DNA from: Acidimicrobiaceae bacterium
GTDB taxonomy: Bacteria > Actinomycetota > Acidimicrobiia > Acidimicrobiales > RAAP-2
Assembly: GCA_947455165.1 (NCBI GenBank)
Contig: CANGMP010000002.1
Span: 1-64,000 of the forward strand
Reading direction: 5' to 3'
Length of the DNA: 64,000 bases
Shown here: piece by piece, positions 1 through 64,000 of the stretch
Layout of the letters: every line of letters starts with the position of its first letter
Numbering within the stretch: the first letter of the stretch is position 1
Notes under the pieces: generated by a model
What the model saw: only the letters and a program-made list of their open reading frames with translations
Told to the model about the DNA's origin: nothing
The model's database searches: none
Position numbers and translations under genes: made by a program

Positions 1-1946
1 CGGTAGGCGGCGAGGACTGGGTCAGTGGCGTCAAAGGCGTACAGCTTGACCGAACCGTCGTAGGCGTCAATGACAACCTTGACCGAGTTGCGAACGTAGT
101 TGTAGTTGCCCGTGAGGCTGCCCGTCGGTGCACCATCTTGAGAGTTGGCCCCTTCGCTGTAGGGGTAAAGGCTCGAGGTGGTGTAACCGTCGAGAACGAA
201 GTTCACGCGTCCATTCGCCAACACGGCGTAGGGTGCGCTGTCAAAGGTAAGGAACGGTGCAGCCTTCTTCGCCATGTTGAGTACGTCGCGCTCAAAGAGC
301 ATCCGACTCTTGGTCGTGATCTGATTCGAAATCCAGAGATTCAAATCTTGGAATCGCAGAGCAAAGGCACTGCGACGCAAGAAACTGCTCATCTCGACGC
401 CACCAGTACCGGCGTAGTTCGAGGCCACGGGCGTTCCGGCCTGCGTCTTGTAGTCAAGTTCCTTTTGCTTGGTGTTGGCCACTACCCAGCCCGGGTCGTC
501 GATACCGAAGTAGACCCCGGGAGTCGTAAGGAGCGGTGTGCCGTTCGACGACGTCGGCGGCACGTTCTGGACCGCAAAGGTCGGGTTGCCGGTCGCCGAG
601 TCAAAAGTGTTGGCCGGCGAGACCACCATGCCGTAACCGTGGGTGTATTCGAGGTGCTGGTTGACCCAACTGCGAGCCGGAAGGTTGTTCTGGTTGAGCT
701 GGCGGGCGCCCACAAGCACCGGCGTCACTTTGCCGTCGAGGACGTAGCGGTCGACAGCGAGCGACGTGAAGGTGTAGTACGACTGGATGGCCTGGCGGCG
801 CTGCACCGTCTCGAGGGCAATGTTTGGCGACGGGTCCCAGAGGCGAACGTTATTGAGCGTGGCGGCGCTGGACTGCAAATCAGCCGGAGTGATTGACGTG
901 GCTCCGGCGAAGCTTTCGCGCTGAACCGTATCGATGCCGTAGGCCGCACGCGTGGCTTCGATATTGCGCTTGATGTAGGCAGACTCGAGCGAGACCTCGG
1001 CCGGCTTGACCTTGAACGTCTGAATGACCTTGGGGTAGATGACGCCAATGGTGAGTGAAACAAAGACCCACAACACGGCGGCCAGCACGGGCAGCGACCA
1101 ACCCTGACGCAGGACGTTGCCGAGCAGAAGCGCGGCAACGGCCAACGAGATCCAGAACATGATCGTCAATGCGGGCATCCGGGCGTGGATGTCGGCGTAC
1201 GTGGCACCCTGGACGTATCCGTTGGACTGCGTGACGAGCGTGTAGCGAGCGAGCAAGTAGTCAATGGCCTTAAAGATTGCGACCGAGGCCAGCAGGACAC
1301 TGAGGTGAATCTTCACTTGCGGGCTAACGCGAGGAGATACGCGCGCGGCCCGAATCCCACCGTTGAGGTAGTGAAAGAACGTCGTGATGAGTGTGATCAC
1401 CACCATGGACATCAGGGCCCACGTCACCACGAAGTGCAGAAAACTCAATCGGAAAATGTAGAAGCCAATGTTCTTATGAAAGACCGGGTCGACGCCGGGG
1501 AAGCTTTGGGCATGAGCAAAGAGGATGTAGTTCTGCCACTGAGGAACGGCGCTCAAACCGGCAACGAGCCCAACGACCAATGCCACGAGCGCGTAGAGAC
1601 GGCGGGCGAAGGGACGAATGAGCGTTTGAAACCAACGAACGAGTTCGTCCTCGGGCTCAAAGGTCAGATCGCGGGAGGCAAACCGCGTGGCGAGCAACAA
1701 GTTGCCCCAGAGCACCACGAAGAACGACGCCCCAAACACAACGGCGAGCCCCACTTTGACCGTAAGGAGACCAGTGAAGACGGAGCCCTGGCTGATTGAG
1801 TCGAACCAGAGCGAGTCGGTCCACAGCACGGCGACACTTCGCAGTGAGGTCAGCAGGATGAAGAGAACGGCAATGATGAGCACCGTTATCCCGCGACGGC
1901 GGGTAATGGGACTCTTGAAGGAAGCTAAATCATCAGGGCTACGCAC
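1..1946 (-). CDS. UPF0182 family large integral membrane protein (C terminus cut by window edge)
   Basis: This gene is absent from the ORF track because its stop lies beyond base 1. Translating the minus strand from a GTG at 1946 gives an open frame of about 648 codons to the window edge. An in-frame TAG four codons upstream fixes the start region. The N-terminal half has several hydrophobic segments (for example ITVLIIAVLFILLTSLRSVAVL) separated by basic loops. The second half is a large soluble domain ending in YAFDATDPVLAAYR, which resembles the conserved UPF0182 pattern of aspartates and tyrosines. UPF0182 proteins usually have 900-1000 residues, so about a third is missing. Their function is unknown. 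The nearby PDZ/Lon gene is, to my recollection, also a UPF0182 neighbour in mycobacteria, which supports the family call. Confidence 0.85.
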   Translation of the reverse strand, partial: MRSPDDLASFKSPITRRRGITVLIIAVLFILLTSLRSVAVLWTDSLWFDSISQGSVFTGLLTVKVGLAVVFGASFFVVLWGNLLLATRFASRDLTFEPEDELVRWFQTLIRPFARRLYALVALVVGLVAGLSAVPQWQNYILFAHAQSFPGVDPVFHKNIGFYIFRLSFLHFVVTWALMSMVVITLITTFFHYLNGGIRAARVSPRVSPQVKIHLSVLLASVAIFKAIDYLLARYTLVTQSNGYVQGATYADIHARMPALTIMFWISLAVAALLLGNVLRQGWSLPVLAAVLWVFVSLTIGVIYPKVIQTFKVKPAEVSLESAYIKRNIEATRAAYGIDTVQRESFAGATSITPADLQSSAATLNNVRLWDPSPNIALETVQRRQAIQSYYTFTSLAVDRYVLDGKVTPVLVGARQLNQNNLPARSWVNQHLEYTHGYGMVVSPANTFDSATGNPTFAVQNVPPTSSNGTPLLTTPGVYFGIDDPGWVVANTKQKELDYKTQAGTPVASNYAGTGGVEMSSFLRRSAFALRFQDLNLWISNQITTKSRMLFERDVLNMAKKAAPFLTFDSAPYAVLANGRVNFVLDGYTTSSLYPYSEGANSQDGAPTGSLTGNYNYVRNSVKVVIDAYDGSVKLYAFDATDPVLAAY

Positions 1947-1965
1947 ACGCGAAGCCTAGGACTCT

Positions 1966-3693
1966 CTACGCCGGAACGACCGCGCAGCTACAACCAGCGT
2001 GCAGCGGCGGGTGAGGCTGGCCGCTGGGGAAGTTTTGGCCGGCCGGGTGAATACCCGAGTTGGCGTCCAACGTGCAGGCGTCACAAGGGGTATCGCTGGG
2101 CGAAACGAGGACTCGCACGTTGCCACCGGTGCAGGCGTTCACGACACCGACATTGAAGGCTCGGCGAGCAATATCGCCACAGAGGCGCTCGACTCGGGCG
2201 CCTCGCCACTCTTTGTAGGCGGCATTGGCCCGCTCGGCACCGTCGTCGCTGCCGTCGGCCTGAACGCGCTTGCGCAGCGCCAGCGCCAGCGTGATGGCCA
2301 AGTCGGTGGCACATTCGTCGACTGCACTCGTTGCGTTCAGCGATCCTTCGGTGCCGGTGATCTGGTTGGAAAACGCCACACCAGCTTGCGCGGCTGCGCG
2401 AATCGTTTCTAGGGACGCGGCGACGTAGCGGCTGCGCTGGTCGGCCTCATCTTCCATCTGATCGGTGATTTGACCCTTGAGTCCGCGAAGACGATCAATC
2501 ATGACGTTCTGATCGTCCTGGAGGGCACGCTTGACGTGGCGAACGAGTTCGCTGAGGTGGGGCGCCAGCGACTCTTCACGACGAAGGAAGACTTCGTCGT
2601 CGGGCGTCACGGGCGTCGTACGTTCCTTCGGCGCCCGCTTCGGCGCGGCCGGTTCGCGGCCCTTCTCCTCTTGCGTAGAGGCGCGAATGCGAGCGAATAT
2701 TTCCCCGACCACGTCACTGGCGGGAGCAGCGTCGCCGGGTCCTTCTGACGCTTCGGGAGCGGTGGCAGTTACTTCGGTTGAAGCGGTCGCCTTACGTGGC
2801 TTGACGGCCGTGGGGTCAACGGCAGGTAGCCGCAAGGGTGCTGACGATTCGGTTGACGCCAAGTCGTCGGGGGTCACGGTGGCCGGTTCGGGGACGACCC
2901 GAAGGGGCACGCCGCGCAGCAACTCTTCTTCCGTCGGCTCGGGCGAGGTTGGGCGGGAGCGCAGTGCCTCAATCGCCGCCGCTCGAGCACCTTCGTCTGA
3001 ACTCATCAGACCACCAAGGACTTGGTCGACCGATTCGCGCACCGAACTAACGGAGGCCGTGAGGACGTCACGAGCTGCGCGCAACTGTTCGATCTGTACG
3101 TTGAGCGCTTTGCGCTTGATCATGAGATCGTTCAGGACGGCGCGACGCGCCTCGTTGGCCTGCTCGATGATGGCCCGACCCTGTTCGCGGGCCCGCTCAA
3201 TCAGCGCCTCTCCGTTGATGCGAGCCGAGTCTTCGAGGCGCTGCGCGGCGGCGCGAGCCTCCTCGTCCTTGTGCTGAGACTGGACCTCGGCGTCGTTGAC
3301 AATTGCCAAAGCACGTGCTTGCGCTTCGACGATGTAGTTCGTCGCACGCTCTTGGGCCTGCGTGAAGATCTGAGTAGCGCGCTCCTGGCCTTCCGCAGTT
3401 ACGCGACCAGCTTCATCATGCGCGGCCCGCAAGATAGCGGCCGACTGTGCGCCGAGGGCAGCCGCGAGCTGCGATTCGTCCAGCACGGGATTATCGGCAC
3501 GGTGGAGTGCATCTGAAAGCTTGGCCTGCATGTCCTGCAGTCGCTTTTCCATGAGCGCAATTTCGCGGCCCACGCCGTCGAGGTAACTCCGTACTTCTTC
3601 GGGGTCAAAACCTTTGCGAACCGTCCGAAAGCTGGCGTTGGTGACGTCAGCGCCCGAGTGGCGATTCGGGGACAGTATTCGGCGGTCGTCCAT
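1966..3693 (-). CDS. DivIVA-domain coiled-coil protein with a phage Mu gpF-like C-terminal domain
   Basis: The protein has 575 residues. Residues 14-50 (DVTNASFRTVRKGFDPEEVR) match the DivIVA N-terminal motif that reads membrane curvature at poles and septa. A long Ala/Glu/Arg/Gln-rich coiled coil follows to about residue 225, then a Pro/Thr/Glu-rich linker to about 350 and another helical region. The last 90 residues are unexpected: RVERLCGDIARRAFNVGVV, then CDACTLD, a FPSGQPHPPLHAGCSC stretch and a hydrophobic end. That order of an arginine-rich helix, CxxC, PPLHxxCxC and VVP resembles the C terminus of Mu gpF/SPP1 gp7 head-morphogenesis proteins, probably a small metal-binding fold. The protein is likely a polar or septal scaffold; the role of the tail is unknown. 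It lies between UPF0182 and the PDZ/Lon protease on the same strand. Confidence 0.8.
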   Translation of the reverse strand: MDDRRILSPNRHSGADVTNASFRTVRKGFDPEEVRSYLDGVGREIALMEKRLQDMQAKLSDALHRADNPVLDESQLAAALGAQSAAILRAAHDEAGRVTAEGQERATQIFTQAQERATNYIVEAQARALAIVNDAEVQSQHKDEEARAAAQRLEDSARINGEALIERAREQGRAIIEQANEARRAVLNDLMIKRKALNVQIEQLRAARDVLTASVSSVRESVDQVLGGLMSSDEGARAAAIEALRSRPTSPEPTEEELLRGVPLRVVPEPATVTPDDLASTESSAPLRLPAVDPTAVKPRKATASTEVTATAPEASEGPGDAAPASDVVGEIFARIRASTQEEKGREPAAPKRAPKERTTPVTPDDEVFLRREESLAPHLSELVRHVKRALQDDQNVMIDRLRGLKGQITDQMEDEADQRSRYVAASLETIRAAAQAGVAFSNQITGTEGSLNATSAVDECATDLAITLALALRKRVQADGSDDGAERANAAYKEWRGARVERLCGDIARRAFNVGVVNACTGGNVRVLVSPSDTPCDACTLDANSGIHPAGQNFPSGQPHPPLHAGCSCAVVPA

Positions 3694-3720
3694 AACGACC
3701 TAAGCCTAGGGTTTGGCGAC

Positions 3721-4842
3721 CTAAAAATTTGGTTTCGTATAGGGCACGGGGGGCTGGCCACCTAGACGACGAAGTTCGCGGAGCACCTGCGCGAGCTTCG
3801 TGGCACCAATGACCGCCAACTTGCCATGGGCCGCCGCTCGTGCTTGGTAAGCCTGATTAGCGGGGACGATGAAAATCGCTGCCCCGGCCGTTATCGCCGC
3901 CGCCGTCTTTTGCTCAATGCCACCAATATCGCCGACAGTTCCATTCGTCGCAATTTCGCCAGTAACGGCAACCTTCTTGCCGCCCGACAGGCTGCCCTCA
4001 CTCAGGCGATCAATGAGCGCCAACGTCATAGCCAGACCGGCCGACGGCCCGCCGATGTACTGAGTATTGATAGTGATGGTCGCGGGAAAGTTGTACGAGA
4101 CTCCGTCACTCAGCGAAACGCCGATCCACGACTTGGCAATCGTCGTGATACCGGGGCAGTCCGAAACCGCAACGTCTCGTGGCGTCTTTTTTGTACTGAT
4201 CTTGAGCATCGTGGGTTCGGCGTACGTGATGACTCCGGCGTCGCTCACCTTGGCCTTCTCAATACCCACCTGCACGGTGCTCGCTGGGGCCACGTCGTGC
4301 AGGGCCGCAATGGCGTCACAGGAGTTGGCGATTGGCGAACCATTGATACTCACGATGCGATCGGCAATACGTAGACCGGCCTTGCGGGCGGCACTGCCTA
4401 CGGTGAAGTCAGTCGTGACCGCACCAGTGGGCTGGGGCGTTAGTGACCACCCGAGGGCGCGGAATGCATTCAGCTCAGCGTTGTCTTTCGAGTTCTGCAT
4501 GTCGAGATAGCTCTGGCGGTCAAAGTCGGCGAAGGAACTGCCCTTGGAAACCAGATCGCTCAGTAGCACGGTGTTTGTAGCGCCCCGGACTTGAGCCCAG
4601 AACTGTGAGAGGGCCGTCATCTGTCGCAGGGCCACGTCGACCATCATGAAACCGGACTTCTTCGTGGTGGCCTGCGGGTCGGTCGGAACACCGCTCACCT
4701 TGATCATGGGACTCAAGGGCGATGCCTGGCCCGGAAGAATTTCGTACGTCGAGACGTGCACTCGGTTCAGACCAAACAGCATGAGTGCGATGACCGTGAT
4801 CACGATGACGAGCCGACGACGTACTACTGGCAATGACTTCAA
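3721..4842 (-). CDS. Membrane-anchored PDZ / Lon-type (S16) serine protease
   Basis: The 373-residue protein has a single N-terminal transmembrane anchor (about 9-29, LVIVITVIALMLFGLNRV), which places the rest outside the membrane. A PDZ domain around 135-205 contains AARKAGLRIADRIVSINGSP. The C-terminal Lon proteolytic domain (about 240-350) carries the catalytic serine in GGPSAGLAMTL and the catalytic lysine in GGIEQKTAAA. No AAA+ module is present, as in the YlbL/Rv3194c-type actinobacterial proteases. It probably processes envelope proteins. The gene is followed at a 27-base gap by the DivIVA-gpF gene and then by UPF0182, so the three may be co-transcribed. Confidence 0.92.
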   Translation of the reverse strand: MKSLPVVRRRLVIVITVIALMLFGLNRVHVSTYEILPGQASPLSPMIKVSGVPTDPQATTKKSGFMMVDVALRQMTALSQFWAQVRGATNTVLLSDLVSKGSSFADFDRQSYLDMQNSKDNAELNAFRALGWSLTPQPTGAVTTDFTVGSAARKAGLRIADRIVSINGSPIANSCDAIAALHDVAPASTVQVGIEKAKVSDAGVITYAEPTMLKISTKKTPRDVAVSDCPGITTIAKSWIGVSLSDGVSYNFPATITINTQYIGGPSAGLAMTLALIDRLSEGSLSGGKKVAVTGEIATNGTVGDIGGIEQKTAAAITAGAAIFIVPANQAYQARAAAHGKLAVIGATKLAQVLRELRRLGGQPPVPYTKPNF

Positions 4843-4880
4843 AACCGCACTCCCGTGACAACGCAGGTGAGAATAGAGCT

Positions 4881-5513
4881 ATGGAGCTCAACGACGCCAC
4901 GCTACCCGAGGACGTGGTGCAGTCACTTGTCCGCGCCGCCTTCTCTCAGGACGAGGCCGACACGAGCCTGCTCACAAGCGCCCTGACATCCCTCGCGCCT
5001 CGGGCCCGCGTCTTGGCCCTGCGCGGTCTGGCTCGTCAGCGACGCCTCACCGACGAACACCTGGGACGGGCACTCAGCGACGATGCTGACGAAGTCGTTC
5101 ACGAAGCGCTGGCCCTGTTGGCCCGCGAGAGCGAACTCGGCCAGGGCCTCACCGGACAACTACTGGAACTCCTGGGCCATGCCAATCCCCTCGTCGTCGA
5201 GGCGGCAATCTTCGCCGCCGGTGAGCGGGAACTGGCCGAAGCCCTCGAGCCCCTGATTGACCTGGTTCTCACGCACGACGACGCCCGCTGTCGTGAATCG
5301 GGCGTCGTTGCGCTCGGTCAACTGGCTGTCGACGAAGCGAAGCCGGCGATTCTCTCGGCCATGAAGGACAAGCCCACTGTTCGCCGTCGAGCCGTCGTGG
5401 CATTGGCCTCGTTTGAGGGTGACGACATTGAGGCGGCGCTCGACGAGGCCAGTGAGGATCGGGACTGGCAGGTCCGCTCGGCCGTCGAGCAACTCCGCCG
5501 GGACGAGGACTAG
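4881..5513 (+). CDS. HEAT-repeat protein
   Basis: The track starts this frame at 4833, but that would overlap the divergent protease start. The ATG at 4881 (MELNDATLPEDVVQ) is preferred and gives 210 residues. The protein is a chain of roughly 30-residue helical repeats, seen in APRARVLALRGLARQ, EVVHEALALLARES, LVVEAAIFAAGE, CRESGVVALGQLA and VRRRAVVALASFEGD. These match HEAT/PBS-lyase-type repeats, which form protein-binding solenoids. No catalytic motif or signal peptide is visible, so a cytoplasmic adaptor is the likely role. Its stop overlaps the stop of the convergent MreB-like gene by four bases. Confidence 0.75.
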   Translation: MELNDATLPEDVVQSLVRAAFSQDEADTSLLTSALTSLAPRARVLALRGLARQRRLTDEHLGRALSDDADEVVHEALALLARESELGQGLTGQLLELLGHANPLVVEAAIFAAGERELAEALEPLIDLVLTHDDARCRESGVVALGQLAVDEAKPAILSAMKDKPTVRRRAVVALASFEGDDIEAALDEASEDRDWQVRSAVEQLRRDED

Positions 5514-6514
5514 GCGTCCACTTTTCGCAGTGCGCGATGGAGTGAACCCATGTCGTTCAAGCAGCGAACCAGGCCCCGAATGACGGCCAGTTCGGGTTGA
5601 TCAACCACGTGGCACGACACCCCGACTTCGCGGGCCAACAGATCAGCGAAGTCTTCGAGCCGGGCCAGTCCCCCGACGAGACTGAGACCGCGAACTGAAA
5701 CGTCGTGGGCCAGGTCTGGCGGGGCCTCACCGAGACACTCCTTCACGCTGCGCACAATGGCCCGAATGTTGTCGTTCACGGCGGCCTCGATGATGTCACC
5801 GGGGACCTCCACGTTGACCGGTAGTCCACGGTCGACGGTGCGGGCTGGCACCACTCGTACTTCACGACGACGAGAACCAAGCGGCGAAGCGAGTTCCATC
5901 TTGAGCGACTCGGCCACGTGCGGGGCGACGACAACGCCGTAGCGGTGGCGCAGCGCGACCGCAATTGCATCGTCGAGATGGGTGCCGCCAATGCGAACTG
6001 AACGCGACGTGACGATGCCGCCGAGCGACATGATGGCCGTCTCGCTGGCTCCGCCACCCACCATCACAATTGGCGCAGCCACGGGCTCTTCCACGCTCAG
6101 TCCGGCGCCGATGGCGGCGGCAATTGGTGTCTCAATGAGCGTCGCTTCGGTGGCCCCGGCCTGCAGGGCCGCTTGGCGGAGGGCACGGCGCTCAATCGAG
6201 GTCGCGAGGGCCGGCACACTCATCGTGGCGTGAATACGTGAGAACCGTCCAAATCCAGCCCGGTCGAACATGGCTCGCAGCAGTCGAGCCGCTACGTCAA
6301 AGTCAACGGTGGTTCCATTGGCTAGTGGACGAAAGTTCACCACGTGTCGCGGGTCACGGGCGACGGTGCGCCACGCACCGTTACCGACGTCAACGATGTC
6401 CCCGGTGTGTGTATCGACGGCAACCACGCTGGTTTCGGAGAGAAAAACCGAGCCGTCGGCCGTGGCGAGGCGAGTCGCCGAAGTTCCTACGTCGAGTGCT
6501 ACGTGCAAGGCCAC
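5510..6514 (-). CDS. MreB-like actin homologue (divergent)
   Basis: The 334 residues fit the MreB/Mbl length. The phosphate-1 loop is DVGTSATR instead of the usual DLGTANT. It is followed by VRPL-like NFRPLANGTTVDFDVAARLL, a phosphate-2 region MVGGGASETAIMSLGGI, RIGGTHLDDAI, the helix HVAESLKMELASP and an adenosine region GLSLVGGLARL. All of these align in order with MreB. The deviations (DVGTS, LVGGLA instead of LTGGGA) suggest a paralogue or an MreB-like protein with altered polymer properties. No MreC/MreD genes are adjacent, unlike canonical mreBCD. The likely role is a cytoskeletal filament at the membrane. It is divergent from the HtrA-like gene. Confidence 0.85.
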   Translation of the reverse strand: MALHVALDVGTSATRLATADGSVFLSETSVVAVDTHTGDIVDVGNGAWRTVARDPRHVVNFRPLANGTTVDFDVAARLLRAMFDRAGFGRFSRIHATMSVPALATSIERRALRQAALQAGATEATLIETPIAAAIGAGLSVEEPVAAPIVMVGGGASETAIMSLGGIVTSRSVRIGGTHLDDAIAVALRHRYGVVVAPHVAESLKMELASPLGSRRREVRVVPARTVDRGLPVNVEVPGDIIEAAVNDNIRAIVRSVKECLGEAPPDLAHDVSVRGLSLVGGLARLEDFADLLAREVGVSCHVVDQPELAVIRGLVRCLNDMGSLHRALRKVDA

Positions 6515-6561
6515 GCGCAGATGCTAGGGCGACACCCATTTTTAGGGGCGGAGTTCTAGCC

Positions 6562-7677
6562 TTGCTCCTTGTGGACAACGAAGTCTCACCACCGACTGGT
6601 GGAGGCCGCCGACGGCGGATCTTGCGACGGCGCGGTGTCGTGCCTTCCGTCGAGGGACGAACGTACCTACACCCATCTGAGCTGCCGGGTGACTTTGAAC
6701 TGCTGCTCACCACGGCAGTCGAGCATCGACCTCGTCGCTTTAGCGCCTCGATCATGGCCGTTGCGGTGTTGCTCCTCGGGGCCGGTTCGGCCACGCTGAT
6801 CGCCACCAACACTAAAGAACCTACGACCGAGGCACTTCCGGCCCACGTAGCGCGGTCACTCTTGTCAGTACCGAGTGTGGGCCGCAGTGCAGCCAACTCA
6901 CTCATCCAACTTTCCGTAAATGACCACGGCCACATCACGGCCACGGGGGCCATCATCGTCGGTGACGGTCACGTCGCCGTCACCACGCTTGCCATCAGCA
7001 AGTCGGCCAGCATCACCGGCTCAACCTGTGAAAAGCCGCGGGTGGCCGCCACGTGGCTCGGTCGTGACAGTCACGTCGGACTGACCTATGTGCACGTCAG
7101 AGAGACGCTCTCGACCACATCGGTGGCCCCCCAACCAGCCACCGAACCGGTCTTGGTGATCTCGCCCTACTTCAACGATCACGCACGCACCCCGCGCTTC
7201 GCCTACGCCAACACGGTCTTGAGCGATCCTCGATTCACGACCAACGACGGCATCGTTAGCTACCTCTCAGCCACGTCGCCCAGCTCACTCCACGGCATTA
7301 CCGGGGCCGTGGCGATTAATGATGGCGGCGACGTCGTCGCGATGCTGTCGAGTACTGGGCAGTGGTTCACGGCGTCGTACTTGACCGAAGTCGCGACCGC
7401 CTGGCTCCAGTCACCCAACTGTCACGGACGACTCGGTATCTCTGGCGTGAGCGCTGAAGGCGGGGGCGTCCTCGTCACGGCCGTGGCAAGAGGTCCGAGC
7501 TCGGGCGTACTGCGAGCTGGCGACGTGCTTTCCGAAATCAACGGTCAACATATCGATAGCTTTGACGCCCTGACGACCCTGCTCTACGCGACGCCTGGTC
7601 ATAGCCACGTTCGGGTCACGTTTCTCCGGCACCAGGTCACCCACGTTGCCGTTGTGAAGCTGGGCTGCCTCTCCTAA
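6562..7677 (+). CDS. Membrane-anchored HtrA-like protein with PDZ domain, catalytic triad apparently lost
   Basis: The track start at 6238 lies inside the divergent MreB-like gene and is rejected. A TTG at 6562, eight bases after the purine-rich GGGGCGGAG, or the GTG at 6571 is more likely, giving about 370 residues. A basic N terminus with YLHPSELP precedes a transmembrane segment (about 62-85, SIMAVAVLLLGAGSATLIAT). A trypsin-like domain and a C-terminal PDZ domain (VARGPSSGVLRAGDVLSEING) follow. In HtrA proteases the motifs are roughly TNxHV, D-L and GNSGGP. Here the equivalents read TTLAIS, SHVGLTYV and GITGAVAI, so His, Asp and Ser are all replaced. It looks like an extracytoplasmic pseudoprotease or binding protein. 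Confidence 0.78.
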   Translation: MLLVDNEVSPPTGGGRRRRILRRRGVVPSVEGRTYLHPSELPGDFELLLTTAVEHRPRRFSASIMAVAVLLLGAGSATLIATNTKEPTTEALPAHVARSLLSVPSVGRSAANSLIQLSVNDHGHITATGAIIVGDGHVAVTTLAISKSASITGSTCEKPRVAATWLGRDSHVGLTYVHVRETLSTTSVAPQPATEPVLVISPYFNDHARTPRFAYANTVLSDPRFTTNDGIVSYLSATSPSSLHGITGAVAINDGGDVVAMLSSTGQWFTASYLTEVATAWLQSPNCHGRLGISGVSAEGGGVLVTAVARGPSSGVLRAGDVLSEINGQHIDSFDALTTLLYATPGHSHVRVTFLRHQVTHVAVVKLGCLS

Positions 7678-7686
7678 GTTGCACGT

Positions 7687-8823
7687 ATGAGTGATTCCCC
7701 CTTCGGCAACTTCGGTTTCATGGGCGACTTGATGAAGATGCTCGGCCAGCAGGGTCCCGACTCGTGGTTCGAAACGGCTCGAGCGCTCGCGTCCACCATT
7801 GCTCGGGGCGACGATGCTGATCCCAACCCCCTGCCCCAGGAACGTCAGCGGCTCGAGCAGTACAGCGAACTGGTGGCTCGCCACATCGAGATGGTGCTCG
7901 GCATTCCCCAGTCTCAGCCCATCGAAGCGGCCACGCGCACGCTGCTCACCAACGCTGCCCTCGATGATTGGCGCCCCCTCCTCGAACCCTCAAAGGCCAG
8001 TCAGGCCACACCGGCTGCAGAGACTGAAGGCCTCGGCGATGCCATGGCGCCCCTCCTCGGCCAACTCAGCACCGTGATGGGTCCGCTCTTTCTGGGTTTC
8101 CAACTCGGCTCGGCAGCTGGCCACTTCTCCGAGACAGCCTGGTCTCGGGCCGCCTTGGCCCTGCCCCGTCTCGATTCGCGTCGACTGATCGTCGTTAACA
8201 ACGTGGCCCACTTCGCGCAAGAGTGGTCGCTTGATCACGACCACGCGACGATCTACGCCCTCGCACAAGAGATGACGGCCGCCACGTTCCTGACTCACGA
8301 CGGCACGACGACCGCGTTGCAGGCCCTGCTCTTTGATGCCGTCCGAGATGCTCAGGCCGCCCAGGGCGACATCATGAATCGCCTGACCGGCCTGATGCAG
8401 GGTGGCGACATCAGCGAAATGATGAGCAACCCCGAACGGTTACTCGAGGGAATCGAACTCGGCGAAGAGACTCCAGCGACGGCGGCCATCGACGCCGCCA
8501 CGGCGGCGCTACGAGCTGCGATTGACGCCCTAGCCGCGCACGTCACCCGCGCCATGGTCGGGCCCACTCCCCTGCTCGATGAAGCGCTGCGTCGCCACCG
8601 TCGAACTGACGCGCGAGGCGAAGACGGGGCGGCCGCCCTCTTTGGAATATCACTGCGAGGCGAGCGTGTCGACGAAGCCGAGCGATTTGTTCAGGCCGTT
8701 ATTGATCAGTTTGGAATTGAAGAACTCACGAGGATGTTCCAACTTGACGGCCTTCCGAGCGTCAGTGAACTCGGTACACCAGAATTGTGGGTGACTCGCG
8801 TTCGCAATTCACCGTTCGCCTAA
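7687..8823 (+). CDS. DUF2342 / TIGR03624 putative hydrolase family protein lacking HExxH
   Basis: The 378-residue protein starts 10 bases after the HtrA-like stop, so the two are probably co-transcribed. The N terminus (SPFGNFGFMGDLMKMLGQQG), the central NNVAHFAQEWSLDHDHATIY block and the C-terminal LDGLPSVSELGTPELWVTRV match the actinobacterial DUF2342/TIGR03624 family, which is described as zinc-dependent metalloprotease-like. In family members I know, the central helix carries HExxH. Here that segment reads ALAQEMTAATF, with no histidine pair, so zinc catalysis appears lost. The synteny with UPF0182 and PDZ/Lon supports the family assignment. It could be a structural partner of the envelope proteases; this role is inferred. 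Confidence 0.75.
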   Translation: MSDSPFGNFGFMGDLMKMLGQQGPDSWFETARALASTIARGDDADPNPLPQERQRLEQYSELVARHIEMVLGIPQSQPIEAATRTLLTNAALDDWRPLLEPSKASQATPAAETEGLGDAMAPLLGQLSTVMGPLFLGFQLGSAAGHFSETAWSRAALALPRLDSRRLIVVNNVAHFAQEWSLDHDHATIYALAQEMTAATFLTHDGTTTALQALLFDAVRDAQAAQGDIMNRLTGLMQGGDISEMMSNPERLLEGIELGEETPATAAIDAATAALRAAIDALAAHVTRAMVGPTPLLDEALRRHRRTDARGEDGAAALFGISLRGERVDEAERFVQAVIDQFGIEELTRMFQLDGLPSVSELGTPELWVTRVRNSPFA

Positions 8824-8831
8824 GAGGCGAA
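8815..8831. terminator. Short hairpin between convergent genes
   Basis: TTCGCC-TAAGA-GGCGAA forms a 6-bp stem that includes the stop codon of the DUF2342 gene and lies just before the stop of the convergent small gene. No clear T-run follows, so it is only a weak bidirectional terminator candidate. Confidence 0.35.
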
Positions 8832-8835
8832 GGAA

Positions 8836-9114
8836 CTATTCGTTCTCGTCGTAGCCGAGGATCCATTCGATCTTCAGCTGCTCGCGCTCGGCGTCACGGT
8901 TGACTCGCTCGCGGTTACGACGGAACTGCGGGTCGTGCGGTGGCAAGAGGCGCAGGCGGGCGTCGACACGGTCAACGAAGGCCTGGATCTGCTCGGGGTC
9001 ACCAAAGACCATGCGGCACTCCCAGTGGGGCGCCACGGGTCCCAAGTAGATCACCTGGACGTGACCGACCGGGTCAGTTACTTCGGTCGTTTCGGTAGCC
9101 GGGATCTGGCTCAT
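8836..9114 (-). CDS. Small conserved-looking hypothetical protein
   Basis: The track ORF begins at 9243, but the ATG at 9114 has a near-perfect ribosome site (AAAGGAG six bases upstream) and is chosen, giving 92 residues (MSQIPATETTEVTDPVGHVQ). The sequence contains VQVIYLGPVAPHWECRMVFG, then QIQAFVDRVDARLRLLPPHDPQFRRNRERV, and a charged C terminus (LKIEWILGYDENE). No transmembrane segment or known motif is visible. A predicted alpha/beta fold ending in a highly charged helix is all that can be said. It is divergent from whiB across a 195-base spacer. Confidence 0.7.
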   Translation of the reverse strand: MSQIPATETTEVTDPVGHVQVIYLGPVAPHWECRMVFGDPEQIQAFVDRVDARLRLLPPHDPQFRRNRERVNRDAEREQLKIEWILGYDENE

Positions 9115-9163
9115 GGCCGCTCCTTTGTGAGCAAAGTCCCGTCGAACGTCAACGGGATAGTTC

Positions 9164-9169
9164 ATTCTA
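9164..9169 (-). promoter_or_regulatory. Candidate -10 box for the small gene at 8836-9114
   Basis: TAGAAT on the minus strand lies about 50 bases before the chosen ATG. No convincing -35 hexamer is seen 16-18 bases upstream, so this rests on the -10 alone. Confidence 0.3.
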
Positions 9170-9309
9170 TCCGAGAAGGTTCTGTCGGCTGGCGGCCGAA
9201 AATTACCGGTGGAACTGGTGTTGTGTTGTGAAAGAGTTCGCATTTGAGAAATGGCTTTTGCATCACCCAGTGGCTACTGTCGGTTACAGACCTAACAAGG
9301 AGGGTCGTT

Positions 9310-9555
9310 ATGGGAACAGAGTGGATGGCAGAAGGCAAGTGCCGGAACTACCCGGCCGAGATGTTCTTCCCCGGCGATGGAGTTGGTGTCATTAAGGCCC
9401 AGAAGATCTGTGCCACGTGCCCCGTAGCGGAGAAGTGTCTTGAGTACGCCCTTCAGAACCACGTCGACCACGGTGTGTGGGGTGGCAAGAGCGAGCGTGA
9501 GCGCCGCCGCATGCAGCGCGCCCGTCGTCGCGGCCTACCCGTCACCAGCCGATAG
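9310..9555 (+). CDS. WhiB-family Fe-S transcriptional regulator (first copy)
   Basis: The track start at 9244 is rejected in favour of the ATG at 9310, which follows AAGGAGGG with ideal spacing. The product has 81 residues. It carries the four cluster-ligating cysteines as C-x(n)-CxxCxxxxxC (GKCRNYP, then KICATCPVAEKC), the GVWGG turn and a basic tail (KSERERRRMQRARRRG) that contacts DNA. WhiB proteins bind a 4Fe-4S cluster and usually partner with the housekeeping sigma factor. The formiminotransferase-like gene begins 20 bases downstream and may be co-transcribed. Confidence 0.95.
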   Translation: MGTEWMAEGKCRNYPAEMFFPGDGVGVIKAQKICATCPVAEKCLEYALQNHVDHGVWGGKSERERRRMQRARRRGLPVTSR

Positions 9556-9575
9556 AGCTAGGACGCACCCGAATC

Positions 9576-10403
9576 TTGTTTGAGTGCGTCATCAACATTT
9601 CCGAGGGACAAGACGAGCCACTCCTGCGCCAGTTTGAGCGCTCGGGTGGCTCGTCGTTTCGTCACCGTCACAGCGACCCCTGGCATAACCGGTCGGTCTA
9701 CACGCTGATTAACGAACGAACCGAGCTACTGCTTGATGCTCAGTGGATGGTGCGCAATGTCGTTGATGCCCTGGACTTGGAGTTTCACGAAGGTGTGCAC
9801 CCCCGCTTTGGCGTCGTTGACGTCGTGCCGTTCGTGGCCCTCGACCCCACCGAGCGATCCGTTGCCCGAGAACTACGCGATCAGATGGCCGCTTGGCTCG
9901 GGGACCTCGGCGTCCCGACCTTCCTCTACGGCGAAGTCAACGGCGTTGAACGCACCTTGCCTCAGGTACGGCGTGAAGCCTTTGTTTCTCTCCAGCCCGA
10001 CTTTGGCCCGGAGCTGGCCGACCCCGAAACCGGTTCGGCCGCGGTCGGAGAGCGCCCGCTGCTCTTGGCCTGGAACATGTACATTTCCGGCGTCGACCTG
10101 GCAACCACGAAAACCCTCGCTCGCGACCTACGCCGACCCGGCATTCGCACGCTGGGTCTCGAGGTCGGTCGGCGACTCCAAGTCAGTTGCAACCTCATCG
10201 ATCCCCTGAACGTTGGCCCCGAACAGGCCTACGACGCCCTGAGTGCCCGCCTGCCGGCCGGTGCAGCCATTGACGAGTGCGAACTGGTCGGACTGGCTCC
10301 GCGGGCCGTACTGGACCACGCGGGGGCCCTGCGTTGGAGTCAGCTCGGTCTGAGCGACGAGCTGACTATTGAACACGCCGTGCGCTCGGGCGCCTCGGCC
10401 TAG
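9576..10403 (+). CDS. Glutamate formiminotransferase-family (FTCD N-terminal-like) protein
   Basis: The 275-residue product starts with TTG at 9576 (FECVINISEGQDEPLL). The motifs NISEG, RHSDPWHNRSVYTL and HEGVHPRFGVVDVVPFVAL align with formiminotransferases, including the His of HPRxG that acts in transfer of the formimino group to tetrahydrofolate. The cyclodeaminase half of bifunctional FTCD is missing, as is usual for stand-alone bacterial proteins. No histidine-degradation genes lie nearby, so a related one-carbon transfer is possible instead of histidine catabolism. It follows whiB closely and ends at a strong bidirectional terminator. Confidence 0.85.
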   Translation: MFECVINISEGQDEPLLRQFERSGGSSFRHRHSDPWHNRSVYTLINERTELLLDAQWMVRNVVDALDLEFHEGVHPRFGVVDVVPFVALDPTERSVARELRDQMAAWLGDLGVPTFLYGEVNGVERTLPQVRREAFVSLQPDFGPELADPETGSAAVGERPLLLAWNMYISGVDLATTKTLARDLRRPGIRTLGLEVGRRLQVSCNLIDPLNVGPEQAYDALSARLPAGAAIDECELVGLAPRAVLDHAGALRWSQLGLSDELTIEHAVRSGASA

Positions 10404-10411
10404 ACGTGCAA

Positions 10412-10438
10412 AGAGCCCCGGGTTGTCCCCGGGGCTCT
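10412..10438. terminator. Strong bidirectional intrinsic terminator
   Basis: AGAGCCCCGGG and CCCGGGGCTCT form a perfect 11-bp, GC-rich stem around a 5-base loop. It lies between the stops of the convergent formiminotransferase-like gene and the second whiB gene, and so probably serves both. Confidence 0.85.
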
Positions 10439-10454
10439 CTACGTCGACTTCAAA

Positions 10455-10733
10455 TTAACTAGCGGCGCTGCGGCGCTCTACGGCGCGAGCTCGGCGCAGG
10501 CGGCGGCGCTCACGCTCACTCATCCCACCCCAGATGCCGAACTTCTCGCCGTTGTCGAGCGCGTACTCGAGGCAGTCCTCACGGACGACACAACCGCGGC
10601 AGACCTCTTTGGCCTCACGGGTCGATGCGCCACGCTCGGGGAAAAAGAGATCGGGGTCAACGCCCATGCAGTTCGCACGGGACTGCCAACCGCGGTTCTC
10701 CAAACCACTCAACAAACTCGTGATGTCTTCCAT
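10455..10733 (-). CDS. WhiB-family Fe-S transcriptional regulator (second copy)
   Basis: The 92-residue protein has the four cluster cysteines (SRANCMGVDPDLFFP, EVCRGCVVREDC), then LEYALDN, the FGIWGGMSERERRRLRR turn and a basic tail. This arrangement is close to WhiB1/WhiB2-type proteins. The ATG at 10733 is preceded by GGGAGGAACCG, a good ribosome site. Two near-adjacent perfect palindromes (10745-10764 and 10766-10781) sit immediately upstream, suggesting tight repression or autoregulation. It is convergent with the first whiB/formiminotransferase unit. Confidence 0.95.
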   Translation of the reverse strand: MEDITSLLSGLENRGWQSRANCMGVDPDLFFPERGASTREAKEVCRGCVVREDCLEYALDNGEKFGIWGGMSERERRRLRRARAVERRSAAS

Positions 10734-10744
10734 CGGTTCCTCCC

Positions 10745-10764
10745 TGACAACAGCTCTGTTGTCA
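10745..10764. promoter_or_regulatory. Perfect 20-base inverted repeat upstream of the second whiB
   Basis: TGACAACAGCTCTGTTGTCA is a 9-bp inverted repeat with a 2-base spacer, ending 12 bases before the whiB ATG and abutting its ribosome site. It could be an operator or, in RNA, a hairpin beside the ribosome site. Confidence 0.65.
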
Positions 10765-10765
10765 C

Positions 10766-10781
10766 CGTTGTAATTACAACG
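10766..10781. promoter_or_regulatory. Perfect 16-base palindrome upstream of the second whiB
   Basis: CGTTGTAATTACAACG is fully self-complementary and begins one base after the previous inverted repeat. Both share GTTGT/ACAAC half-sites, as expected for tandem sites of one dimeric regulator. The regulator is unknown. Confidence 0.65.
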
Positions 10782-10894
10782 ATGTGATTGTTATGCCAAT
10801 TACGACAAAATGCAAATGGAGATGGGAAAACCCTGATGAGATGTGCTTTGCCGGCCGAGCCGTTTTTGAAAAGTCCCAGAAAACTGGGCCAGAA

Positions 10895-11320
10895 CTAGTT
10901 CTGGGGTGCGTAGGCGGTGAAGGTCTGCTGACCTACGGTCTCGCCGCTCTCATCGTTGATGAGACGCATCTGGTACTGGCCGGGTGCGAGGTTGAGACCG
11001 AACCACTTGGCCGACCACACAAAGTCAAGTTCTGCGTCGTGCGTCGAGTCCGAGGCCGGGGTCACGATCTTGTCGGAGAAGCCGTATTCGAACGGGTTGC
11101 CGCCATCGTCACTACCGAGGGCCGGGGTGCCGTCTTCCTTGAAGATACGAATGGAGACCTGAATTTCACGTCCGAGCTCTTCGGGATCGAGGTCAAAGAG
11201 ACCGGCCACACCCATGGGGGTCGGGAAGTTTGCCCAGATCCAGGTGAGACCGCCACCCATGAGGTACAGGCGGCCGTTGTGGACTTCAGCGTCGTCGCAA
11301 AGCAGCAGAGTGGTCTTCAT
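10895..11320 (-). CDS. DUF6941-like small protein
   Basis: The 141-residue protein starts MKTTLLLCDDAEVHNGRLYLMGGGLT after a good ribosome site (AAGGAG). This opening, the TWIWANFP segment and the later beta-rich part (AELDFVWSAKWFGLNLAPGQYQMRLIND) resemble short actinobacterial proteins annotated DUF6941; that family name is from memory. The predicted fold is a single beta sandwich with no catalytic motif, no signal peptide and one cysteine. Function is unknown. It is transcribed on the same strand as the second whiB, about 160 bases upstream of that gene. Confidence 0.7.
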   Translation of the reverse strand: MKTTLLLCDDAEVHNGRLYLMGGGLTWIWANFPTPMGVAGLFDLDPEELGREIQVSIRIFKEDGTPALGSDDGGNPFEYGFSDKIVTPASDSTHDAELDFVWSAKWFGLNLAPGQYQMRLINDESGETVGQQTFTAYAPQN

Positions 11321-11417
11321 GGTGACTCCTTGAGTTTTTCAACCGTCACAAGAACGGTCTTTGTCTAAATGCTAATACCGACCCGAATCTTTGCCAAGAC
11401 AAAGTTTTCGCTCGTTA

Positions 11418-13409
11418 TCAGGCGTTTCGGCGGTTCTTTACGAAGTCATCGAGGACGTAGCGACCCAGGTTGTCAATATCGGTATAGAAGGTCCGGCCAC
11501 CATTGACCTTGGCAATCTGCTCGACGAAGGGGAACTGGCTGCGCTCAATGTCCAGCGCGAAGGTATTGATGGTGATGCCGGACTTCGTACAGCGGAGCAC
11601 TTCGGCCATTGTGAGATAGAGCGTCTCGCGGACCGGCGGCCACGAGAAGAAGGGCTGACCGTCGGGCTGGAGGTGGGCCGTCGGTTCACCATCGGTGACG
11701 ACGATGATCTGCTTGGTGCCCTTTTCTCCGCGCATCAGGTGGCGCGAGAGCGCGAGGGCGTGCTGCAGGTTCGTTCCGTACTGGTAATCGACCGTGAGGA
11801 AGGGCACGTCTTCGACCTTGATTTCGTGTGCCGTCTCACCAAAGCCCACGATGGTGACAAAGTCCCGCGGGTAGGCCGTGGAGATGAGGTGCGAGAGTGC
11901 CAGAACCATCTTCTTAGCCGGACCCAAATTGCCGCGCATCTCCATTGAGAGCGACAGGTCGACGCAGATGACGGTGGCTGAGCGCACCGTGGCCTCGTGT
12001 TCTTCAACTTCGAAGTCTTCGGGCAAGAGCCGCACTGGCGTTCCGGGACCCTGGCGAAAGACGGCGTTGCGGAGGGTCTTGCCTAAGTGCAGGTTGACGG
12101 CCTCGCCCGGCTCCCAGGGCTTGGAGGTCTCTTCCCGGTCGTGACCCCGCGACGTGCTGGCGTGGCGGTGGGCACCAAAGGCTCCGCCGCGAAGTTGGGA
12201 GAAGAGGTCGCGCAGCGCCGAGCCAGCAATCTTGCGCATGCCGCGGGCCGTCAGTTTGGTCTCACCCTTAGACCGGTCAATGAGGCCATTCTCGGTGAGG
12301 CCTCGCATGGCTTTTTGAAGGCGCTCGACGTTTCGCGCCGCGTCGGGACCGAGATTGCGACGTACGGCTTCGACGTCAATCTCCGGTAAGCGGTTTGCTC
12401 CCCCGGGTCCTTCGAGGAACTGTTCAAGGTTGCGCAGTTCGGCGATCTCTTGCGATCGGTCGGTCGCTTCTGCGAAGCGACCCGGTTGGCCGCCGCGGTA
12501 GCGATTTGCTCGCTGCCAGTCAATGTCGGGGGTGGCTTGGCGAAGGTTTCCGACGAGTCGGTTAAGCGCCAGGTTGAGGTCGAGGTTTTCCAGCATCTGG
12601 CCAAAGAGACCGCGCAGCTCGGCCTGCTGGTCGGCCGAGAGGGAGTTAAACATCGCCTCGGCCGCCGCGGCCCGTTCGGCCATCATGCGCACGACATCTT
12701 CGAGGGACTCAGCGCCCGGGAAGAAGTCGCCGTATTCGGCCATGAACTCATCGAAGGTTGGGTCGAGGTCGTCACCACGACGTTCTTGTTCGATCATGTC
12801 CGACAGGGCATTCATCATGTCGCGGAGGCGAGCCATTTCGGCCTCATCGGGGTTCGCGAAGAACTCCTTGTTGGCCTCAAAGTAGGTATTGAGAATGTCC
12901 TCTCGAAGTTCGGCCATCATCTCTTCGTAGGCCTCACGGGCTTCAGAGGAGACAAAGTCGTAGTTCTGATAAGCGCTCAGACGTTCGCCGAAGCGATCGG
13001 GCATGAGGTCTTGCTGCATTCGCTTTTCGTTGACGAGGTCGGTCGTCACCTCGAGACGTCGTTCATCACCGGATGATTCGGCCTCGTCGAGCAGTTCGTC
13101 GAGAGCCGTTCTTTCGAGCTGTTCGATCGACTCGAGGCGCTCCATTAGCTCAGCCAGCTGACCTTCGGGGTCGGCCGAACTTTCGAGTTCGCGACGACGT
13201 TCGCGGGCCTGTTCGAGTAACTCGCGCAGACCCTCAATGCGTTCGCCGTCTGAGGTTTCTAGACCTTCGTACGCGAGACGGTCAAGGACCGCGTCGAGGT
13301 CGCCGTACTCGAGAAGCTCATCAAGGACGTACTCGAGCAAGTCCTCAGCACTGAGGTCGTCAAAGTCATCACCGTCTCCGGCGCGACGAAAGCCGTAGCG
13401 AACTGCCAC
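11418..13409 (-). CDS. VWA-domain protein (MoxR partner)
   Basis: The 663-residue protein begins with GTG directly after the TAA of the MoxR gene (TAAGTG), so translation is coupled. The first ~450 residues are acidic and helical, with many Glu/Leu/Arg stretches. The C-terminal von Willebrand A domain carries a MIDAS metal site DLSLSM at about residue 483, the VVTDGEPT loop and a final YVLDDFVKNR helix. In MoxR/VWA pairs the VWA protein is the partner through which the AAA+ ATPase remodels a target. No client gene is obvious here. There is no signal peptide, so the pair is cytoplasmic. Confidence 0.88.
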   Translation of the reverse strand: MAVRYGFRRAGDGDDFDDLSAEDLLEYVLDELLEYGDLDAVLDRLAYEGLETSDGERIEGLRELLEQARERRRELESSADPEGQLAELMERLESIEQLERTALDELLDEAESSGDERRLEVTTDLVNEKRMQQDLMPDRFGERLSAYQNYDFVSSEAREAYEEMMAELREDILNTYFEANKEFFANPDEAEMARLRDMMNALSDMIEQERRGDDLDPTFDEFMAEYGDFFPGAESLEDVVRMMAERAAAAEAMFNSLSADQQAELRGLFGQMLENLDLNLALNRLVGNLRQATPDIDWQRANRYRGGQPGRFAEATDRSQEIAELRNLEQFLEGPGGANRLPEIDVEAVRRNLGPDAARNVERLQKAMRGLTENGLIDRSKGETKLTARGMRKIAGSALRDLFSQLRGGAFGAHRHASTSRGHDREETSKPWEPGEAVNLHLGKTLRNAVFRQGPGTPVRLLPEDFEVEEHEATVRSATVICVDLSLSMEMRGNLGPAKKMVLALSHLISTAYPRDFVTIVGFGETAHEIKVEDVPFLTVDYQYGTNLQHALALSRHLMRGEKGTKQIIVVTDGEPTAHLQPDGQPFFSWPPVRETLYLTMAEVLRCTKSGITINTFALDIERSQFPFVEQIAKVNGGRTFYTDIDNLGRYVLDDFVKNRRNA

Positions 13410-14834
13410 TTATCGGTTCCTCGACCGGTACAGCGCGCGGGCGCCCGAGGCGTCCTTGGCGAGGCGCTTGGTGAGGTGGAGCCCTTCGAGAACGAACTCG
13501 AGGGCGGCGGCCATTTCGGCCGGTCCGGCAGTTGGACCCGCAATGCGACGCACCGGTGGCTCCAGGACCGGCATGTGGGCCAAGACGCTCAAGTAGTCCT
13601 GGGCCGGTAGGTCGTCTCCGACGTGAACTATGACCTCTTCGGTGAAGGCGTCGACGATTTCGCCGGCTTCCTGGAGAGCCACGTTCTCGGTGAAGCACTG
13701 ACGGGTGGCCAACGTGACGAGACCGGCAATCAAGAGACTGGGGTCGGTGTCGTCCATGGCGTCGATTTCGATCTTGCCCTGCGTCGATTGGACCATGGCG
13801 CTTAGGTCGCTCACGCGCGGTACGACGGTCTCTTCGTGAGTGCGCAGCGATCGGCGCAGAGCGTTGGCGATCACCGTCTCGTAGTTCGCAATGGAGAGTC
13901 GAACTGAAACACCCGAGCTCTGGTTCACGACGTGGCTGCGGCGGGCCACGTGGCTCACGCGGGCCACGATGTCGTCGATGAACCACGGCACGGTGATGGC
14001 CTTGTCGGTGGTGGGCAGGTGCGACTCTTGGCGAATGATCGAGATTTCCGTTGCGATGTCGAGTGGGTAGTGAGTACGAATCTGCGAGCCGAAACGGTCC
14101 TTGAGTGGCGTGATGAGTCGGCCGCGGTTGGTGTAGTCCTCGGGGTTGGCCGTGGCGACGACCATCATGTCGAGGTCGAGCCGCACCAGGTGGCCACGAA
14201 TCTGGACGTCGCGCTCCTCGAGGACGTTCAAGAGTCCGACCTGAATGCGCTCAGAGAGGTCGGGAAGTTCATTGATGGCAAAGATGCCGCGGTTCGACTT
14301 GGGGACGAGACCAAAGGAAAGGGCTCGCTCGTCGTCGAGGTAGAGACCCGAGGCGACCTTGATGGGGTCAATCTCACCAATGAGGTCAGCCATTGAGGTG
14401 TCGGGCGAGGCCAGTTTCTCGGCGAAGCGGCGTGAACGGTGAACCCACTCAATCGGCGCTTCATCGCCGAGCTCTTCGATCTGCGTGCGCCCGAAGATTG
14501 AGATTGGCGCGTAGGGGTTATCGCGGACGTCCGAGCCGGCCACAACTGGCATCCACTCGTCGAGCAGTTCCACGAGCGAGCGCACCAGGCGGGTCTTGGC
14601 CTGGCCGCGCTCACCCAGGAGGATGATGTCGTGGCCAGCCAAAATGGCCGTCTCCACCTGCGGCAACACGGTGTCTTCGTAGCCCTGTACGCCAAGTGAC
14701 AGCGGCTGGCCGGATGCGATACGCGCCTCCAGGTTGGTGCGCAACTCTTCGTGGATTTTCTTCGAAATCCAACCGGAGGCCTTCAAGGCTCCGAGGGTCG
14801 TTGGCAACGTGGCGGGGGCGGTGGGGAAACTCAT
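13410..14834 (-). CDS. MoxR-type AAA+ ATPase (magnesium-chelatase ChlI-like)
   Basis: The 474-residue ATPase has Walker A GERGQAKTR, an acidic NELPDL segment in GIFAINELPDLSERIQVGLL, and RDVQIRGHLVRLDLDMMVVATANPEDYTNRGRL typical of sensor-1 in MoxR/ChlI proteins. A C-terminal helical lid follows. It probably hydrolyses ATP to act as a chaperone together with the VWA protein encoded immediately downstream. The start at 14834 faces the divergent sdh operon across a 140-base spacer. Confidence 0.9.
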   Translation of the reverse strand: MSFPTAPATLPTTLGALKASGWISKKIHEELRTNLEARIASGQPLSLGVQGYEDTVLPQVETAILAGHDIILLGERGQAKTRLVRSLVELLDEWMPVVAGSDVRDNPYAPISIFGRTQIEELGDEAPIEWVHRSRRFAEKLASPDTSMADLIGEIDPIKVASGLYLDDERALSFGLVPKSNRGIFAINELPDLSERIQVGLLNVLEERDVQIRGHLVRLDLDMMVVATANPEDYTNRGRLITPLKDRFGSQIRTHYPLDIATEISIIRQESHLPTTDKAITVPWFIDDIVARVSHVARRSHVVNQSSGVSVRLSIANYETVIANALRRSLRTHEETVVPRVSDLSAMVQSTQGKIEIDAMDDTDPSLLIAGLVTLATRQCFTENVALQEAGEIVDAFTEEVIVHVGDDLPAQDYLSVLAHMPVLEPPVRRIAGPTAGPAEMAAALEFVLEGLHLTKRLAKDASGARALYRSRNR

Positions 14835-14913
14835 AGAGAAACTCTAGGGAATCGGTGAGACCCTCGCCCCCAGAATCCGTCACGGGACTGTAAAGGAGGC
14901 ACCCAGTCCTGCC

Positions 14914-14957
14914 TACAATGAACAACGGTTGCCTAAGGCGACCAATCCCCCGTTGTT
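14914..14957 (+). promoter_or_regulatory. Candidate promoter -10 box and leader hairpin of the sdh operon
   Basis: TACAAT at 14914-14919 fits a -10 box. Just downstream, AACAACGG (14921-14928) and CCGTTGTT (14950-14957) form an 8-bp inverted repeat that ends shortly before the ribosome site GAGAGGAAA of the first sdh gene. No good -35 is visible, and the hairpin may be incidental. Confidence 0.35.
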
Positions 14958-14973
14958 TGAAGAGAGGAAAGCC

Positions 14974-15792
14974 GTGACGGCCGTAGAAAGCTCGACGCAG
15001 GTGGTACTAGGTGGAACGCGCGGAGGTCCAGATGTGGCCACGCTGCGTCAGGACCGTTGGTGGCTCCAACCAGTTATCACCGTTTCAATTTTGACTTCAT
15101 TCGTGATTTACGCCACGTGGGCGGCCTTTCAGGGCGTGAACTACTTCGTGGGCAACCTCGGCGTTCACGAACTGATCAGCCCCTTCTATAGCCCGTGTGT
15201 CTCGACGGCCTGTGTAGACGGCTCCAACAGCGTGGGCTTTGCGCTCAACGTCGGCAGCCTCTCCCCTGCGTTGATCATCCTGATCTTCCCCCTGGGCTTC
15301 CGCATGACCTGTTACTACTACCGCCGTAGCTACTACCGCGCGTTCTGGTGGAGCCCGCCAGCCTGCGCCGTGGCCGACAGCCACGCGAGCTACTCCGGTG
15401 AGACCCGTTTCCCGCTACTCATGCAGAACGCTCACCGCTACTTCTTCTACTTCGGTCTGGCCTTCAACGCCCTGTTGACCTACGACGCCATCCGCAGTTA
15501 CCACGTCGTTGGTGGTGGCTGGGGCGTCTCGGTCGGTTCGCTGGTGCTGACGTTGAATGCCACCCTGCTTTGGCTCTACTCGCTCAGCTGCCACGCCTGT
15601 CGCCACATCTGTGGTGGTCAGCTACGTAGCTTCAGCTCGCACCCCATTCGTTACAAGCTCTGGAAGATTGTGACTCCGCTGAACGCCAAGCACATGAACT
15701 TCGCGTGGGCCTCACTCTTTGTCGTGGCGCTGACCGACGTTTACGTCCGTCTCGTCGCTTCGGGCACTATCCGCGATCTCGTTTTCTTCTAG
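14974..15792 (+). CDS. Succinate dehydrogenase membrane-anchor subunit (Sdh1-type)
   Basis: The track start at 14929 (TTG) is replaced by the GTG at 14974, which follows GAGAGGAAA. The 272-residue protein has about five transmembrane segments, for example VITVSILTSFVIYATWAAF, ALIILIFPLGFRMTCYYYR and LVLTLNATLLWLYSLSCHACRH. Conserved histidines in the membrane part (NAHRYFFYF, CHACRHICGG, AKHMNFAW) could bind haem or quinone. It precedes SdhA by eight bases. The gene order anchor-SdhA-SdhB matches the mycobacterial Sdh1 operon rather than the SdhCDAB order. Confidence 0.82.
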   Translation: MTAVESSTQVVLGGTRGGPDVATLRQDRWWLQPVITVSILTSFVIYATWAAFQGVNYFVGNLGVHELISPFYSPCVSTACVDGSNSVGFALNVGSLSPALIILIFPLGFRMTCYYYRRSYYRAFWWSPPACAVADSHASYSGETRFPLLMQNAHRYFFYFGLAFNALLTYDAIRSYHVVGGGWGVSVGSLVLTLNATLLWLYSLSCHACRHICGGQLRSFSSHPIRYKLWKIVTPLNAKHMNFAWASLFVVALTDVYVRLVASGTIRDLVFF

Positions 15793-15800
15793 GAGCTGAC

Positions 15801-17618
15801 ATGACAACTACTGCAACCGAACACCACGAGTACGACGTACTCATCATCGGCGCCGGTGGCGCCGGTCTGCGTGCGGCCATTGAGGCCAAGCAGCGCGGAC
15901 TCAAGGTCGGCATCATCACCAAGTCACTCCTCGGTAAGGCCCACACGGTCATGGCCGAAGGTGGCATGGCCGCAGCCATGGGCAACGTCTACGAAGAGGA
16001 CAACTGGATGGTCCACTTCCGCGACACCATGCGTGGTGGCAAGTACCTCAACAACTACCGCATGGCGGAGCTGCACGCCAAGGAGTCCCCGGACCGCGTC
16101 TGGGAGCTCGAGCAGTGGGGCGCCCTCTTTGACCGCACCAAGGACGGCAAGATCCTCCAGCGTGACTTCGGTGGCCACCGCTACGCCCGTCTGGCGCACG
16201 TCGGTGACCGCACCGGTCTCGAACTGATTCGTACCCTGCAGCAGAAGGTCGTCTCGATGGGCACCGACGTGTTCATGGAGTGCAAGGTCCTTCGCCTGCT
16301 GCACGACCAGGACGGCAAGATTGCTGGTGCCGTCGCGTACTGGCGCGCCAACGGTGAGTTCGTAACCTTCTCCGCCAAGGCCGTCATCTTGGCCACCGGT
16401 GGTGTTGGTAAGTCGTGGAAGTTCACCTCCAACTCATGGGAGGGCACCGGTGACGGTCACGCCATGGCCATGTGGGCCGGCGCTGAGCTCATCGATATGG
16501 AGTGCATCCAGTTCCACCCGACCGGCATGGTCTGGCCACTTTCGGTGCGAGGCATTCTCGTCACCGAAGGTGTCCGTGGTGACGGTGGAGTGCTTCGTAA
16601 CTCCGACGGCGAGCGCTTCATGTTCAACTATGTCGCTGACATGTTCCGTGCCGAAACAGCCGAATCAGAAGATGAGGCTGACCGTTGGTACGACGACCAC
16701 GCCGCTGGACGTCGCCCCCCGGAACTTTTGCCCCGTGACGAAGTGGCTCGCGCCATCAACACTGAGGTCAAGGCCGGTCGTGGATCACCCCACGGCGGTG
16801 TCTTCTTGGACATTGCCTCGCGCCGTTCGGCCGAATTCATTCGTCGCCGTCTCCCCTCTATGTACCACCAGTTCATGGAGTTGGCCGGCGTGGACATCAC
16901 TCGTGAAGCGATGGAAATCGGACCGACCTGCCACTACATCATGGGTGGTGTGAAGGTTGACGCCGACACTGCCGCGACCAAGGTTCCTGGTCTCTTTGCC
17001 GCCGGTGAAGTTGCCGGTGGTATGCACGGTGCCAACCGCCTCGGTGGAAACTCACTGTCGGACCTCATCGTCTTTGGTCGCCGAGCCGGTATGGGCGCCG
17101 CCGACTACGTCGAAGGCATGCAGGGAACTGCGAAGTTCCAGCAGGGTGAAGTTGACGCCGCCATCGCCGAGGCGCTCGCGCCGTTCAACCGTGAACAGGG
17201 CGAGAACCCCTACGACATCCAGCGTGACCTGCAGGAAATGATGCAGGCCAACGTCGGCATCATCCGTACAGGATCCGAAGTCGAAGAGGCCATCAACCAG
17301 CTCGAAGTCTTCACCGAGCGCGTGCAGAACATTGCCCTCAAGGGCGGCCGCCAGTACAACCCCGGTTGGAACCTGGCTACCGACCTGCCGAGCATGCTCA
17401 CGGTGTCCAAGTGCACCGCCCGCGGCGCACGGGACCGTAAGGAATCACGTGGTGGACACACCCGTGAAGATTTCCCGGGTACCGACGCCCAGCTCGCCCA
17501 GGTCAATATCGGTCACACCCTCGAGGGTGGCGACTGGACTGCCTCAATCAAGACGGAACCAATTCCGTTGCTCCCAATTCCTGCTGAACTCAAGGCACTC
17601 CTCGAGGAGGGTAAGTAA
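15801..17618 (+). CDS. sdhA: Succinate dehydrogenase flavoprotein subunit
   Basis: The ATG at 15801 follows AGGAGCTGAC and is preferred to the track start. The 605-residue protein has the FAD dinucleotide loop IIGAGGAGLRAA, the FGGHRYARLAHVGDRTG segment that includes the flavin/substrate region, QFHPTGMVWP, and HGANRLGGNSLSDLIVFG near the C-terminal part. It oxidises succinate to fumarate and feeds electrons to the Fe-S subunit. The HRYARLAHVGDRTGLELI version, instead of HSRxRxxxAADRTGH, is typical of Sdh1-type enzymes. Translation runs on into sdhB through a TAATG overlap. Confidence 0.96.
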   Translation: MTTTATEHHEYDVLIIGAGGAGLRAAIEAKQRGLKVGIITKSLLGKAHTVMAEGGMAAAMGNVYEEDNWMVHFRDTMRGGKYLNNYRMAELHAKESPDRVWELEQWGALFDRTKDGKILQRDFGGHRYARLAHVGDRTGLELIRTLQQKVVSMGTDVFMECKVLRLLHDQDGKIAGAVAYWRANGEFVTFSAKAVILATGGVGKSWKFTSNSWEGTGDGHAMAMWAGAELIDMECIQFHPTGMVWPLSVRGILVTEGVRGDGGVLRNSDGERFMFNYVADMFRAETAESEDEADRWYDDHAAGRRPPELLPRDEVARAINTEVKAGRGSPHGGVFLDIASRRSAEFIRRRLPSMYHQFMELAGVDITREAMEIGPTCHYIMGGVKVDADTAATKVPGLFAAGEVAGGMHGANRLGGNSLSDLIVFGRRAGMGAADYVEGMQGTAKFQQGEVDAAIAEALAPFNREQGENPYDIQRDLQEMMQANVGIIRTGSEVEEAINQLEVFTERVQNIALKGGRQYNPGWNLATDLPSMLTVSKCTARGARDRKESRGGHTREDFPGTDAQLAQVNIGHTLEGGDWTASIKTEPIPLLPIPAELKALLEEGK

Positions 17619-18397
17619 TGACTGACGTAACAATGCGAATTTGGCGCGGTGACGCCAATGGTGGTGAGTTCGAGAACTACACGCTTGAGCAGAATGAGGG
17701 CGAAGTCGTCCTCGACGTAATCCACCGCATTCAGGCCACCGAGGCACCCGACCTCGCGTGTCGCTGGAACTGCAAGGCCGGCAAGTGCGGTTCGTGTGCC
17801 GTGGAAATCAATGGCAAGCCCCGCCTCATGTGCATGACGCGCATGTCGGACATGCCCGAGGGTCCCGTCACGGTGACGCCGATGAAGACCTTCCCAATTA
17901 TCCGCGACCTCGTCACCGACGTCTCCTTCAACTACCGTCAGGCCGAGAAGGTGCCAGCCCTGCTGCCACCTCCCATGCCTGAAGGCGGTTACCGCATGTT
18001 CCAAGAAGACGTGGAGCGCGGCCAGGAGTTCCGAAAGTGCATCGAGTGCTTCATGTGCCAGGACGTCTGCCATGTCATCCGTGACCACGAAGAGAACAAG
18101 CAGCACTACGCCGGTCCGCGATTCTTCATTCGCTACGCCGAGCTGGAGATGCACCCGCTGGACACCAACGACCGTCGTGACTTGGTTCGTGAAGAGATGG
18201 GTCTCGGCTATTGCAACATCACTAAGTGCTGCACCGAGGTCTGCCCTGAGCACATCAAGATCACTGACAACGCCATCATCCCGTTGAAGGAGCGTGTCGT
18301 TGACGCGCACTACGACCCGGTGGCGTGGCTCGGACGCAAGATCCGTCGCAAGACCAAGGTCTCGGCGGCCGACGCGGCCGTTCAGCCAGCCCCGTAG
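17618..18397 (+). CDS. sdhB: Succinate dehydrogenase iron-sulfur subunit
   Basis: The 259-residue protein starts at the ATG inside the SdhA stop (TAATG). It has a plant-type 2Fe-2S motif CRWNCKAGKCGSCAVEING, followed by a C-terminal ferredoxin domain with CIECFMCQDVCHV and CCTEVCPEHIKITDNAIIPLKE, which supply the 4Fe-4S and 3Fe-4S ligands. It carries electrons from SdhA to the membrane anchor and quinone. Its place directly after sdhA in a compact operon confirms the role. Confidence 0.95.
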   Translation: MTDVTMRIWRGDANGGEFENYTLEQNEGEVVLDVIHRIQATEAPDLACRWNCKAGKCGSCAVEINGKPRLMCMTRMSDMPEGPVTVTPMKTFPIIRDLVTDVSFNYRQAEKVPALLPPPMPEGGYRMFQEDVERGQEFRKCIECFMCQDVCHVIRDHEENKQHYAGPRFFIRYAELEMHPLDTNDRRDLVREEMGLGYCNITKCCTEVCPEHIKITDNAIIPLKERVVDAHYDPVAWLGRKIRRKTKVSAADAAVQPAP

Positions 18398-18403
18398 TAA
18401 GCC

Positions 18404-18757
18404 ATGGTCGACTTCTTGAGCGCGGACTGGTTCCGCTCCATGAATGAGGCCCTGGAGGCGGTGACGCCTGAATCTGCATCAACGTGGCGGGTGGTGTTCG
18501 AGTGGGCCGATGGCCCCTCGACACTCCCCCACGCGATGACGTTGAGCTCCATTGAACGCTCCGTTGCAATCACCCTCGGTGACCATCTCGCCGCCGACGC
18601 CCTCGTCACCATGAGTTACGTTGATGCCAAGAGTCTCTTTGACGGTTCACTCGAGCCCGCCACTGCTCTGCGCGAAGGACGGTTCAAGCTCCGTGGCGAC
18701 ACCGAAGCCATTGTGGCTATGGCCAACGCGCTTCGCAGCGCTGTAGCGAGCGCTTAG
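18404..18757 (+). CDS. SCP2-like sterol-carrier-domain protein
   Basis: The 117-residue protein begins six bases after the sdhB stop. It has the pattern of a bacterial SCP2 domain: an ITLGDHLAADALVTMSYVDAKSLFDGSLEP segment, then the conserved EGRFKLRGDTEAIVAMANAL end. Such domains form a hydrophobic tunnel that binds lipid or acyl chains. Its position at the tail of the sdh operon suggests co-transcription, though a link to respiration is not evident. Its stop overlaps the stop of the convergent pentapeptide-repeat gene by four bases. Confidence 0.75.
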   Translation: MVDFLSADWFRSMNEALEAVTPESASTWRVVFEWADGPSTLPHAMTLSSIERSVAITLGDHLAADALVTMSYVDAKSLFDGSLEPATALREGRFKLRGDTEAIVAMANALRSAVASA

Positions 18758-20049
18758 CGCGACCCGGGGCCCTTAATGGCCCCACCACGCACCACCCACT
18801 TGGCGGGTAGGGACGCCGGGGTACCACTCGTTCCCGTCGCCAAGAGACCCTTCAATACAGCCGTGCCAAGCACCACGCCCCGCAAGGCGGTGTTACTCAA
18901 ATTGGCGTTCGTAAGGTTGGCACCAGAAAAGATGGCCTTGGTGAGATTGGCGTGGATGAAGACGCTGTTGGAGGCGACTGATTTCGAGAAGTCGAACTCG
19001 GTCAGGTTGGCTCCCGAGAAGTTGGCCTGCGTGGCGTTCGAACTCTGGGCCGTGGCCTTGTAGAGCGACGCCTGTGAAAGGTCAGCGCCAACGAGCGAAG
19101 TGTGGCTCAAATTCGCCCCGTTGAAGTTGGCGCTCGTGAGATTGACTCCGTTGAAGTTCGAGTAGTTGAGGTTCGCACCAGTCAAGTTGGCGCCCTGCAG
19201 CGAGAAGCCGATGAATGAGCTGTACGAGAGCTGGGCGTGGCGTAAGACGGCGCCAGGACCAATCAGGTAGCCGCGCTGGACTCCCCAGAGATTCGGCAAC
19301 GCACTCGGCGTTCCCACCATCGATCCCGACGTCACCCCGGCCAGCGATGCCCCCGTGAATGTCGCACTAGCAATCGTGGCACCCGTCAGGGTTGAATCAC
19401 GGAGGTTGACGCGCGTGAGATTCGCACTGGTGAGGTCGGCGCGCGAAAGATTGGCAGCGTGCAGTGACGCATTGGTGAGATCAGCGCTCGAGAGATCGGC
19501 CCCAACCAGGATTGACTCTGGGCCTACGAGGTAGCCGGCCGCGAGAATCCAGCCAGTCGGCAGGGCTACGGAGGTTCCGACGATGCCTCCGGTGATCACG
19601 CCAGAGAGGTTGGCCGAGCGCAGGCTCGCTCCCGTGACGTCGATGCCTCGGAGGTCGTCGCCGGTCAGGTTGGCCTTAGGCCCGAGGAGAAAACCTCGTG
19701 AGACTTTCCAGCCCGACGGAAGTGACGAGGGAGTGCCGACAATGCCACGCGAGATGACGCCGTCCAACTTGGCCCCGGTGAGGTTCACTCCGGTCAGATT
19801 GGTGCCGATCATGACCGAGCTGGCCAGATTGGCGTTCGAGAGGTCGGTTCCAGTGAAGTTCGTGCTGGTGAAGTTAAACCCAGGTAAAGAAAGACCGCCC
19901 CATGAGCAGTGCAGGTAAGCACCGCCGGCTTTGGGCAGGCTCTGACACGGCGGAGTCGTGGTCGTTGTGGTGCCCTTGGCCTGAGCAGCCACCGGGGGAA
20001 AAGCGAGCAGGATGGCACCTGCGACCGTGGCAAAACGAGAGAAACGCAT
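18754..20049 (-). CDS. Secreted pentapeptide-repeat protein with GTPxxLP linker modules
   Basis: The 431-residue protein has a signal peptide (MRFSRFATVAGAILLAFPPVAAQA). The mature part is a run of A(N/D)Lxx pentapeptide repeats, which fold as a right-handed quadrilateral helix. Four interruptions share the pattern GTPSxLPxxWxVxxGxLxGPxAxL (GIVGTPSSLPSGWKVSRGFL, GIVGTSVALPTGWILAAGYL, SMVGTPSALPNLWGVQRGYL and the C-terminal GTPASLPAKWVVRGG). These may be loops or sheet extensions on the repeat helix. The same module occurs in the secreted protein at 45733-47313. Function is unknown; a surface or matrix role is likely. It lies downstream of malate dehydrogenase on the same strand. Confidence 0.88.
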   Translation of the reverse strand: MRFSRFATVAGAILLAFPPVAAQAKGTTTTTTPPCQSLPKAGGAYLHCSWGGLSLPGFNFTSTNFTGTDLSNANLASSVMIGTNLTGVNLTGAKLDGVISRGIVGTPSSLPSGWKVSRGFLLGPKANLTGDDLRGIDVTGASLRSANLSGVITGGIVGTSVALPTGWILAAGYLVGPESILVGADLSSADLTNASLHAANLSRADLTSANLTRVNLRDSTLTGATIASATFTGASLAGVTSGSMVGTPSALPNLWGVQRGYLIGPGAVLRHAQLSYSSFIGFSLQGANLTGANLNYSNFNGVNLTSANFNGANLSHTSLVGADLSQASLYKATAQSSNATQANFSGANLTEFDFSKSVASNSVFIHANLTKAIFSGANLTNANLSNTALRGVVLGTAVLKGLLATGTSGTPASLPAKWVVRGGAIKGPGSR

Positions 20050-20133
20050 GGGGCAACTCTAGTGAGGGCGCCCTAGCGATTTTTGGTCGGCCTTCGTAGG
20101 CCTGAATCGTTAGAGATCCCAGGATGAAAACCA

Positions 20134-20165
20134 AAATGGCCCCGTGGAGATCCACGAGGCCATTT
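20134..20165 (-). terminator. Intrinsic terminator of malate dehydrogenase
   Basis: AAATGGCC and GGCCATTT pair outside CGTGG and CCACG, with one mismatch and a 4-base AGAT loop. On the minus strand the hairpin follows the mdh stop by 13 bases and is trailed by GGTTTTC. Confidence 0.75.
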
Positions 20166-20178
20166 GGAAGATGGTGAT

Positions 20179-21168
20179 TTAGATCAGACCGAGAGCCTGA
20201 ACTTCGTCGCGCTCGGCGATCAATTCGTCAGTGGTGACCTTGATCTTCTCAGCGGCGAACTCGTTGATTTCGAAGCCTTCCTTGACCTTCCAGTCACCCT
20301 TGCCATCGGCAACGATGGGGAAACCAAAGGTGAGACCGGCGGGCACGCCGTACTCGCCGTTTGAGGTCACGGCCACCGAGACACAGTCGTCAGCCGCCGT
20401 CGGGAAGACGAGGTCGTGGACCGTGTCGATGGCGGCGTTGGCAGCCGAAGCAGCCGAGCTGGCACCACGAGCTTCAATGATCGCGGCGCCACGCTTTTGC
20501 ACCGTCGAGATGAAGTCGGTCTGGAGCCAGGCGTGGTCGCTGATGGCTGCTGTAGCGGCAGCACCGGCGACGGTGGCGTTGTAGAAGTCGGGGTACTGGG
20601 TAGCCGAGTGGTTACCCCAGATAGCGAGGTTCTTCACGTTCTCGACTGGTGAGCCGGCCTTCTTCGCGATCTGCGTTTCGGCACGGTTCTGGTCGAGGCG
20701 GGTCATCGCGAACCAACGGTCGGCCGGAACTTCGGGCGCGTTGGAACGGGCAATGAGGCAGTTGGTGTTGCAGGGGTTACCTACGACCAAGACGCGAACG
20801 TCGCTGGCGGCGTTCTCGGCGATAGCGCGGCCCTGGGGCTTAAAGATGCCACCGTTGACGTTCAAGAGGTCACCGCGCTCCATGCCGGCCTTGCGGGGAA
20901 TCGAACCAACGAGGAGTGCCCAGTTGGTGCCGTCGAAGGCATGCTTGAGGTCGCTGGTGGCCTCAATACCGGCGAGCAGCGGGAAGGCGCAGTCGTCGAG
21001 TTCCATGACGACGCCCTCGAGCGACTTCATGGCCGGCTCGATTTCGAGCAGGCGCAGGACGACCGGCTGGTCGGGTCCAAAGAGGGCGCCAGAGGCAATA
21101 CGGAAGAGGAGCTGGTAGCCGATTTGGCCGGCAGCGCCCGTAACGGTGACGTGCTTGGGGGTGGTCAT
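20179..21168 (-). CDS. mdh: Malate dehydrogenase
   Basis: The 329-residue enzyme interconverts malate and oxaloacetate with NAD in the TCA cycle. The Rossmann loop is [19 protein letters not shown]. The [26 protein letters not shown] segment, [13 protein letters not shown], the substrate-binding MTRLDQNRA and the catalytic [11 protein letters not shown] histidine are all present. These define the cytosolic-type MDH subgroup. The start has a strong ribosome site (AAGGAGAGAAC). A terminator follows the gene, so it is likely monocistronic. Confidence 0.97.
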
Positions 21169-21358
21169 GTTCTCTCCTTATGAGATCAATTCGCCGGCGA
21201 CACCGTCACGAATGGGGTGCATACCGCACCGTTTACTTTAGTTCCGCCCCAGCCTGGACTACCCGTGGCGCCTCGTAGTACGTGTTGCGCGAGGAGCCTT
21301 ATTTATCCCCCTTGGAGCGCATATCCGATGCGGGGAAAGTGGAAGCGGCGAGCAGTTT

Positions 21359-21403
21359 GCTGGGGTCCTCGCCACCCCAGCGGAGCGCCGGGATAGCGAG
21401 GAC
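21359..21403. other. Overlapping inverted repeats downstream of the large secreted protein gene
   Basis: Two alternative stems share bases: GCTGGGGT/ACCCCAGC (21359-21366, 21374-21381) and GTCCTCGC/GCGAGGAC (21365-21372, 21396-21403). They lie within 55 bases after the stop of the propeller/Fn3 gene. No T-run follows, so a simple terminator is uncertain. The rest of the 243-base gap to mdh (21169-21411) shows no ORF or RNA gene that I recognise. Confidence 0.4.
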
Positions 21404-21411
21404 TCCGATAC

Positions 21412-24400
21412 CTAACGGGTGGCGATCACTACGCATCTGGTCGCGGCGGCCACGACAACTGGACCACCAATCCCAAACGTCGTGTCGGGCGCGCCGGCGA
21501 CGATTGCAATGACGACCTCACTATGGCCGAGTCGGGTGAGGGCACGGCGAAGCACGTCTCGAGCGTGTGACGCGCGGGCTAACCGGACTGCAGGGAGCAT
21601 CCCGGGATTGCCGTATCCGGTGACGGTCACCGACCAGCGGCCGGCGGCCACGATGGCGAGAGCCAGCGTCGTTATCTGTTGTGCCATGACGGTAGTCACG
21701 GTCGTGCTACTCGCCGCAAAACCGTTGATGCGCTGACTGATCGTCGCACCGACCGGGGTGACGGCCGTAAATGATTGATTAGCCGAGTTACCGGCTAGCG
21801 AGGTCGCGGCGACCGCAAAGGCGTATTGACTTCCGTTAGTCAAGTTGAAAATGGTGCACGCCAGACCTGTGGTGATGCACTGATGGCCATGACCATCAGA
21901 GACGGTGTACGAAGTGACCTCACTACCCCCGTTGTCGCTAGGAGCCGACCACGAAAAATGAGCGGTGCGAGAACCTGCGGTGACCGAGAGAGTTCGGGGT
22001 GCGCCGGGTACCCGATTGGTTGTTGCCGTGCTTGCATCACTGAGCGGTGAGCTGCCCCACGCATTCAACGCAGCGACAGTAACTACGTAGCTGGTTCCAA
22101 CTCGAAGCCCTCGAATCGTACAGCTGGTCCAGTTTGCGCTGATGCCGGGGCCGGCAGTACATGAGAAGGAGTTGCCGTTCTCGTCAGTCGCCGTAGCAAC
22201 GTATGAAGTAACGACAGAACCACCATCATTCACTGGGGCGTTCCACCAGGCAGTAATGATGCCCGGCCCACCAAGCACAGTGACTGCTGAGGGGCTGGCG
22301 GAGGCAGTCTTGGCGGTAGCACTAACACTTCCAGAGCCACTGTCACCGACTGCGCTCGTTGCGATGACGTACAGGGTGAAGCTCACGCCACCGGCGAGTC
22401 CCGTACAGGTGATGGTGGTCACGTTGCCCGAACCCGAACAGGCTCCGCTCCAGCTGTAGGACTTCACGTCACTGCCACCAGTCGTGCTGCTGGACCAGTC
22501 AAAGGTGATCGTTCCGGCGGACGAAATGGGTTCGGCCGTAACGGTCGGCGATGCAGGAACCGAGTACGTCAGCACAGTGACGCCATCGCCCAGGTCGGAC
22601 GAACCAGATGCATTATTCGCGATAACGGTGACGGTGTAGCTCGTACCGTTCGCCAATCCATTGATGTTGCAACTTGTCCAATTCGCGCTGATGCCTGGGC
22701 CGGCATTGCATGAGAAGGAGTTGCCGTCCGCGTCAGCAGCTGTTGCCGTATACGAAGTGACGGTGGCGCCTCCATCGTCTGCGGGTGGAGTCCAGCTGAC
22801 CCCGATTGAACCGTGTCCGCTACTGGCGACAACGTCGATCGGCGGCGTCGGTGGGGCGGTGGGAATGGCAGTGTCCGAAGGTGCCGACGCGTCACTCGAA
22901 CCAATGGCATTCTTCGCAATGACCCGGAAGATGTACGAGTGACGATTGGTTAAGCCATAGAACGTGGCCGAGAAAGTATTCGAATCAACGGAGAGCGAAC
23001 AGCCGACCTGCTGAAATTTCCAGACGGTGGCGTCGCCGCTTCTGACGATGAAGACGTTCTGTGAAGCATCAACGGTCGGCTGGCTAAGACCGCCGTAGCC
23101 CAGTACGACCGACAGCAGTGAGCCGGAGCTGTCAAACACCATCAGACCGGGGTAACAGGCGCTCCCGACGTAGTAGAAGAGGCCGTCGGCCGACTCGCCC
23201 AACCCCGTTGGACATGGCGTACCGGAAGGGGTAAGGACCCTCGTAGATCCATCCGAAGACACCACGTAAATTGCCGCGTCGCAGCCGCTCAAATAGGACA
23301 GGCGTCCCGAGCTGTCCGAGGTCACAAAATCAGGACACTGTGAACTGCTCGTCGCCACAGTGCTGACACCCGATGGCGTCACGATATAAATCGCATTGTC
23401 GGCCAGTGAGCCAACGGCAACATTGCCGTTACGGAGGGCCGCAACGCCGCCGGGACTTGTGATAGTCGCTAACGCTGCAACGGTTCCATCGGCGGCCACA
23501 GACACGACGAGGTTGTCGCAGGTATCCGCGACGAAGAGAGTACCCGTGGGCGACATGGACAAACTCCCCGGGCAGTTGACCAATGCGTACGTAGACGTAT
23601 CGCCGCCCGGTGTCACCTTGGTCACACTGTTGGTGCAGGTGTTGTTGCCAAAGAGGTTGCCGGCAGCATCAACTGTCGTAAATCTCGAACACCACAGTGT
23701 GGCTTGTTTTTCCCCGGTAGATGCAATCGACACGCCCGCTGTCAACCCAGAGTCAGATGACCATGTCAGCCCCCCATCCGACGACTTCTGCACCGAATAG
23801 CCCGTGATTACCGAATTACCGTTCGAAGTCGGAGCCGACCAGGAGACGGTTGACTGCCCGTCGTGATTAGACGTGGCTGAGACCGAAGTGGCTTGACCGG
23901 GCGTGGTCGGAGTGGACACTAATCCACCAGGTGCGCCAGGCGACCAGCCAACGACGTTCAAGGCCAGCACCTGAATGTCGTAGGTCGTTCCATTGGCGAG
24001 GCCGCTAATGGAACAGGTCAACTGCGAAGTGGTGCATGAGGTGGCGTTACCAAGGGCGTCGGTAGCGATTGCGGTGTAGCTGGGATCAGCACCACCGCCA
24101 CTATCCGTTGTCGGATCCCACGACACAAGAATCGATGCAGCGCGAGCACTCACCGTAACGTTCGTTGGAGCGGCGGGACTTGTCACTGCCGTGGCCATAA
24201 CGCCGACAGGTGTACTTGACCCAATGGCATTGGTTGCCGCAACGTACAGTGAGTACTGCCTACCGCCGGTCAACCCGGTGCACGTCACGGTCGTGACGTT
24301 CCCCGAACCCGAACAGGCTCCGCTCCAGCTGTAGGACGTGATGTCACTCCCACCGTTGTTGTTGTCGTGCCACGTGAAGGTGATGGATCCCGAAATGGTG

Positions 24401-25508
24401 ACTGGTTGTGCACTAACCGTGGGACTTCCGGGAGCGGTCGCCGACGATTGATTCACGACTTCAATCGCACCATTGCCGGTGTCTGCGATGTAGAGACCGC
24501 CCGAACTGTCGAGTGCGAGGAAGCGAGGTTGGGCCAAGTTGCTGTTCAGAGCGGGGCCAGCAGTGGGTCTTCCGGCAAGCCCAGTTCCAACGTAGGTGTA
24601 TTTCTGATACCAGCCACCTGAAGGCACGAACATATAGACCATGCTTTCGGCCAATGACGCGACCGCAATATTTCCGTAGGTGTCGACTGCGAGTCCCCGA
24701 GGATTGTTAACCGACCCGATTAATGAAGTAGTCCACCCAGAGCCGTCAGGAGTGAGCATTTCTACGAGATTGTTATTTGTGTCAGAAACAACGAGTGCTC
24801 CAGACGGTAAGAGTGCGATGTCCGATGGACTATTGAGGGGGCTCTGGCGAGACGACCCGGGCGATGGCGATCCCGCACTTCCGGTGCCAGCAACAATGTT
24901 GAGCGTGTACCCGTATGCGCCAGGAGTTAACGAGTACACCTCGTTGGCCGTGGCGTCGGCGATGTAGATGACGCCGCTCGCGGACACGGCGATGCCACCT
25001 GGATTTGAGAGGGGTGACAGCAAAGCGTCATAGCCGTCAATCAGTGGGCCACTGCTACCGTTGCCGGCAACCACGCTGACGTTGTACTGCGAACCTGATT
25101 TCGTCAATTTGCCAACTTGATAGGCGGTCGTGAAGATGATGTTGCCACTGGGGCGGCAGCTCAATCCTCGTGGGGCATTGAGCGTGCTCGATGTCGCCGG
25201 ACCTGACGCGATGTTGCCCTTCTGCCCCGTTCCGGCGATGGTGAGAACAGTTGCGTATTGGCTCGCACTCGTCAATTCAAAAATCTTGTTGGATGTTGAA
25301 TTGGTCACGAAGATGTTGTTAGACGAGTCCAGGCAGATCCCCTAAGTCCACCGGCTAACTGGCTGGCAGTACTGAGCACCTTGAGAAGGCCGCCGCCGAG
25401 TGTGGCGGCTTCGGCCGGAGACGGCGCGGCCGTTACGGTCAGTGTTGAAATTGAAATCATGACAACAGCCAGCAGGCTGACCACGCGCCGGGAACGGGAA
25501 TTACACAT
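21412..25508 (-). CDS. Giant secreted beta-propeller / fibronectin-III protein, apparently frameshifted
   Basis: Two frames together make one gene. A signal peptide starts at the ATG at 25508 (MCNSRSRRVVSLLAVVMIS, then TVTAAPSPAEAA; ribosome site GGAG) and runs to LAGGLRG. The rest continues in another frame as GICLDSSNNIFVTNS, a clear NHL blade. Adding one G to the GGGG run at 25339-25342 joins the frames. In the 1298-residue track ORF, propeller 1 spans 1-290 and Fn3 domains follow at about 293-377 and 379-468. A third Fn3 is split (470-530 and 768-818) by a second propeller, and four more follow to 1184. The last 110 residues (SVTVTGYGNPGM, RLARASHARDVLRRAL) look OmpA-like but degenerate. 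It is probably a surface adhesin or matrix protein. Confidence 0.8.
22427..22462. repeat. 36-base direct repeat inside the propeller/Fn3 gene, copy 1
   Basis: This segment (beginning CCCGAACCCGAACAGG) is identical to 24302-24337 and encodes part of the YSWSGACSGSGNV stretch of Fn3 domain 5. The match indicates recent duplication of, or gene conversion between, Fn3 domains. Confidence 0.9.
24302..24337. repeat. 36-base direct repeat inside the propeller/Fn3 gene, copy 2
   Basis: Identical to 22427-22462. This copy encodes the YSWSGACSGSGNV stretch of the first Fn3 domain, 625 residues earlier in the protein. Confidence 0.9.
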
Positions 25509-25527
25509 TGGGTCTCCAGACCTATTT

Positions 25528-25567
25528 GCTACCACTGCTAACAATACTATTTATATCAGTGATAGTA
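25528..25567. promoter_or_regulatory. Candidate TetR operator region (tetO-like palindrome plus a second partial site)
   Basis: TATCAGTGATA (25554-25564) is an odd palindrome identical to the core of the classical tetO2 operator. The overlapping pair TACTAT/ATAGTA (25545-25550, 25562-25567) extends the dyad. A related 13-mer, GCTACCACTGCTA (25528-25540), matches the reverse complement of the first site at 10 of 13 positions. The region separates the TetR gene from the divergent secreted-protein gene. Confidence 0.6.
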
Positions 25568-25619
25568 ACTGTGAAGAATTGGTGACATCCCTCAGATTTT
25601 CTTAATTCACCTAGCATTA

Positions 25620-26207
25620 ATGCGTATGCCAACCAAGCCAAACCGCACCTACGCGGCCCGCATCCCCCGTGAAGAGGCGGAGCGAAGGATTGTCACGGCG
25701 ACCATCGAACTCCTACGCCTCGGCGATTTCAGCGCAGTGTCCTCCCGCAAGATCGCGGAACGGGCAGGCGTTCACGCCCCGAGCATCGCCCGGTATTTCG
25801 GCTCAATGACTGGACTCTTTGCCGCAGTTGCCAAGCAGTTGGCCGCCCAAGGACTCTCGGTCTTAGGCACGGGAATTGACGAGATTGTAGGAGAATCGGA
25901 ACTCGTCTTGCGCTCACGGCTCGTGGCGTGGTGCCTGTCGGGCGGGGCCGATCCCCAGCTCTTCATGACTTCGCGTGCGACCCCCGCCGGCCAGAGCCTG
26001 TTAGGCCGACAAGAGAACTTTGTCCCGGTATCGCACCGAGCGACCGAAGCCATCGCCGAGATTGTGAGATTTTCTTTTGAAGGGTTTGCCGTACTAGGCC
26101 AAACCCACAACTACTCACCCGGACAGCTAGCCGACGTTCTCACCCTCTTGCAAGCGATTCGACGGCATCTACCCGAAATAGAACGAGATCTGGGTTGGTC
26201 CGAGTAG
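25620..26207 (+). CDS. TetR-family transcriptional regulator
   Basis: The 195-residue protein has an N-terminal helix-turn-helix: RRIVTATIELLRLGDFSAVSSRKIAERAGVHAPSIARYFGSMTGLF, with the usual TetR YF pair. The ligand-binding half is diverged and shows no family-specific motif. An alternative ATG two codons downstream (25626) is possible. It is divergent from the propeller/Fn3 gene, and the intervening 111 bases hold a tetO-like palindrome, so it most likely represses itself and that gene. Confidence 0.9.
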   Translation: MRMPTKPNRTYAARIPREEAERRIVTATIELLRLGDFSAVSSRKIAERAGVHAPSIARYFGSMTGLFAAVAKQLAAQGLSVLGTGIDEIVGESELVLRSRLVAWCLSGGADPQLFMTSRATPAGQSLLGRQENFVPVSHRATEAIAEIVRFSFEGFAVLGQTHNYSPGQLADVLTLLQAIRRHLPEIERDLGWSE

Positions 26208-26296
26208 GTCTGCTCTAGGGCTCTCGGTATTTTCCGCAAGCGACTCACGGGAATGCTTCACGTGGCTTGCCCAGGCAACAATCCGGAACAAACCAA

Positions 26297-27148
26297 TCAA
26301 GTGAAGAGTTGCGAGTGAATTTCCTGCGTCGCCGTTGAGCGATTAAGGGTATAGAAGTGCAAGCCCGGAGCCCCACCGTCCAGCAGCTCGCGGCATAGTT
26401 CGGTAGCGGCACGAATACCCTCGGCTCGAACCGCCGGCCCACCACCCTGCTCGTGCGCCCGTTCGAGGCGCTCCACCAACCAGATGGGCACGGCGGCGCC
26501 CATATCGGACATCCGAGCGACGCCGCTAAGCGTGGTGACCGGCATGATGCCGGGTAGAACTGGCTTGGTCACACCAAGAGATCCCAGTTCGTTCACCAGG
26601 CGGCGCCACTCTTCAAAGTCAAAGAAGAACTGTGTCACGGCAAAGTCGGCCTCGCGGAGTTTGGCTGCGAGGTGTCGACGATCAATCACGAGATCGTCCG
26701 AACGCGGGTGACCCAATGGGTGCGCTGCCACCCCGATGGAGAAGTTGCCAACTTCACGCGCTAGTTCCACCAGTTCAATCGCGTGCGTGAAGTCACCGCC
26801 CTGTAGGGCCGGATCGGCGGGAATATCCCCGCCGAGCGCCATGATGTTCTCGACACCACCGTCGACGTAGTTCTTCAGAATCTCGCGCATTTCGGGGCGT
26901 GTGTGGCCGACGCAGATGAGGTGGGCCATCGCGGTGATGTGACCTTCGGTCTCGATGGAGTGCACTAGGTCAAAGGTGCGTTGCCGAGACTCACGGCCCC
27001 CTCGGTAGGTGACCGAGACAAAGGACGGGTCGAGCGAGCGGAGGTCGCGAATCGTGTCGGCTAAGACGGCCGACTCCTCATCGTTTTTAGGAGGAAAGAA
27101 CTCAAAGGAGCGTGTGGTGCCCGCCGCGAGCAACTGATCGATGCGCAC
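26297..27148 (-). CDS. metF: 5,10-methylenetetrahydrofolate reductase
   Basis: The 283-residue FAD enzyme makes 5-methyltetrahydrofolate for methionine synthesis. Recognisable parts are SFEFFPPKNDEESAVL, FVSVTYRGGRESRQRTFDL, HLICVGHTRPEMREIL, NIMALGGDIPADP, FAVTQFFFDFEEW and PGIMPVTTLSGVARM. These follow the order of the MetF barrel. It is the last gene of a minus-strand run (sucC-sucD-purN-purH-folD-cupin-metF) and lies three bases after the cupin stop. Confidence 0.96.
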   Translation of the reverse strand: MRIDQLLAAGTTRSFEFFPPKNDEESAVLADTIRDLRSLDPSFVSVTYRGGRESRQRTFDLVHSIETEGHITAMAHLICVGHTRPEMREILKNYVDGGVENIMALGGDIPADPALQGGDFTHAIELVELAREVGNFSIGVAAHPLGHPRSDDLVIDRRHLAAKLREADFAVTQFFFDFEEWRRLVNELGSLGVTKPVLPGIMPVTTLSGVARMSDMGAAVPIWLVERLERAHEQGGGPAVRAEGIRAATELCRELLDGGAPGLHFYTLNRSTATQEIHSQLFT

Positions 27149-27151
27149 GAC

Positions 27152-27523
27152 TTACTGGGCTCGACCGAAGTCGTCCTCGAGGCGAACGATGTCGTCTTCA
27201 CCAAAATACGTCCCATGCTGAACTTCAACAAAGACGACCTGCGAATCGGTGCGGTTCTCGCAGCGGTGTGCCGTGCCGACGGGAATGTCGATGGAGTGCC
27301 CTGGGCCGACCCGGTGCTCGGTCCCATTGAGAATCACCGTGGCCGTGCCAGAGACAACGAACCAGTGTTCGGAGCGCTTGGCGTGCCGCTGATAACTCAG
27401 GCGCTTACCCGGCTCGACCACGATGCGCTTGACCTTGTGGTCCGGCGCAGCATCATCGAGGACGATGTACATACCCCAGGGGCGTACGTCGTATTCACGT
27501 CCTAGTTCATCACGAGTGGTCAT
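27152..27523 (-). CDS. Cupin protein, mannose-6-phosphate isomerase type
   Basis: The track start at 27610 lies inside folD. The ATG at 27523 overlaps the folD stop (ATGA) and gives 123 residues. The cupin barrel motifs are VEPGKRLSYQRHAKRSEHWFVVSG and GPGHSIDIPVGTAHRCEN, with metal-binding histidines. The YDVRPWGMYIVLDD opening resembles the C-terminal half of bifunctional mannose-6-phosphate isomerase/GDP-mannose pyrophosphorylase. It may be a sugar-phosphate isomerase, but its position within a folate operon is unexpected, so substrate is uncertain. Confidence 0.82.
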   Translation of the reverse strand: MTTRDELGREYDVRPWGMYIVLDDAAPDHKVKRIVVEPGKRLSYQRHAKRSEHWFVVSGTATVILNGTEHRVGPGHSIDIPVGTAHRCENRTDSQVVFVEVQHGTYFGEDDIVRLEDDFGRAQ

Positions 27524-28371
27524 CGAATCTTCTCCGCAGCTAGCACAGCGTTGCGTAAAAGCATGGCACGGGTCATCGGGCCTACGCCACCAATTCGTGG
27601 AGTAATCCAACCGGCCACATCGGCCACGTCTTCGGCCACGTCGCTCATGAGGCGCTTGCCAACCCAGCTAGTTCCGGCACCCACGACGGCTGCTCCAGGC
27701 TTGACCATGTCCTTCGTCACGAGTCCGGCGACACCAGCAGCAGCCACGATGACATCGGCCTGGCGAGTCAGACGCCCCATGTCTTCAACACCAGTGTGGA
27801 CCACCGTTACAGCGGCATTACAGCCCGGTCGGCGCATAGCCAGGAGGAGGGAGAGGGGGCGTCCGATGGTCAAACCGCGACCAATGACGACCACGTGCTT
27901 ACCCTCGACCGGCACTTTGTGGGCGGCGAGGAGCTCCACGATGCCGGCGGGGGTGCAGGGCAAGGGACCCGGTGCGCCCATGACGAGTCGTCCCAAGTTG
28001 GTCGGGTGCAGACCGTCCACATCTTTCTCGGGATGAATGCGCAACAGAATCTGCTCTTCGTTGATTCCGTTCGGCAACGGCAATTGCACGAGGATTGAAT
28101 GAATAGCCGGATCGGCGTTCATCTGGTCGACGAGCGCTTCGACGTCGGCCTGCGTGGCATCGCTACCGAGTTGGGCATGGTGCGACGTAATGCCCACTTC
28201 CTCGCAGTCGGCGTGTTTCATCGCCACGTACTTGGCGCTCGGACCGTCATCACCCACCAAAATGGTTCCCAAGCCGGCGGGACGTCCGGCGGCGATAAGG
28301 CGTGAGGCTCGATCAGCGAGCTCCATCTTCATCCGCGCGGCAACGCGTTCCCCATCGAGTAGTTCAGCCAT
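27520..28371 (-). CDS. folD: Methylenetetrahydrofolate dehydrogenase / cyclohydrolase
   Basis: The 283-residue bifunctional enzyme interconverts methylene-, methenyl- and formyl-tetrahydrofolate. It has GTILVGDDGPSAKYVAMKHADCEEVGI with the catalytic tyrosine and lysine, VQLPLPNGINEEQIL, DVDGLHPTNLGRL, the NADP-binding VVIGRGLTIGRPLSLLL and the C-terminal GGVGPMTRAMLL. Formyl-THF supply suits the adjacent purH and purN. Its stop overlaps the cupin start by four bases. Confidence 0.97.
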   Translation of the reverse strand: MAELLDGERVAARMKMELADRASRLIAAGRPAGLGTILVGDDGPSAKYVAMKHADCEEVGITSHHAQLGSDATQADVEALVDQMNADPAIHSILVQLPLPNGINEEQILLRIHPEKDVDGLHPTNLGRLVMGAPGPLPCTPAGIVELLAAHKVPVEGKHVVVIGRGLTIGRPLSLLLAMRRPGCNAAVTVVHTGVEDMGRLTRQADVIVAAAGVAGLVTKDMVKPGAAVVGAGTSWVGKRLMSDVAEDVADVAGWITPRIGGVGPMTRAMLLRNAVLAAEKIR

Positions 28372-28380
28372 CGATACTCC

Positions 28381-29922
28381 TTAGTGGCGGAAGTGGCGTT
28401 CGCCGGTCATCATCATCACGATGCCGGCCGCGTCGGCCGCATCGATTACTTCTTGGTCGCGCACCGAACCACCGGGCTGCACCACGGCGCTAACACCGGC
28501 CGAGGTCAGTGCGTCCAGTCCATCGGCAAAGGGGAAGAAGGCGTCAGAGGATGCGGCTCCACCAATCGCCAGATCTCCAGCCTTCTGCGTGGCAATACCG
28601 GCGGCCACCACGCGGGACTGCTGGCCGGCACCGACGCCGACGGCCACACCGTCGCGGGCGATGACGATGGCATTCGAGGTTGTGCGAGCACAGACGCGCC
28701 AAGCAATCTGGAGGTCGCGAAGTTCTTCGGCCGTGGGCTGACGCTTGGTGACACAACGCCAGTCGGTAACGGGCACGACGAGTTCGTCGGCATTCTGCAC
28801 GAGCGCCGTGTTACCGAAGGTACGAATCGAAAGGCCAAGCGCCTCGGGGGCCGGTGCACTCAAGAGTCGCGTGGCTTTGCGACGAGCGACGAGCGTCGCA
28901 ATGGCCTCGGGCGTCATAGAGGCGGCAATGATGACATCGGCCTGGGGACCGGCGGCGATCGATTCAGCGAGTTCCTGGTCGAGCTCTCCCCCGACGGCGA
29001 CGATGCCGCCAAAGGCACTCTGCGGGTCGGCGGCGAGGGCCTTGTTGAAGGCGTCGACCAGAGACGTACCGAGCGAAGCACCCGAGGCATTGGCGTGCTT
29101 AATGATTGCCACGGCGGGAGCACCATTGGCGTCGGCCGAGAGTTCGTGTACTAAGCGCCACGCGGCGTCGGCGTCAAAGAGGTTGAGGTAACTGAGTGGG
29201 GTGCCGGCGTGTTTTTCCACACCGTCCCACCACGTCGTAGTGCCGTGCAGGCGGTAGCGAGCACCAATCTGGTGGGGGTTCTCGCCGTAGCGAACAACGT
29301 CGGCACGATCCAGCGACAAGTGCAGGGTTGGTGGAACGATGGCGTCGGTGGCGCTCGGTGCTTCGCCGATGACGCCACCCTGGTCGAACCAGGCCACAAT
29401 CGCCGCGTCGTAAGCCGCGGTGTGAGCGAAGGCGTCGCGGGCCAACTGGTGGCGGGTCGCATCGGCGAGCGTGCCGCTGGCCTTCAACTCGGCCAACACC
29501 GTGTCGTACTGCGCCGGATTCGTCACAATGCCAACGTGCTGATGATTCTTGGCGGAGGCGCGAACCATTGTGGGACCACCGATATCGATCAGTTCAACGG
29601 AGGGGTCCATGTGAAAGGGGTAGAGATTGCACACGACCAAGTCGATGGCCGTGATGCCATTGGCCTCAAGGTCTGCGAGGTGACTTGGCTTGCTACGGTC
29701 CGCGAGGATGCCACCATGAATCTTGGGGTGGAGGGTCTTTACACGGCCGTCGAGCATTTCGGGTGACTGGGTCACTTCTTCGACCTTCTGGTGGGCAATA
29801 CCGGCCTCCGAGAGGGCCGTAGAGGTGCCGCCAGAGGCGATGAGGTCGACGTTGAGGGCTTCGAGGCCGCGGGCGAACTCCAGTAGTCCGGACTTATCCC
29901 AGACGCTCAGTAGAGCTCGCAT
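28381..29922 (-). CDS. purH: Bifunctional AICAR formyltransferase / IMP cyclohydrolase
   Basis: The 513-residue enzyme performs the last two steps of IMP synthesis. The N-terminal MGS-like cyclohydrolase domain includes ALLSVWDKSGLLEFARGLE, ASGGTSTALSEAGI, MLDGRVKTLHPKIHGG and VVCNLYPF. The C-terminal transformylase has RYGENPHQIGARY, KHANASGASLGTSLVDAFNKALAADPQSAFGG and the terminal PGGSVRDQEVIDAADAAGI. It ends nine bases before folD, which makes the formyl donor. Confidence 0.97.
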   Translation of the reverse strand: MRALLSVWDKSGLLEFARGLEALNVDLIASGGTSTALSEAGIAHQKVEEVTQSPEMLDGRVKTLHPKIHGGILADRSKPSHLADLEANGITAIDLVVCNLYPFHMDPSVELIDIGGPTMVRASAKNHQHVGIVTNPAQYDTVLAELKASGTLADATRHQLARDAFAHTAAYDAAIVAWFDQGGVIGEAPSATDAIVPPTLHLSLDRADVVRYGENPHQIGARYRLHGTTTWWDGVEKHAGTPLSYLNLFDADAAWRLVHELSADANGAPAVAIIKHANASGASLGTSLVDAFNKALAADPQSAFGGIVAVGGELDQELAESIAAGPQADVIIAASMTPEAIATLVARRKATRLLSAPAPEALGLSIRTFGNTALVQNADELVVPVTDWRCVTKRQPTAEELRDLQIAWRVCARTTSNAIVIARDGVAVGVGAGQQSRVVAAGIATQKAGDLAIGGAASSDAFFPFADGLDALTSAGVSAVVQPGGSVRDQEVIDAADAAGIVMMMTGERHFRH

Positions 29923-30010
29923 TTCGTGGCCTCACTTTCGGAGAATTCCCCAAAGAACTTCCATCAGCCTAGTTAGTGCGACCACCACCAATTTCGGGTG
30001 ATGCTGAGAG

Positions 30011-30616
30011 CTAGAGCGAGACGCTCTCGGGGTGCTCACCGGCCTCGAGGGCCATCAGAACGGCACGGATCACTTCGGGGTAAAGCACCCTCTCCGTCTG
30101 CTTAATGCGCTCCTGGAGGGACTCTTCTGTATCTCCCACTTCGACCCCAACTTCACGTTGCGCCAGGATTGGGCCCTCGTCGAGTTCTTCGGTAGCAATA
30201 TGAACCGTGCAGCCGGTAACGGTCGCTCCGGCGGCAAGGGCGTCTCGCACGGCGTGCCAGCCCTTGAAGGCCGGCAGGAGCGACGGGTGGGTGTTGAGAA
30301 CAACCCCCGGGAAGGCTTCGTGAAAGGAGCCGGAGGTAATGGTGCCAAAACCAGCCATGGCGATGAGATTGACTTCGTGGTGACGAAGTGTTTTCACCAA
30401 CGCGAGGGAATACGCCTCACGGTCAAAGGCTTTGGTAAATCCACCAAAGTCACCCCGGCTCACTAGAGCGGCGGGAATCCCCGCCGCTTTAGCAATATCG
30501 AATCCGCGGCACGGCCGATCGGCTAGCACCACGTCTACGTGAATTCCTTCGGCCAGCATCGACTCGAGAATCGTGCCTGATCCAGAGACCAAGACGGCGA
30601 GTCGGGGGCTGGCCAC
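30011..30616 (-). CDS. purN: Phosphoribosylglycinamide formyltransferase
   Basis: The track ORF begins at 30751 inside sucD. The GTG at 30616 (VASPRLAVLVSGSGTILESM), four bases after the sucD stop, is the better start and gives 201 residues. Conserved elements are VLVSGSGTILE (phosphate loop), GFGTITSGSF, NTHPSLLPAFKGWHAVRDAL with the catalytic histidine, and GCTVHIATEELDEGPILAQREV. It transfers formyl to GAR in purine synthesis. The LPAFKG version with ILE instead of NLQ is a minor variation. Confidence 0.95.
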   Translation of the reverse strand: MASPRLAVLVSGSGTILESMLAEGIHVDVVLADRPCRGFDIAKAAGIPAALVSRGDFGGFTKAFDREAYSLALVKTLRHHEVNLIAMAGFGTITSGSFHEAFPGVVLNTHPSLLPAFKGWHAVRDALAAGATVTGCTVHIATEELDEGPILAQREVGVEVGDTEESLQERIKQTERVLYPEVIRAVLMALEAGEHPESVSL

Positions 30617-30620
30617 GCGC

Positions 30621-31505
30621 TTAGAGCGCTCGGACGATTTCGACCATCTTTTCGCCAGCCTCGGTCGGGTTCTGGCAGACGTGAACGCCAGCTTCGCGCA
30701 GTGCGTCCATCTTGGCCTGAGCCGTTCCCTTGGAACCCGAGATGATGGCACCAGCGTGACCCATCTTGCGTCCAGGAGGAGCGGTGACGCCGGCGATGTA
30801 GGACACGACCGGCTTGGTCATGTTGGCCTTGATCCACTCGGCAGCGTTCTCTTCTTCGCTTCCGCCGATTTCACCGATCATCATGACGGCCTTAGTTTCG
30901 GGGTCGTCGTTGAAGGCCTTGAGGCAGTCAATGAAGTTGGTGCCGGGAACTGGGTCGCCACCAATACCGACACAGGTCGTCTGACCAATGCCCTGCTGGC
31001 TGAGTTCGTGGAGGGCCTGGTAGGTCAGGGTGCCGGAGCGCGACACGATGCCGACGGGACCGCCGGGCAGCGCAATGTCACCCGAGGTAATGCCGATGTT
31101 GCACTTTCCGGGGCTGATGATGCCGGGGCAGTTCGGGCCGAGCAAGCGGACGTTCGGAAAGTCCTGCTTCAAGCGGTTGTAGGTGACGGCCTCGTCCTGG
31201 GCGGGAATGCCCTCGGTGATGCACACGATAAAGGTGATGCCACCCTCGGCGGCTTCCAAGATGGCGGCGGCGGCGAACTTCGGTGGAACCGATACGAACG
31301 ACGCAGTGGCGCCCGTAGCGTCCACGGCTTCCTTCACCGAGTTGAACACGGGAATGCCGTCAACGTCGGTGCCACCCTTGCCGGGGGTCACGCCGCCGAC
31401 AACCTTGGTGCCGTAGTCGCGGTTACGCAGGCCGTGGAAACGACCTTGACCACCGGTCAGACCCTGGACAATGACTTTGGTGTTTTCGTCTACAAAAATG
31501 CTCAT
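30621..31505 (-). CDS. sucD: Succinyl-CoA ligase alpha subunit
   Basis: The 294-residue protein carries the CoA-binding fold ([36 protein letters not shown]), [16 protein letters not shown], and the phosphohistidine loop [17 protein letters not shown]. It converts succinyl-CoA to succinate with nucleotide-triphosphate production, together with SucC. It starts nine bases after the sucC stop and is followed by purN after four bases. Confidence 0.97.
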
Positions 31506-31514
31506 GGTTCTTCC

Positions 31515-32657
31515 TTAGGCGTTTGCCAAGCCAACGGCCCTGCGGGCGGCGTCGAGCATGGTCGGTTCGGTAATCAACTTCTCGTTCAGGTGGGGAGCCA
31601 AAATGGCGCGGCCCTCAATGGCGTTCGTGCCGTCGAGTCGCAGCACGATCGGTGAGTTAATCGTCACCTTCTCGAGCGCCCCAAGGACACCCTTGGCTAC
31701 TTCGTCGACGCGGGTGATGCCACCGAAGATGTTGACGAAGATGGCCTTGACCTTGGGGTCGGCGTTGATGACTTCGAGCGCGGCGGCCATGACGTCAGCG
31801 TTCGCACCACCACCGATGTCGAGGAAGTTCGCAGCCGTACCGCCGACTTGGTTCACCACGTCGAGGGTGCTCATCGCAAGACCCGCACCGTTGGCAATAA
31901 TGCCGACCGTGCCGTCGAGTCCGATGTAGTTGAGACCCTTTTCCTTCGCCATTTTTTCGCGAGGGTCTTCGGTCTCATTGGCGCGGAACGCCTCCCACTC
32001 AGGGTGACGGAACGACGCGTTCTCATCCAGAGTGACCTTGGCATCGAGGGCGTGCACGTTGCCTTGGGGGGTCAAGATCAACGGGTTGATCTCGGCGAGG
32101 TCGCAGTCACCTTCGGTGTAGCAGCGGTAGAGCTTGACGAGCAGTTCGGCGGCCTGAGCCTGCGCTTCGTCGTCGAGCTTGGCATCCTTGACCCACTGCT
32201 GAGCCGTTGCGAGGTCGAGACCCTTGATCGGGTCAATTGAGAGAAGAGAAATCGCCGTTGGGTCTTCTTCGGCCACAACTTCAATCTCGACACCACCCTG
32301 GGCACTCAGCATGCCGAGGTGCTTCTTATTGGGACGGTCCAACGTGAAAGAGGCGTAGTACTCCTTCTTGATGTCGCTCGAGCGCTCAATCCAGATGATG
32401 TGGACCGTGTGGCCCTTGATGTCCATGCCCAAAATGTTGGTGGCGTGCTTACGAACTTCCTCGGCGTTGTCGGCAAGCTGAATACCACCGGCCTTGCCAC
32501 GTCCGCCGACCTTGACTTGCGCCTTGACAACGACGGGGTAGCCAATGCGGTCGGCAATGGCGACGGCTTCATCGACAGAGTCGGTGGCGTCACCGGGTGA
32601 AACGGGAATGTCGTAACGAGCAAAGTACTGCTTGCCCTGATATTCGAAGAGGTCCAT
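31515..32657 (-). CDS. sucC: Succinyl-CoA ligase beta subunit
   Basis: The 380-residue ATP-grasp subunit starts MDLFEYQGKQYFARYDIPVSPG. It has VVVKAQVKVGGRGKAGGIQLA, EINPLILTPQGNVHALDAKVTLD (nucleotide and Mg binding), IANGAGLAMSTLDVVNQVGGTAANFLDIGGGA, and FVNIFGGITRVDEVAKGVL. It pairs with SucD in the TCA cycle. It lies 38 bases after the B12-binding protein gene on the same strand, consistent with a methylmalonyl-CoA to succinyl-CoA route. Confidence 0.97.
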   Translation of the reverse strand: MDLFEYQGKQYFARYDIPVSPGDATDSVDEAVAIADRIGYPVVVKAQVKVGGRGKAGGIQLADNAEEVRKHATNILGMDIKGHTVHIIWIERSSDIKKEYYASFTLDRPNKKHLGMLSAQGGVEIEVVAEEDPTAISLLSIDPIKGLDLATAQQWVKDAKLDDEAQAQAAELLVKLYRCYTEGDCDLAEINPLILTPQGNVHALDAKVTLDENASFRHPEWEAFRANETEDPREKMAKEKGLNYIGLDGTVGIIANGAGLAMSTLDVVNQVGGTAANFLDIGGGANADVMAAALEVINADPKVKAIFVNIFGGITRVDEVAKGVLGALEKVTINSPIVLRLDGTNAIEGRAILAPHLNEKLITEPTMLDAARRAVGLANA

Positions 32658-32695
32658 TACTTCTCACTTTCGGCGTTGGAACGCCACTCAGCCGC

Positions 32696-33103
32696 TTACG
32701 CGGGCTCTCTTTCGTCTAATGCGCTCTCGAGCCACGAGCCAATCTCACCCAACGGCGAACCGGGGGTAAAGACTCGGGCCACGCCCGCTGCTTCCAGCGG
32801 AGCGATGTCGTCTTCAGGAATGATCCCGCCGACAACAACCAAGACATCTTCGCGACCGGCGGCACGAAGCTGCTCAATGACGCGAGGGACCAGTACCAGG
32901 TGGGCACCGGAGAGAAGGGAGAGGCCGAGGGCATCGGCGTCTTCTTGGAGAACGGCCTGCACCACTTGGTCGGGCGTCTGGTGGAGGCCGGTGTAGACGA
33001 CCTCAAAACCGGCGTCCCGGAGGGTACGAGCAATGACCTTGGCACCGCGGTCGTGACCGTCGAGTCCAGGCTTGGCTACTACTACGCGATACGTGCGCTT
33101 CAT
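32696..33103 (-). CDS. Stand-alone cobalamin-binding domain protein (methylmalonyl-CoA mutase small-domain type)
   Basis: The 135-residue protein is nearly all one B12-binding Rossmann-like domain. It contains the DxHxxG motif (KPGLDGHDRGAKVIARTLRDAGFEV), ADALGLSLLSGAHLVLVP and VVVGGIIPEDDIAPLEAAGVARVF, as in the C-terminal domain of methylmalonyl-CoA or isobutyryl-CoA mutases. The catalytic barrel must be encoded elsewhere. The gene is the first of the unit leading into sucCD, which suggests it serves a mutase producing succinyl-CoA. Confidence 0.88.
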   Translation of the reverse strand: MKRTYRVVVAKPGLDGHDRGAKVIARTLRDAGFEVVYTGLHQTPDQVVQAVLQEDADALGLSLLSGAHLVLVPRVIEQLRAAGREDVLVVVGGIIPEDDIAPLEAAGVARVFTPGSPLGEIGSWLESALDEREPA

Positions 33104-33142
33104 CGGCTAAAGAGCATAGGGCGGATGAAAGGGTGCCCCTTG

Positions 33143-33166
33143 CGCCCGTCCGGCCCGTGACGGGCG
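33143..33166. other. Inverted repeat in the spacer between the B12-binding gene and ubiA-like gene
   Basis: CGCCCGTC and GACGGGCG form an 8-bp stem with an 8-base loop in the 105-base divergent spacer. It could be an operator or a leader hairpin for the B12-binding gene. No promoter pair is clear. Confidence 0.4.
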
Positions 33167-33208
33167 AACCACAGTGGCCCCGGGGTCCTGAGAACTAGCG
33201 TTAGAGCG

Positions 33209-34114
33209 ATGAGTAGCCCAATCCGAGTCCTGCGAGGCGTGCTCAGCGCCCTCCGGCCGCGCCAGTGGGTCAAAAACGGTCTCGTCGTCGTGGCGCCCGT
33301 CGCGGCCGCGGACCTGACGAACCGGACCGTGCTGATCCACACCCTGTACGCCTTTTTGGCCTTTTCCTGCACCGCATCGGGCCTCTACCTCCTCAATGAC
33401 GTTCGTGACAAGCAGAGCGATCTAGCCCACCCCGCGAAGCGCAACCGGGCCATTGCGTCCGGCATCGTGCCCGTGGCGGTCGCTCTCGTCCTCTTCGTCG
33501 TACTCCTCGTCGTCGGTGGCCTCTTGGCTTGGGTCGGCGGAACCGACAGCCACGCCCTCTTCTACGTACTCCTGACCTACGCCGTACTCACCATGGCCTA
33601 CTCGTCGGGCCTCAAGCGCCAGCCGGTTATTGAGTTCGCCATTGTCGCCAGTGGGTTTTTCCTGCGGGCCCTCGGTGGCGCCGTTGCGAGCAATCTCTTT
33701 GTCTCCAACTGGTTCCTCGCGGTCACGGCCTTTGCTGCACTATTTCTCGTTATCGGCAAGCGTTCGGCCGAACTTCAAGAGCTGGGTGAGCGCGCCGCCA
33801 CCCATCGTCGAGTTCTCAGCGAATACACACTCCCCTTCCTTCAATCGAGCCTCACGCTGGTCGCGTCGGTTGTGGTCACGACCTACTGCCTGTGGGCCTT
33901 TGACGTTTCCTCGACGGGCCTATCGAACGTTCATCACCGCGTCGTATTGATTCGCCTCACCGTCGTGCCGGTCGTTTTGGCTATTCTGCACATCTTGCGA
34001 CTGCAGGAACGGGGTGAAGGTGGCGCGCCCGAAGACCTCGTCTTTAGCGATCGCACCCTCCAAGCTCTCGGCCTCGTCTGGGCCGTGCTCTTTTTCTTCG
34101 GGATCCAGGCATGA
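33209..34114 (+). CDS. UbiA-family prenyltransferase, likely decaprenyl-phosphate phosphoribosyltransferase
   Basis: The 301-residue membrane protein has about eight hydrophobic helices and the UbiA substrate motif NDVRDKQSDLAHPAKRNRAIASG (NDxxDxxxD). A second acidic motif normally found in UbiA enzymes appears weak (VSNWFLAV segment). It resembles Rv3806c, which attaches phosphoribose to decaprenyl phosphate as the first step of decaprenyl-phosphoryl-arabinose synthesis. Adjacent DprE1 and DprE2 genes make that role likely. Its stop overlaps the DprE1 start by four bases (ATGA). Confidence 0.88.
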   Translation: MSSPIRVLRGVLSALRPRQWVKNGLVVVAPVAAADLTNRTVLIHTLYAFLAFSCTASGLYLLNDVRDKQSDLAHPAKRNRAIASGIVPVAVALVLFVVLLVVGGLLAWVGGTDSHALFYVLLTYAVLTMAYSSGLKRQPVIEFAIVASGFFLRALGGAVASNLFVSNWFLAVTAFAALFLVIGKRSAELQELGERAATHRRVLSEYTLPFLQSSLTLVASVVVTTYCLWAFDVSSTGLSNVHHRVVLIRLTVVPVVLAILHILRLQERGEGGAPEDLVFSDRTLQALGLVWAVLFFFGIQA

Positions 34115-35433
34115 CGCGCGAGCGACTCTACGGATGGGGCCGAACCTCACCGAGTGTGGCCGAGGTGCTCGCGCCAATCGCTAGTGACGTCGAGAACGAA
34201 CTGCACCGCGCTCCGCGCCTCTTGGCCCGCGGCCTCGGTCGAAGCTACGGCGACGCCGCCCAGCTGGCCGGTGGCACCGTGCTTCGCTCGAGTGAGATGG
34301 CGACGATGTCACCAATCTCTTCCGATGGGCGCGTCACGGTTGAGGCCGGCGTCACCATTGATGATCTCATCCGCGTTGGCGTGCCCCAGGGCTGGTTCGT
34401 ACCCGTAACGCCCGGTACCCGTCAGGTCAGCGTCGGTGGCGCGATTGCGGCCGACGTGCACGGAAAAAATCATCACGTCGAGGGATCATTTGGCCACCAC
34501 GTGCTCTCGATGAGACTTGCGACCCCACGAGGAATCATCTCCTGCAGTCCGACCGTCGAGTCCGAGCTCTTCTGGGCCACGTTTGGTGGCATGGGCCTTA
34601 CCGGTGTGGTGCTCGACGCCGAACTCCAGTTGATTGCGATTTCAAGCACTGACGTGTTAGTTGACACCACCCGCTTTAACAACCTCGACGCCGTAATGAA
34701 CGAGATGAGCAGTGGCGACCATCGGTATCGCTACTCCGTGGCGTGGGTCGACTGCATGACCACGGGGTCCTCGATGGGCCGGGCCATCTTGACTCGAGGA
34801 GACCACGCGACAGAGTCACGGAGCGAACTCGCCCCCCCTCGCGAGGCCAAGTTGGCGGTGCCCTTCAACGCACCTAGTGGACTACTCAACCCCCTGACGA
34901 TTCGCGCCTTTAACGAACTCTGGTTTCGCGCTGCTCCTAAGCAACGACGCGATGAAGCACAGTCAATCAGCTCCTTCTTTCACCCCCTCGACGGAGTCCG
35001 GGACTGGAATCGGCTCTACGGTCGCAAGGGATTTGTTCAGTACCAGTTCGCCGTTCCCGACACGGCCGGCGAAACGGTCGTCGACGCCATCAAGACCCTG
35101 TCGACGTCGAAGGTACCGAGCTTTCTCGCGGTGTTGAAGCGTTTTGGTGCCGGCACTCCGGGACCGCTTTCCTTCCCGATGCCCGGCTGGACATTGGCCC
35201 TCGACCTCCCGGTCGGACCGAGCGCATTGCCCGGAGTCTTAGACCAACTCGATGAACTGGTGACCAACGCCGGCGGTCGGGTCTACTTGGCCAAGGACGC
35301 TCGACTCGACCCGGCGCACTTTCGAGCGATGTACCCCCGGTACCAAGAGTTTCTCGCCATCAAACACCGTGTCGACCCTGACGACATCATCTCGAGCGAT
35401 CTCGCTCGGCGTCTAGAACTCATTAGAAAGTAA
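34111..35433 (+). CDS. dprE1: DprE1-like decaprenylphosphoryl-ribose oxidase
   Basis: The 440-residue FAD enzyme oxidises decaprenyl-phosphoryl-ribose at C2. The sequence follows mycobacterial DprE1 closely: LYGWGRTSPSVAEV, ARGLGRSYGDAAQLAGG, PVTPGTRQVSVGGAIAADVHGKNHHVEGSFGHHV (FAD region and the equivalent of His132), LFWATFGGMGLTGVV, and LAKDARLDPAHFRAMYPRYQEF, which holds the Lys418 equivalent. At the position of the benzothiazinone-reactive Cys387 (PGWNICVDFP in M. tuberculosis, from memory) this protein has alanine (PGWTLALDLP). It forms a likely operon with the UbiA-like gene and DprE2. Confidence 0.93.
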   Translation: MTRERLYGWGRTSPSVAEVLAPIASDVENELHRAPRLLARGLGRSYGDAAQLAGGTVLRSSEMATMSPISSDGRVTVEAGVTIDDLIRVGVPQGWFVPVTPGTRQVSVGGAIAADVHGKNHHVEGSFGHHVLSMRLATPRGIISCSPTVESELFWATFGGMGLTGVVLDAELQLIAISSTDVLVDTTRFNNLDAVMNEMSSGDHRYRYSVAWVDCMTTGSSMGRAILTRGDHATESRSELAPPREAKLAVPFNAPSGLLNPLTIRAFNELWFRAAPKQRRDEAQSISSFFHPLDGVRDWNRLYGRKGFVQYQFAVPDTAGETVVDAIKTLSTSKVPSFLAVLKRFGAGTPGPLSFPMPGWTLALDLPVGPSALPGVLDQLDELVTNAGGRVYLAKDARLDPAHFRAMYPRYQEFLAIKHRVDPDDIISSDLARRLELIRK

Positions 35434-35438
35434 GAACT

Positions 35439-36209
35439 ATGGAAAATGCCTTCGGTCAACCACAAACTGTCGTCGTCCTCGGCGGTAGCTCGGACATTGC
35501 TCGTGAACTCACGACGAAGCTCTGCGCTGAACGCGCTCGCACGGTCGTTCTTGCAGGACGCAATGAACAACTGCTTAATGAAGCCGCCGCCGAAGCCCAG
35601 CGGGCCGGTGCGACGCTGACGCCAATCGTTCGCTTTGACGCCGAGGACGTGACGAGCGCCGAGCGTGCGGTCCGCGAATCCTTTGAAGCCGTTGGCGCCC
35701 CAGTCGACCTCGTCGTGATTGCCGTGGGCCTCCTCGGCAACCAGGAAGTCGATGAGAATGATCCCGCCGCCGCCGCGCGTATGTCAATTGTGAACTACGC
35801 CTGGCCGGTCTCGGCACTGGCTGCGCTTCGTGAACGAATGATTGCTCAGGGGGCCGGACGCATCGTGGTCATCAGTTCGGTCGCCGGTATTCGTGTTCGA
35901 CGGGGTTCCTACCTCTACAGCGGTGCCAAGGCCGGACTGGACCGACTCTGCGAGGGCTACGCCGACTCGCTGATTGGCACCGGGGTCACGTTGCAGATTG
36001 TCCGCCCTGGCTTTGTCCATACCAAGATGACTACCGGCATGAAGCCGGCCCCCTTCTCAGTGGACGCCACCAAGGTGGCCAACGACATCGTGGCGGGAAT
36101 GCGCACTCCGCAGCGAATCATCTACACACCCGGCATCATGAAGTGGCTCTTCGCCATTCTTCGCCACCTGCCCGCGCCGCTCTGGCGCAAGATCAACGAA
36201 GACCGCTAG
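35439..36209 (+). CDS. dprE2: DprE2-like short-chain reductase
   Basis: The 256-residue SDR has a VVLGGSSDIARELTTKL nucleotide loop, an AGRNEQLL segment, the catalytic serine in VVISSVAGIRVRRG, and YLYSGAKAGLDRL with the YxxxK pair. It would reduce the DprE1 keto product to decaprenyl-phosphoryl-arabinose. It starts five bases after dprE1, giving the pathway order found in mycobacteria. Its stop overlaps the convergent phosphodiester glycosidase gene. Confidence 0.9.
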   Translation: MENAFGQPQTVVVLGGSSDIARELTTKLCAERARTVVLAGRNEQLLNEAAAEAQRAGATLTPIVRFDAEDVTSAERAVRESFEAVGAPVDLVVIAVGLLGNQEVDENDPAAAARMSIVNYAWPVSALAALRERMIAQGAGRIVVISSVAGIRVRRGSYLYSGAKAGLDRLCEGYADSLIGTGVTLQIVRPGFVHTKMTTGMKPAPFSVDATKVANDIVAGMRTPQRIIYTPGIMKWLFAILRHLPAPLWRKINEDR

Positions 36210-37462
36210 GGCTTCGTGGTGGTGGTTGTTCCCGTCAGGGCCGACTCACGAAACGACATCGTAAAGAAGTCGCGATTCCACCACGTCGTGAAGTAACGGC
36301 TGGGTGGACCAACCATGGTCGACAGCAACTTCTTTCCGTCACCACCATTTACGAACTTGCCAAGCTTGGCGTTAAACGACGAGAACTGTACCCAGTCGGT
36401 ATTGATGTCGAGTTCCATGGCTCGCACCGCGCCAGCGCGAATCAAGACGTCGGCCAGCGAACCAATCGTCAGTGCCGGGCCACCGGCGTAGATGATGGCC
36501 CCGTTGCTCGTGACGCCGATACCACTGCGCCAAACGTCGAACTTGCCGCCGAGCGTCTTGCCCCAGCGAAGCGTGTTGGTTGCATCGAGTCCTGCCACCG
36601 GCTTTGCGTTATCCACGATGAGATCCAGGTTTTGGCGAACCTCACGAACGTCCGACGTCATCTTGAAGTCACGGCCCCACTCACCCACGGTGAGTTTGCC
36701 GCTGTTATAGATAACGACCGACGCCCCGCCCTTGCGTAATGGAAGGACGGTCTTGCCATCGGTGTAGTAGCCACCGTTGGCATCTTGCATTCGGAATCCG
36801 GCGTTAAAGGCGGCGACCAGGTTGCCAGTCGTCTTCGGCAAAATTGGCGCGCTGTGCTTGTAAGGGCCGCCACCGGGAATGAATGATCCCGAGTAGAGCT
36901 GGGCTTCGAGAAGGGTCGGGTCCATCCAGACGAGACCGATGACATAGCTGGTGTGCACGGCGTCAGGACGAATAAAAGACTCGTACATCGCGGGAATACC
37001 GGCCGAAGTGCGTCGACCAACGGGATGCCAGACGCCCTCGCCGGCTTGAGCAACTTTGGCCGGCGTCGAAACGGTGGCCGGGGCCGGAAGGTGACCCTCG
37101 CGAGGAATGTTGACGTCGGGTGAACCAGAGCCGAAGTCATTCTTAGATGGGTCGCCACCCTTCTTTGGCGCATTGAGGGAGTAGTAACGCTGCTCGACCC
37201 AGGTGACGATCGATCCCATGCCGTGCTCGCGGCCCCACTCGGCCCCGCGGGCCGAGAGCGAGACGCCGTAGCTCTGGTTCGTGAGAGCAAAGGCCAGCGT
37301 CGTACCGAGATACAACGCGTACCCAAGCGTCAGGACCGAGACCACGAGGACCACTCGGCGGCGCCAGTAAACGAACTTGGGGTGACGAATCTGACCAGTG
37401 ACGTGCGGGGGACGACGGTCGAGGCGCGCCTGTCGTGTTTGTGGCGTCGAGTCGTCGGTCAT
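36206..37462 (-). CDS. Membrane-anchored phosphodiester glycosidase-family protein (DUF2233/NAGPA-like)
   Basis: The 418-residue protein has one N-terminal transmembrane segment (about 34-56, RVVLVVSVLTLGYALYLGTTLAF) and an extracytoplasmic domain. Motifs of the NAGPA/DUF2233 fold are VAAFNAGFRMQDANGGYYTDG, VIYNSGKLTVGEWGRDF, LDLIVDN, RSGIGVTSNGAIIYAGGPALTIGSLADVLI and GAVRAMELDINTD. Such enzymes cut sugar-phosphodiester bonds. It may trim sugar-1-phosphodiesters from surface polymers. It is convergent with the dpr genes, overlapping by four bases. Confidence 0.82.
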   Translation of the reverse strand: MTDDSTPQTRQARLDRRPPHVTGQIRHPKFVYWRRRVVLVVSVLTLGYALYLGTTLAFALTNQSYGVSLSARGAEWGREHGMGSIVTWVEQRYYSLNAPKKGGDPSKNDFGSGSPDVNIPREGHLPAPATVSTPAKVAQAGEGVWHPVGRRTSAGIPAMYESFIRPDAVHTSYVIGLVWMDPTLLEAQLYSGSFIPGGGPYKHSAPILPKTTGNLVAAFNAGFRMQDANGGYYTDGKTVLPLRKGGASVVIYNSGKLTVGEWGRDFKMTSDVREVRQNLDLIVDNAKPVAGLDATNTLRWGKTLGGKFDVWRSGIGVTSNGAIIYAGGPALTIGSLADVLIRAGAVRAMELDINTDWVQFSSFNAKLGKFVNGGDGKKLLSTMVGPPSRYFTTWWNRDFFTMSFRESALTGTTTTTKP

Positions 37463-37488
37463 CTTGATAATGCTAGAGACTTATCGCC

Positions 37489-39765
37489 CTAAAGGCGCTG
37501 TAGGGGTGAGATTGAGAGCACGAGTTGTTTCTCGGCCTGGCCCTGATCGAAGCGGACAAAGGCGCGGGTGCGCTCCCCTTCGCCCGAGAGGCCAATGATG
37601 ACCCCAGGGCCGAAACGGTCGTGCGTTACCCGGTCGCCGACCTTGAGACCCAACTTGTCGGCGCCCGAGGTCCGAGCCTCTTGCACCTCGCCCGTTCCGA
37701 AGGCGCGGCCGCTGGCAAAATCGCTCGCGCGACCCTCAAAGCCGAAGTCGACGTCAGAAAAGCTGCTCCGTCGCATGGGCTTAACAACCGAACACTCTTC
37801 GCACAGCTCTTCGGGTACTTCGTTCCAGAAGCGACTCGTGATCGCGTCCATTCGGCGGCCCCACATCGTGCGGGTCCAAGCGTGCGTCAGCGAAAGGTGG
37901 CGCATCGCACGAGTGATGCCGACGTAGCAAAGACGACGCTCTTCTTCCAGCTCGGCTTGGTCCACGAGGGCCCGCTGGTGAGGAAACATTCCCTCTTCGA
38001 GGCCCGTTATGACGACCGCCGGAAACTCGAGGCCTTTGGCGACGTGCATGGTCATCAAGGAGACGGCTCCGGCACTGGCGTCAAGTTGGTCACTATCGGC
38101 CGTGAGGGCGAGTCGCTCCAAGAACTCCATCATCGTTTCGTACTCGGCGGCGGCGCTCGCGAGTTCGCCGAGGTTCTCAATTCGGCCACGGGCCTCATCA
38201 CTACCGTCGGCGAGCAATTCGTTCAAGATGCCGGATTCGCGAGCGATGGTTTCGATCATGATCCCGGGCGTGAGGTCATTCGACAGGGCCCGAAGCTCAT
38301 CGAGGAGACCCGCAAATTGGCGCACACCGGAAGCGGCCTTTCCGGAGAGGCCCGCTTCATCGCCGTGGTTCACCGACTCGGCAAAGGAAATGTTGTGGTC
38401 AGTGGCGTAAGACTGCAACTTGGTGAGTGCGACGGCACCGATGCCCCGTCGAGGCTCATTAATGACGCGACGGGCGGCCATGTCGTCTCGGGGATTCACG
38501 AGCAATCGGGCGTACGCGAGGGCGTCCTTAACTTCTTTGCGGTCATAAAAACGAAGACCCGAAATAACGCGATAGGGCACACCAGCGCGAATGCACTGCT
38601 CTTCGAGGACACGGCTCTGCGCATTTGTTCGATAGAACACGGCCATCTCGCGCCACTCAATGTTGTAGTCATTCCGGAAGCGACGGAGCTCGCTAATGAC
38701 CCAGCGACCTTCGTCGTACTCGTCCTCGCCGGCGTAGCGGCGAATCTTGTCACCGCGGCCTCGCTGCGTGAAGAGGTTCTTGGGGATGCGAGACTCGTTG
38801 CGATCGATGACGGCATTGGCCGCGTCGAGGATGGTCTGGGTCGAGCGGAAATTCTCCTCGAGCAAGATCGTCGTCGCGTCGGGATACCGCTGCGAGAACT
38901 GGAGAATGTTGCGCACATCGGCAGCGCGGAATCGATAGATCGACTGGTCGGCGTCACCGACCACGCAGATGTTCCCGTGGTGAGCCGAGAGAATCTCGAC
39001 TAACTGGTTCTGAACGCCGTTGGTGTCCTGAAACTCATCGACGAGCACGTGGCGAAACTGTTCTTGGTAGCGCTCACGAACGGCCGGGTCCTTTTGGAGC
39101 ATTCGCACCGCGTTCAACAAGAGGTCATCAAAGTCCATGGCGTTGGCCCGGCGCAGACAGTCTTCGTAGCGCTGATAGACCTTGGCGATCATGTCGCGCT
39201 TGGGGTCAGCGTCAATTTCCATGTAGGCCGTCGGCGACAACATGGCGTTCTTGGCCCCGGAAATGGCGGCCAGCACCGAGCGAGGCTTGGTGGCCTTCAC
39301 GTCAATACCAAAGTCCTTCATGATGCGTTCGACTTCACTGCGACTTTCGTCGGAGTCGTAGATCGTAAAACCGGGATCGAACCCGAGAACGCCAGCATTT
39401 GAACGCAGGAGTCGCAGGCAGGCCGAGTGAAAAGTCTGAACCCACATCCGTTCGGAGCGGCTCCCGACGAGTTCGGCGACCCGGCGCTTCATCTCGTCGG
39501 CCGCCTTGTTAGTGAAGGTGATAGCCAGGATCTCCCACGGCGCCACGCGATCGACTTCAAGGAGGTAGGCCACGCGACGAGTCAGCACGCGAGTCTTGCC
39601 AGAGCCGGCGCCGGCGACCACCAGCAGTGGGCCGCCGGGGTGGGTAACCGCGAGTCGTTGCGGTTCAGTGAGGTCTTCGGTCAGGCGTGCAACATCGAGA
39701 CGTGGTGCCGGAGACTGGTCACCCCAAAGCTCCGCATCGCCAAAACTGCCCTGGCTCACTCCCAC
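37489..39765 (-). CDS. pcrA: UvrD/PcrA-type superfamily 1 DNA helicase
   Basis: The 758-residue helicase has [17 protein letters not shown] (Walker A), [79 protein letters not shown] and [12 protein letters not shown]. It unwinds DNA in nucleotide-excision and replication repair. The C-terminal [17 protein letters not shown] tail is the typical PcrA Tudor-like domain that contacts RNA polymerase. Its start overlaps the 3' end of guaA by ten bases. Confidence 0.96.
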
Positions 39766-41297
39766 TCAATCGTGCCCGGTGGCTTGCTCGTCACGTCGAG
39801 CGCCACGCGGTTCACGCCTGGTACTTCGCGAATCAGGCGATTGGAGATGGTCTCAATAAGTTCATAGGGCAAACGGGCCCAGTCGGCAGTCATGGCGTCG
39901 TCACTGGTGACGGCCCGAATGATGATTGGATACGCGTAGGTGCGACCGTCTCCCATAACGCCCACTGTACGGACGGCTGGTAACACGGCAAAGCTCTGCC
40001 ACAGTTCTCGGTAGAGACCGGCTTTGCGAATCTCGTCGACCACGACAAAGTCGGCCGCTCGGAGGATCTCGGCCCGCTCCCGCGTGACTTCGCCAATAAT
40101 GCGAACTCCGAGGCCGGGACCGGGGAATGGCTGACGCCAGACGATCTCGCCCGGCAGACCTAGCTCTTCGCCAACGTGACGAACTTCGTCTTTGAAGAGG
40201 CTTCTCAGCGGCTCAATGAGATCAAAGGCCAGGTCTTCGGGGAGGCCACCCACGTTGTGGTGACTCTTGATAGTGGCGGCGTGACCGGAGCCCGACTCAA
40301 TGACGTCGGGATACAGGGTTCCCTGCACCAAGAACCGCGGAGCATCAGAACTGGCGCCGAGGTCGCGGGCCACCGCTTCAAACTCGCGAATAAAGAGCTC
40401 GCCAATGATCTTGCGTTTGCGTTCGGGGTCGGTGACGCCGGCGAGGGCATCGAAGAAGCGGTCCTGGGCCTTGACGTGAATGAGCTCGACGCCGAACTGC
40501 TTCACGAAGGTCTGCTCGATCTGCTCGCCCTCGTTGGCTCGCATGAGACCAGTGTCGACAAAGACGCAGGTGAGCTGCTGACCAATGGCGCGGGTAACGA
40601 GCGCGGCCGCCACCGCTGAGTCGACGCCACCGGAGAGCGCACAGAGCACCCGTTCGGTGCCGACCTTCTCGCGAATGATGGCGACCTGTTCGTCAATGAT
40701 GTTGGTGTTCGTCCACGTCGCCGGTAGCCCCGCGAGCTGGTGCAAGAACCGTTCGATGATCTCTTGGCCGTAGTCGCAGTGGGCTACTTCGGGGTGATAC
40801 TGAACGGCGAAGAGCCGCTTCTCGCCGTTCTCCATGACGGCCACCGGCGCGAGCGGCGTCGAGGCCGTGGCGACAAAACCTTCGGGCACCGACGTAATGG
40901 CGTCCCCGTGGCTCATCCAAATGTCCGTGGTGCTTGGAACATCGTGCAACAGCACGCTGTCTCCTGAACGGGTCAGCGTCGTGCGGCCGTACTCACCGCC
41001 GCCCGTGGCGCTCACGACGCCACCGAGCTGCTGCGCCATGAGTTGTGCGCCGTAACAGATACCGAGCACGGGAATACCGAGCTCATAGATAGCGGGGTCG
41101 AGAGAAGGCGCCGGTGTTTCATAGACCGACTTGGGGCCACCCGACAAGATGATGGCGCCGGGCGACTTCTTCTTCACTTCCTCGGCCGTAATGGTCGACT
41201 GAACAATCTCCGAGTAGACGTGGGCCTCACGGACACGGCGAGCTATGAGCTGGGCGTACTGAGCCCCAAAGTCAACAACGAGAACAGTTGAGCTCAA
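39756..41297 (-). CDS. guaA: GMP synthase (glutamine-hydrolysing)
   Basis: The 513-residue enzyme converts XMP to GMP. The class I amidotransferase has [26 protein letters not shown] (catalytic Cys) and [12 protein letters not shown] (His). The PP-loop domain has [17 protein letters not shown]. The C-terminal dimer domain ends [23 protein letters not shown]. The start is a TTG inside the guaB3 stop region (TTGA overlap), with no good alternative ATG downstream. Confidence 0.97.
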
Positions 41298-42457
41298 TGG
41301 CCCATGCCCACGCCCTGAGCGCGCTGCAGCTGCTTGCCCTCAGTTTGAAGTGATGGTGCCAGCATGATCTCAGCCTTCTGAAACTCCTTGAGCGTCTCGT
41401 AGCCACACGTGGCCATCGAGGTGCGGAGTGCACCGAAAAGGTTCATGCGACCGTCGTTTTCGGTGGCGGGGCCGAGCAGAATTTCGCGCAGGCTGCCACG
41501 AACCTCTGTCTTCACGCGGGCTCCGCGTGGCAGCGTGGGGTGGAAGGTCGCCATTCCCCAGTGGAAACCGCGAGCCGGAGCTTCGGTTGCGCTCGAGAGG
41601 GGTGAGCCGATCATGACCGCGTCAGCACCGCAGGCAATAGCCTTGGCGACGTCGCCGCCCTTGCTCATGCCTCCGTCGGCGATGACGTGAACGTAGACAC
41701 CGGTCTCGTCGAGGTGGCGCATTCGAGCGCCCGCCACGTCGGCAATAGCAGTGGCCTGAGGCACACCAATGCCGAGAACGCCACGGGTTGTGCACGCGTT
41801 GCCCGGGCCCACGCCGACCAGTACGCCAACGGCACCGGTACGCATGAGGTGGAGCGCAGCTTGGTAACTGGCACATCCACCGACAATGGTCGGAATCTCG
41901 AACTCACGGATGAAGCGCTTCAGGTTCAGTGGCTCGACCGTCTTGCTGACGTGTTCAGCCGAGACGACGGTGCCCTGGATAACGAGGATGTCGAGTTCGG
42001 CATCGGCGATGGCCTTGGCCATCCAATCGGTGCGCTGTGGGGTGACCGAGGCCGAGGTCGTGATGCCGGCGGCCTTCATCTCACGGATACGCTGCGTGAC
42101 GAGCTCCAACTTGATGGGCTCGAGATACATCTGCTGCATGCGTGCAGTGGCCTTGTCATTTTCGAGACCACGAATCTCTTCAAAGAGGGGCATCGGGTCT
42201 TCGTAACGAGTCCAGAGGCCTTCGAGGTTCAAGACACCGAGGCCGCCCAACTTGCCAATTTCAATTGCCGTGGCAGGTGAGACCACACCGTCCATCGCGG
42301 AGGCGAGGAGGGGAAGTTCAAACTTGTAGGCATCAAGTTGCCACGCAATGTCGACATCCTCGGGGTCTCGAGTTCGGCGGGACGGCACAATCGCAATGTC
42401 GTCAAAGCCATACGCTTGGCGCGCTGACTTGTAAATACCGATCTCTACCTCCGCCAC
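41294..42457 (-). CDS. guaB3: GuaB3-family IMP dehydrogenase-related protein
   Basis: The track starts at GTG 42481. A GTG at 42457 has an excellent ribosome site (GGAGGTCACT) and gives [20 protein letters not shown], matching actinobacterial GuaB3 starts; this 387-residue form is preferred. The protein has [48 protein letters not shown] with the active-site cysteine loop, and [30 protein letters not shown]. It lacks CBS domains. It probably acts in guanine nucleotide metabolism and is coupled to guaA. Confidence 0.92.
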
Positions 42458-42475
42458 AGTGACCTCCGCCGCTCT

Positions 42476-42508
42476 CGCCACTGGAGCAGTGGCGTTTCTT
42501 CCAATCTA
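42476..42508 (-). promoter_or_regulatory. Candidate promoter -10 and 19-base dyad upstream of guaB3
   Basis: TAGATT at 42503-42508 on the minus strand is a plausible -10 box. Directly downstream, CGCCACTG-GAG-CAGTGGCG (42476-42494) is a perfect 8-bp dyad, ending 18 bases before the chosen GTG. It would lie at the transcription start, a classic operator place, or form a leader hairpin. Confidence 0.5.
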
Positions 42509-42543
42509 TCGGAGCGAGTCCGGCGGTCGGTCCGAGACCCGCG

Positions 42544-43725
42544 TCAGGAGGTAGCGAGCGAGCCCGCGATTGCGGCGCCGAGCCAGATCGTCGCCACGAC
42601 CCAGAGGTCCTGGGGTCGCCAGAGCGCCAAGGGGATTTCGGCGACTGCCAGCATCGCCATCGTGCCGACCGTGGCCCGATTGTGTCGCCCGGCCCGACGG
42701 AGTCGCATCACTCGAAACTGAAGATACCCGTAAGGGACGAGGGCCACCCCGAGAACAAGACTGGCGATCCAACCCGCTCGAAGATAACTCGACCCAAACG
42801 CGAAAAGCGCCACTTCGCCACCGAGCGCAGCCGCCAATCCAACGACGGCCGTCCTCCGGTAAATCTCCTTGCGGCGATAGCGGCGCTGCTCACCGAGGCC
42901 GAGAGAGGTCAAGGCGGCCACGAAGGAGTTGGCCAGGGTTCCAACGTTCCACAGCAGGTAAAAGACGGCTCCGGCACTCGGTCCAGCGATGAAGGAAACC
43001 GTTAAGGGCACGCCGAGCGTCACGGCGTTAAAGACGAGCGAGGCTGGCCAACTCCGCAGCGAGGTGGCAATCATCTCCCGCTCGGCTCCCGGCCCGTGGC
43101 GCCAAGGCACCGTGGTGCGGGTGGCTGCTAGGAACCACGGCAGCGCCAACAAAACGGTAAAGACAATCGGCGCAATAAACACTTGGGTGATGGCCGTCGT
43201 GCCATGCATGAGCGAGGCCGCGCCGAGTGCCAGCGCCAGGCGGAGCAGCAAGACGGCCCCGTTGCGCCACAAGGCAATCTTGGGTGCGCCGTAGCCCACG
43301 GCCACCGTGTCTATGAGCGTCGAGACGGCCAGGCCGGCGGAAATTTCGAGGAGCAAGACCAACATCCACGTTCTTGAGACGTTGGCCTCATGCAGCCAGT
43401 GGGTGGGCCAAGCCAAGCCGACGGCTATCGAGATAGCCGCACTGCCAAGTACGGAAAGAATGACGGCTAACGCCACTGAACGCCGGTTGGCCTGTTCCAG
43501 GGCGTTCTGCCGCAAGAGACCAACGGTGAGCCCGAATGACGTGACAGCGTTGACGAGACTTCCAGCCAGGACAATGGTGGCCGACCGACCGAGCACGACT
43601 GATGTGCTGGTGTGAGCAACAATCAACCAATAGAGAAATGCGGAGGCCGCACCCAAGAGCCCAGCCAAGGTGAGTGCGGAGGCACCACCACGAATGAAGT
43701 GCAGCAGCTTGTGCTGGAGCGCCAT
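42544..43725 (-). CDS. Polysaccharide flippase-like membrane protein (MATE/Wzx type)
   Basis: The ATG at 43725, five bases after the upstream stop, is chosen over the track start at 43821. The 393-residue protein has about twelve hydrophobic helices (SALTLAGLLGAASAFLYWLIV, VVLLLEISAGLAVSTLID, LVFNAVTLGVPLTVSFIAG and others), with basic loops in between. Overall layout fits a Wzx-like lipid-linked sugar flippase, but no diagnostic motif is visible, so this rests on topology and context. It follows a polytopic membrane protein and ends a minus-strand surface-polysaccharide unit. Confidence 0.65.
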   Translation of the reverse strand: MALQHKLLHFIRGGASALTLAGLLGAASAFLYWLIVAHTSTSVVLGRSATIVLAGSLVNAVTSFGLTVGLLRQNALEQANRRSVALAVILSVLGSAAISIAVGLAWPTHWLHEANVSRTWMLVLLLEISAGLAVSTLIDTVAVGYGAPKIALWRNGAVLLLRLALALGAASLMHGTTAITQVFIAPIVFTVLLALPWFLAATRTTVPWRHGPGAEREMIATSLRSWPASLVFNAVTLGVPLTVSFIAGPSAGAVFYLLWNVGTLANSFVAALTSLGLGEQRRYRRKEIYRRTAVVGLAAALGGEVALFAFGSSYLRAGWIASLVLGVALVPYGYLQFRVMRLRRAGRHNRATVGTMAMLAVAEIPLALWRPQDLWVVATIWLGAAIAGSLATS

Positions 43726-43730
43726 ACGCC

Positions 43731-45590
43731 CTAGAACGGCTGTGCGATGGGCGACATGATGCCGGGAATCGGCCAGCGAACAGCGTCGTTGTGATAGATG
43801 ATCACGTACTTGTTGCGCCACACCTGACGGAGGGCGTAGGCGTGCGCAAACTTCTCAAGGTCGGCCTTCGGCAAGGGCTTCTTGTACGTCTGACCCTTTT
43901 CGGCGTCGAAGAGGTAGCCGTCGGCCGGCGCGTTACGACTCAAGCGAGTTTCCACAATCACGTAGTCAAAGAGACGGAGGTGTAGGAAGTATCCGTCGCG
44001 CGACTTCCACGTGTGATCGTGGAACATGTCCTTGCAGACGTAGTTCCACGGAATAATTGTGGCCACATTGGTCGCCGAGGACGTTGCGCCGATCACTCGC
44101 GACATCAACCGGTCGGTGCAGTAGGTGTTGTGCTGGTCGGTGTGGGTCGCCATCCAGCGAGCCGCTTCCTTTTCGTAGCCGTCGATCTGATTCGGCGAGC
44201 CCACCAAGAAGCCGGTGGGATAACGGGAATAGTACGGCGAGCCAGAAATAAAGCCGGAGAAGCAGAACAACGTACCGAGTACGGCCATGAGGACACGCCC
44301 CTTGGGCCCCCAGAGTCGGGGACGCGGGGCGTACTCACCAACGAGGAGAGCCATCCACAAAATAACGAAACCACCGCCACGGTTGGCGGCCTCTTGAATG
44401 CCCGGGATAACGCGACCGAGCACGGTGAGCGGGTAAACCAAGCCGGCCACAATGACCCACGTCATTGGCTCCTTGCGCTTAAAGCGCTTATAGGCCTCCC
44501 AGAGGCTGAGCAACGTCAAGAGGGCCAAGATGAGCTGACCACCGAGGGACATCACCACTTCAAAAAGCGGAGTTTGCAAGGCCGAAGATTGGAACGGCAC
44601 TCGAAGGTTTGACTTATTGCCGTTCAGGAAGTCGAGGAATGGTGCAATCGACTGGTTACCGATGTAGCGCAGGGCACCTCGAGCGACGGTGTAGGTATAA
44701 ATACCGATCATCGTCAAGGCAATAGAGAAGGTCAGTAAAAGTCGTGGCCACGGCTCGTCGCGCTGGTAGGCCTCCCAACCCAAAGTGAAGAGGATGGAGA
44801 GGAGCATGAAGAATGACGAAAGGTGGTGAGTACCGGTGGCCAGGGCCGCCATGAAAATGAATCCCGTCAACCACCAGCGGCGTGACAACTTGGTCTTGCC
44901 ACGGAAATGCATGAGCGCCATGGCGTACGCCGTTACCGCCAAACTGAGGCCGAGTGACTCGTAGGCGTACTGCGAGTCAAACATAACCATCGTCGGCGCC
45001 GCGAAGAAGAGCATTGTCACGAGGGCCGACGTCAGACGACTCTTTGAGAACTCTCGGGCCACGTAGAAGACCGAAATGATGGCGAGAACCTTGGCGACAC
45101 CAATGACAATCAGGGCCATAGTCATGGGCGGAATGCCGGTCATACGAACCAGTGTTGAAGCTACGAGAGCTAGTGACGGGTAGTGGCCGACGATAGGAAG
45201 AATCGAGTTATAAGAGTACGGATTGTTCGTGGCTAAGGTCACGATCAGTTGGCGAAAGTGGGCCCACTCGTCATCGAGTCCGATTTCGAACTTGAATCGC
45301 ATCAAGCGAATCATGTAAATCGAAAGGATTCCAATGCCCAAAATAAAGAGCGTGTCTCGGTCGCGCTGCCAAGGTCGAGTCAGGATGTAGAAAAACGGCA
45401 GCAAAATTGTGGCAAAGCCGGTCCAAAAGAGGGCGGCCACGACGCCGCTTCGGCTATGAAGCGAAAACGCCTGGCTGATCAGAAACAGGCCGGCGGCCGA
45501 GGTCGTGACTAGGACGAGCAGTGCTTTCCAAATATTGCCTGGAATACCATCCTCGAGTATTTGTAACTCTTCGGAAGCCGTTAGCGTCAC
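43731..45590 (-). CDS. Large polytopic membrane protein, possible glycosyltransferase or polymerase
   Basis: The 619-residue protein starts with GTG at 45590. Residues 1 to about 470 hold roughly twelve membrane helices. The first loop after helix 4 contains RFKFEIGLDDEWAHFRQLI, with a DDEWAH motif, similar to the acidic first-loop motif of GT-C glycosyltransferases. A soluble C-terminal domain (about 480-619, YEKEAARWMATHTDQHNTYC) follows. It could transfer sugars from lipid carriers or polymerise repeat units. A promoter and a terminator precede it, so it likely heads the two-gene unit with the flippase-like gene. Confidence 0.65.
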   Translation of the reverse strand: MTLTASEELQILEDGIPGNIWKALLVLVTTSAAGLFLISQAFSLHSRSGVVAALFWTGFATILLPFFYILTRPWQRDRDTLFILGIGILSIYMIRLMRFKFEIGLDDEWAHFRQLIVTLATNNPYSYNSILPIVGHYPSLALVASTLVRMTGIPPMTMALIVIGVAKVLAIISVFYVAREFSKSRLTSALVTMLFFAAPTMVMFDSQYAYESLGLSLAVTAYAMALMHFRGKTKLSRRWWLTGFIFMAALATGTHHLSSFFMLLSILFTLGWEAYQRDEPWPRLLLTFSIALTMIGIYTYTVARGALRYIGNQSIAPFLDFLNGNKSNLRVPFQSSALQTPLFEVVMSLGGQLILALLTLLSLWEAYKRFKRKEPMTWVIVAGLVYPLTVLGRVIPGIQEAANRGGGFVILWMALLVGEYAPRPRLWGPKGRVLMAVLGTLFCFSGFISGSPYYSRYPTGFLVGSPNQIDGYEKEAARWMATHTDQHNTYCTDRLMSRVIGATSSATNVATIIPWNYVCKDMFHDHTWKSRDGYFLHLRLFDYVIVETRLSRNAPADGYLFDAEKGQTYKKPLPKADLEKFAHAYALRQVWRNKYVIIYHNDAVRWPIPGIMSPIAQPF

Positions 45591-45625
45591 TGCCTACATC
45601 CCTTTCGGCTTGGAAAACTTATTTA

Positions 45626-45653
45626 ATCCTACCGTGTTTGTTGGCTATTGCAA
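45626..45653 (-). promoter_or_regulatory. Candidate sigma-70 promoter for the polytopic membrane protein gene
   Basis: On the minus strand TTGCAA (45648-45653) and TAGGAT (45626-45631) are separated by 16 bases, with the GTG start 36 bases downstream. It lies immediately after the strong terminator of the preceding gene. Confidence 0.5.
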
Positions 45654-45666
45654 CTAGGTCCAGAAA

Positions 45667-45710
45667 GACCTAAGGCCGGGCGACGCGCCTGCGTCGCCCG
45701 GCCTTAGGTC
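45667..45710. terminator. Perfect 20-bp-stem intrinsic terminator
   Basis: The arms GACCTAAGGCCGGGCGACGC and its exact complement enclose a 4-base GCCT loop. On the minus strand the hairpin follows the pentapeptide-repeat gene by 22 bases and is trailed by TTTCT. It insulates the two secreted/membrane genes. Confidence 0.92.
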
Positions 45711-45732
45711 GGTACTTCTAGTAATTACTTAC

Positions 45733-47313
45733 TTACCGGGGGCTAAGTACGCCGCCGGAGATCTTGTAGCCCCATGGCAGTGCCGATGGCGTGCCACTGA
45801 CAGTGCCAGAAGCACCCGACAGGTTGGCCGAGGCCAAGTTGGCTCCACCAAGGTTCACATTGTTCAAGACCGCGTTCTTGAAGCTGGCACCTGAAAGGTT
45901 GGAGCCCGCGAAGTTGACATTGTTCAAGGTGTCTCCTGCGAACTGCACGCCACGAAGGTTGCGGTTCGACAAGTCAATTCCATCGAATCCAGTGCGGTTC
46001 GAAAGGAAGGCACCCGGTCCGACCAAGAAGCCATTGGCCACGAACCAGTCAGTCGGCAACGTTGACGGAGTGCCGGTCAGGCCCGCCGAACTAACACTCG
46101 TCTTGGTGCTGGGGTTGATGAACGTGGCACCGGTAAAGGTGGCACCCGAAACGTTCGAGTGCAGGAAGAATGCCACGGCCGTTGAGTTGTTCAGGTTGGC
46201 GTTCGTGAGGTTGGCCCATGTGAAGTCGATGCCGCTGAGGTTCAAGTTCGAAAGATCCTGACCAGTGAAGTCAACACCACTCATGTACACGAGTGGGCAG
46301 ATGATGTGGCCTGCGACTACTCGACCAGGCAACTGAGCGGGGGTGCCGGTCACCGTTGCCGAGCTGGCGTGGTTCCAGTTGTCGTTGACAAAGCTGGTGC
46401 CGTTGACGTTGGTGTCGTACCAGTACGAACTCAAGAAGCTCGTGGTGTTAGCGGTGACGTTGCTCATGTTGACGCTACGGAATACGGTGCCTGAGAAGCT
46501 CGAGTTCGAGATGTTGGCACCGGTCATGTTCACACCGGAGAAGTACGAGCTGTAAGCGCGGATGTTACGGAGGTCGGCGCCCGCGAGCGAGCCACCGTTG
46601 ATCATGAGGTACGTACCCACGACTGGTACGTCGCAGGTCGTGGTGCAGCCAGTGCTGTACAGGTACTCAGTGTTGTTTTCGACCGGGCTCTGCTCGCTGC
46701 CGATGGTCTGGTAGATCGAGAGAGTTTCGGCAAAATTGGCACCGCTCTGGTCGCGATTCGGACTCAAGACCACATTGTGCTGAACGCACGACGTCTTAGC
46801 CGTGGTGCAGACCTCAGTTGAACCATTGGCAATCACCGTGTAGGTCGCACCCGGGTAGGGCGAGCGGGTTAAGAAACGAATCGTGAGGTCGTGGTTCACC
46901 GAGTCGTAGTAGCCGTAGTAGATGTGCGGCTTGAGTGGCGAGCCATAGGGAGCAACGGTCGTCGTTGGCGAGTTGATCGACGTACCAATGGCGTTGGTCG
47001 CCTTTACCGTCGCGTAGTACGAACGGAAGTCCACCAGGCCCGAGTTAAAGGTGCAGGTGAACGTCGAGGCGTTCACGTCACATGACTGAGTGTTGTTGTA
47101 GATGTCCGAGATCTTGGCGGTGTAGCCAGTAATTGCCGAACCACCGGTACTCGAAGGCGAGCTCCAGCGAATGGTTACCGAGTGGAGACCACCGGTGCCC
47201 TTTACGTAGCGTGGCACTGAAGGTGCTGACACAGCCGCGCTGGCTGGCAGCACGGTAGCCAAGGTGGCCACCACGACTGCGGGAACGGCAAGTAGCTTCG
47301 CAAACTTATTCAT
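45733..47313 (-). CDS. Secreted Fn3-plus-pentapeptide-repeat protein with GTPxxLP modules
   Basis: The 526-residue protein has a signal peptide (MNKFAKLLAVPAVVVATLATVLPASA). Residues 29-130 form a fibronectin-III domain (VKGTGGLHSVTIRWSSPSSTGGSAITGY). A middle region with cysteines (CTTAKTSC, CTTTCDVP) precedes pentapeptide repeats from about residue 240. Three interruptions repeat the module seen in the 18754-20049 protein (VTGTPAQLPGRVVAGH, LTGTPSTLPTDWFVANGFLVGP, VSGTPSALPWGYKISGGVLSPR), and both proteins end in this module. The start has a GGAG site and TATACT as a likely -10. A perfect terminator follows. It is likely a surface or matrix protein. Confidence 0.87.
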   Translation of the reverse strand: MNKFAKLLAVPAVVVATLATVLPASAAVSAPSVPRYVKGTGGLHSVTIRWSSPSSTGGSAITGYTAKISDIYNNTQSCDVNASTFTCTFNSGLVDFRSYYATVKATNAIGTSINSPTTTVAPYGSPLKPHIYYGYYDSVNHDLTIRFLTRSPYPGATYTVIANGSTEVCTTAKTSCVQHNVVLSPNRDQSGANFAETLSIYQTIGSEQSPVENNTEYLYSTGCTTTCDVPVVGTYLMINGGSLAGADLRNIRAYSSYFSGVNMTGANISNSSFSGTVFRSVNMSNVTANTTSFLSSYWYDTNVNGTSFVNDNWNHASSATVTGTPAQLPGRVVAGHIICPLVYMSGVDFTGQDLSNLNLSGIDFTWANLTNANLNNSTAVAFFLHSNVSGATFTGATFINPSTKTSVSSAGLTGTPSTLPTDWFVANGFLVGPGAFLSNRTGFDGIDLSNRNLRGVQFAGDTLNNVNFAGSNLSGASFKNAVLNNVNLGGANLASANLSGASGTVSGTPSALPWGYKISGGVLSPR

Positions 47314-47346
47314 TGGTACTCCAAATGGTTAAACAACTCTGGAAAA

Positions 47347-47352
47347 AGTATA
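47347..47352 (-). promoter_or_regulatory. Candidate -10 box (TATACT) for the Fn3/pentapeptide gene
   Basis: TATACT on the minus strand lies 33 bases before the ATG. A good -35 is not seen, so the call depends on the -10 match and position. Confidence 0.45.
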
Positions 47353-47374
47353 ACTAACCCCACCCACCTCGTGG

Positions 47375-47392
47375 TAGGGCACAACTGCCCTA
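47375..47392 (-). terminator. Hairpin directly after the GT4 gene
   Basis: TAGGGCA and TGCCCTA pair around CAAC. The hairpin begins two bases after the glycosyltransferase stop. No T-run follows on the minus strand, so termination efficiency is doubtful. Confidence 0.45.
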
Positions 47393-47393
47393 G

Positions 47394-48551
47394 TCAGGCC
47401 AACTTTCCGAGAGCCCACTTGTAAAAATCAGCGACATCTTGAGCTACTCCGTCAATGGAAAAGTGGTCCTCAGCCCGCTGGCGGAGCCCTGAAGTCCACT
47501 CGGGGGGGAAAGATTTCGAAGAGAATTCAAGGAGCATTCGAGCTAAGTCGGCCGAGTCGTCCCGACGGAAGAACCAGGCCCGATGGTCGCTAACTTCCCT
47601 AAAAATCGCTAGATCCGTCAAAATCATTGGAATTTCAAGAGCCATTGCCTCTACCGCCGACCCGCCGAGCCCCTCAAACCGGGAAGGCATCACGAACGCA
47701 TCGGCGGCACAGAGGAGGTCACCGACGTCACCCCGCTCCCCCAGGATGCGAATGGAGCCTGGACGTCCAGCACGTTCTAGGGCCTGTTCAATCATGTCCG
47801 TGTTCCCACCCGGGCGGCCCGCGAGCAACAAGACCGGGGGAGGCGACATCGACGGCAGTTGGGTAAAGGCTTCAATCACCACTTCGTGGGCCTTTTGGTA
47901 GTCCTGGCGACCAACGCACAGGAAGACGGTCTCGTGCTTCAAGCCCAGTTCGGTTCGAACTCGCTGGCGTCTCTCTTCGGTGCGACGCCCGAGATGCTCA
48001 AGGTCTCGTCCGCGATATATCACTCGCACCCGAGTTGATCGAAGCATCAGTCGTCGCGACATGATCAAAGCGCTGCGCTGAGAAATTGCGTGGAAGTGGG
48101 AGGCAAACCTCGAACTGATGAAGTCGGCCAGTTGAGCGGCGAGAACGCCGGGTGCGCCATATTTGGAGTTCGCCCGATGTTCGGCTCCGTAATACTCGTT
48201 GGTCAACGACGTGACGACACGCATGCCCATCAAGCGAGCGAGTGGTCGAACAAGAACATCCGGCCAGAAGAGCATCGTATGCACGAGATCAGCGTCACTC
48301 GATCGAAGAAACTTCACGAGATTGCGAGCTGTCTGCCACTTCGAAGACCCCCGCACATAAGTAACGGGGATTCCGGCGGCCTCGAACTTGGGCAGCATCG
48401 TCTTGTCCTCACCCAGACAAAGCACCTGCACGTCAATGCCGAGTGGTTCCATCCGGGAAAATTCTGCCAGCAAAGAGGACTCTGCCCCACCGACTCGCAA
48501 GTCGTAGACGCACCCTACGACGCGCACTCGAGTCTCTTGCGAGGCAGTCAC
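47394..48551 (-). CDS. Family 4 glycosyltransferase
   Basis: The track start at 48716 overlaps the upstream epimerase. The GTG at 48551 (VTASQETRVRVVGCVYDLRVGG) starts eight bases after that gene's stop and gives 385 residues. The GT-B fold is shown by VYDLRVGGAESSLLAEF near the start, VFLCVGRQDYQKAHEVVIEAF, RILGERGDVGDLLCAADAFVMPSRFEGLGGSAVEAMALEIPMILTD. The E-x7-E pair is within the last motif. It transfers a sugar from a nucleotide donor during surface glycan assembly. It is the last gene of the ugd-uxs-galE-GT unit. Confidence 0.9.
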   Translation of the reverse strand: MTASQETRVRVVGCVYDLRVGGAESSLLAEFSRMEPLGIDVQVLCLGEDKTMLPKFEAAGIPVTYVRGSSKWQTARNLVKFLRSSDADLVHTMLFWPDVLVRPLARLMGMRVVTSLTNEYYGAEHRANSKYGAPGVLAAQLADFISSRFASHFHAISQRSALIMSRRLMLRSTRVRVIYRGRDLEHLGRRTEERRQRVRTELGLKHETVFLCVGRQDYQKAHEVVIEAFTQLPSMSPPPVLLLAGRPGGNTDMIEQALERAGRPGSIRILGERGDVGDLLCAADAFVMPSRFEGLGGSAVEAMALEIPMILTDLAIFREVSDHRAWFFRRDDSADLARMLLEFSSKSFPPEWTSGLRQRAEDHFSIDGVAQDVADFYKWALGKLA

Positions 48552-48558
48552 GTGTTGC

Positions 48559-49527
48559 CTAGCTTCGGGCCGAGGCACCGTTAGGCCCAGTGAACCACTC
48601 CCACGTGCGGACGAGTCCGTCATGAATACCAACCTCGGGCTTCCACTGCAGCGTCCGAGCCGCGAGGGAGATGTCGAGCACAGACCGATCGAGCTCGCCC
48701 GGACGCGCAGCGGCACGGGTGGGTTCTACGGGCTTGTCGGTGAGTTCATTCATGGACCGAACGAGATCATTTACGGATGTTTCGATGCCGGTTCCGATGT
48801 TGATGAGGGCACCCGTTCCAGAAACGCCGCTCGCGGCAGCGAAGGCGGCCGTTACGTCATCGACGTAGATGAAGTCACGCGTCTGATCGCCGGATCCAAA
48901 GACTGTTGGCGTCGTGCCGGCAAGGTAGTGCTGGAAGAAAATGGCGATGACGCCAGCTTCTCCGTGGGGGTCTTGACGAGGACCGAACACATTGCCCAAT
49001 GCAAGGCTCGTGGTTTGCAAGCCGTAGAGGGACTGCGTTGAACGCAGGTAGTCAATCATGACTTTCTTGGAAATGCCATAGGGGGCCAGAGGATTCCAAG
49101 GTTCTGTCTCAGCAATTGGAAGGTTCGAGGGATCAACTTCGCCGTACAACGTTCCACCGCTAGCGGCGGCAACGAAGCGCGTGGCGCCTCCGTCAACTGC
49201 GCCACGCAAGACATTCAATGTGCCGATCACATTCACGGTGGCGTCAAAGACGGGGTTGGCCACCGACACTCGGACATCTGCCTGCGCCGCTAGGTGGAAG
49301 ACGACGTCCGGACGGAAGTTCGCGATCAGGCTCGACGTATGAGCGTCAGTGATGTCGGCTTGTTCGAAAGAAAAGTTGGGATTTCCTTCGGCCAGATGGA
49401 GGTTGCGCATGTGACCCGTCGCGAGGTTGTCGATGACGAGCACCTCTGCGCCCAGGCCGAGCATTCGATCAACCAAGTTGGATCCAATGAAACCAGCACC
49501 GCCGGTGATTACAGCACGAACAGCCAT
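48559..49527 (-). CDS. NAD-dependent sugar epimerase (GalE-like)
   Basis: The 322-residue extended SDR has VITGGAGFIGSNLVDRMLGLG, a DNLATGHMRNL segment, HLAAQADVRVSVANP, the catalytic YGISKKVMIDY (YxxxK) and GNVFGPRQDPHGEAGVIAIF. These match UDP-glucose/UDP-N-acetylglucosamine 4-epimerase relatives. The exact substrate cannot be read from sequence. The start codon overlaps the stop of the UXS-like gene (TAATG), so the two are translationally coupled. Confidence 0.9.
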   Translation of the reverse strand: MAVRAVITGGAGFIGSNLVDRMLGLGAEVLVIDNLATGHMRNLHLAEGNPNFSFEQADITDAHTSSLIANFRPDVVFHLAAQADVRVSVANPVFDATVNVIGTLNVLRGAVDGGATRFVAAASGGTLYGEVDPSNLPIAETEPWNPLAPYGISKKVMIDYLRSTQSLYGLQTTSLALGNVFGPRQDPHGEAGVIAIFFQHYLAGTTPTVFGSGDQTRDFIYVDDVTAAFAAASGVSGTGALINIGTGIETSVNDLVRSMNELTDKPVEPTRAAARPGELDRSVLDISLAARTLQWKPEVGIHDGLVRTWEWFTGPNGASARS

Positions 49528-50468
49528 TACGCCCTCTCCGTCACTCGACGCGCGACGTAGTCATCACGCAGTGCAGTTAGTCCTTCAGTCAACGATGTAG
49601 TCGGTTCCCAACCCAGCACTTCACGGGCCAGCGTGATATCGGGTCGACGTCGAGTTGGATCGTCGGTCGGCAATGGTTCAAAAACCAACTTCGACGATGA
49701 GCCGGTGACCTCGAGAATCGACTGGGCGATTTCCAAAATGGTTTGCTCGCGCTGACCACCGATGTTCATGGGTCCAGAGTGGCCGCTGTCGAGGAGCGCC
49801 AAGAGGCCGCGAACTTCATCCGCCACGTAGATGAGTGAACGGGTTTGGCTTCCGTCACCGTAAATAGTGAGGTCTCGACCGGTCATCGCTTGGAACATGA
49901 AGTTCGACACGACGCGGCCATCACCCGGGTCGAGACGTGGACCGTACGTGTTGAAGATTCGAACAATTGTCGTGTTCGTCCCTCGAGCACTCCGATAGGC
50001 CGTGACGAGAGCTTCACCAAAGCGCTTGGCTTCGTCGTAAACACTTCGAGGGCCAACCGGATTCACGTTTCCCCAGTACGACTCGGGCTGGGGGTGAACC
50101 GCCGGGTCACCGTAAACCTCGGACGTTGACGCTTGAAGGAATCGTGCCTTGGAAGCGTCTGCCAGTTCAAGAAGCCGGCGAGTACCCTCGCTACCGACCG
50201 CCAGGGTCTCGAGAGGGTACTCCAGGTAATAGGGCGGTGAGGCCGGAGAGGCCAAGTTGCAGACGACGTCAACCTTCCCATCAACGGGAACATCTTGGGA
50301 AACGTCACACTGGACGAACGCATGACCCGCGTCAATCAGGTGCTGAACATTCTCCAATGATCCCGACGACAAGTTGTCGAGGATGATGACCTCATCACCG
50401 CGAGCGGCGAAGGCGTCAGACAGATGGGAACCGAGAAATCCGGCACCGCCGGCTACGACGACTCTCAC
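49527..50468 (-). CDS. UDP-glucuronate decarboxylase-like enzyme (UXS type)
   Basis: The 313-residue SDR starts with GTG inside the ugd stop (GTGA). It has VVAGGAGFLGSHLSDAFAARGD, DNLSSGSLENVQHL, NLASPASPPYYLEYPLETL, and SVYDEAKRFGEALVTAYRS, followed by IVRIFNTYGPRLDPGDGRVVSNF. This PASPxYY/YDEAKR combination is diagnostic of UDP-xylose synthase. Following UDP-glucose dehydrogenase, the pair would make UDP-xylose from UDP-glucose. Confidence 0.93.
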   Translation of the reverse strand: MRVVVAGGAGFLGSHLSDAFAARGDEVIILDNLSSGSLENVQHLIDAGHAFVQCDVSQDVPVDGKVDVVCNLASPASPPYYLEYPLETLAVGSEGTRRLLELADASKARFLQASTSEVYGDPAVHPQPESYWGNVNPVGPRSVYDEAKRFGEALVTAYRSARGTNTTIVRIFNTYGPRLDPGDGRVVSNFMFQAMTGRDLTIYGDGSQTRSLIYVADEVRGLLALLDSGHSGPMNIGGQREQTILEIAQSILEVTGSSSKLVFEPLPTDDPTRRRPDITLAREVLGWEPTTSLTEGLTALRDDYVARRVTERA

Positions 50469-51772
50469 AGAGAACCAATGCCTTCGTAGTGAAGGCCTCG
50501 GGCGCGAACTTCGCCAGGCTCAAAGAGATTGCGGCAGTCGACGACCGAGCCTTTGCCCAAACTGGCCGCGAGCGTGTCGACGTTGGCGAGACGAAAGTCC
50601 TTCCATTCGGTCAAAACGGCCAAGCAGTCGGCACCTTGCAGCACTTCGAACATGTCGGTCACGATTTCTATACCTGGCAGCTCGTCTACGGCCGAGGTGA
50701 CCATCGGGTCATAGGCACGAACATTGGCGCCAGCAGCGACGAGGCGCTGAACGATGTCGACAGCCGGTGAGTTGCGAAGGTCATCGGTGTCGGCCTTGAA
50801 GGTAAGGCCCCAAACGGCGATGGTCTTACCCGAGAGGCCGCCCGCACCGCGACTGATCTTGTCAACCATGCGCTTGAGCTGACTTTCGTTGGTGTTAATG
50901 GCACCACGAAGTAGTTCGAAGTCGAAGTTGTGCGTGTTACTCATGTGCAAGAGCGCGGCCGTGTCCTTGGGCAGACACGAGCCACCCCAGCCAGGACCAA
51001 CGTTGAGGTACCGATCGCCAATGCGAGGGTCAAAACCCAAACCAGTGATGAGGTAGCGGACATCGGCGCCAACGGTCTCGCAGAAACCGGCCATGGCATT
51101 AATGAAGCTCAGCTTGACGGCCAAGAACGCATTGGATGCGTACTTGATGGTTTCGGCAGTGGCCGTGGTGGTGAGAACGATGGGTGCTCCGGTCGGAGCA
51201 AAGAGCTCGCCAACCTCGCGACCACGCGCTGGGTCGTGAGCACCGACAACGACACGATCGGGGTGAAAAGAGTCTTCGACCGCCGTTCCTTCGCGGAGAA
51301 ACTCGGGGTTCGAAACAACTGCGATGTCGGAGCGACCAAGGGCCTTCTCGACGAGTTGTGCGGTGCCGACTGGGACCGTCGACTTGTTAACCACAATGGA
51401 GTTTGGCAACAGCGAGCCGCCAATTTCCTCAGCCGTTGAAATGACGTAACTCAGATCTGCCGAACCATCATCGTCCTGAGGTGTTGGAACACAGAGGAAC
51501 GTGACGTGCGCAGTGGCCACCGCTTCTACGGCGCTTTCGACACAGCGAAGCGTTCCGGCGCGGAGACACTCCTGTAGGAGAGGCTCGAGACCGGGTTCAT
51601 AAATCGGAGATTTACCCGACTGTAAAACAGAAAGGCGGCGTGGGTCACGCTCGGCCAAGACAACCTGGTGGCCAAGTGTGGCCAAAGTAACGGCCGTAGG
51701 GATGCCTACGTAACCGGCGCCAATCACGGCAACGTTCTTGGGGTTGTCAGTTTGGGGATATTTCGTACTCAT
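50465..51772 (-). CDS. UDP-glucose 6-dehydrogenase
   Basis: The track start at 52078 reads back into the acyltransferase gene. The ATG at 51772 (MSTKYPQTDNPKNVAVIGAGYVGIP) is preferred and gives 435 residues. It has the GAGYVGIPTAVTLATLGHQV NAD loop, CVPTPQDDDGSADLSYV, NPEFLREGTAVEDSFHPDRVVVG, the active-site cysteine in GPGWGGSCLPKDTAAL, and WGLTFKADTDDLRNSPAVDI. It oxidises UDP-glucose to UDP-glucuronate. A run of seven C bases sits just upstream of the ATG and no clear ribosome site is visible. Overlap with the UXS gene suggests coupled translation. Confidence 0.94.
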   Translation of the reverse strand: MSTKYPQTDNPKNVAVIGAGYVGIPTAVTLATLGHQVVLAERDPRRLSVLQSGKSPIYEPGLEPLLQECLRAGTLRCVESAVEAVATAHVTFLCVPTPQDDDGSADLSYVISTAEEIGGSLLPNSIVVNKSTVPVGTAQLVEKALGRSDIAVVSNPEFLREGTAVEDSFHPDRVVVGAHDPARGREVGELFAPTGAPIVLTTTATAETIKYASNAFLAVKLSFINAMAGFCETVGADVRYLITGLGFDPRIGDRYLNVGPGWGGSCLPKDTAALLHMSNTHNFDFELLRGAINTNESQLKRMVDKISRGAGGLSGKTIAVWGLTFKADTDDLRNSPAVDIVQRLVAAGANVRAYDPMVTSAVDELPGIEIVTDMFEVLQGADCLAVLTEWKDFRLANVDTLAASLGKGSVVDCRNLFEPGEVRARGLHYEGIGSL

Positions 51773-51782
51773 TGGGGGGGTA
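51773..51782 (-). other. GTACCCCCCC tract directly before the UDP-glucose dehydrogenase start
   Basis: On the minus strand GTACCCCCCC lies one base before the ATG, where a ribosome site is expected. The same 10-mer occurs immediately before an ATG at 57739-57748. Confidence 0.7.
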
Positions 51783-51809
51783 CTCGATACTTTCTTATTT
51801 GGTGGATGT

Positions 51810-53942
51810 TTAAAAAATTTGATTGCCCATCTCCTCAAGAACACTGAATGGTTCAAGCATGGGGAGAATGTCATGGTGGACAGCACGCGTAATAAATCGC
51901 ATGTAGGTCTGCGTGACGACGCCGGGGCGTGACATCGTTGCGACGCCGTGAATAATCGGCGGGCAGTACGAAGCTGAGCAGAAGAGTGGCGACATGTCGT
52001 ACTGGTGCACACCGGCGGCCGAGTCGATGTCTCCTTCAGCCTGGACTCGATCGGTGGCGATGAAGTTCGTCCGGTCAACGGCGCAGAGCGATTGGTGCGA
52101 TGCGATACCCAAGCACTTACGTGGAACGATGGGCGACGTTGGCCAGCCCGTCACGTTGATAAAGACAATCGTTCCACTAGCTCGTTCGAGCGACTGAACG
52201 TAGGCGTGATACCCCGACTTCCACTCGTTGAGTGACAGCGTTGCGTAGGCCGGATCGCGCTCATCAGAAACGAGGAAAATCACGTTCGGACGGAGAGATG
52301 CCAAGCGGCTGCGCACCGAGGCGTGCCACGTGGCGCAGGTCTTGGCCGCCTTACTTTGCGGATCCGTGTCGTACGCGGCGTTGTTCCGACAGTTGTCATG
52401 AGACAGCAGGATGACCTTGAAATGTTCGGACTCAGCAATTGGCTGGAGTGCGGCCAAGAATGTTGCCGCTCGCTGGTCGCCAACCAGCGCCAAGGTCAGC
52501 GTTCCCTTGGGGTCACCAAAGATGCATTTGCCTGACGTTGTCGCGTTGCCCTTCAGTTGACAGTCGGAGAAGAGCTTGGAGTTTCCGTCACCACGGAGGT
52601 TGCTAATACCGGGCAGGAAGTTGCCAACCTCCATCGAAGCCGTTTCACTCGACTGCGCGATGTAGTCCGCCAATTGCGATGAGGTTGGATAGAACTTCGG
52701 GTCCAAGTGCAACGGAAAGCCGAGCTGTAGCGCCGTAGGTGGTGCGGCTTTAAAAGCCGTGACGGGCTTGAAGTGAGCCATGTTGGTAAGTCCGAAGGAG
52801 AACACCACCGTTACGGCAATGAGCAACGATGACCCGCGATACGTGATGAGGTAGTCCATACGCTTGTCGACGCGATCGTCGTTGGGGTCAAGCCAGTTCT
52901 GCACGGGACGCTCAATGAAGTGATACGAGAGGATGCTCGCCACCACAACACCAGCGAGCACGCCAAGTCGTAGCGGTGCGGATGGGTGACTCCGCGTTTG
53001 GTGGTTCAGTACGACGATTGCTGGGTAGAGCCACAAATAGAAGCTGAAGGTGTAGCGACCCGAAGCGGCCAGTGGTCGAAACGAAAGAACTCGGGCCAGT
53101 TTCGTATCATCGGCCCAAACCAGTCCAGCGAGTACGGCCAATGAGGCGAGCGCCACGATCGGGCCAAATGGTCCCGGGTACCACGAGTGACTCGTCAGTG
53201 TGATGGCGAAGAAACCAATGACCAACAGGCCAATGGCCGATGCCGAACCCCGCACAACCTTGGAGGGAACGGCGATCTGGTCTTGATACACCGCGAAGAG
53301 AGCGCCAATGGCAAATGCGGCGACGCGCGTGAAGGTGGCGTAGTAGTTGAGCTCTCCGGTGGTGAGCAGCGAAAGCGCAATCGAACCGACAAGCACAATC
53401 CACAAGGTTCGACGAATGAGTGATTCACCATTTGATCGCCGGGCAAAGTGGAAGAGGATGGCCCACAACAAAGCAACCTGCTCCAACACCGAGATCGACC
53501 AGAACTGTTGGAAGAAACTTGTCGACTCCGCGGGCAGCAATGGGTGGCTGTTCGACGTGGCCAGGAAAAAATTTGAAAAGAAGAGCATCGCCGAGCGAGC
53601 CGAAGACATCATGAAGTCGGCGCTGGCGTACCCGTACAAAGCGAGCGCTACACCACTCGTGATGATGATCACGAGTGCCATCACTGGCACAACGCGGCGG
53701 AGACGGAACGCTACGAAATCTGTAAGGAAATCACGCGTCGACTCCGGTGGCCTCGCCGCCAATTTGCGAGAGATGAAGTAACCGGCAAGAACGAAGAACA
53801 CGTCTAGGCCGATGTAACCACCCTGAAAAAGTGGAATGCGCAGCAGCCAGGCGGCCACGAGGAAGACGGCAACTACCCGAAGACCCTCGACGCTTCGAAT
53901 GCGCGAAGGGGTCGCTGGTTCCAATTCCTCAGTGGCCGACAT
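51810..53942 (-). CDS. Membrane acyltransferase (OafA/YrhL type) with a degenerate SGNH domain
   Basis: The 710-residue protein starts MSATEELEPATPSRIRSVEGLRVVAVF, where the acyltransferase-3 family has its R-x10-H motif region (IRSVEGLRVVAVFLV). About ten membrane helices follow (FLVLAGYFISRKLAARP and so on). The extracytoplasmic C-terminal domain (from about 430) resembles SGNH hydrolases, but the block-I motif GDSH reads LVGDQRAATF and no DxxH is seen near the end (CPPIIHGVATMSRPGVVTQ), so catalytic Ser and His seem lost. It probably O-acylates a cell-surface glycan. It is immediately upstream of ugd on the same strand. Confidence 0.88.
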   Translation of the reverse strand: MSATEELEPATPSRIRSVEGLRVVAVFLVAAWLLRIPLFQGGYIGLDVFFVLAGYFISRKLAARPPESTRDFLTDFVAFRLRRVVPVMALVIIITSGVALALYGYASADFMMSSARSAMLFFSNFFLATSNSHPLLPAESTSFFQQFWSISVLEQVALLWAILFHFARRSNGESLIRRTLWIVLVGSIALSLLTTGELNYYATFTRVAAFAIGALFAVYQDQIAVPSKVVRGSASAIGLLVIGFFAITLTSHSWYPGPFGPIVALASLAVLAGLVWADDTKLARVLSFRPLAASGRYTFSFYLWLYPAIVVLNHQTRSHPSAPLRLGVLAGVVVASILSYHFIERPVQNWLDPNDDRVDKRMDYLITYRGSSLLIAVTVVFSFGLTNMAHFKPVTAFKAAPPTALQLGFPLHLDPKFYPTSSQLADYIAQSSETASMEVGNFLPGISNLRGDGNSKLFSDCQLKGNATTSGKCIFGDPKGTLTLALVGDQRAATFLAALQPIAESEHFKVILLSHDNCRNNAAYDTDPQSKAAKTCATWHASVRSRLASLRPNVIFLVSDERDPAYATLSLNEWKSGYHAYVQSLERASGTIVFINVTGWPTSPIVPRKCLGIASHQSLCAVDRTNFIATDRVQAEGDIDSAAGVHQYDMSPLFCSASYCPPIIHGVATMSRPGVVTQTYMRFITRAVHHDILPMLEPFSVLEEMGNQIF

Positions 53943-54066
53943 TGATAGTAAGAATAGTTCACTAAGCGCCCACGGTCACCGGAGAAGTTTCCATTGTCTA
54001 CAGAGTTTTTCAAGCAGAAACATAACTTTGGTAGACCCGAGGTACGCCTAGCCTGAGAGCATCCCT

Positions 54067-54981
54067 ATGAGTACACCTACCGCCTCCGTCGTTATCTGCG
54101 TCTATACCGAAGAGCGCTGGGACGCGATATTGCGGTGCCTAGACGGTGTTTCGAAGCAGACGGTCACCCCGCACGAGGTCTTCGTATCCGTTGACCACAA
54201 TCCGGAGATGCACCAGCGGCTGGTCAGGGAGGTAGCCCCACTCCACCCTTCAGTCAACTTCCTCGACGCGAGCGAGGGGCCACGAGGCATTGGTACCGCT
54301 CGAAACACGGGCGCCAACGCAGCCACGGCCGAAATTGTGGCATTTTTGGACGACGATGCAGCACCGGAACCTGGTTGGTTGGCCGCCCTCATCACCCCAT
54401 TCGCTCAGAGCGATGTCTTGGTCGCGGCCGGCCGCGTCGTCCCCAACTGGTTAGGCACCTACAAGGCTCCCTGGTGGTTCCCGCCCGAATATCTTTGGAT
54501 CGTCGGGTCAACGTGGCGCGGCTTTGGTAAGGACCACAGCGAGGTCCGCAATCCAATTGGCGCTTCCATGGCGGTGCGACGCTCGGTACTAAACGAGCTC
54601 AATGGCTTCGATACGTCAATCGTGTACTGCAATGACGAAACCGACCTCTGCCTGCGCATTCGGAAGGCTCACCCCGAATCTCGAGTGCTCTACGCCCCAG
54701 AATCGGTTATCAATCACGAAGTGCCGGCCGCACGTCAAAATCCCCGCTACTTCTTCAAGCGTTGTTGGACTGAGGGCACGGTCAAGGGAAAGACATCCGA
54801 GGACCATGGTCGCGGAACGCTCATGCGCGAACTCGACTACTGCATTCGCTATCTGACGACCGGTGTGCTGGGATCGCTCGTAACGCTCCGACTCGGTCGA
54901 GTGGTATTCCTCGTCGGCGGATTTGGCACGACCTTGGTTGGCTGGATCTACTCGCGCACCAAGCGCGCACTCGCCAAGTAA
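54067..54981 (+). CDS. Family 2 glycosyltransferase
   Basis: The 304-residue GT-A enzyme has VVICVYTEERWDAILRCLDGV, VSVDHNPEMHQRLVREV, GPRGIGTARNTGANAATAEIVAFLDDDAAPEPGWL with the DxD metal site, and a later EVRNPIGASMAVRRSVLNELNGFD acceptor region. A C-terminal hydrophobic segment (VVFLVGGFGTTLVGWIY) may tether it to the membrane. It is the only plus-strand gene in the polysaccharide region and is divergent from the acyltransferase. Its stop abuts that of the convergent GT2 gene with no intergenic base. Confidence 0.9.
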   Translation: MSTPTASVVICVYTEERWDAILRCLDGVSKQTVTPHEVFVSVDHNPEMHQRLVREVAPLHPSVNFLDASEGPRGIGTARNTGANAATAEIVAFLDDDAAPEPGWLAALITPFAQSDVLVAAGRVVPNWLGTYKAPWWFPPEYLWIVGSTWRGFGKDHSEVRNPIGASMAVRRSVLNELNGFDTSIVYCNDETDLCLRIRKAHPESRVLYAPESVINHEVPAARQNPRYFFKRCWTEGTVKGKTSEDHGRGTLMRELDYCIRYLTTGVLGSLVTLRLGRVVFLVGGFGTTLVGWIYSRTKRALAK

Positions 54982-55707
54982 CTACGCCTTGCGGCGCTCG
55001 TGAACCAAGACTCGCAGGATTCGCAGACCGTCGCGAATTGAATTCAGCTTGGACTCGCCACCGACTCGCGGTGACTCCCACGACGTAAATTCGCCGATAC
55101 GAAGTTCCGAGCGAGACAGGCGCGCGGCCAACTGAATTTCGAAGGCGAAGCCGTCGGCCAGACCTTCAGTTACCGGCAACACACGACGGTGGTAGGCGTT
55201 AAAGCCGTAGGTGATGTCGGTCCAGTTCATGTCAGCCACATGGTTGGCACACCAGGTCAGTACGTTATTGCCGAAGGCGCGCCACTTCGTGAAGTCAGAT
55301 GATCCGCCGCCGGGCTTGCAACGGCTACCTTTCACAAAGTCGTAGCCCTCGACGATGAGCATGTTGAGCGCATCAATCATGTCGAGTGGGTCCATCGAAC
55401 CGTCGCCGTCGCAGGTCACCAGAATCTGACCCTTGGCGAGTGCTAGGCCCTGCTTGATGGCCGAGCCCTTGCCACGACCCACCTGCTCTACGACGGTGGC
55501 GTCAGGGCGAATATAGGAGACGACATCGCGAGTGTCGTCGGTCGAGGCCCAGTCGACAATGATGATTTCGTCAACGACGGCAGGAATCGCCGGCAAGAGT
55601 CGTCGCAGACCTCGGGCTTCGTTGTGTGTTGGAACAATGAGGGAAACCGCGACGTCTTCTGGCTTGAGCCCGAGGGCCCCACGGACGTCGATCTTCAGGT
55701 GCTCCAC
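54982..55707 (-). CDS. Polyprenyl-phosphate glycosyltransferase-like GT2 (DPM1/GtrB type)
   Basis: The 241-residue protein starts with GTG two bases after the GT4 stop. It has VSLIVPTHNEARGLRRLLPAIP, EIIIVDWASTDDTRDVV, RGKGSAIKQGLALAKGQILVTCDGDGSMDPLDMIDAL with the DGDGS metal site, then YDFVKGSRCKPGGGSSD and DITYGFNAYHRRVLP. These resemble dolichol-phosphate-mannose synthase-type catalytic domains without membrane helices. It may load a lipid carrier sugar used by the region's GT-C-like protein. Confidence 0.9.
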   Translation of the reverse strand: MEHLKIDVRGALGLKPEDVAVSLIVPTHNEARGLRRLLPAIPAVVDEIIIVDWASTDDTRDVVSYIRPDATVVEQVGRGKGSAIKQGLALAKGQILVTCDGDGSMDPLDMIDALNMLIVEGYDFVKGSRCKPGGGSSDFTKWRAFGNNVLTWCANHVADMNWTDITYGFNAYHRRVLPVTEGLADGFAFEIQLAARLSRSELRIGEFTSWESPRVGGESKLNSIRDGLRILRVLVHERRKA

Positions 55708-55709
55708 AC

Positions 55710-56801
55710 TTATTCCTTCTCACTTGCGATTTGTTGAATCATGGCGTCAAACTCGTCAGCCGCGTCATCCCACGTTACGAGTTCTTCAAGGTTGGGCGTG
55801 AATTTCGTGGTCGAAGCGACCCGAATGCTGCTCACGAATTGATTTGCGTCAAAGGAGGGCACGGCCTCGACGATGCCTCGACGGGCGAGTCCAACAACAC
55901 CTTCGTTCCCTTCGGCGGGAACGAGTACGTGACACCCCAAGGCGGCCGCTTCAATGACGGCCATCGGGTGCGTCTCGTACAGGCTTGGGGCAATAACCAA
56001 GTGGGCCGACTGGAGCGTGCCTGCCAAGAGCGCACGCTCATGTTGGTCAAACGATCGAAACCGCACCGCGTCCGCGATGTCGAGGTCGGCCGCTTGGGCT
56101 GTCAGCACCGACTGCTCTTCGCCACGACCAATCACTGTGAGATGCCAGGGCGTTTCCGGAGTGCGAAGTTGAGCCAGCGCGTCAATCACGATGTGATGAC
56201 GTTTTTGACGCTCGAGGCGGCCAATGCAGACCAAGTGCCACGGATCGACCTCGGGTCGAACAGCCGGTGTCGGCATGTCGGCGCCGTTGGGAATGTATTT
56301 AAGGCGCTCAACGTTTAACGAGAGCTCCTTTTGGTATAGCTCAACTTCGTGCGGAGCCGTGGCGACGGTAAAGCGTGCTCGGCGAAACCATCGCGCCAAA
56401 ACACGACGCTGCAACGGGTAGAGAGCTTGGCGTAGTCCATTCGCGTTGGCGCCCTCGTGGTAGACGACGATCAGCGGAATGTCGTGGCGAATCGTCGACA
56501 TGAGAGCCCACGCCGACACCACCGATTGGTAACCATCAAGGATGACGACATCAGGCTGGAGCGACTTAAGTTGCTTGACCCAACCCCTGGGAATAAAGGG
56601 GTCGCCACTGGCCGGCCAGGTCTTGACTCGGTTGATCGTCACGCCGTCGATGACATCGGCTCCTGGTAGCTCTAACCCGGGGTTTGAGGTGACAACGGTC
56701 ACATCATGAGAGCGATTCAGACGAGTCGCAATCTCTCGAGCGTGCGTTTGGACGCCGCCGAGGGAAGGGCTGTATCGAGCTGACGACAGCATGACTTTCA
56801 C
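55710..56801 (-). CDS. Family 4 glycosyltransferase
   Basis: The 363-residue GT-B protein has SSARYSPSLGGVQTHAREIATRL, DVVILDGYQSVVSAWAL, VVYHEGANANGLRQALYPLQ, WHLVCIGRLERQKRHHIVIDAL, and APSLYETHPMAVIEAAALGCHVLVPAEG with the EX7E motif. The start is either GTG at 56801 or ATG at 56792; both lie at the edge of a dyad (56797-56819). It heads the two-gene unit with the GT2 protein. Confidence 0.9.
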   Translation of the reverse strand: MKVMLSSARYSPSLGGVQTHAREIATRLNRSHDVTVVTSNPGLELPGADVIDGVTINRVKTWPASGDPFIPRGWVKQLKSLQPDVVILDGYQSVVSAWALMSTIRHDIPLIVVYHEGANANGLRQALYPLQRRVLARWFRRARFTVATAPHEVELYQKELSLNVERLKYIPNGADMPTPAVRPEVDPWHLVCIGRLERQKRHHIVIDALAQLRTPETPWHLTVIGRGEEQSVLTAQAADLDIADAVRFRSFDQHERALLAGTLQSAHLVIAPSLYETHPMAVIEAAALGCHVLVPAEGNEGVVGLARRGIVEAVPSFDANQFVSSIRVASTTKFTPNLEELVTWDDAADEFDAMIQQIASEKE

Positions 56802-56819
56802 TTAACAATTGTAAGTGAA
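56797..56819. promoter_or_regulatory. 8-bp inverted repeat overlapping the GT4 translation start
   Basis: TTCACTTA and TAAGTGAA flank ACAATTG. The left arm covers the GTG candidate start, so the dyad could be a repressor site or an RNA hairpin masking initiation. Confidence 0.45.
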
Positions 56820-56888
56820 CAGGTTTTGCGAATTCTTAGAAGAGTCAACTTTGTAACACTCCCGTCACGAGAAAGATAAGTGATTGCT

Positions 56889-57659
56889 TTATTCCCGGGA
56901 GCTTTCATCGGTCGTAATCAACGAGAGCAACTCGGTCAAAATCCTCGCCGTCGCCCCCCAGACCAAGTCCCCAGGAACTTTGTAGAAGTAGATCGGGAAT
57001 GAGCCATCCTGCGATGACGGGCGCCTCGATTCACGCCACCACCGTTCTTGCGCAAAGGCCTCCACCGTGAGTAGTTCTGCCAGAGACACCGTAAAAACTC
57101 GATCTACTTCACGTTCATCAATTTCAAAGCGAGGGCGACCATCGTGAAACGCCACGATCGGCCAAATGGCTGACTGGCTCGCCATGGTGACAATCGGGGT
57201 GAGCGCGCCAAGTACGCGCAAACGGTTGGCATCCAGCCCAACTTCTTCGTGCGCCTCCCGAAGTGCCGTGGCCACGGGAGTCTCATCATCGTCGCTTCGA
57301 CCACCAGGAAAGGCGACTTCTTGGCGATGATTACGGAGGTGGACAGACCGTCGGGTCAAGATGACGTGCACTCCCCCCTCGTCTTCAAAGAGACAGACCA
57401 AAACTGCGGAGCGGCGGAGAACTGCGTCCTGCTGTTCGAAAAACTCCAATTCGTCGTTTATGACGGGCATCTCACCATCGATATCGATCCGAGATGCTCG
57501 CAGTTTCAGTTCGATGTCTCGCAGCGTGAGCGTCGACCAGTCCTCTCCGTGTCGGTGGGCCCACGGGGCAGGGCCACCGGGCTCTCGACGGGCAACTATC
57601 GGCAGAACTTGGGGGTAGATGTGGCCGGGGAAGGGCGAAGCATCGGGTTCCAGAGTCAT
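56889..57659 (-). CDS. NUDIX hydrolase, CoA pyrophosphatase-like
   Basis: The 256-residue protein carries a full NUDIX box (GGRSDDDETPVATALREAHEEVGL, GX5EX7REUXEEXGU) immediately after ILTRRSVHLRNHRQEVAFPGG, the upstream signature of the CoA pyrophosphatase (UPF0035) subgroup. It probably cleaves CoA or related dinucleotides. An extra N-terminal domain of about 80 residues precedes the fold. It is divergent from the MMPL transporter gene. Confidence 0.87.
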   Translation of the reverse strand: MTLEPDASPFPGHIYPQVLPIVARREPGGPAPWAHRHGEDWSTLTLRDIELKLRASRIDIDGEMPVINDELEFFEQQDAVLRRSAVLVCLFEDEGGVHVILTRRSVHLRNHRQEVAFPGGRSDDDETPVATALREAHEEVGLDANRLRVLGALTPIVTMASQSAIWPIVAFHDGRPRFEIDEREVDRVFTVSLAELLTVEAFAQERWWRESRRPSSQDGSFPIYFYKVPGDLVWGATARILTELLSLITTDESSRE

Positions 57660-57686
57660 CGCATGCTCTTTCTTTGGCCTTAATTT

Positions 57687-57717
57687 ACGAGTTTCTCGTG
57701 CTTTGCGTTACCGGTAA
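57687..57717. promoter_or_regulatory. Two small palindromes upstream of the MMPL gene
   Basis: ACGAG-TTT-CTCGT (57687-57699) and the perfect palindrome TTACCGGTAA (57708-57717) occupy the 104-base spacer between the NUDIX and MMPL genes. They are operator candidates; short perfect palindromes can occur by chance. Confidence 0.4.
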
Positions 57718-57738
57718 GGTCGAAGTGAATTCTTTGCG

Positions 57739-57748
57739 GTACCCCCCC
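57739..57748 (+). other. GTACCCCCCC tract directly before a candidate MMPL ATG
   Basis: The 10-mer precedes the ATG at 57749. The preferred ATG at 57764 lies 15 bases further on behind AGGAG. The same 10-mer precedes the UDP-glucose dehydrogenase ATG. Confidence 0.7.
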
Positions 57749-57763
57749 ATGTCTAGGAGTTTC

Positions 57764-59923
57764 ATGTCTTCCCTCGCTCGCTGGTGCGTTCGGCACCGTT
57801 TTGTCGTCATTGTCTTGTGGATTGGCCTGTTTGTCGGCCTCACCGCTGGATCTAACGCCCTCGGCAATAACTTCCGCGACACGTTCAACCTCCCCGGCAC
57901 GGAATCCACCAAGGCGCTAGGTCTGCTGGTTAAGGGTTTTGGCCAACTCGAAAAAGGTGACCAGGACACCATCGTCTTCCAGTCACGCAACGGTGAAGCC
58001 ATCACCAGCCCTGCCTTTCAGACAGAAATCAATCGGACGCTGCATGAAATTGGACACCTTCCGAACGTGGCGCTCGTCACGAGTCCATTTAGCGCTGACG
58101 GTAAGAATCAAATCAGCCCACTCGACAGCACCATTGCCTACGCCACCGTTACCTTTAACGGATCGGCCTTCACCCTCAACAAGGACGACATTCGAGCCGT
58201 GGTAACCAAGGGCTCGGCTCTGCGTAGCAAGAGCCTGGACGTTGAGTTCGGTGGACGGGCCATTGGCCAGCTGAACCAGCCCAAGGGCAGCCCCGGTGAG
58301 ATGTTCGGCATCTTGGCGGCCGGCATCATCTTGATCTTGGCCTTCGGCTCCTTCCTCGCCATGCTGCTGCCCCTGGGTACTGCCCTCTTCGCCCTCGGTA
58401 CCGCATCGGCCGCCGTCGGACTCTTGACCCACGCCTTTTCCATTGCGACATTTGCGCCTCAGCTGGGCTCGCTTATCGGACTCGGTGTCGGTATTGACTA
58501 CGCACTCTTCATCGTCACTCGCTACCGTCAGAGCCTGCAGCTCGGAATGAGCGTCGAAGAGTCGGTGAAGACCGCGGTGAACACGTCGGGCCGAGCGGTG
58601 ATCTTCGCCGGTGGCACAGTTTGCATCGCCCTCCTCGGCATGCTCGTGCTGCGTCTGACCTTCCTGAACGGTGTGGCTATCGCCGCATCGGTCACGGTGC
58701 TCATCACCATGGTGGCGGCCATCACGTTGTTGCCGGCACTCCTCAGCCTGCTCGGGAAGCGTGCCCTTAGCCGTCGCAGCCGTCGTGAACTGTCGGCCAA
58801 CGGTGGCACCAAGGAAAGCCAGCACCCGCGCTGGGAACAGTGGAGTGCCTTTGTGGCTAAGCGCCCAATTCCGCTGGCTCTCGCCGCTATCGCTGTAATT
58901 GCCGTGTTGATCGTCCCCTACTTCTCACTGCACCTTGGCAATGCCGACCAGGGGACCGACCCGAAGACCAGCACGACCTATAAGGCGTACTCCCTCCTTT
59001 CGAAGGGTTTCGGCCCAGGCTTTAACGGGCCACTCCAGATTGTGGCGCCTCTCACCAAGGTTGACGACGTCATGACGCTCAACGCGCTGCGCACCGAAGT
59101 CATGAAGAACCCCAATGTGTCCTTCGTCGCTCCACCCGAAGTGAGCCCCAACCAAAAAGTTGCGGTACTGATGGTCTTCCAAAAGTCGAGTCCGTCCGAC
59201 ATCAAGACTTCGGACCTCATCAAGGAGCTGCGCACCTCGACCGTGCCCAGCGTGACGAAGGGAACGTCCTTGCACGCGTACGTCGGTGGCTCAACGGCCA
59301 TCTTTGACGACTTCGCTCAGACGCTTTCCAACAAGCTTCCGCTCTTCATTGGCGTGATTGTCTTGCTCGGCTGCCTCTTGCTGCTCCTCGCCTTCCGGAG
59401 TCTGTTGATTCCGGCCACCGCAGCAGTCATGAACCTTTTGGCTGCCGGCGCATCCTTCGGTGTCGTCGTCGCCATATTCCAGTGGGGTTGGGGTGGCTCG
59501 GTGCTCAACGTGGGCAGCGGTCCGATCGAATCCTTCTTGCCGGTCATCATGATTTCGATTCTCTTCGGGCTGTCGATGGACTACCAAGTTTTCCTCGTGA
59601 GTCGCATGCACGAAGAGTGGGTGCACACCGGTGAAAACCGGCGCTCCGTAATGCGTGGTCAGGCCGACACCGGACGAGTCATCACGGCAGCGGCCCTCAT
59701 CATGATCTCAGTCTTCATCGCTTTCGTTTTTGGTGGTGAGCGAGTCATTGCCGAGTTTGGCATCGGCCTCGGTGGTGCTGTTTTCTTGGACGCCTTCATT
59801 CTGCGCACGATCTTGGTTCCGGCACTGATGCACCTCTTCGGCAACGCCAACTGGTGGCTGCCGGGATGGCTGGACCGCAAGATGCCCCACCTCGCAGTGG
59901 AAGCGCCGGACGAAGCGAACTAA
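57764..59923 (+). CDS. MMPL/RND-family transporter
   Basis: The ATG at 57764 follows AGGAG by four bases and begins MSSLARWCVRHRFVVIVLWIG; the track start adds unlikely residues. The 719-residue protein has the two-fold RND layout: a membrane helix, a large extracytoplasmic domain (about 35-175), a helix bundle with GLGVGIDYALFIVTRYRQ, a second helix (about 370), a second extracytoplasmic domain and a bundle with LFGLSMDYQVFLVSRMHEEW. The D-Y pairs in both bundles are the proton-relay motif. It exports lipids or small molecules. Its stop overlaps the convergent amidohydrolase by four bases. Confidence 0.93.
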   Translation: MSSLARWCVRHRFVVIVLWIGLFVGLTAGSNALGNNFRDTFNLPGTESTKALGLLVKGFGQLEKGDQDTIVFQSRNGEAITSPAFQTEINRTLHEIGHLPNVALVTSPFSADGKNQISPLDSTIAYATVTFNGSAFTLNKDDIRAVVTKGSALRSKSLDVEFGGRAIGQLNQPKGSPGEMFGILAAGIILILAFGSFLAMLLPLGTALFALGTASAAVGLLTHAFSIATFAPQLGSLIGLGVGIDYALFIVTRYRQSLQLGMSVEESVKTAVNTSGRAVIFAGGTVCIALLGMLVLRLTFLNGVAIAASVTVLITMVAAITLLPALLSLLGKRALSRRSRRELSANGGTKESQHPRWEQWSAFVAKRPIPLALAAIAVIAVLIVPYFSLHLGNADQGTDPKTSTTYKAYSLLSKGFGPGFNGPLQIVAPLTKVDDVMTLNALRTEVMKNPNVSFVAPPEVSPNQKVAVLMVFQKSSPSDIKTSDLIKELRTSTVPSVTKGTSLHAYVGGSTAIFDDFAQTLSNKLPLFIGVIVLLGCLLLLLAFRSLLIPATAAVMNLLAAGASFGVVVAIFQWGWGGSVLNVGSGPIESFLPVIMISILFGLSMDYQVFLVSRMHEEWVHTGENRRSVMRGQADTGRVITAAALIMISVFIAFVFGGERVIAEFGIGLGGAVFLDAFILRTILVPALMHLFGNANWWLPGWLDRKMPHLAVEAPDEAN

Positions 59924-61572
59924 GTCGGCGTACCGGCCAGCACCGTGCCGAGGACCGCGATGTCCTTGATGCCGTACGGTTCAACGGTCAACGGGTTTTC
60001 CGCGAGCACAGTGAAGTCGGCGGCCTTGCCAACTTCGAGCGAACCGAGTTCGTGGTCACGGTGAAGTAACTGGGCGGATCCCAACGTGACCGCTCGGAGC
60101 GCTTCGAGTGGCGTGAGCTTTTCCGCGTCCCCGAGCGTTATTCCCGAACGAGTAACTCGATTCACGGCGCACCACATCGTAAAGAGCGGACCGACGGGCG
60201 TCACGGGAGCATCCGAATGCAGTGAGTAGGTCACACCGAACGCTTCAGCAGATGCGGCGGGGTCCATTCTTCGGGCCTTGGCCGGACCCATAGTTGAGGT
60301 GCGGTGGATGTCTCCCCAGTAGTAGAGGTGATTCGAAAAGAAATTGATGGCCACTCCGAGAGCGGCGGCTTTGCGCAACTGGGCCGAACTAATCATTTGG
60401 CAGTGCTCTAAGCGGTGACGGTGATCGGGTCGAGGCGACAGCGTCAGCAGTCTCTCAATGGCCCGCAGGGCCACGTCGATGGCGGCGTCACCATTGGCGT
60501 GGATGGCGGCTTGATGACCAGCCTCGTGAAACGGGCGCAGTCCATGGACAATGTCGTCTTCATCCAAGAGAAGTATTCCGTGGTCGTCGTGACCCGAGCA
60601 GTAACCCGGCCAGGCCAGTGCAGCCGTGAACCCTTGGATGGAACCATCCGAGATCCACTTGAGCGGTCCTACGGCGAAGCGGTCGGTCGATTCACGCTGG
60701 AGGTCGTTGACGTGGGCAAGAAGCTCGCTCGGCGCAAAGCTCTTCGACATCTCGTGCACGTGCGGCGAGTAGACGACGCGTACCGGTAGTTCACCCGAAA
60801 GGCCGAGCGCCCGATACGTGTCGAAGCTCTTACCCTTCGTGATCACCGCCATATCACTGTGGGTCGTCACTCCAGCCAGCTTGGCTAATTGGGCCCCCGT
60901 GCGAACAGACGTGGCGGGGTCTTGGCGCATTGAAGAAACAGCCGAGAAGATGAGTGGCAGGGCCGTCTCGGCAAACGCCCCCGTCGGCTCGCCATTGGCA
61001 TCTTTCTCGACACCGAGCACCTCCGTGTCGGCCGTAATACCCTGCGCTTCAAGCAGCGTGGAGTTGGCGTAGCCCCAGTGCATCGAGGCATTCATGACGG
61101 AAACGAAATGTTCCGTACTCACCGAATCAAGGTCCTGTCGGGTGAGTGCGCGGCCCCCGACAAAGACTGGGTCAAACCCTGCACCAAAGACATGCTCGCC
61201 GCGAGGAGTCTGGGCGGCGGCTTCGGACAGACGGGCAAGAACATCTTCAATCGTGCGACATCCCGGGTCGAGCGAACCGTCGCTTCGTTGGCGGTCGTCA
61301 AATCCCAACCACAGATGGTGATTGAAGAGGCCGTTGTGGAGCAGATGACCGTGCGCCTCAATAAATCCGGGAACGATTACTGCCTCGGAAAATCTTTCAT
61401 CCACCGTGACGCTGTAGCCAGACAGTTCGTCGATAAGTTCCTCAAAAACGCCAACTGAAAAGATTCGTCCCTCATGAACCGCAATGCCCGTAGCGTCAGC
61501 GGTGCTCGGATCAAGCGATACGACCTCCCGAGCTCGGTACAGAGTGATGGCGAGGTTACTCACAATGACCAC
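59920..61572 (-). CDS. YtcJ-like amidohydrolase
   Basis: The 550-residue protein begins with GTG (61572, or GTG at 61563). Amidohydrolase-3 motifs are VIVPGFIEAHGHLLHNGLF (metal-binding HxH), GAGFDPVFVGG, DGSIQGFTAALAWPGY, ALHANGDAAIDVALRAIERL, HRLEHCQMI and SLHSDAPVTPVGPLFTMWCAVNR, then LGSLEVGKAADFTVL. It hydrolyses an unknown amide or formyl substrate. It is divergent from a TetR gene with only 33 bases between starts, and a palindrome fills that space. Confidence 0.9.
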   Translation of the reverse strand: MVIVSNLAITLYRAREVVSLDPSTADATGIAVHEGRIFSVGVFEELIDELSGYSVTVDERFSEAVIVPGFIEAHGHLLHNGLFNHHLWLGFDDRQRSDGSLDPGCRTIEDVLARLSEAAAQTPRGEHVFGAGFDPVFVGGRALTRQDLDSVSTEHFVSVMNASMHWGYANSTLLEAQGITADTEVLGVEKDANGEPTGAFAETALPLIFSAVSSMRQDPATSVRTGAQLAKLAGVTTHSDMAVITKGKSFDTYRALGLSGELPVRVVYSPHVHEMSKSFAPSELLAHVNDLQRESTDRFAVGPLKWISDGSIQGFTAALAWPGYCSGHDDHGILLLDEDDIVHGLRPFHEAGHQAAIHANGDAAIDVALRAIERLLTLSPRPDHRHRLEHCQMISSAQLRKAAALGVAINFFSNHLYYWGDIHRTSTMGPAKARRMDPAASAEAFGVTYSLHSDAPVTPVGPLFTMWCAVNRVTRSGITLGDAEKLTPLEALRAVTLGSAQLLHRDHELGSLEVGKAADFTVLAENPLTVEPYGIKDIAVLGTVLAGTPT

Positions 61573-61584
61573 AGTAGAACTTCA

Positions 61585-61601
61585 TTCCACGTAACGTGGA
61601 A
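61585..61601. promoter_or_regulatory. TetR operator candidate between amidohydrolase and tetR
   Basis: TTCCACGTAACGTGGAA is a perfect 7-bp inverted repeat with a TAA spacer. It lies 13 bases from the amidohydrolase start and 4 bases before the TetR ATG, a typical place for autoregulation and control of the divergent gene. Confidence 0.7.
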
Positions 61602-61605
61602 CTCT

Positions 61606-62247
61606 ATGGCTCCCGACGATAAGACGCTTAAGATCGCGGAAACTCGAGCCAAGCCCACCCAGCAACGCTCCATCGCAACCTACGAAAAGATTCTTGCAGC
61701 GAGCATCTCAATTCTGTCTGAGGAGGGTGCCGGCGCACTTAACACCAACGCAATTGCCACTCGAGCGGGCGTCAACGTCGGATCGGTCTACCACTACTTT
61801 GACGACAAGTGGGCCATCGTTCAGGTACTCATGGAACGCATGTTGTCTCGAGGACTTGGGGTTATAAATAGTTACGTCATATCTCTGGTGCAAACGGACG
61901 ACACCTTCACATGGTCTCGAAATTTGCTCACCGATGTCCACCGCATGCGCCTGAACCACCCGGGGACGGCTCAGCTTCGAGCGCTCTGTCGCACCGTACC
62001 GGAACTCGAAAAACTCAATCTCGAGGTTGAAGCAATCGTGCGTGAACACATCACAGATTCGATTGCACAGCGGCTTCCCGGTATGCCTCCTGAACGACGC
62101 CTCCACGCCGCCTACACAATTCAACAGATTGGCGCGCTCTGGCTTGATAGAGCTCTGGCGTTTGATACGGCGTTCGAGCCTCGCCTCGACGAAATGGCAC
62201 TGATGCTGAGCAGTTATCTCAACACGCTGGACGCCGAGTACCTATAA
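61606..62247 (+). CDS. TetR-family transcriptional regulator
   Basis: The track start at 61474 lies inside the amidohydrolase gene. The ATG at 61606 (MAPDDKTLKIAETRAKPTQQR) gives 213 residues. The helix-turn-helix reads SIATYEKILAASISILSEEGAGALNTNAIATRAGVNVGSVYHYFDDKWAIVQ, typical of TetR. The C-terminal ligand domain has no recognised specificity. It probably binds the palindrome directly upstream and controls itself and the divergent amidohydrolase. It is followed by a bidirectional terminator shared with groEL. Confidence 0.92.
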   Translation: MAPDDKTLKIAETRAKPTQQRSIATYEKILAASISILSEEGAGALNTNAIATRAGVNVGSVYHYFDDKWAIVQVLMERMLSRGLGVINSYVISLVQTDDTFTWSRNLLTDVHRMRLNHPGTAQLRALCRTVPELEKLNLEVEAIVREHITDSIAQRLPGMPPERRLHAAYTIQQIGALWLDRALAFDTAFEPRLDEMALMLSSYLNTLDAEYL

Positions 62248-62251
62248 AGCA

Positions 62252-62281
62252 AGTGGGCCGAGCCTTTCGGCCCGGCCCACT
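62252..62281. terminator. Bidirectional intrinsic terminator between tetR and groEL
   Basis: AGTGGGCCG and CGGCCCACT pair, with an inner GCC/GGC stem after one mismatch and a TTTC loop. It lies between convergent stops. Confidence 0.82.
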
Positions 62282-62301
62282 GCACATTCCCACGGGAATG
62301 A

Positions 62302-64000
<1,699 letters not shown>

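Follow-up and report, generated by a model that had tools for sequence, protein, structure and literature searches.

We asked whether a DivIVA-type coiled-coil protein encoded near the start of a 64,000-nucleotide stretch of DNA from an Acidimicrobiaceae bacterium (contig CANGMP010000002.1, positions 1 to 64,000; hereafter the window) ends in a domain of phage descent and, if so, what such a domain would do in the cell. The initial annotation, made from sequence alone, had compared the C-terminal motifs of this protein to the minor head proteins Mu gpF and SPP1 gp7, and had suggested a domesticated phage module anchoring at the pole or septum.

Architecture of the fusion protein and homology of its C-terminal domain to phage MuF

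The gene (1966..3693, minus strand) is a single uninterrupted ORF of 575 aa, about twice the usual length of a DivIVA protein, and homologous ORFs are present in 52 loci. An assembly or frameshift artefact was ruled out, as the one-ORF architecture recurs in many genomes. The N-terminal DivIVA domain (residues 14-67; 3493..3654, minus strand) carries the conserved F22..RKGFD..EV..L motif, with F22, G28, V34, and L38 invariant across 21 homologues, and Pfam DivIVA matched the window protein at residues 15-131 with 33.3 bits (cut-off 28). We modeled the full-length protein with AlphaFold using 21 sequences. In the model, the DivIVA-type head consists of helices 14-19 and 31-67 and is followed by a long coiled coil (residues 73-246; 2956..3477, minus strand) predicted as one continuous helix of 174 residues with pLDDT mostly 83-95. 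The linker (residues 247-363; 2605..2955, minus strand) is disordered, with pLDDT mostly below 55, except for a short helix at residues 328-343 (VVGEIFARIRAS, pLDDT ∼75). A compact domain extends from residue 364 to the end. It comprises a helical part (residues 364-520; 2134..2604, minus strand), with a near-invariant KRALQDDQN..R on its first helix, and a putative metal-binding knuckle (residues 525-575; 1969..2121, minus strand) with the pattern C537xxC540 ... FPSG ... HPPxH565xGC568xC570. The translated ORF ends in RVERLCGDIARRAFNVGVV...CDACTLD...HPPLHAGCSCAVVPA. Hence, the description as a DivIVA-type coiled-coil protein with gpF-like C-terminal motifs was correct, as judged by the ORF and the Pfam DivIVA match. 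The proposed domain size of about 90 residues from residue 480 was not, since the homologous domain starts near residue 364 and spans ∼210 aa; the proposed edge at 2245 lies two bases off the codon edge, residues 483-575 corresponding to window positions 1966-2247 with the stop codon counted.

This C-terminal domain of ∼210 aa is a true homologue of phage MuF (Mu gpF/SPP1 gp7), as supported by PHROG, Pfam, hhalign, and the predicted fold. The window protein alone did not reach Phage_Mu_F (PF04233) in a single-sequence Pfam scan, and the link was therefore drawn only with relatives and profiles; a single-sequence NCBIfam scan likewise gave no MuF match at the C terminus, and the last 108 aa alone produced a modest match to the C terminus of phrog_2662, a phage portal protein profile (E 2.1e-4). 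All 26 relatives matched phrog_2662 (best 8.4e-15), and 13 of the 26 matched PF04233 (best 3.5e-5). Searching IMG/VR contigs with a profile of the cellular proteins identified the portal-MuF proteins L137 (8.7e-17) and L138 (6.4e-11), and hhalign between the cellular and the viral portal-MuF alignments gave 98.9% with an E value of 2.7e-17. When the full-length profile was used, hhalign picked out only residues 485-575, the end of the protein. The hhalign and PHROG alignments take in the helices preceding the cysteine motif.

The AlphaFold model of the MuF domain (pLDDT 93.9, pTM 0.90) is a bundle with four long helices. It had 49 viral structural matches at E ≤ 0.001 with a query TM of up to 0.77, and nearly all of the named ones are head-morphogenesis, minor-capsid, portal, or MuF-like proteins. 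Comparing the model and profiles with gpF/gp7 had been put forward as a check by the initial annotation; it came out for MuF, and the resemblance held as true homology. Foldseek against the PDB returned nothing at E ≤ 0.001, so no solved MuF structure was matched, and when solved structures were searched by profile, only noise was returned (ribosomal S19 and ZorA). A tblastn search of GenBank phages with the domain of a relative found no match; the related viral proteins come from IMG/VR contigs. Searching genome contigs with a single relative as query yielded few MAG matches. The last 87 aa have one homologue each in 54 of 61 related genomes (36 of the 40 good ones), and nearly all of these homologues form the end of a long ORF (∼500-900 aa); this recurrence argues that the C terminus did not arise by chance.

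The closest known systems each have some features in common with the protein and differ in others. The domain shares with the phage MuF superfamily (PF04233; Mu gpF, SPP1 gp7, and portal-MuF fusions such as phrog_2662) a bundle of helices closed by a beta-knuckle that carries CxxC and HPPxHxGCxC, as well as profile, fold, and tree relationship; the window protein has this knuckle after its helices. Unlike phage MuF, the cellular domain lies outside phages and prophages without a portal or terminase in the surrounding loci, is acidic and vertically inherited, and sits C-terminal to DivIVA and a coiled coil. The protein has the N-terminal F..RKGFD..EV..L motif and long coiled coil of the DivIVA/Wag31 family (PF05103) but differs in its doubled length, its MuF C terminus, and its place between a YlbL-like protease and UPF0182. 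MuF polymorphic toxins of temperate phages (PMC5576092) also contain a MuF domain, theirs being N-terminal with a toxin at the C-terminal end, whereas here MuF is at the C-terminal end. Pfam detected no toxin domain in the fusion protein, which ends with the knuckle in a non-phage context and thus does not qualify as such a toxin. The DivIVA-MuF fusion was not described in the open-access literature that we searched; subscription papers and database annotations were outside the scope of this search. A paper on DivIVA motifs covers acidimicrobial DivIVA without mentioning phage domains (PMC9858780).

Genomic neighbourhood and descent

The fusion gene lies between a gene for a YlbL-like PDZ-Lon protease (3721..4842, minus strand; Pfam Lon_C 43.1 bits, PDZ_2 30.9 bits), 27 bp upstream, and a gene for a UPF0182 membrane protein (3..1946, minus strand; Pfam UPF0182 655.8 bits), which starts 19 bp downstream and whose 3' end is cut by the window edge. 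The protease has the GGPSAGL serine and the EQK lysine of the Lon dyad. Because the three genes are on the same strand with such short gaps, they likely form one operon, although this is inferred. The UPF0182 ORF adjoins the fusion gene directly downstream on the same strand in 52 of 52 loci; PDZ-Lon has the same upstream position in related loci, and PDZ-Lon, HEAT-repeat, and Hsp70-like genes lie on that other side in many loci whose sequence extends there. Among the genomes of the class Acidimicrobiia lacking UPF0182, 17 of 19 also lack the MuF domain; the two exceptions with MuF and without UPF0182 are a contig end (G095) and a 78% complete genome (G331). The initial annotation regarded a head-morphogenesis fold on a polarity scaffold beside UPF0182 and a PDZ/Lon protease as unusual. 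The neighbours were confirmed, but as a real and fixed partnership that is not peculiar to the window. YlbL and UPF0182 are adjacent without an intervening fusion gene in several families and in many Actinomycetota, showing that the YlbL/UPF0182 module can work without it.

The loci examined contain no portal or terminase gene among the UPF0182, PDZ-Lon, HEAT, and Hsp70-like neighbours, and thus lack the phage or prophage neighbourhood of a head-morphogenesis protein. Recent prophage insertion was ruled out by synteny and the tree. In one survey, 96% of the MuF genes on bacterial chromosomes were linked to intact or remnant prophages (PMC5576092). The fusion gene is also not located in the division cluster after ftsZ/sepF, a place held by a canonical DivIVA of 257 aa in the same genome (L175:6061-6834, after FtsZ and SepF); the fusion protein is therefore a specialised second DivIVA. 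As side observations, window positions 4833-6514 and the equivalent regions in many loci encode a HEAT-repeat protein, on the opposite strand, and an Hsp70/MreB-like ATPase; throughout the order, both genes are conserved next to PDZ-Lon. In addition, a gene beside the canonical DivIVA (L175:6901-8010) encodes a 369-aa protein that by eye has a lysine/alanine-rich, histone-like N terminus and a DksA/TraR-like C-terminal zinc finger.

Of the 296 genomes sampled from the class, 206 contain the MuF domain (165 of the 209 good ones), nearly always as a single copy, and 18 genomes outside the class have it too; the fusion thus occurs across Acidimicrobiia, where the initial annotation had proposed to look for it, and in other Actinomycetota families. 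Within a sister class, all 8 genomes of two families have the domain and none of 16 from a third. Most of the outside-class examples examined have the DivIVA N terminus. L118 is partial, and in family f102 (L107:3220-4935 and L109:4495-6000) the coil and MuF are present with no recognisable DivIVA head. Nearly all families were recovered as single groups in the MuF tree, which shared 18 of 47 splits with the UPF0182 tree (0.2 expected by chance; Mantel 0.51). All cellular MuF domains formed one clade apart from all viral ones (support 98/95). These data establish single-copy, vertical inheritance in a fixed place between the YlbL-like protease and UPF0182. We consider it very likely that MuF was fused and domesticated, and a single capture followed by vertical descent fits the tree and synteny data. 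An ancestral actinobacterium would have captured the MuF domain of a tailed-phage portal or minor-head protein, which would have been fused to a second copy of DivIVA. We did not infer a root for the MuF tree; the direction from phage to cell is instead deduced from how widely MuF occurs among phages (PMC5576092) and how narrow its range is in cells. Synteny, the congruence of the trees, and purifying selection all support the term domesticated, already used in the initial annotation. Separately, most of the strongly streamlined f43 genomes of ∼1.1 Mb retain UPF0182, which in L164 has PDZ-Lon as its neighbour, but lack a DivIVA-MuF gene, and two f43 genomes tested had no DivIVA match.

Constraint on the MuF domain and its losses

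Median dN/dS within the genus was 0.14 (0.139) for the knuckle, 0.20 for the MuF helices, 0.16 for the DivIVA head, 0.17 for the coil, and 0.36 for the linker, the highest value in the protein. The knuckle is hence under purifying selection as strong as that on the DivIVA part. In the 45 aligned rows that keep the knuckle, C568 and C570 are present in all 45, C540 in 42, H565 in 41, and C537 in 35. On the first MuF helix K388, R389, and R403 are near-invariant and Q395 occurs in 46 of the 52 rows. Every one of the 26 cellular members aligned has a net acidic MuF domain (-2 to -14).

The ORFs of L119 (3021-4724), L170, L171, and L174 terminate directly behind the fourth MuF helix, so that they lack the knuckle and keep the rest. 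These losses, in several families, are probably independent. L158 (G047:C1 about 1100000) encodes a 333-aa DivIVA-only protein between PDZ-Lon and UPF0182 that has lost MuF entirely and keeps the motif of the short linker helix (ALFARIRADS) at its C terminus. As the gene stays in place in lineages that lost the knuckle or MuF, the knuckle is not always needed.

Possible roles of the fusion protein

In our proposal, the DivIVA head would sit on curved membrane at the poles or septum and the 174-residue helix would project the MuF domain into the cytoplasm. By analogy to gp7, which docks on the portal, MuF would be a protein-docking module that may recruit or organise two proteins there, the membrane protein UPF0182 and the division-linked protease. 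The MuF protein gp7 of SPP1 binds the portal strongly and is thereby carried into the procapsid (PMC6316719), and a MuF domain can therefore act as a docking domain. YlbL (DdcP) of Bacillus subtilis, a checkpoint-recovery protease, promotes the recovery of division by clearing the division inhibitor YneA (PMC6051672). Its PDZ and Lon architecture is the same as that of the upstream neighbour; the resemblance concerns only this neighbour and not the fusion protein, and to our knowledge there is no DivIVA-MuF in Bacillus. We favour a scaffold docking the UPF0182/YlbL module because of gp7 docking, the YlbL precedent, and the co-absence of UPF0182 and MuF. The localisation, the partner, and the metal are inferred, and the docking role in service of this module remains tentative, with the balance tipping slightly against it. 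Anchoring at the pole or septum, as the initial annotation suggested, likewise remains an inference without localisation evidence. The explanation as a whole, an ancient domesticated MuF serving as docking head on a pole or septum scaffold, could as readily prove wrong as right, there being no experiment on localisation or partner.

Several other explanations can be weighed against this one. The C terminus could be an ordinary zinc ribbon that converged on the CxxC/GCxC motifs without any link to phages. The missing Pfam hit at the C terminus of the window protein alone and the empty Foldseek search against the PDB at E ≤ 0.001 speak for it. However, the similarity is not confined to the cysteine motif but includes the helices before it, and three profile methods as well as the fold give it significant support, which all but excludes this explanation; what would have refuted the initial annotation, namely no similarity to gpF/gp7 or a fold shared only with zinc ribbons, was not encountered. 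Alternatively, MuF could retain gp7-like DNA binding and tie the chromosome to the poles or septum, in the manner of RacA or ParB with DivIVA. SPP1 gp7 has been described as a DNA-binding protein (title of a reference cited in PMC6316719), and a near-invariant lysine and arginine lie on MuF helix 1. Tethering of the chromosome through DivIVA is known in other Gram-positives. Yet DNA tethering is unlikely because the MuF domain is acidic in all aligned cellular members; moreover, the fixed neighbours encode membrane proteins, not segregation genes.

The homology to portal-associated MuF would also be compatible with a phage sensor or decoy, in which MuF still binds portals and the scaffold traps procapsids at the membrane, or poisons them, as they assemble. 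We consider this very unlikely for a core gene that is nearly universal, present in one copy, inherited vertically, and part of a housekeeping operon; the PADLOC matches, confined to the N-terminal coil, were weak and of coil type, and dN/dS gave no sign of rapid or arms-race evolution at the knuckle. It remains possible, though unlikely, that MuF is mainly a structural relic that stably caps the coil at its C terminus or helps it to oligomerise, without a specific partner. The repeated loss of the knuckle, and of the whole domain in L158, with the gene retained is consistent with such a relic, whereas invariant C568/C570, the near-invariant KR, Q, and R, and the low knuckle dN/dS argue for a metal site or a specific surface.

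A bolder version of the docking proposal is that the MuF head docks on a cellular portal-like ring at the pole or septum, either an oligomeric membrane assembly of UPF0182 or another ring-forming envelope channel. We regard this as unlikely; if true, Actinomycetota would have turned phage portal docking into part of a conserved machine of the cell envelope. Most of one bacterial class, together with some other lineages, carries MuF as part of an ancient core gene for a cell scaffold. UPF0182 gains a fixed partner; for this widespread membrane family, the open-access literature searched holds no functional study. If the proposed role holds, the fusion would clearly exemplify how cell polarity or division can recruit a phage capsid-assembly domain.

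Follow-up and report, generated by a model that had tools for sequence, protein, structure and literature searches.

The window analysed here, a 64,000-nucleotide stretch of DNA from an Acidimicrobiaceae bacterium, carries a whiB2-type gene (Table 1) whose leader holds two inverted repeats that had been singled out by a first-pass annotation. Read 5' to 3' on the minus strand, this leader runs TTGCAT-N17-AACAAT-CACATCGTTGTAATTACAACGGTGACAACAGAGCTGTTGTCAGGGAGGAACCGATG. The upstream repeat, palindrome B, is CGTTGTAATTACAACG (10766-10781), and the downstream repeat, palindrome A, is TGACAACAGCTCTGTTGTCA, with 9-bp arms flanking a CT centre. The two lie where the annotation had placed them, one base apart. 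It had called both perfect; this is true of B, a perfect 16-mer, but not of A, which has two mismatches against its own complement. Palindrome A adjoins the Shine-Dalgarno and ends 11 bases, rather than 12, before the whiB2 ATG (10731-10733).

The pair is beyond chance, as had been proposed. Counting inverted repeats with arms ≥8 and spacers ≤4, we found 18 in the window, whereas first-order Markov shuffles gave 7.5 ± 2.6; a pair of such repeats separated by no more than 5 bases arose in none of the 60 shuffles. The genome scan suggested for GTTGTAATTACAAC returned one copy in the whole genome, with 2-mismatch copies at the control rate. Several other features of the window deserve mention in their own right. 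Its strongest inverted repeat by far lies at 45667-45710 and is perfect; its arms are 20 bp long and its loop 4 nt. Upstream of whiB2, where the DUF6941 gene stops, there is a perfect palindrome, CCAGAACTAGTTCTGG (10889-10904), possibly a terminator stem. At 9310-10733, a formiminotransferase-like gene forms the convergence point of two whiB genes, and many relatives have a second WhiB match on the opposite strand, ~1 kb from the whiB2 orthologue.

Table 1. Features of the whiB2 promoter and leader, with positions in the window.
Feature	Position	Strand	Basis
Controlled gene, whiB2-type (class II Wbl), 92 aa	10455..10733	-	PF02467, 2.2e-27; orthologue in 61/61 relatives
Shine-Dalgarno GGGAGGAA	10737..10744	-	Read in the sequence; same position in relatives
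Palindrome A, probable leader mRNA hairpin UGACAACA-GAGC-UGUUGUCA, immediately 5' of the Shine-Dalgarno	10745..10764	-	-8.6 kcal/mol, z -2.2; almost every genus member has a hairpin at this place
Palindrome B, 22-bp extension CATCGTTGTAATTACAACGGTG with one mismatch; holds the BldO inverted repeat TGTAATTACA	10763..10784	-	Sequence, conservation, BldO footprint (PMC5485038)
Predicted McdR/ResR operator AATnACAnnnnTGTnATT, exact match AATCACATCGTTGTAATT	10772..10789	-	Sole match in the genome; present in 37/37 genus genomes; no match for the reversed control; motif from PMC9040748
Putative transcription start, within the operator, ~7 nt beyond the -10	10779..10781	-	Promoter spacing only
Putative -10 element AACAAT (CACAAT in most relatives)	10787..10792	-	Position conserved in relatives
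Putative -35 element TTGCAT, separated from the -10 by 17 nt	10810..10815	-	TTGC conserved in genus

Two regulatory systems described separately in other actinomycetes bear on palindrome B. In Streptomyces venezuelae, the MerR protein BldO has a single ChIP target, whiB, where its footprint covers ~40 nt around a central TGxAATTxCA and spans the -10 and the start (PMC5485038). In mycobacteria, the MerR protein McdR/ResR (Rv1830) represses whiB2 through AATnACAnnnnTGTnATT around the start; EMSA and reporter data have been published, and mutations in the arms of this motif or in the length of its spacer abolish repression (PMC9040748). Palindrome B overlaps a copy of the 18-bp mycobacterial motif and contains the BldO repeat. 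We sought the mycobacterial motif in 61 genomes as an independent test, using, as in all our genome-wide tests, pattern searches with a reversed-pattern control. The source genome has one match, at whiB2, and each of the 37 genus genomes has at least one, which sits at whiB2 in 36; the exception is G024, whose whiB2 is at the end of one contig and whose match is on another. The exact motif is missing in some members of the order, and the reversed pattern has no match among the 61 genomes. Four genus genomes also carry exact motifs away from whiB2 (G005:C50:6473, G006:C1:11856, G008:C101:14451 and G022:C129:1060), and the genomes G021 and G014 (loci L041 and L040) have two whiB2-like copies each, both with operator-like sites, the second being diverged in G014.

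Comparison of the whiB2 upstreams of 36 genus-mates and more than 20 other families of the order finds the core GTTGTAATTACA, in this or a closely similar version, at a nearly constant position, with the genus consensus CACAATGACAccGTTGTAATTACAwCGGTG. This core is essentially single-copy per genome, at whiB2. In many relatives there are two overlapping copies, AATGACAn4TGTAATT and AATTACAn4TGTCATT. In other classes the core is kept in the form GACACnnnTGTAATTnCA, frequently accompanied by another half-site, TGTCATT; examples include the records of Nonomuraea fuscirosea, Thermocrispum municipale and Ferrithrix thermotolerans. Conservation of the operator degrades gradually over the phylum, its form being weaker in other classes, and several distant whiB2 loci have no recognisable core. 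The sequence of palindrome A was found in none of the relatives whose whiB2 upstreams were compared, the nearest included. The check in relatives that the annotation had called for thus divides the two repeats, B being kept in sequence and A not. Taken together, we consider it very probable that palindrome B is an operator of the McdR/BldO type at the whiB2 promoter and that palindrome A is a separate stem-loop of the leader mRNA. The specific regulator that had been postulated is, on this reading, well founded for B, but the two repeats are not tandem sites for it.

The genome encodes three MerR-type proteins: HspR, the product of an FtsR-like gene, and a 158-aa McdR-like protein. The gene for the last lies on contig C33, downstream of gcvH-garA-ftsR-DUF151. 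The order gcvH-garA-ftsR-DUF151...mcdR recurs in most of 80 named loci, including that of Nonomuraea, and in further actinomycete genomes, and it matches the order odhI/garA-ftsR-nuclease-MerR published for Corynebacterium (PMC6683498). The wHTH segment ITYRQLDYWART of the McdR-like proteins is nearly invariant. From synteny, size and the shared site, we infer that the 158-aa gene is the orthologue both of Rv1830 and of BldO, and that BldO and McdR would then be orthologues of each other. Of the sampled genomes, 50 of the 51 that have a whiB2 orthologue also have a McdR-like gene, versus 14 of the 69 that have no whiB2 orthologue, a co-occurrence to which shared ancestry contributes and which is not an independent test. 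No model for McdR came from NCBIfam, and the matches in the PDB were distant relatives of the MerR family only. Several candidate binders were set aside. The gene for HspR meets the NCBIfam HspR cut-off. The FtsR-like gene scores below the cut-off of the FtsR model that it matches, and it occupies the ftsR position. FtsR itself (Rv1828/cg1631), the neighbouring MerR regulator of ftsZ, belongs to the same family and gene cluster, but it has a different target and a different 25-bp motif, AACCCTAAAGTAAAGGTTGAGGGTA, and was excluded on sequence grounds (PMC6683498). The palindromes of BldD, GntR, CopY/BlaI, CRP, MtrA and others were also considered, and were dropped once the McdR/BldO motifs had matched.

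How might McdR act at this site? Conserved -35/-10-like elements, assigned by eye from conservation, would place the operator over the -10 and start of whiB2; a consensus sigma-70 scan found no promoter. These elements would put the start inside palindrome B, and a bound MerR dimer would therefore block initiation, as has been reported for BldO and McdR. Repression thus seems the likely mechanism, judging from the placement of these elements: a McdR dimer would bind over the -10/start region and block whiB2 transcription, and the activation of cell-division genes by WhiB2 would be held back until this repression was lifted. Because many relatives carry two overlapping half-site pairs, two McdR dimers at the operator are also conceivable.

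Palindrome A appears to be of a different nature. Across the genus, the stretch between operator and Shine-Dalgarno folds into a hairpin despite drift of its sequence. Against dinucleotide shuffles, 27 of 37 genus leaders fold at p < 0.05, with a mean z of -2.4, and the mean z is also -2.4 for 24 non-redundant leaders (<75% identity). Other sequences tested in the same way gave values near zero: mean z is 0.07 for 26 further window genes, none of which reaches p < 0.05, -0.19 for the upstream flank, 0.25 for the whiB2 CDS and 0.27 for mcdR leaders. On an alignment of 29 leaders, an 8-bp stem has 83% of its cells paired, versus 28-73% when it is slid, although this count leans towards the stem because these leaders were a chosen subset with similar spacing (the shuffle test took all 37). 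In the alignment 13 cells are changed on both sides and many pairs are G-U; RNAalifold finds compensatory change in 3 of 5 pairs, and column shuffling gives modest support for covariation. Since the slot keeps its structure through compensatory and G-U pairs while the sequence drifts, palindrome A is most likely an mRNA hairpin. The aside in the annotation that the repeat next to the ribosome site could be an RNA hairpin was therefore right, and in relatives the slot holds other hairpins. The signal is weaker in the rest of the order (7 of 33 leaders at p < 0.05) and absent from the leaders of other classes, which points to a lineage-specific element.

Leader stem-loops adjoining a Shine-Dalgarno form a general class, and palindrome A resembles them in its position directly 5' of the Shine-Dalgarno and in keeping structure while sequence drifts; it is not known to match a described family of leader stem-loops. 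The hairpin reaches the Shine-Dalgarno but leaves it uncovered. In a whiB2 leader of ~47 nt, it would most likely set the translation or stability of a dose-critical mRNA, and keeping the ribosome site open or protecting the mRNA are, at low confidence, its most likely roles.

The alternative that fares best is that palindrome A is an inverted repeat arisen by chance and without function. The slot in the nearest relative, L006, folds poorly (a weak hairpin, z +0.6), and repeats of similar size occur elsewhere in the window. The structural signal, however, extends over the genus and is missing from the control genes, flanks, coding sequence and mcdR leaders, so that we regard a chance origin as rather unlikely. 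It is less probable still that palindrome B is an autoregulatory site of WhiA and WhiB2. At its left end, the conserved element overlaps their motif, GACAC (cGACACGc for WhiB2), which precedes the core in about 26 of 37 distinct genus leaders. Yet the window itself has CACAT at this position, and it is the letters ACA-N4-TGTAATTnCA that stay fixed while GACAC varies.

The view of the annotation that A and B are paired DNA operators of one dimeric regulator now seems very improbable. It drew on the GTTGT/ACAAC half-sites that the two repeats do have in common in the source genome, but this sharing is probably coincidental, because B is conserved in sequence whereas A is not and is replaced by other hairpins. 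Moreover, the compensatory and G-U changes in the A slot break the symmetry of the DNA but not the pairing of the RNA. Least probable of all is a role for palindrome B as RNA instead of DNA, in the form of a hairpin at the mRNA 5' end: it does fold as RNA in the source genome, but in the commonest version among relatives, GTTGTAATTACATC, a T-T mismatch breaks the stem while the central loop letters are invariant, and its sequence is that of a published protein-bound DNA motif.

Returning to palindrome B as a McdR/BldO-type operator, its predicted regulator may control itself as well. Across the genus, the mcdR promoter carries a palindrome, AACTACAn4TGTAGTC, that is related to the whiB2 operator, and almost all genus genomes have a single occurrence of the pattern AACTACAn4TGTAGT, located at mcdR, with no match for the reversed control. 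The strict pattern has no match in the source genome, whose mcdR site (TTTACAagggTGTAACTACActtaTGTACTC; AACTACACTTATGTACTC) is an imperfect version; in the promoter there (L173:1119-1212), ACA-N4-TGT units overlap in the manner of the whiB2 operator. The relatedness of the two palindromes leads us to predict autoregulation, with McdR probably binding its own promoter too. This arrangement differs from those described. In mycobacteria, WhiB2 activates mcdR through cGACACGc (PMC9040748), and the mcdR and bldO promoters of the literature are driven by WhiB2 or WhiAB; by contrast, the mcdR upstream stretch here has no GACAC and has the McdR-like palindrome instead. Streptomyces BldO has no other ChIP target (PMC5485038), whereas here the promoter of the regulator itself has a candidate site.

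More tentatively, the whiB2 promoter-leader of these small Acidimicrobiales could be a two-layer switch, in which an old, near-phylum-wide McdR/BldO site is combined with a lineage-specific hairpin. The 5' arm of the hairpin, CGGTG, is common to the right arm of the operator, which might couple transcriptional repression to translation, and McdR would repress itself instead of being driven by WhiB2. If this were true, the feedback loop of Streptomyces and mycobacteria would be reduced to a simple autorepressor and its target.

The locus resembles both known systems. With mycobacterial McdR/ResR at whiB2 (PMC9040748), it shares the exact 18-bp motif, the putative start region of a whiB2 orthologue as its location, and a syntenic putative McdR orthologue; among its differences, the motif has one exact copy in the source genome. 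With BldO at S. venezuelae whiB (PMC5485038), it shares TGxAATTxCA over the predicted -10 and start and effectively one genomic target; unlike Streptomyces, this lineage has no known sporulation cycle. The kind of operator is thus already known from Streptomyces and mycobacteria, and in the genomes compared here it is retained over much of the phylum. In the literature searched, no paper names BldO together with McdR or ResR, none describes a leader hairpin or mcdR autoregulation as a variant of the whiB2 circuit, and none describes the operator in Acidimicrobiia, an absence that is no proof of novelty. A single whiB repressor circuit of ancestral origin, older than sporulation and pathogenicity and extending to small uncultured Acidimicrobiales, is suggested by the operator and its gene-specificity, together with the synteny of the regulator. 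What is ancestral in this circuit thereby becomes testable, and a possible post-transcriptional layer is added to it on whiB2.
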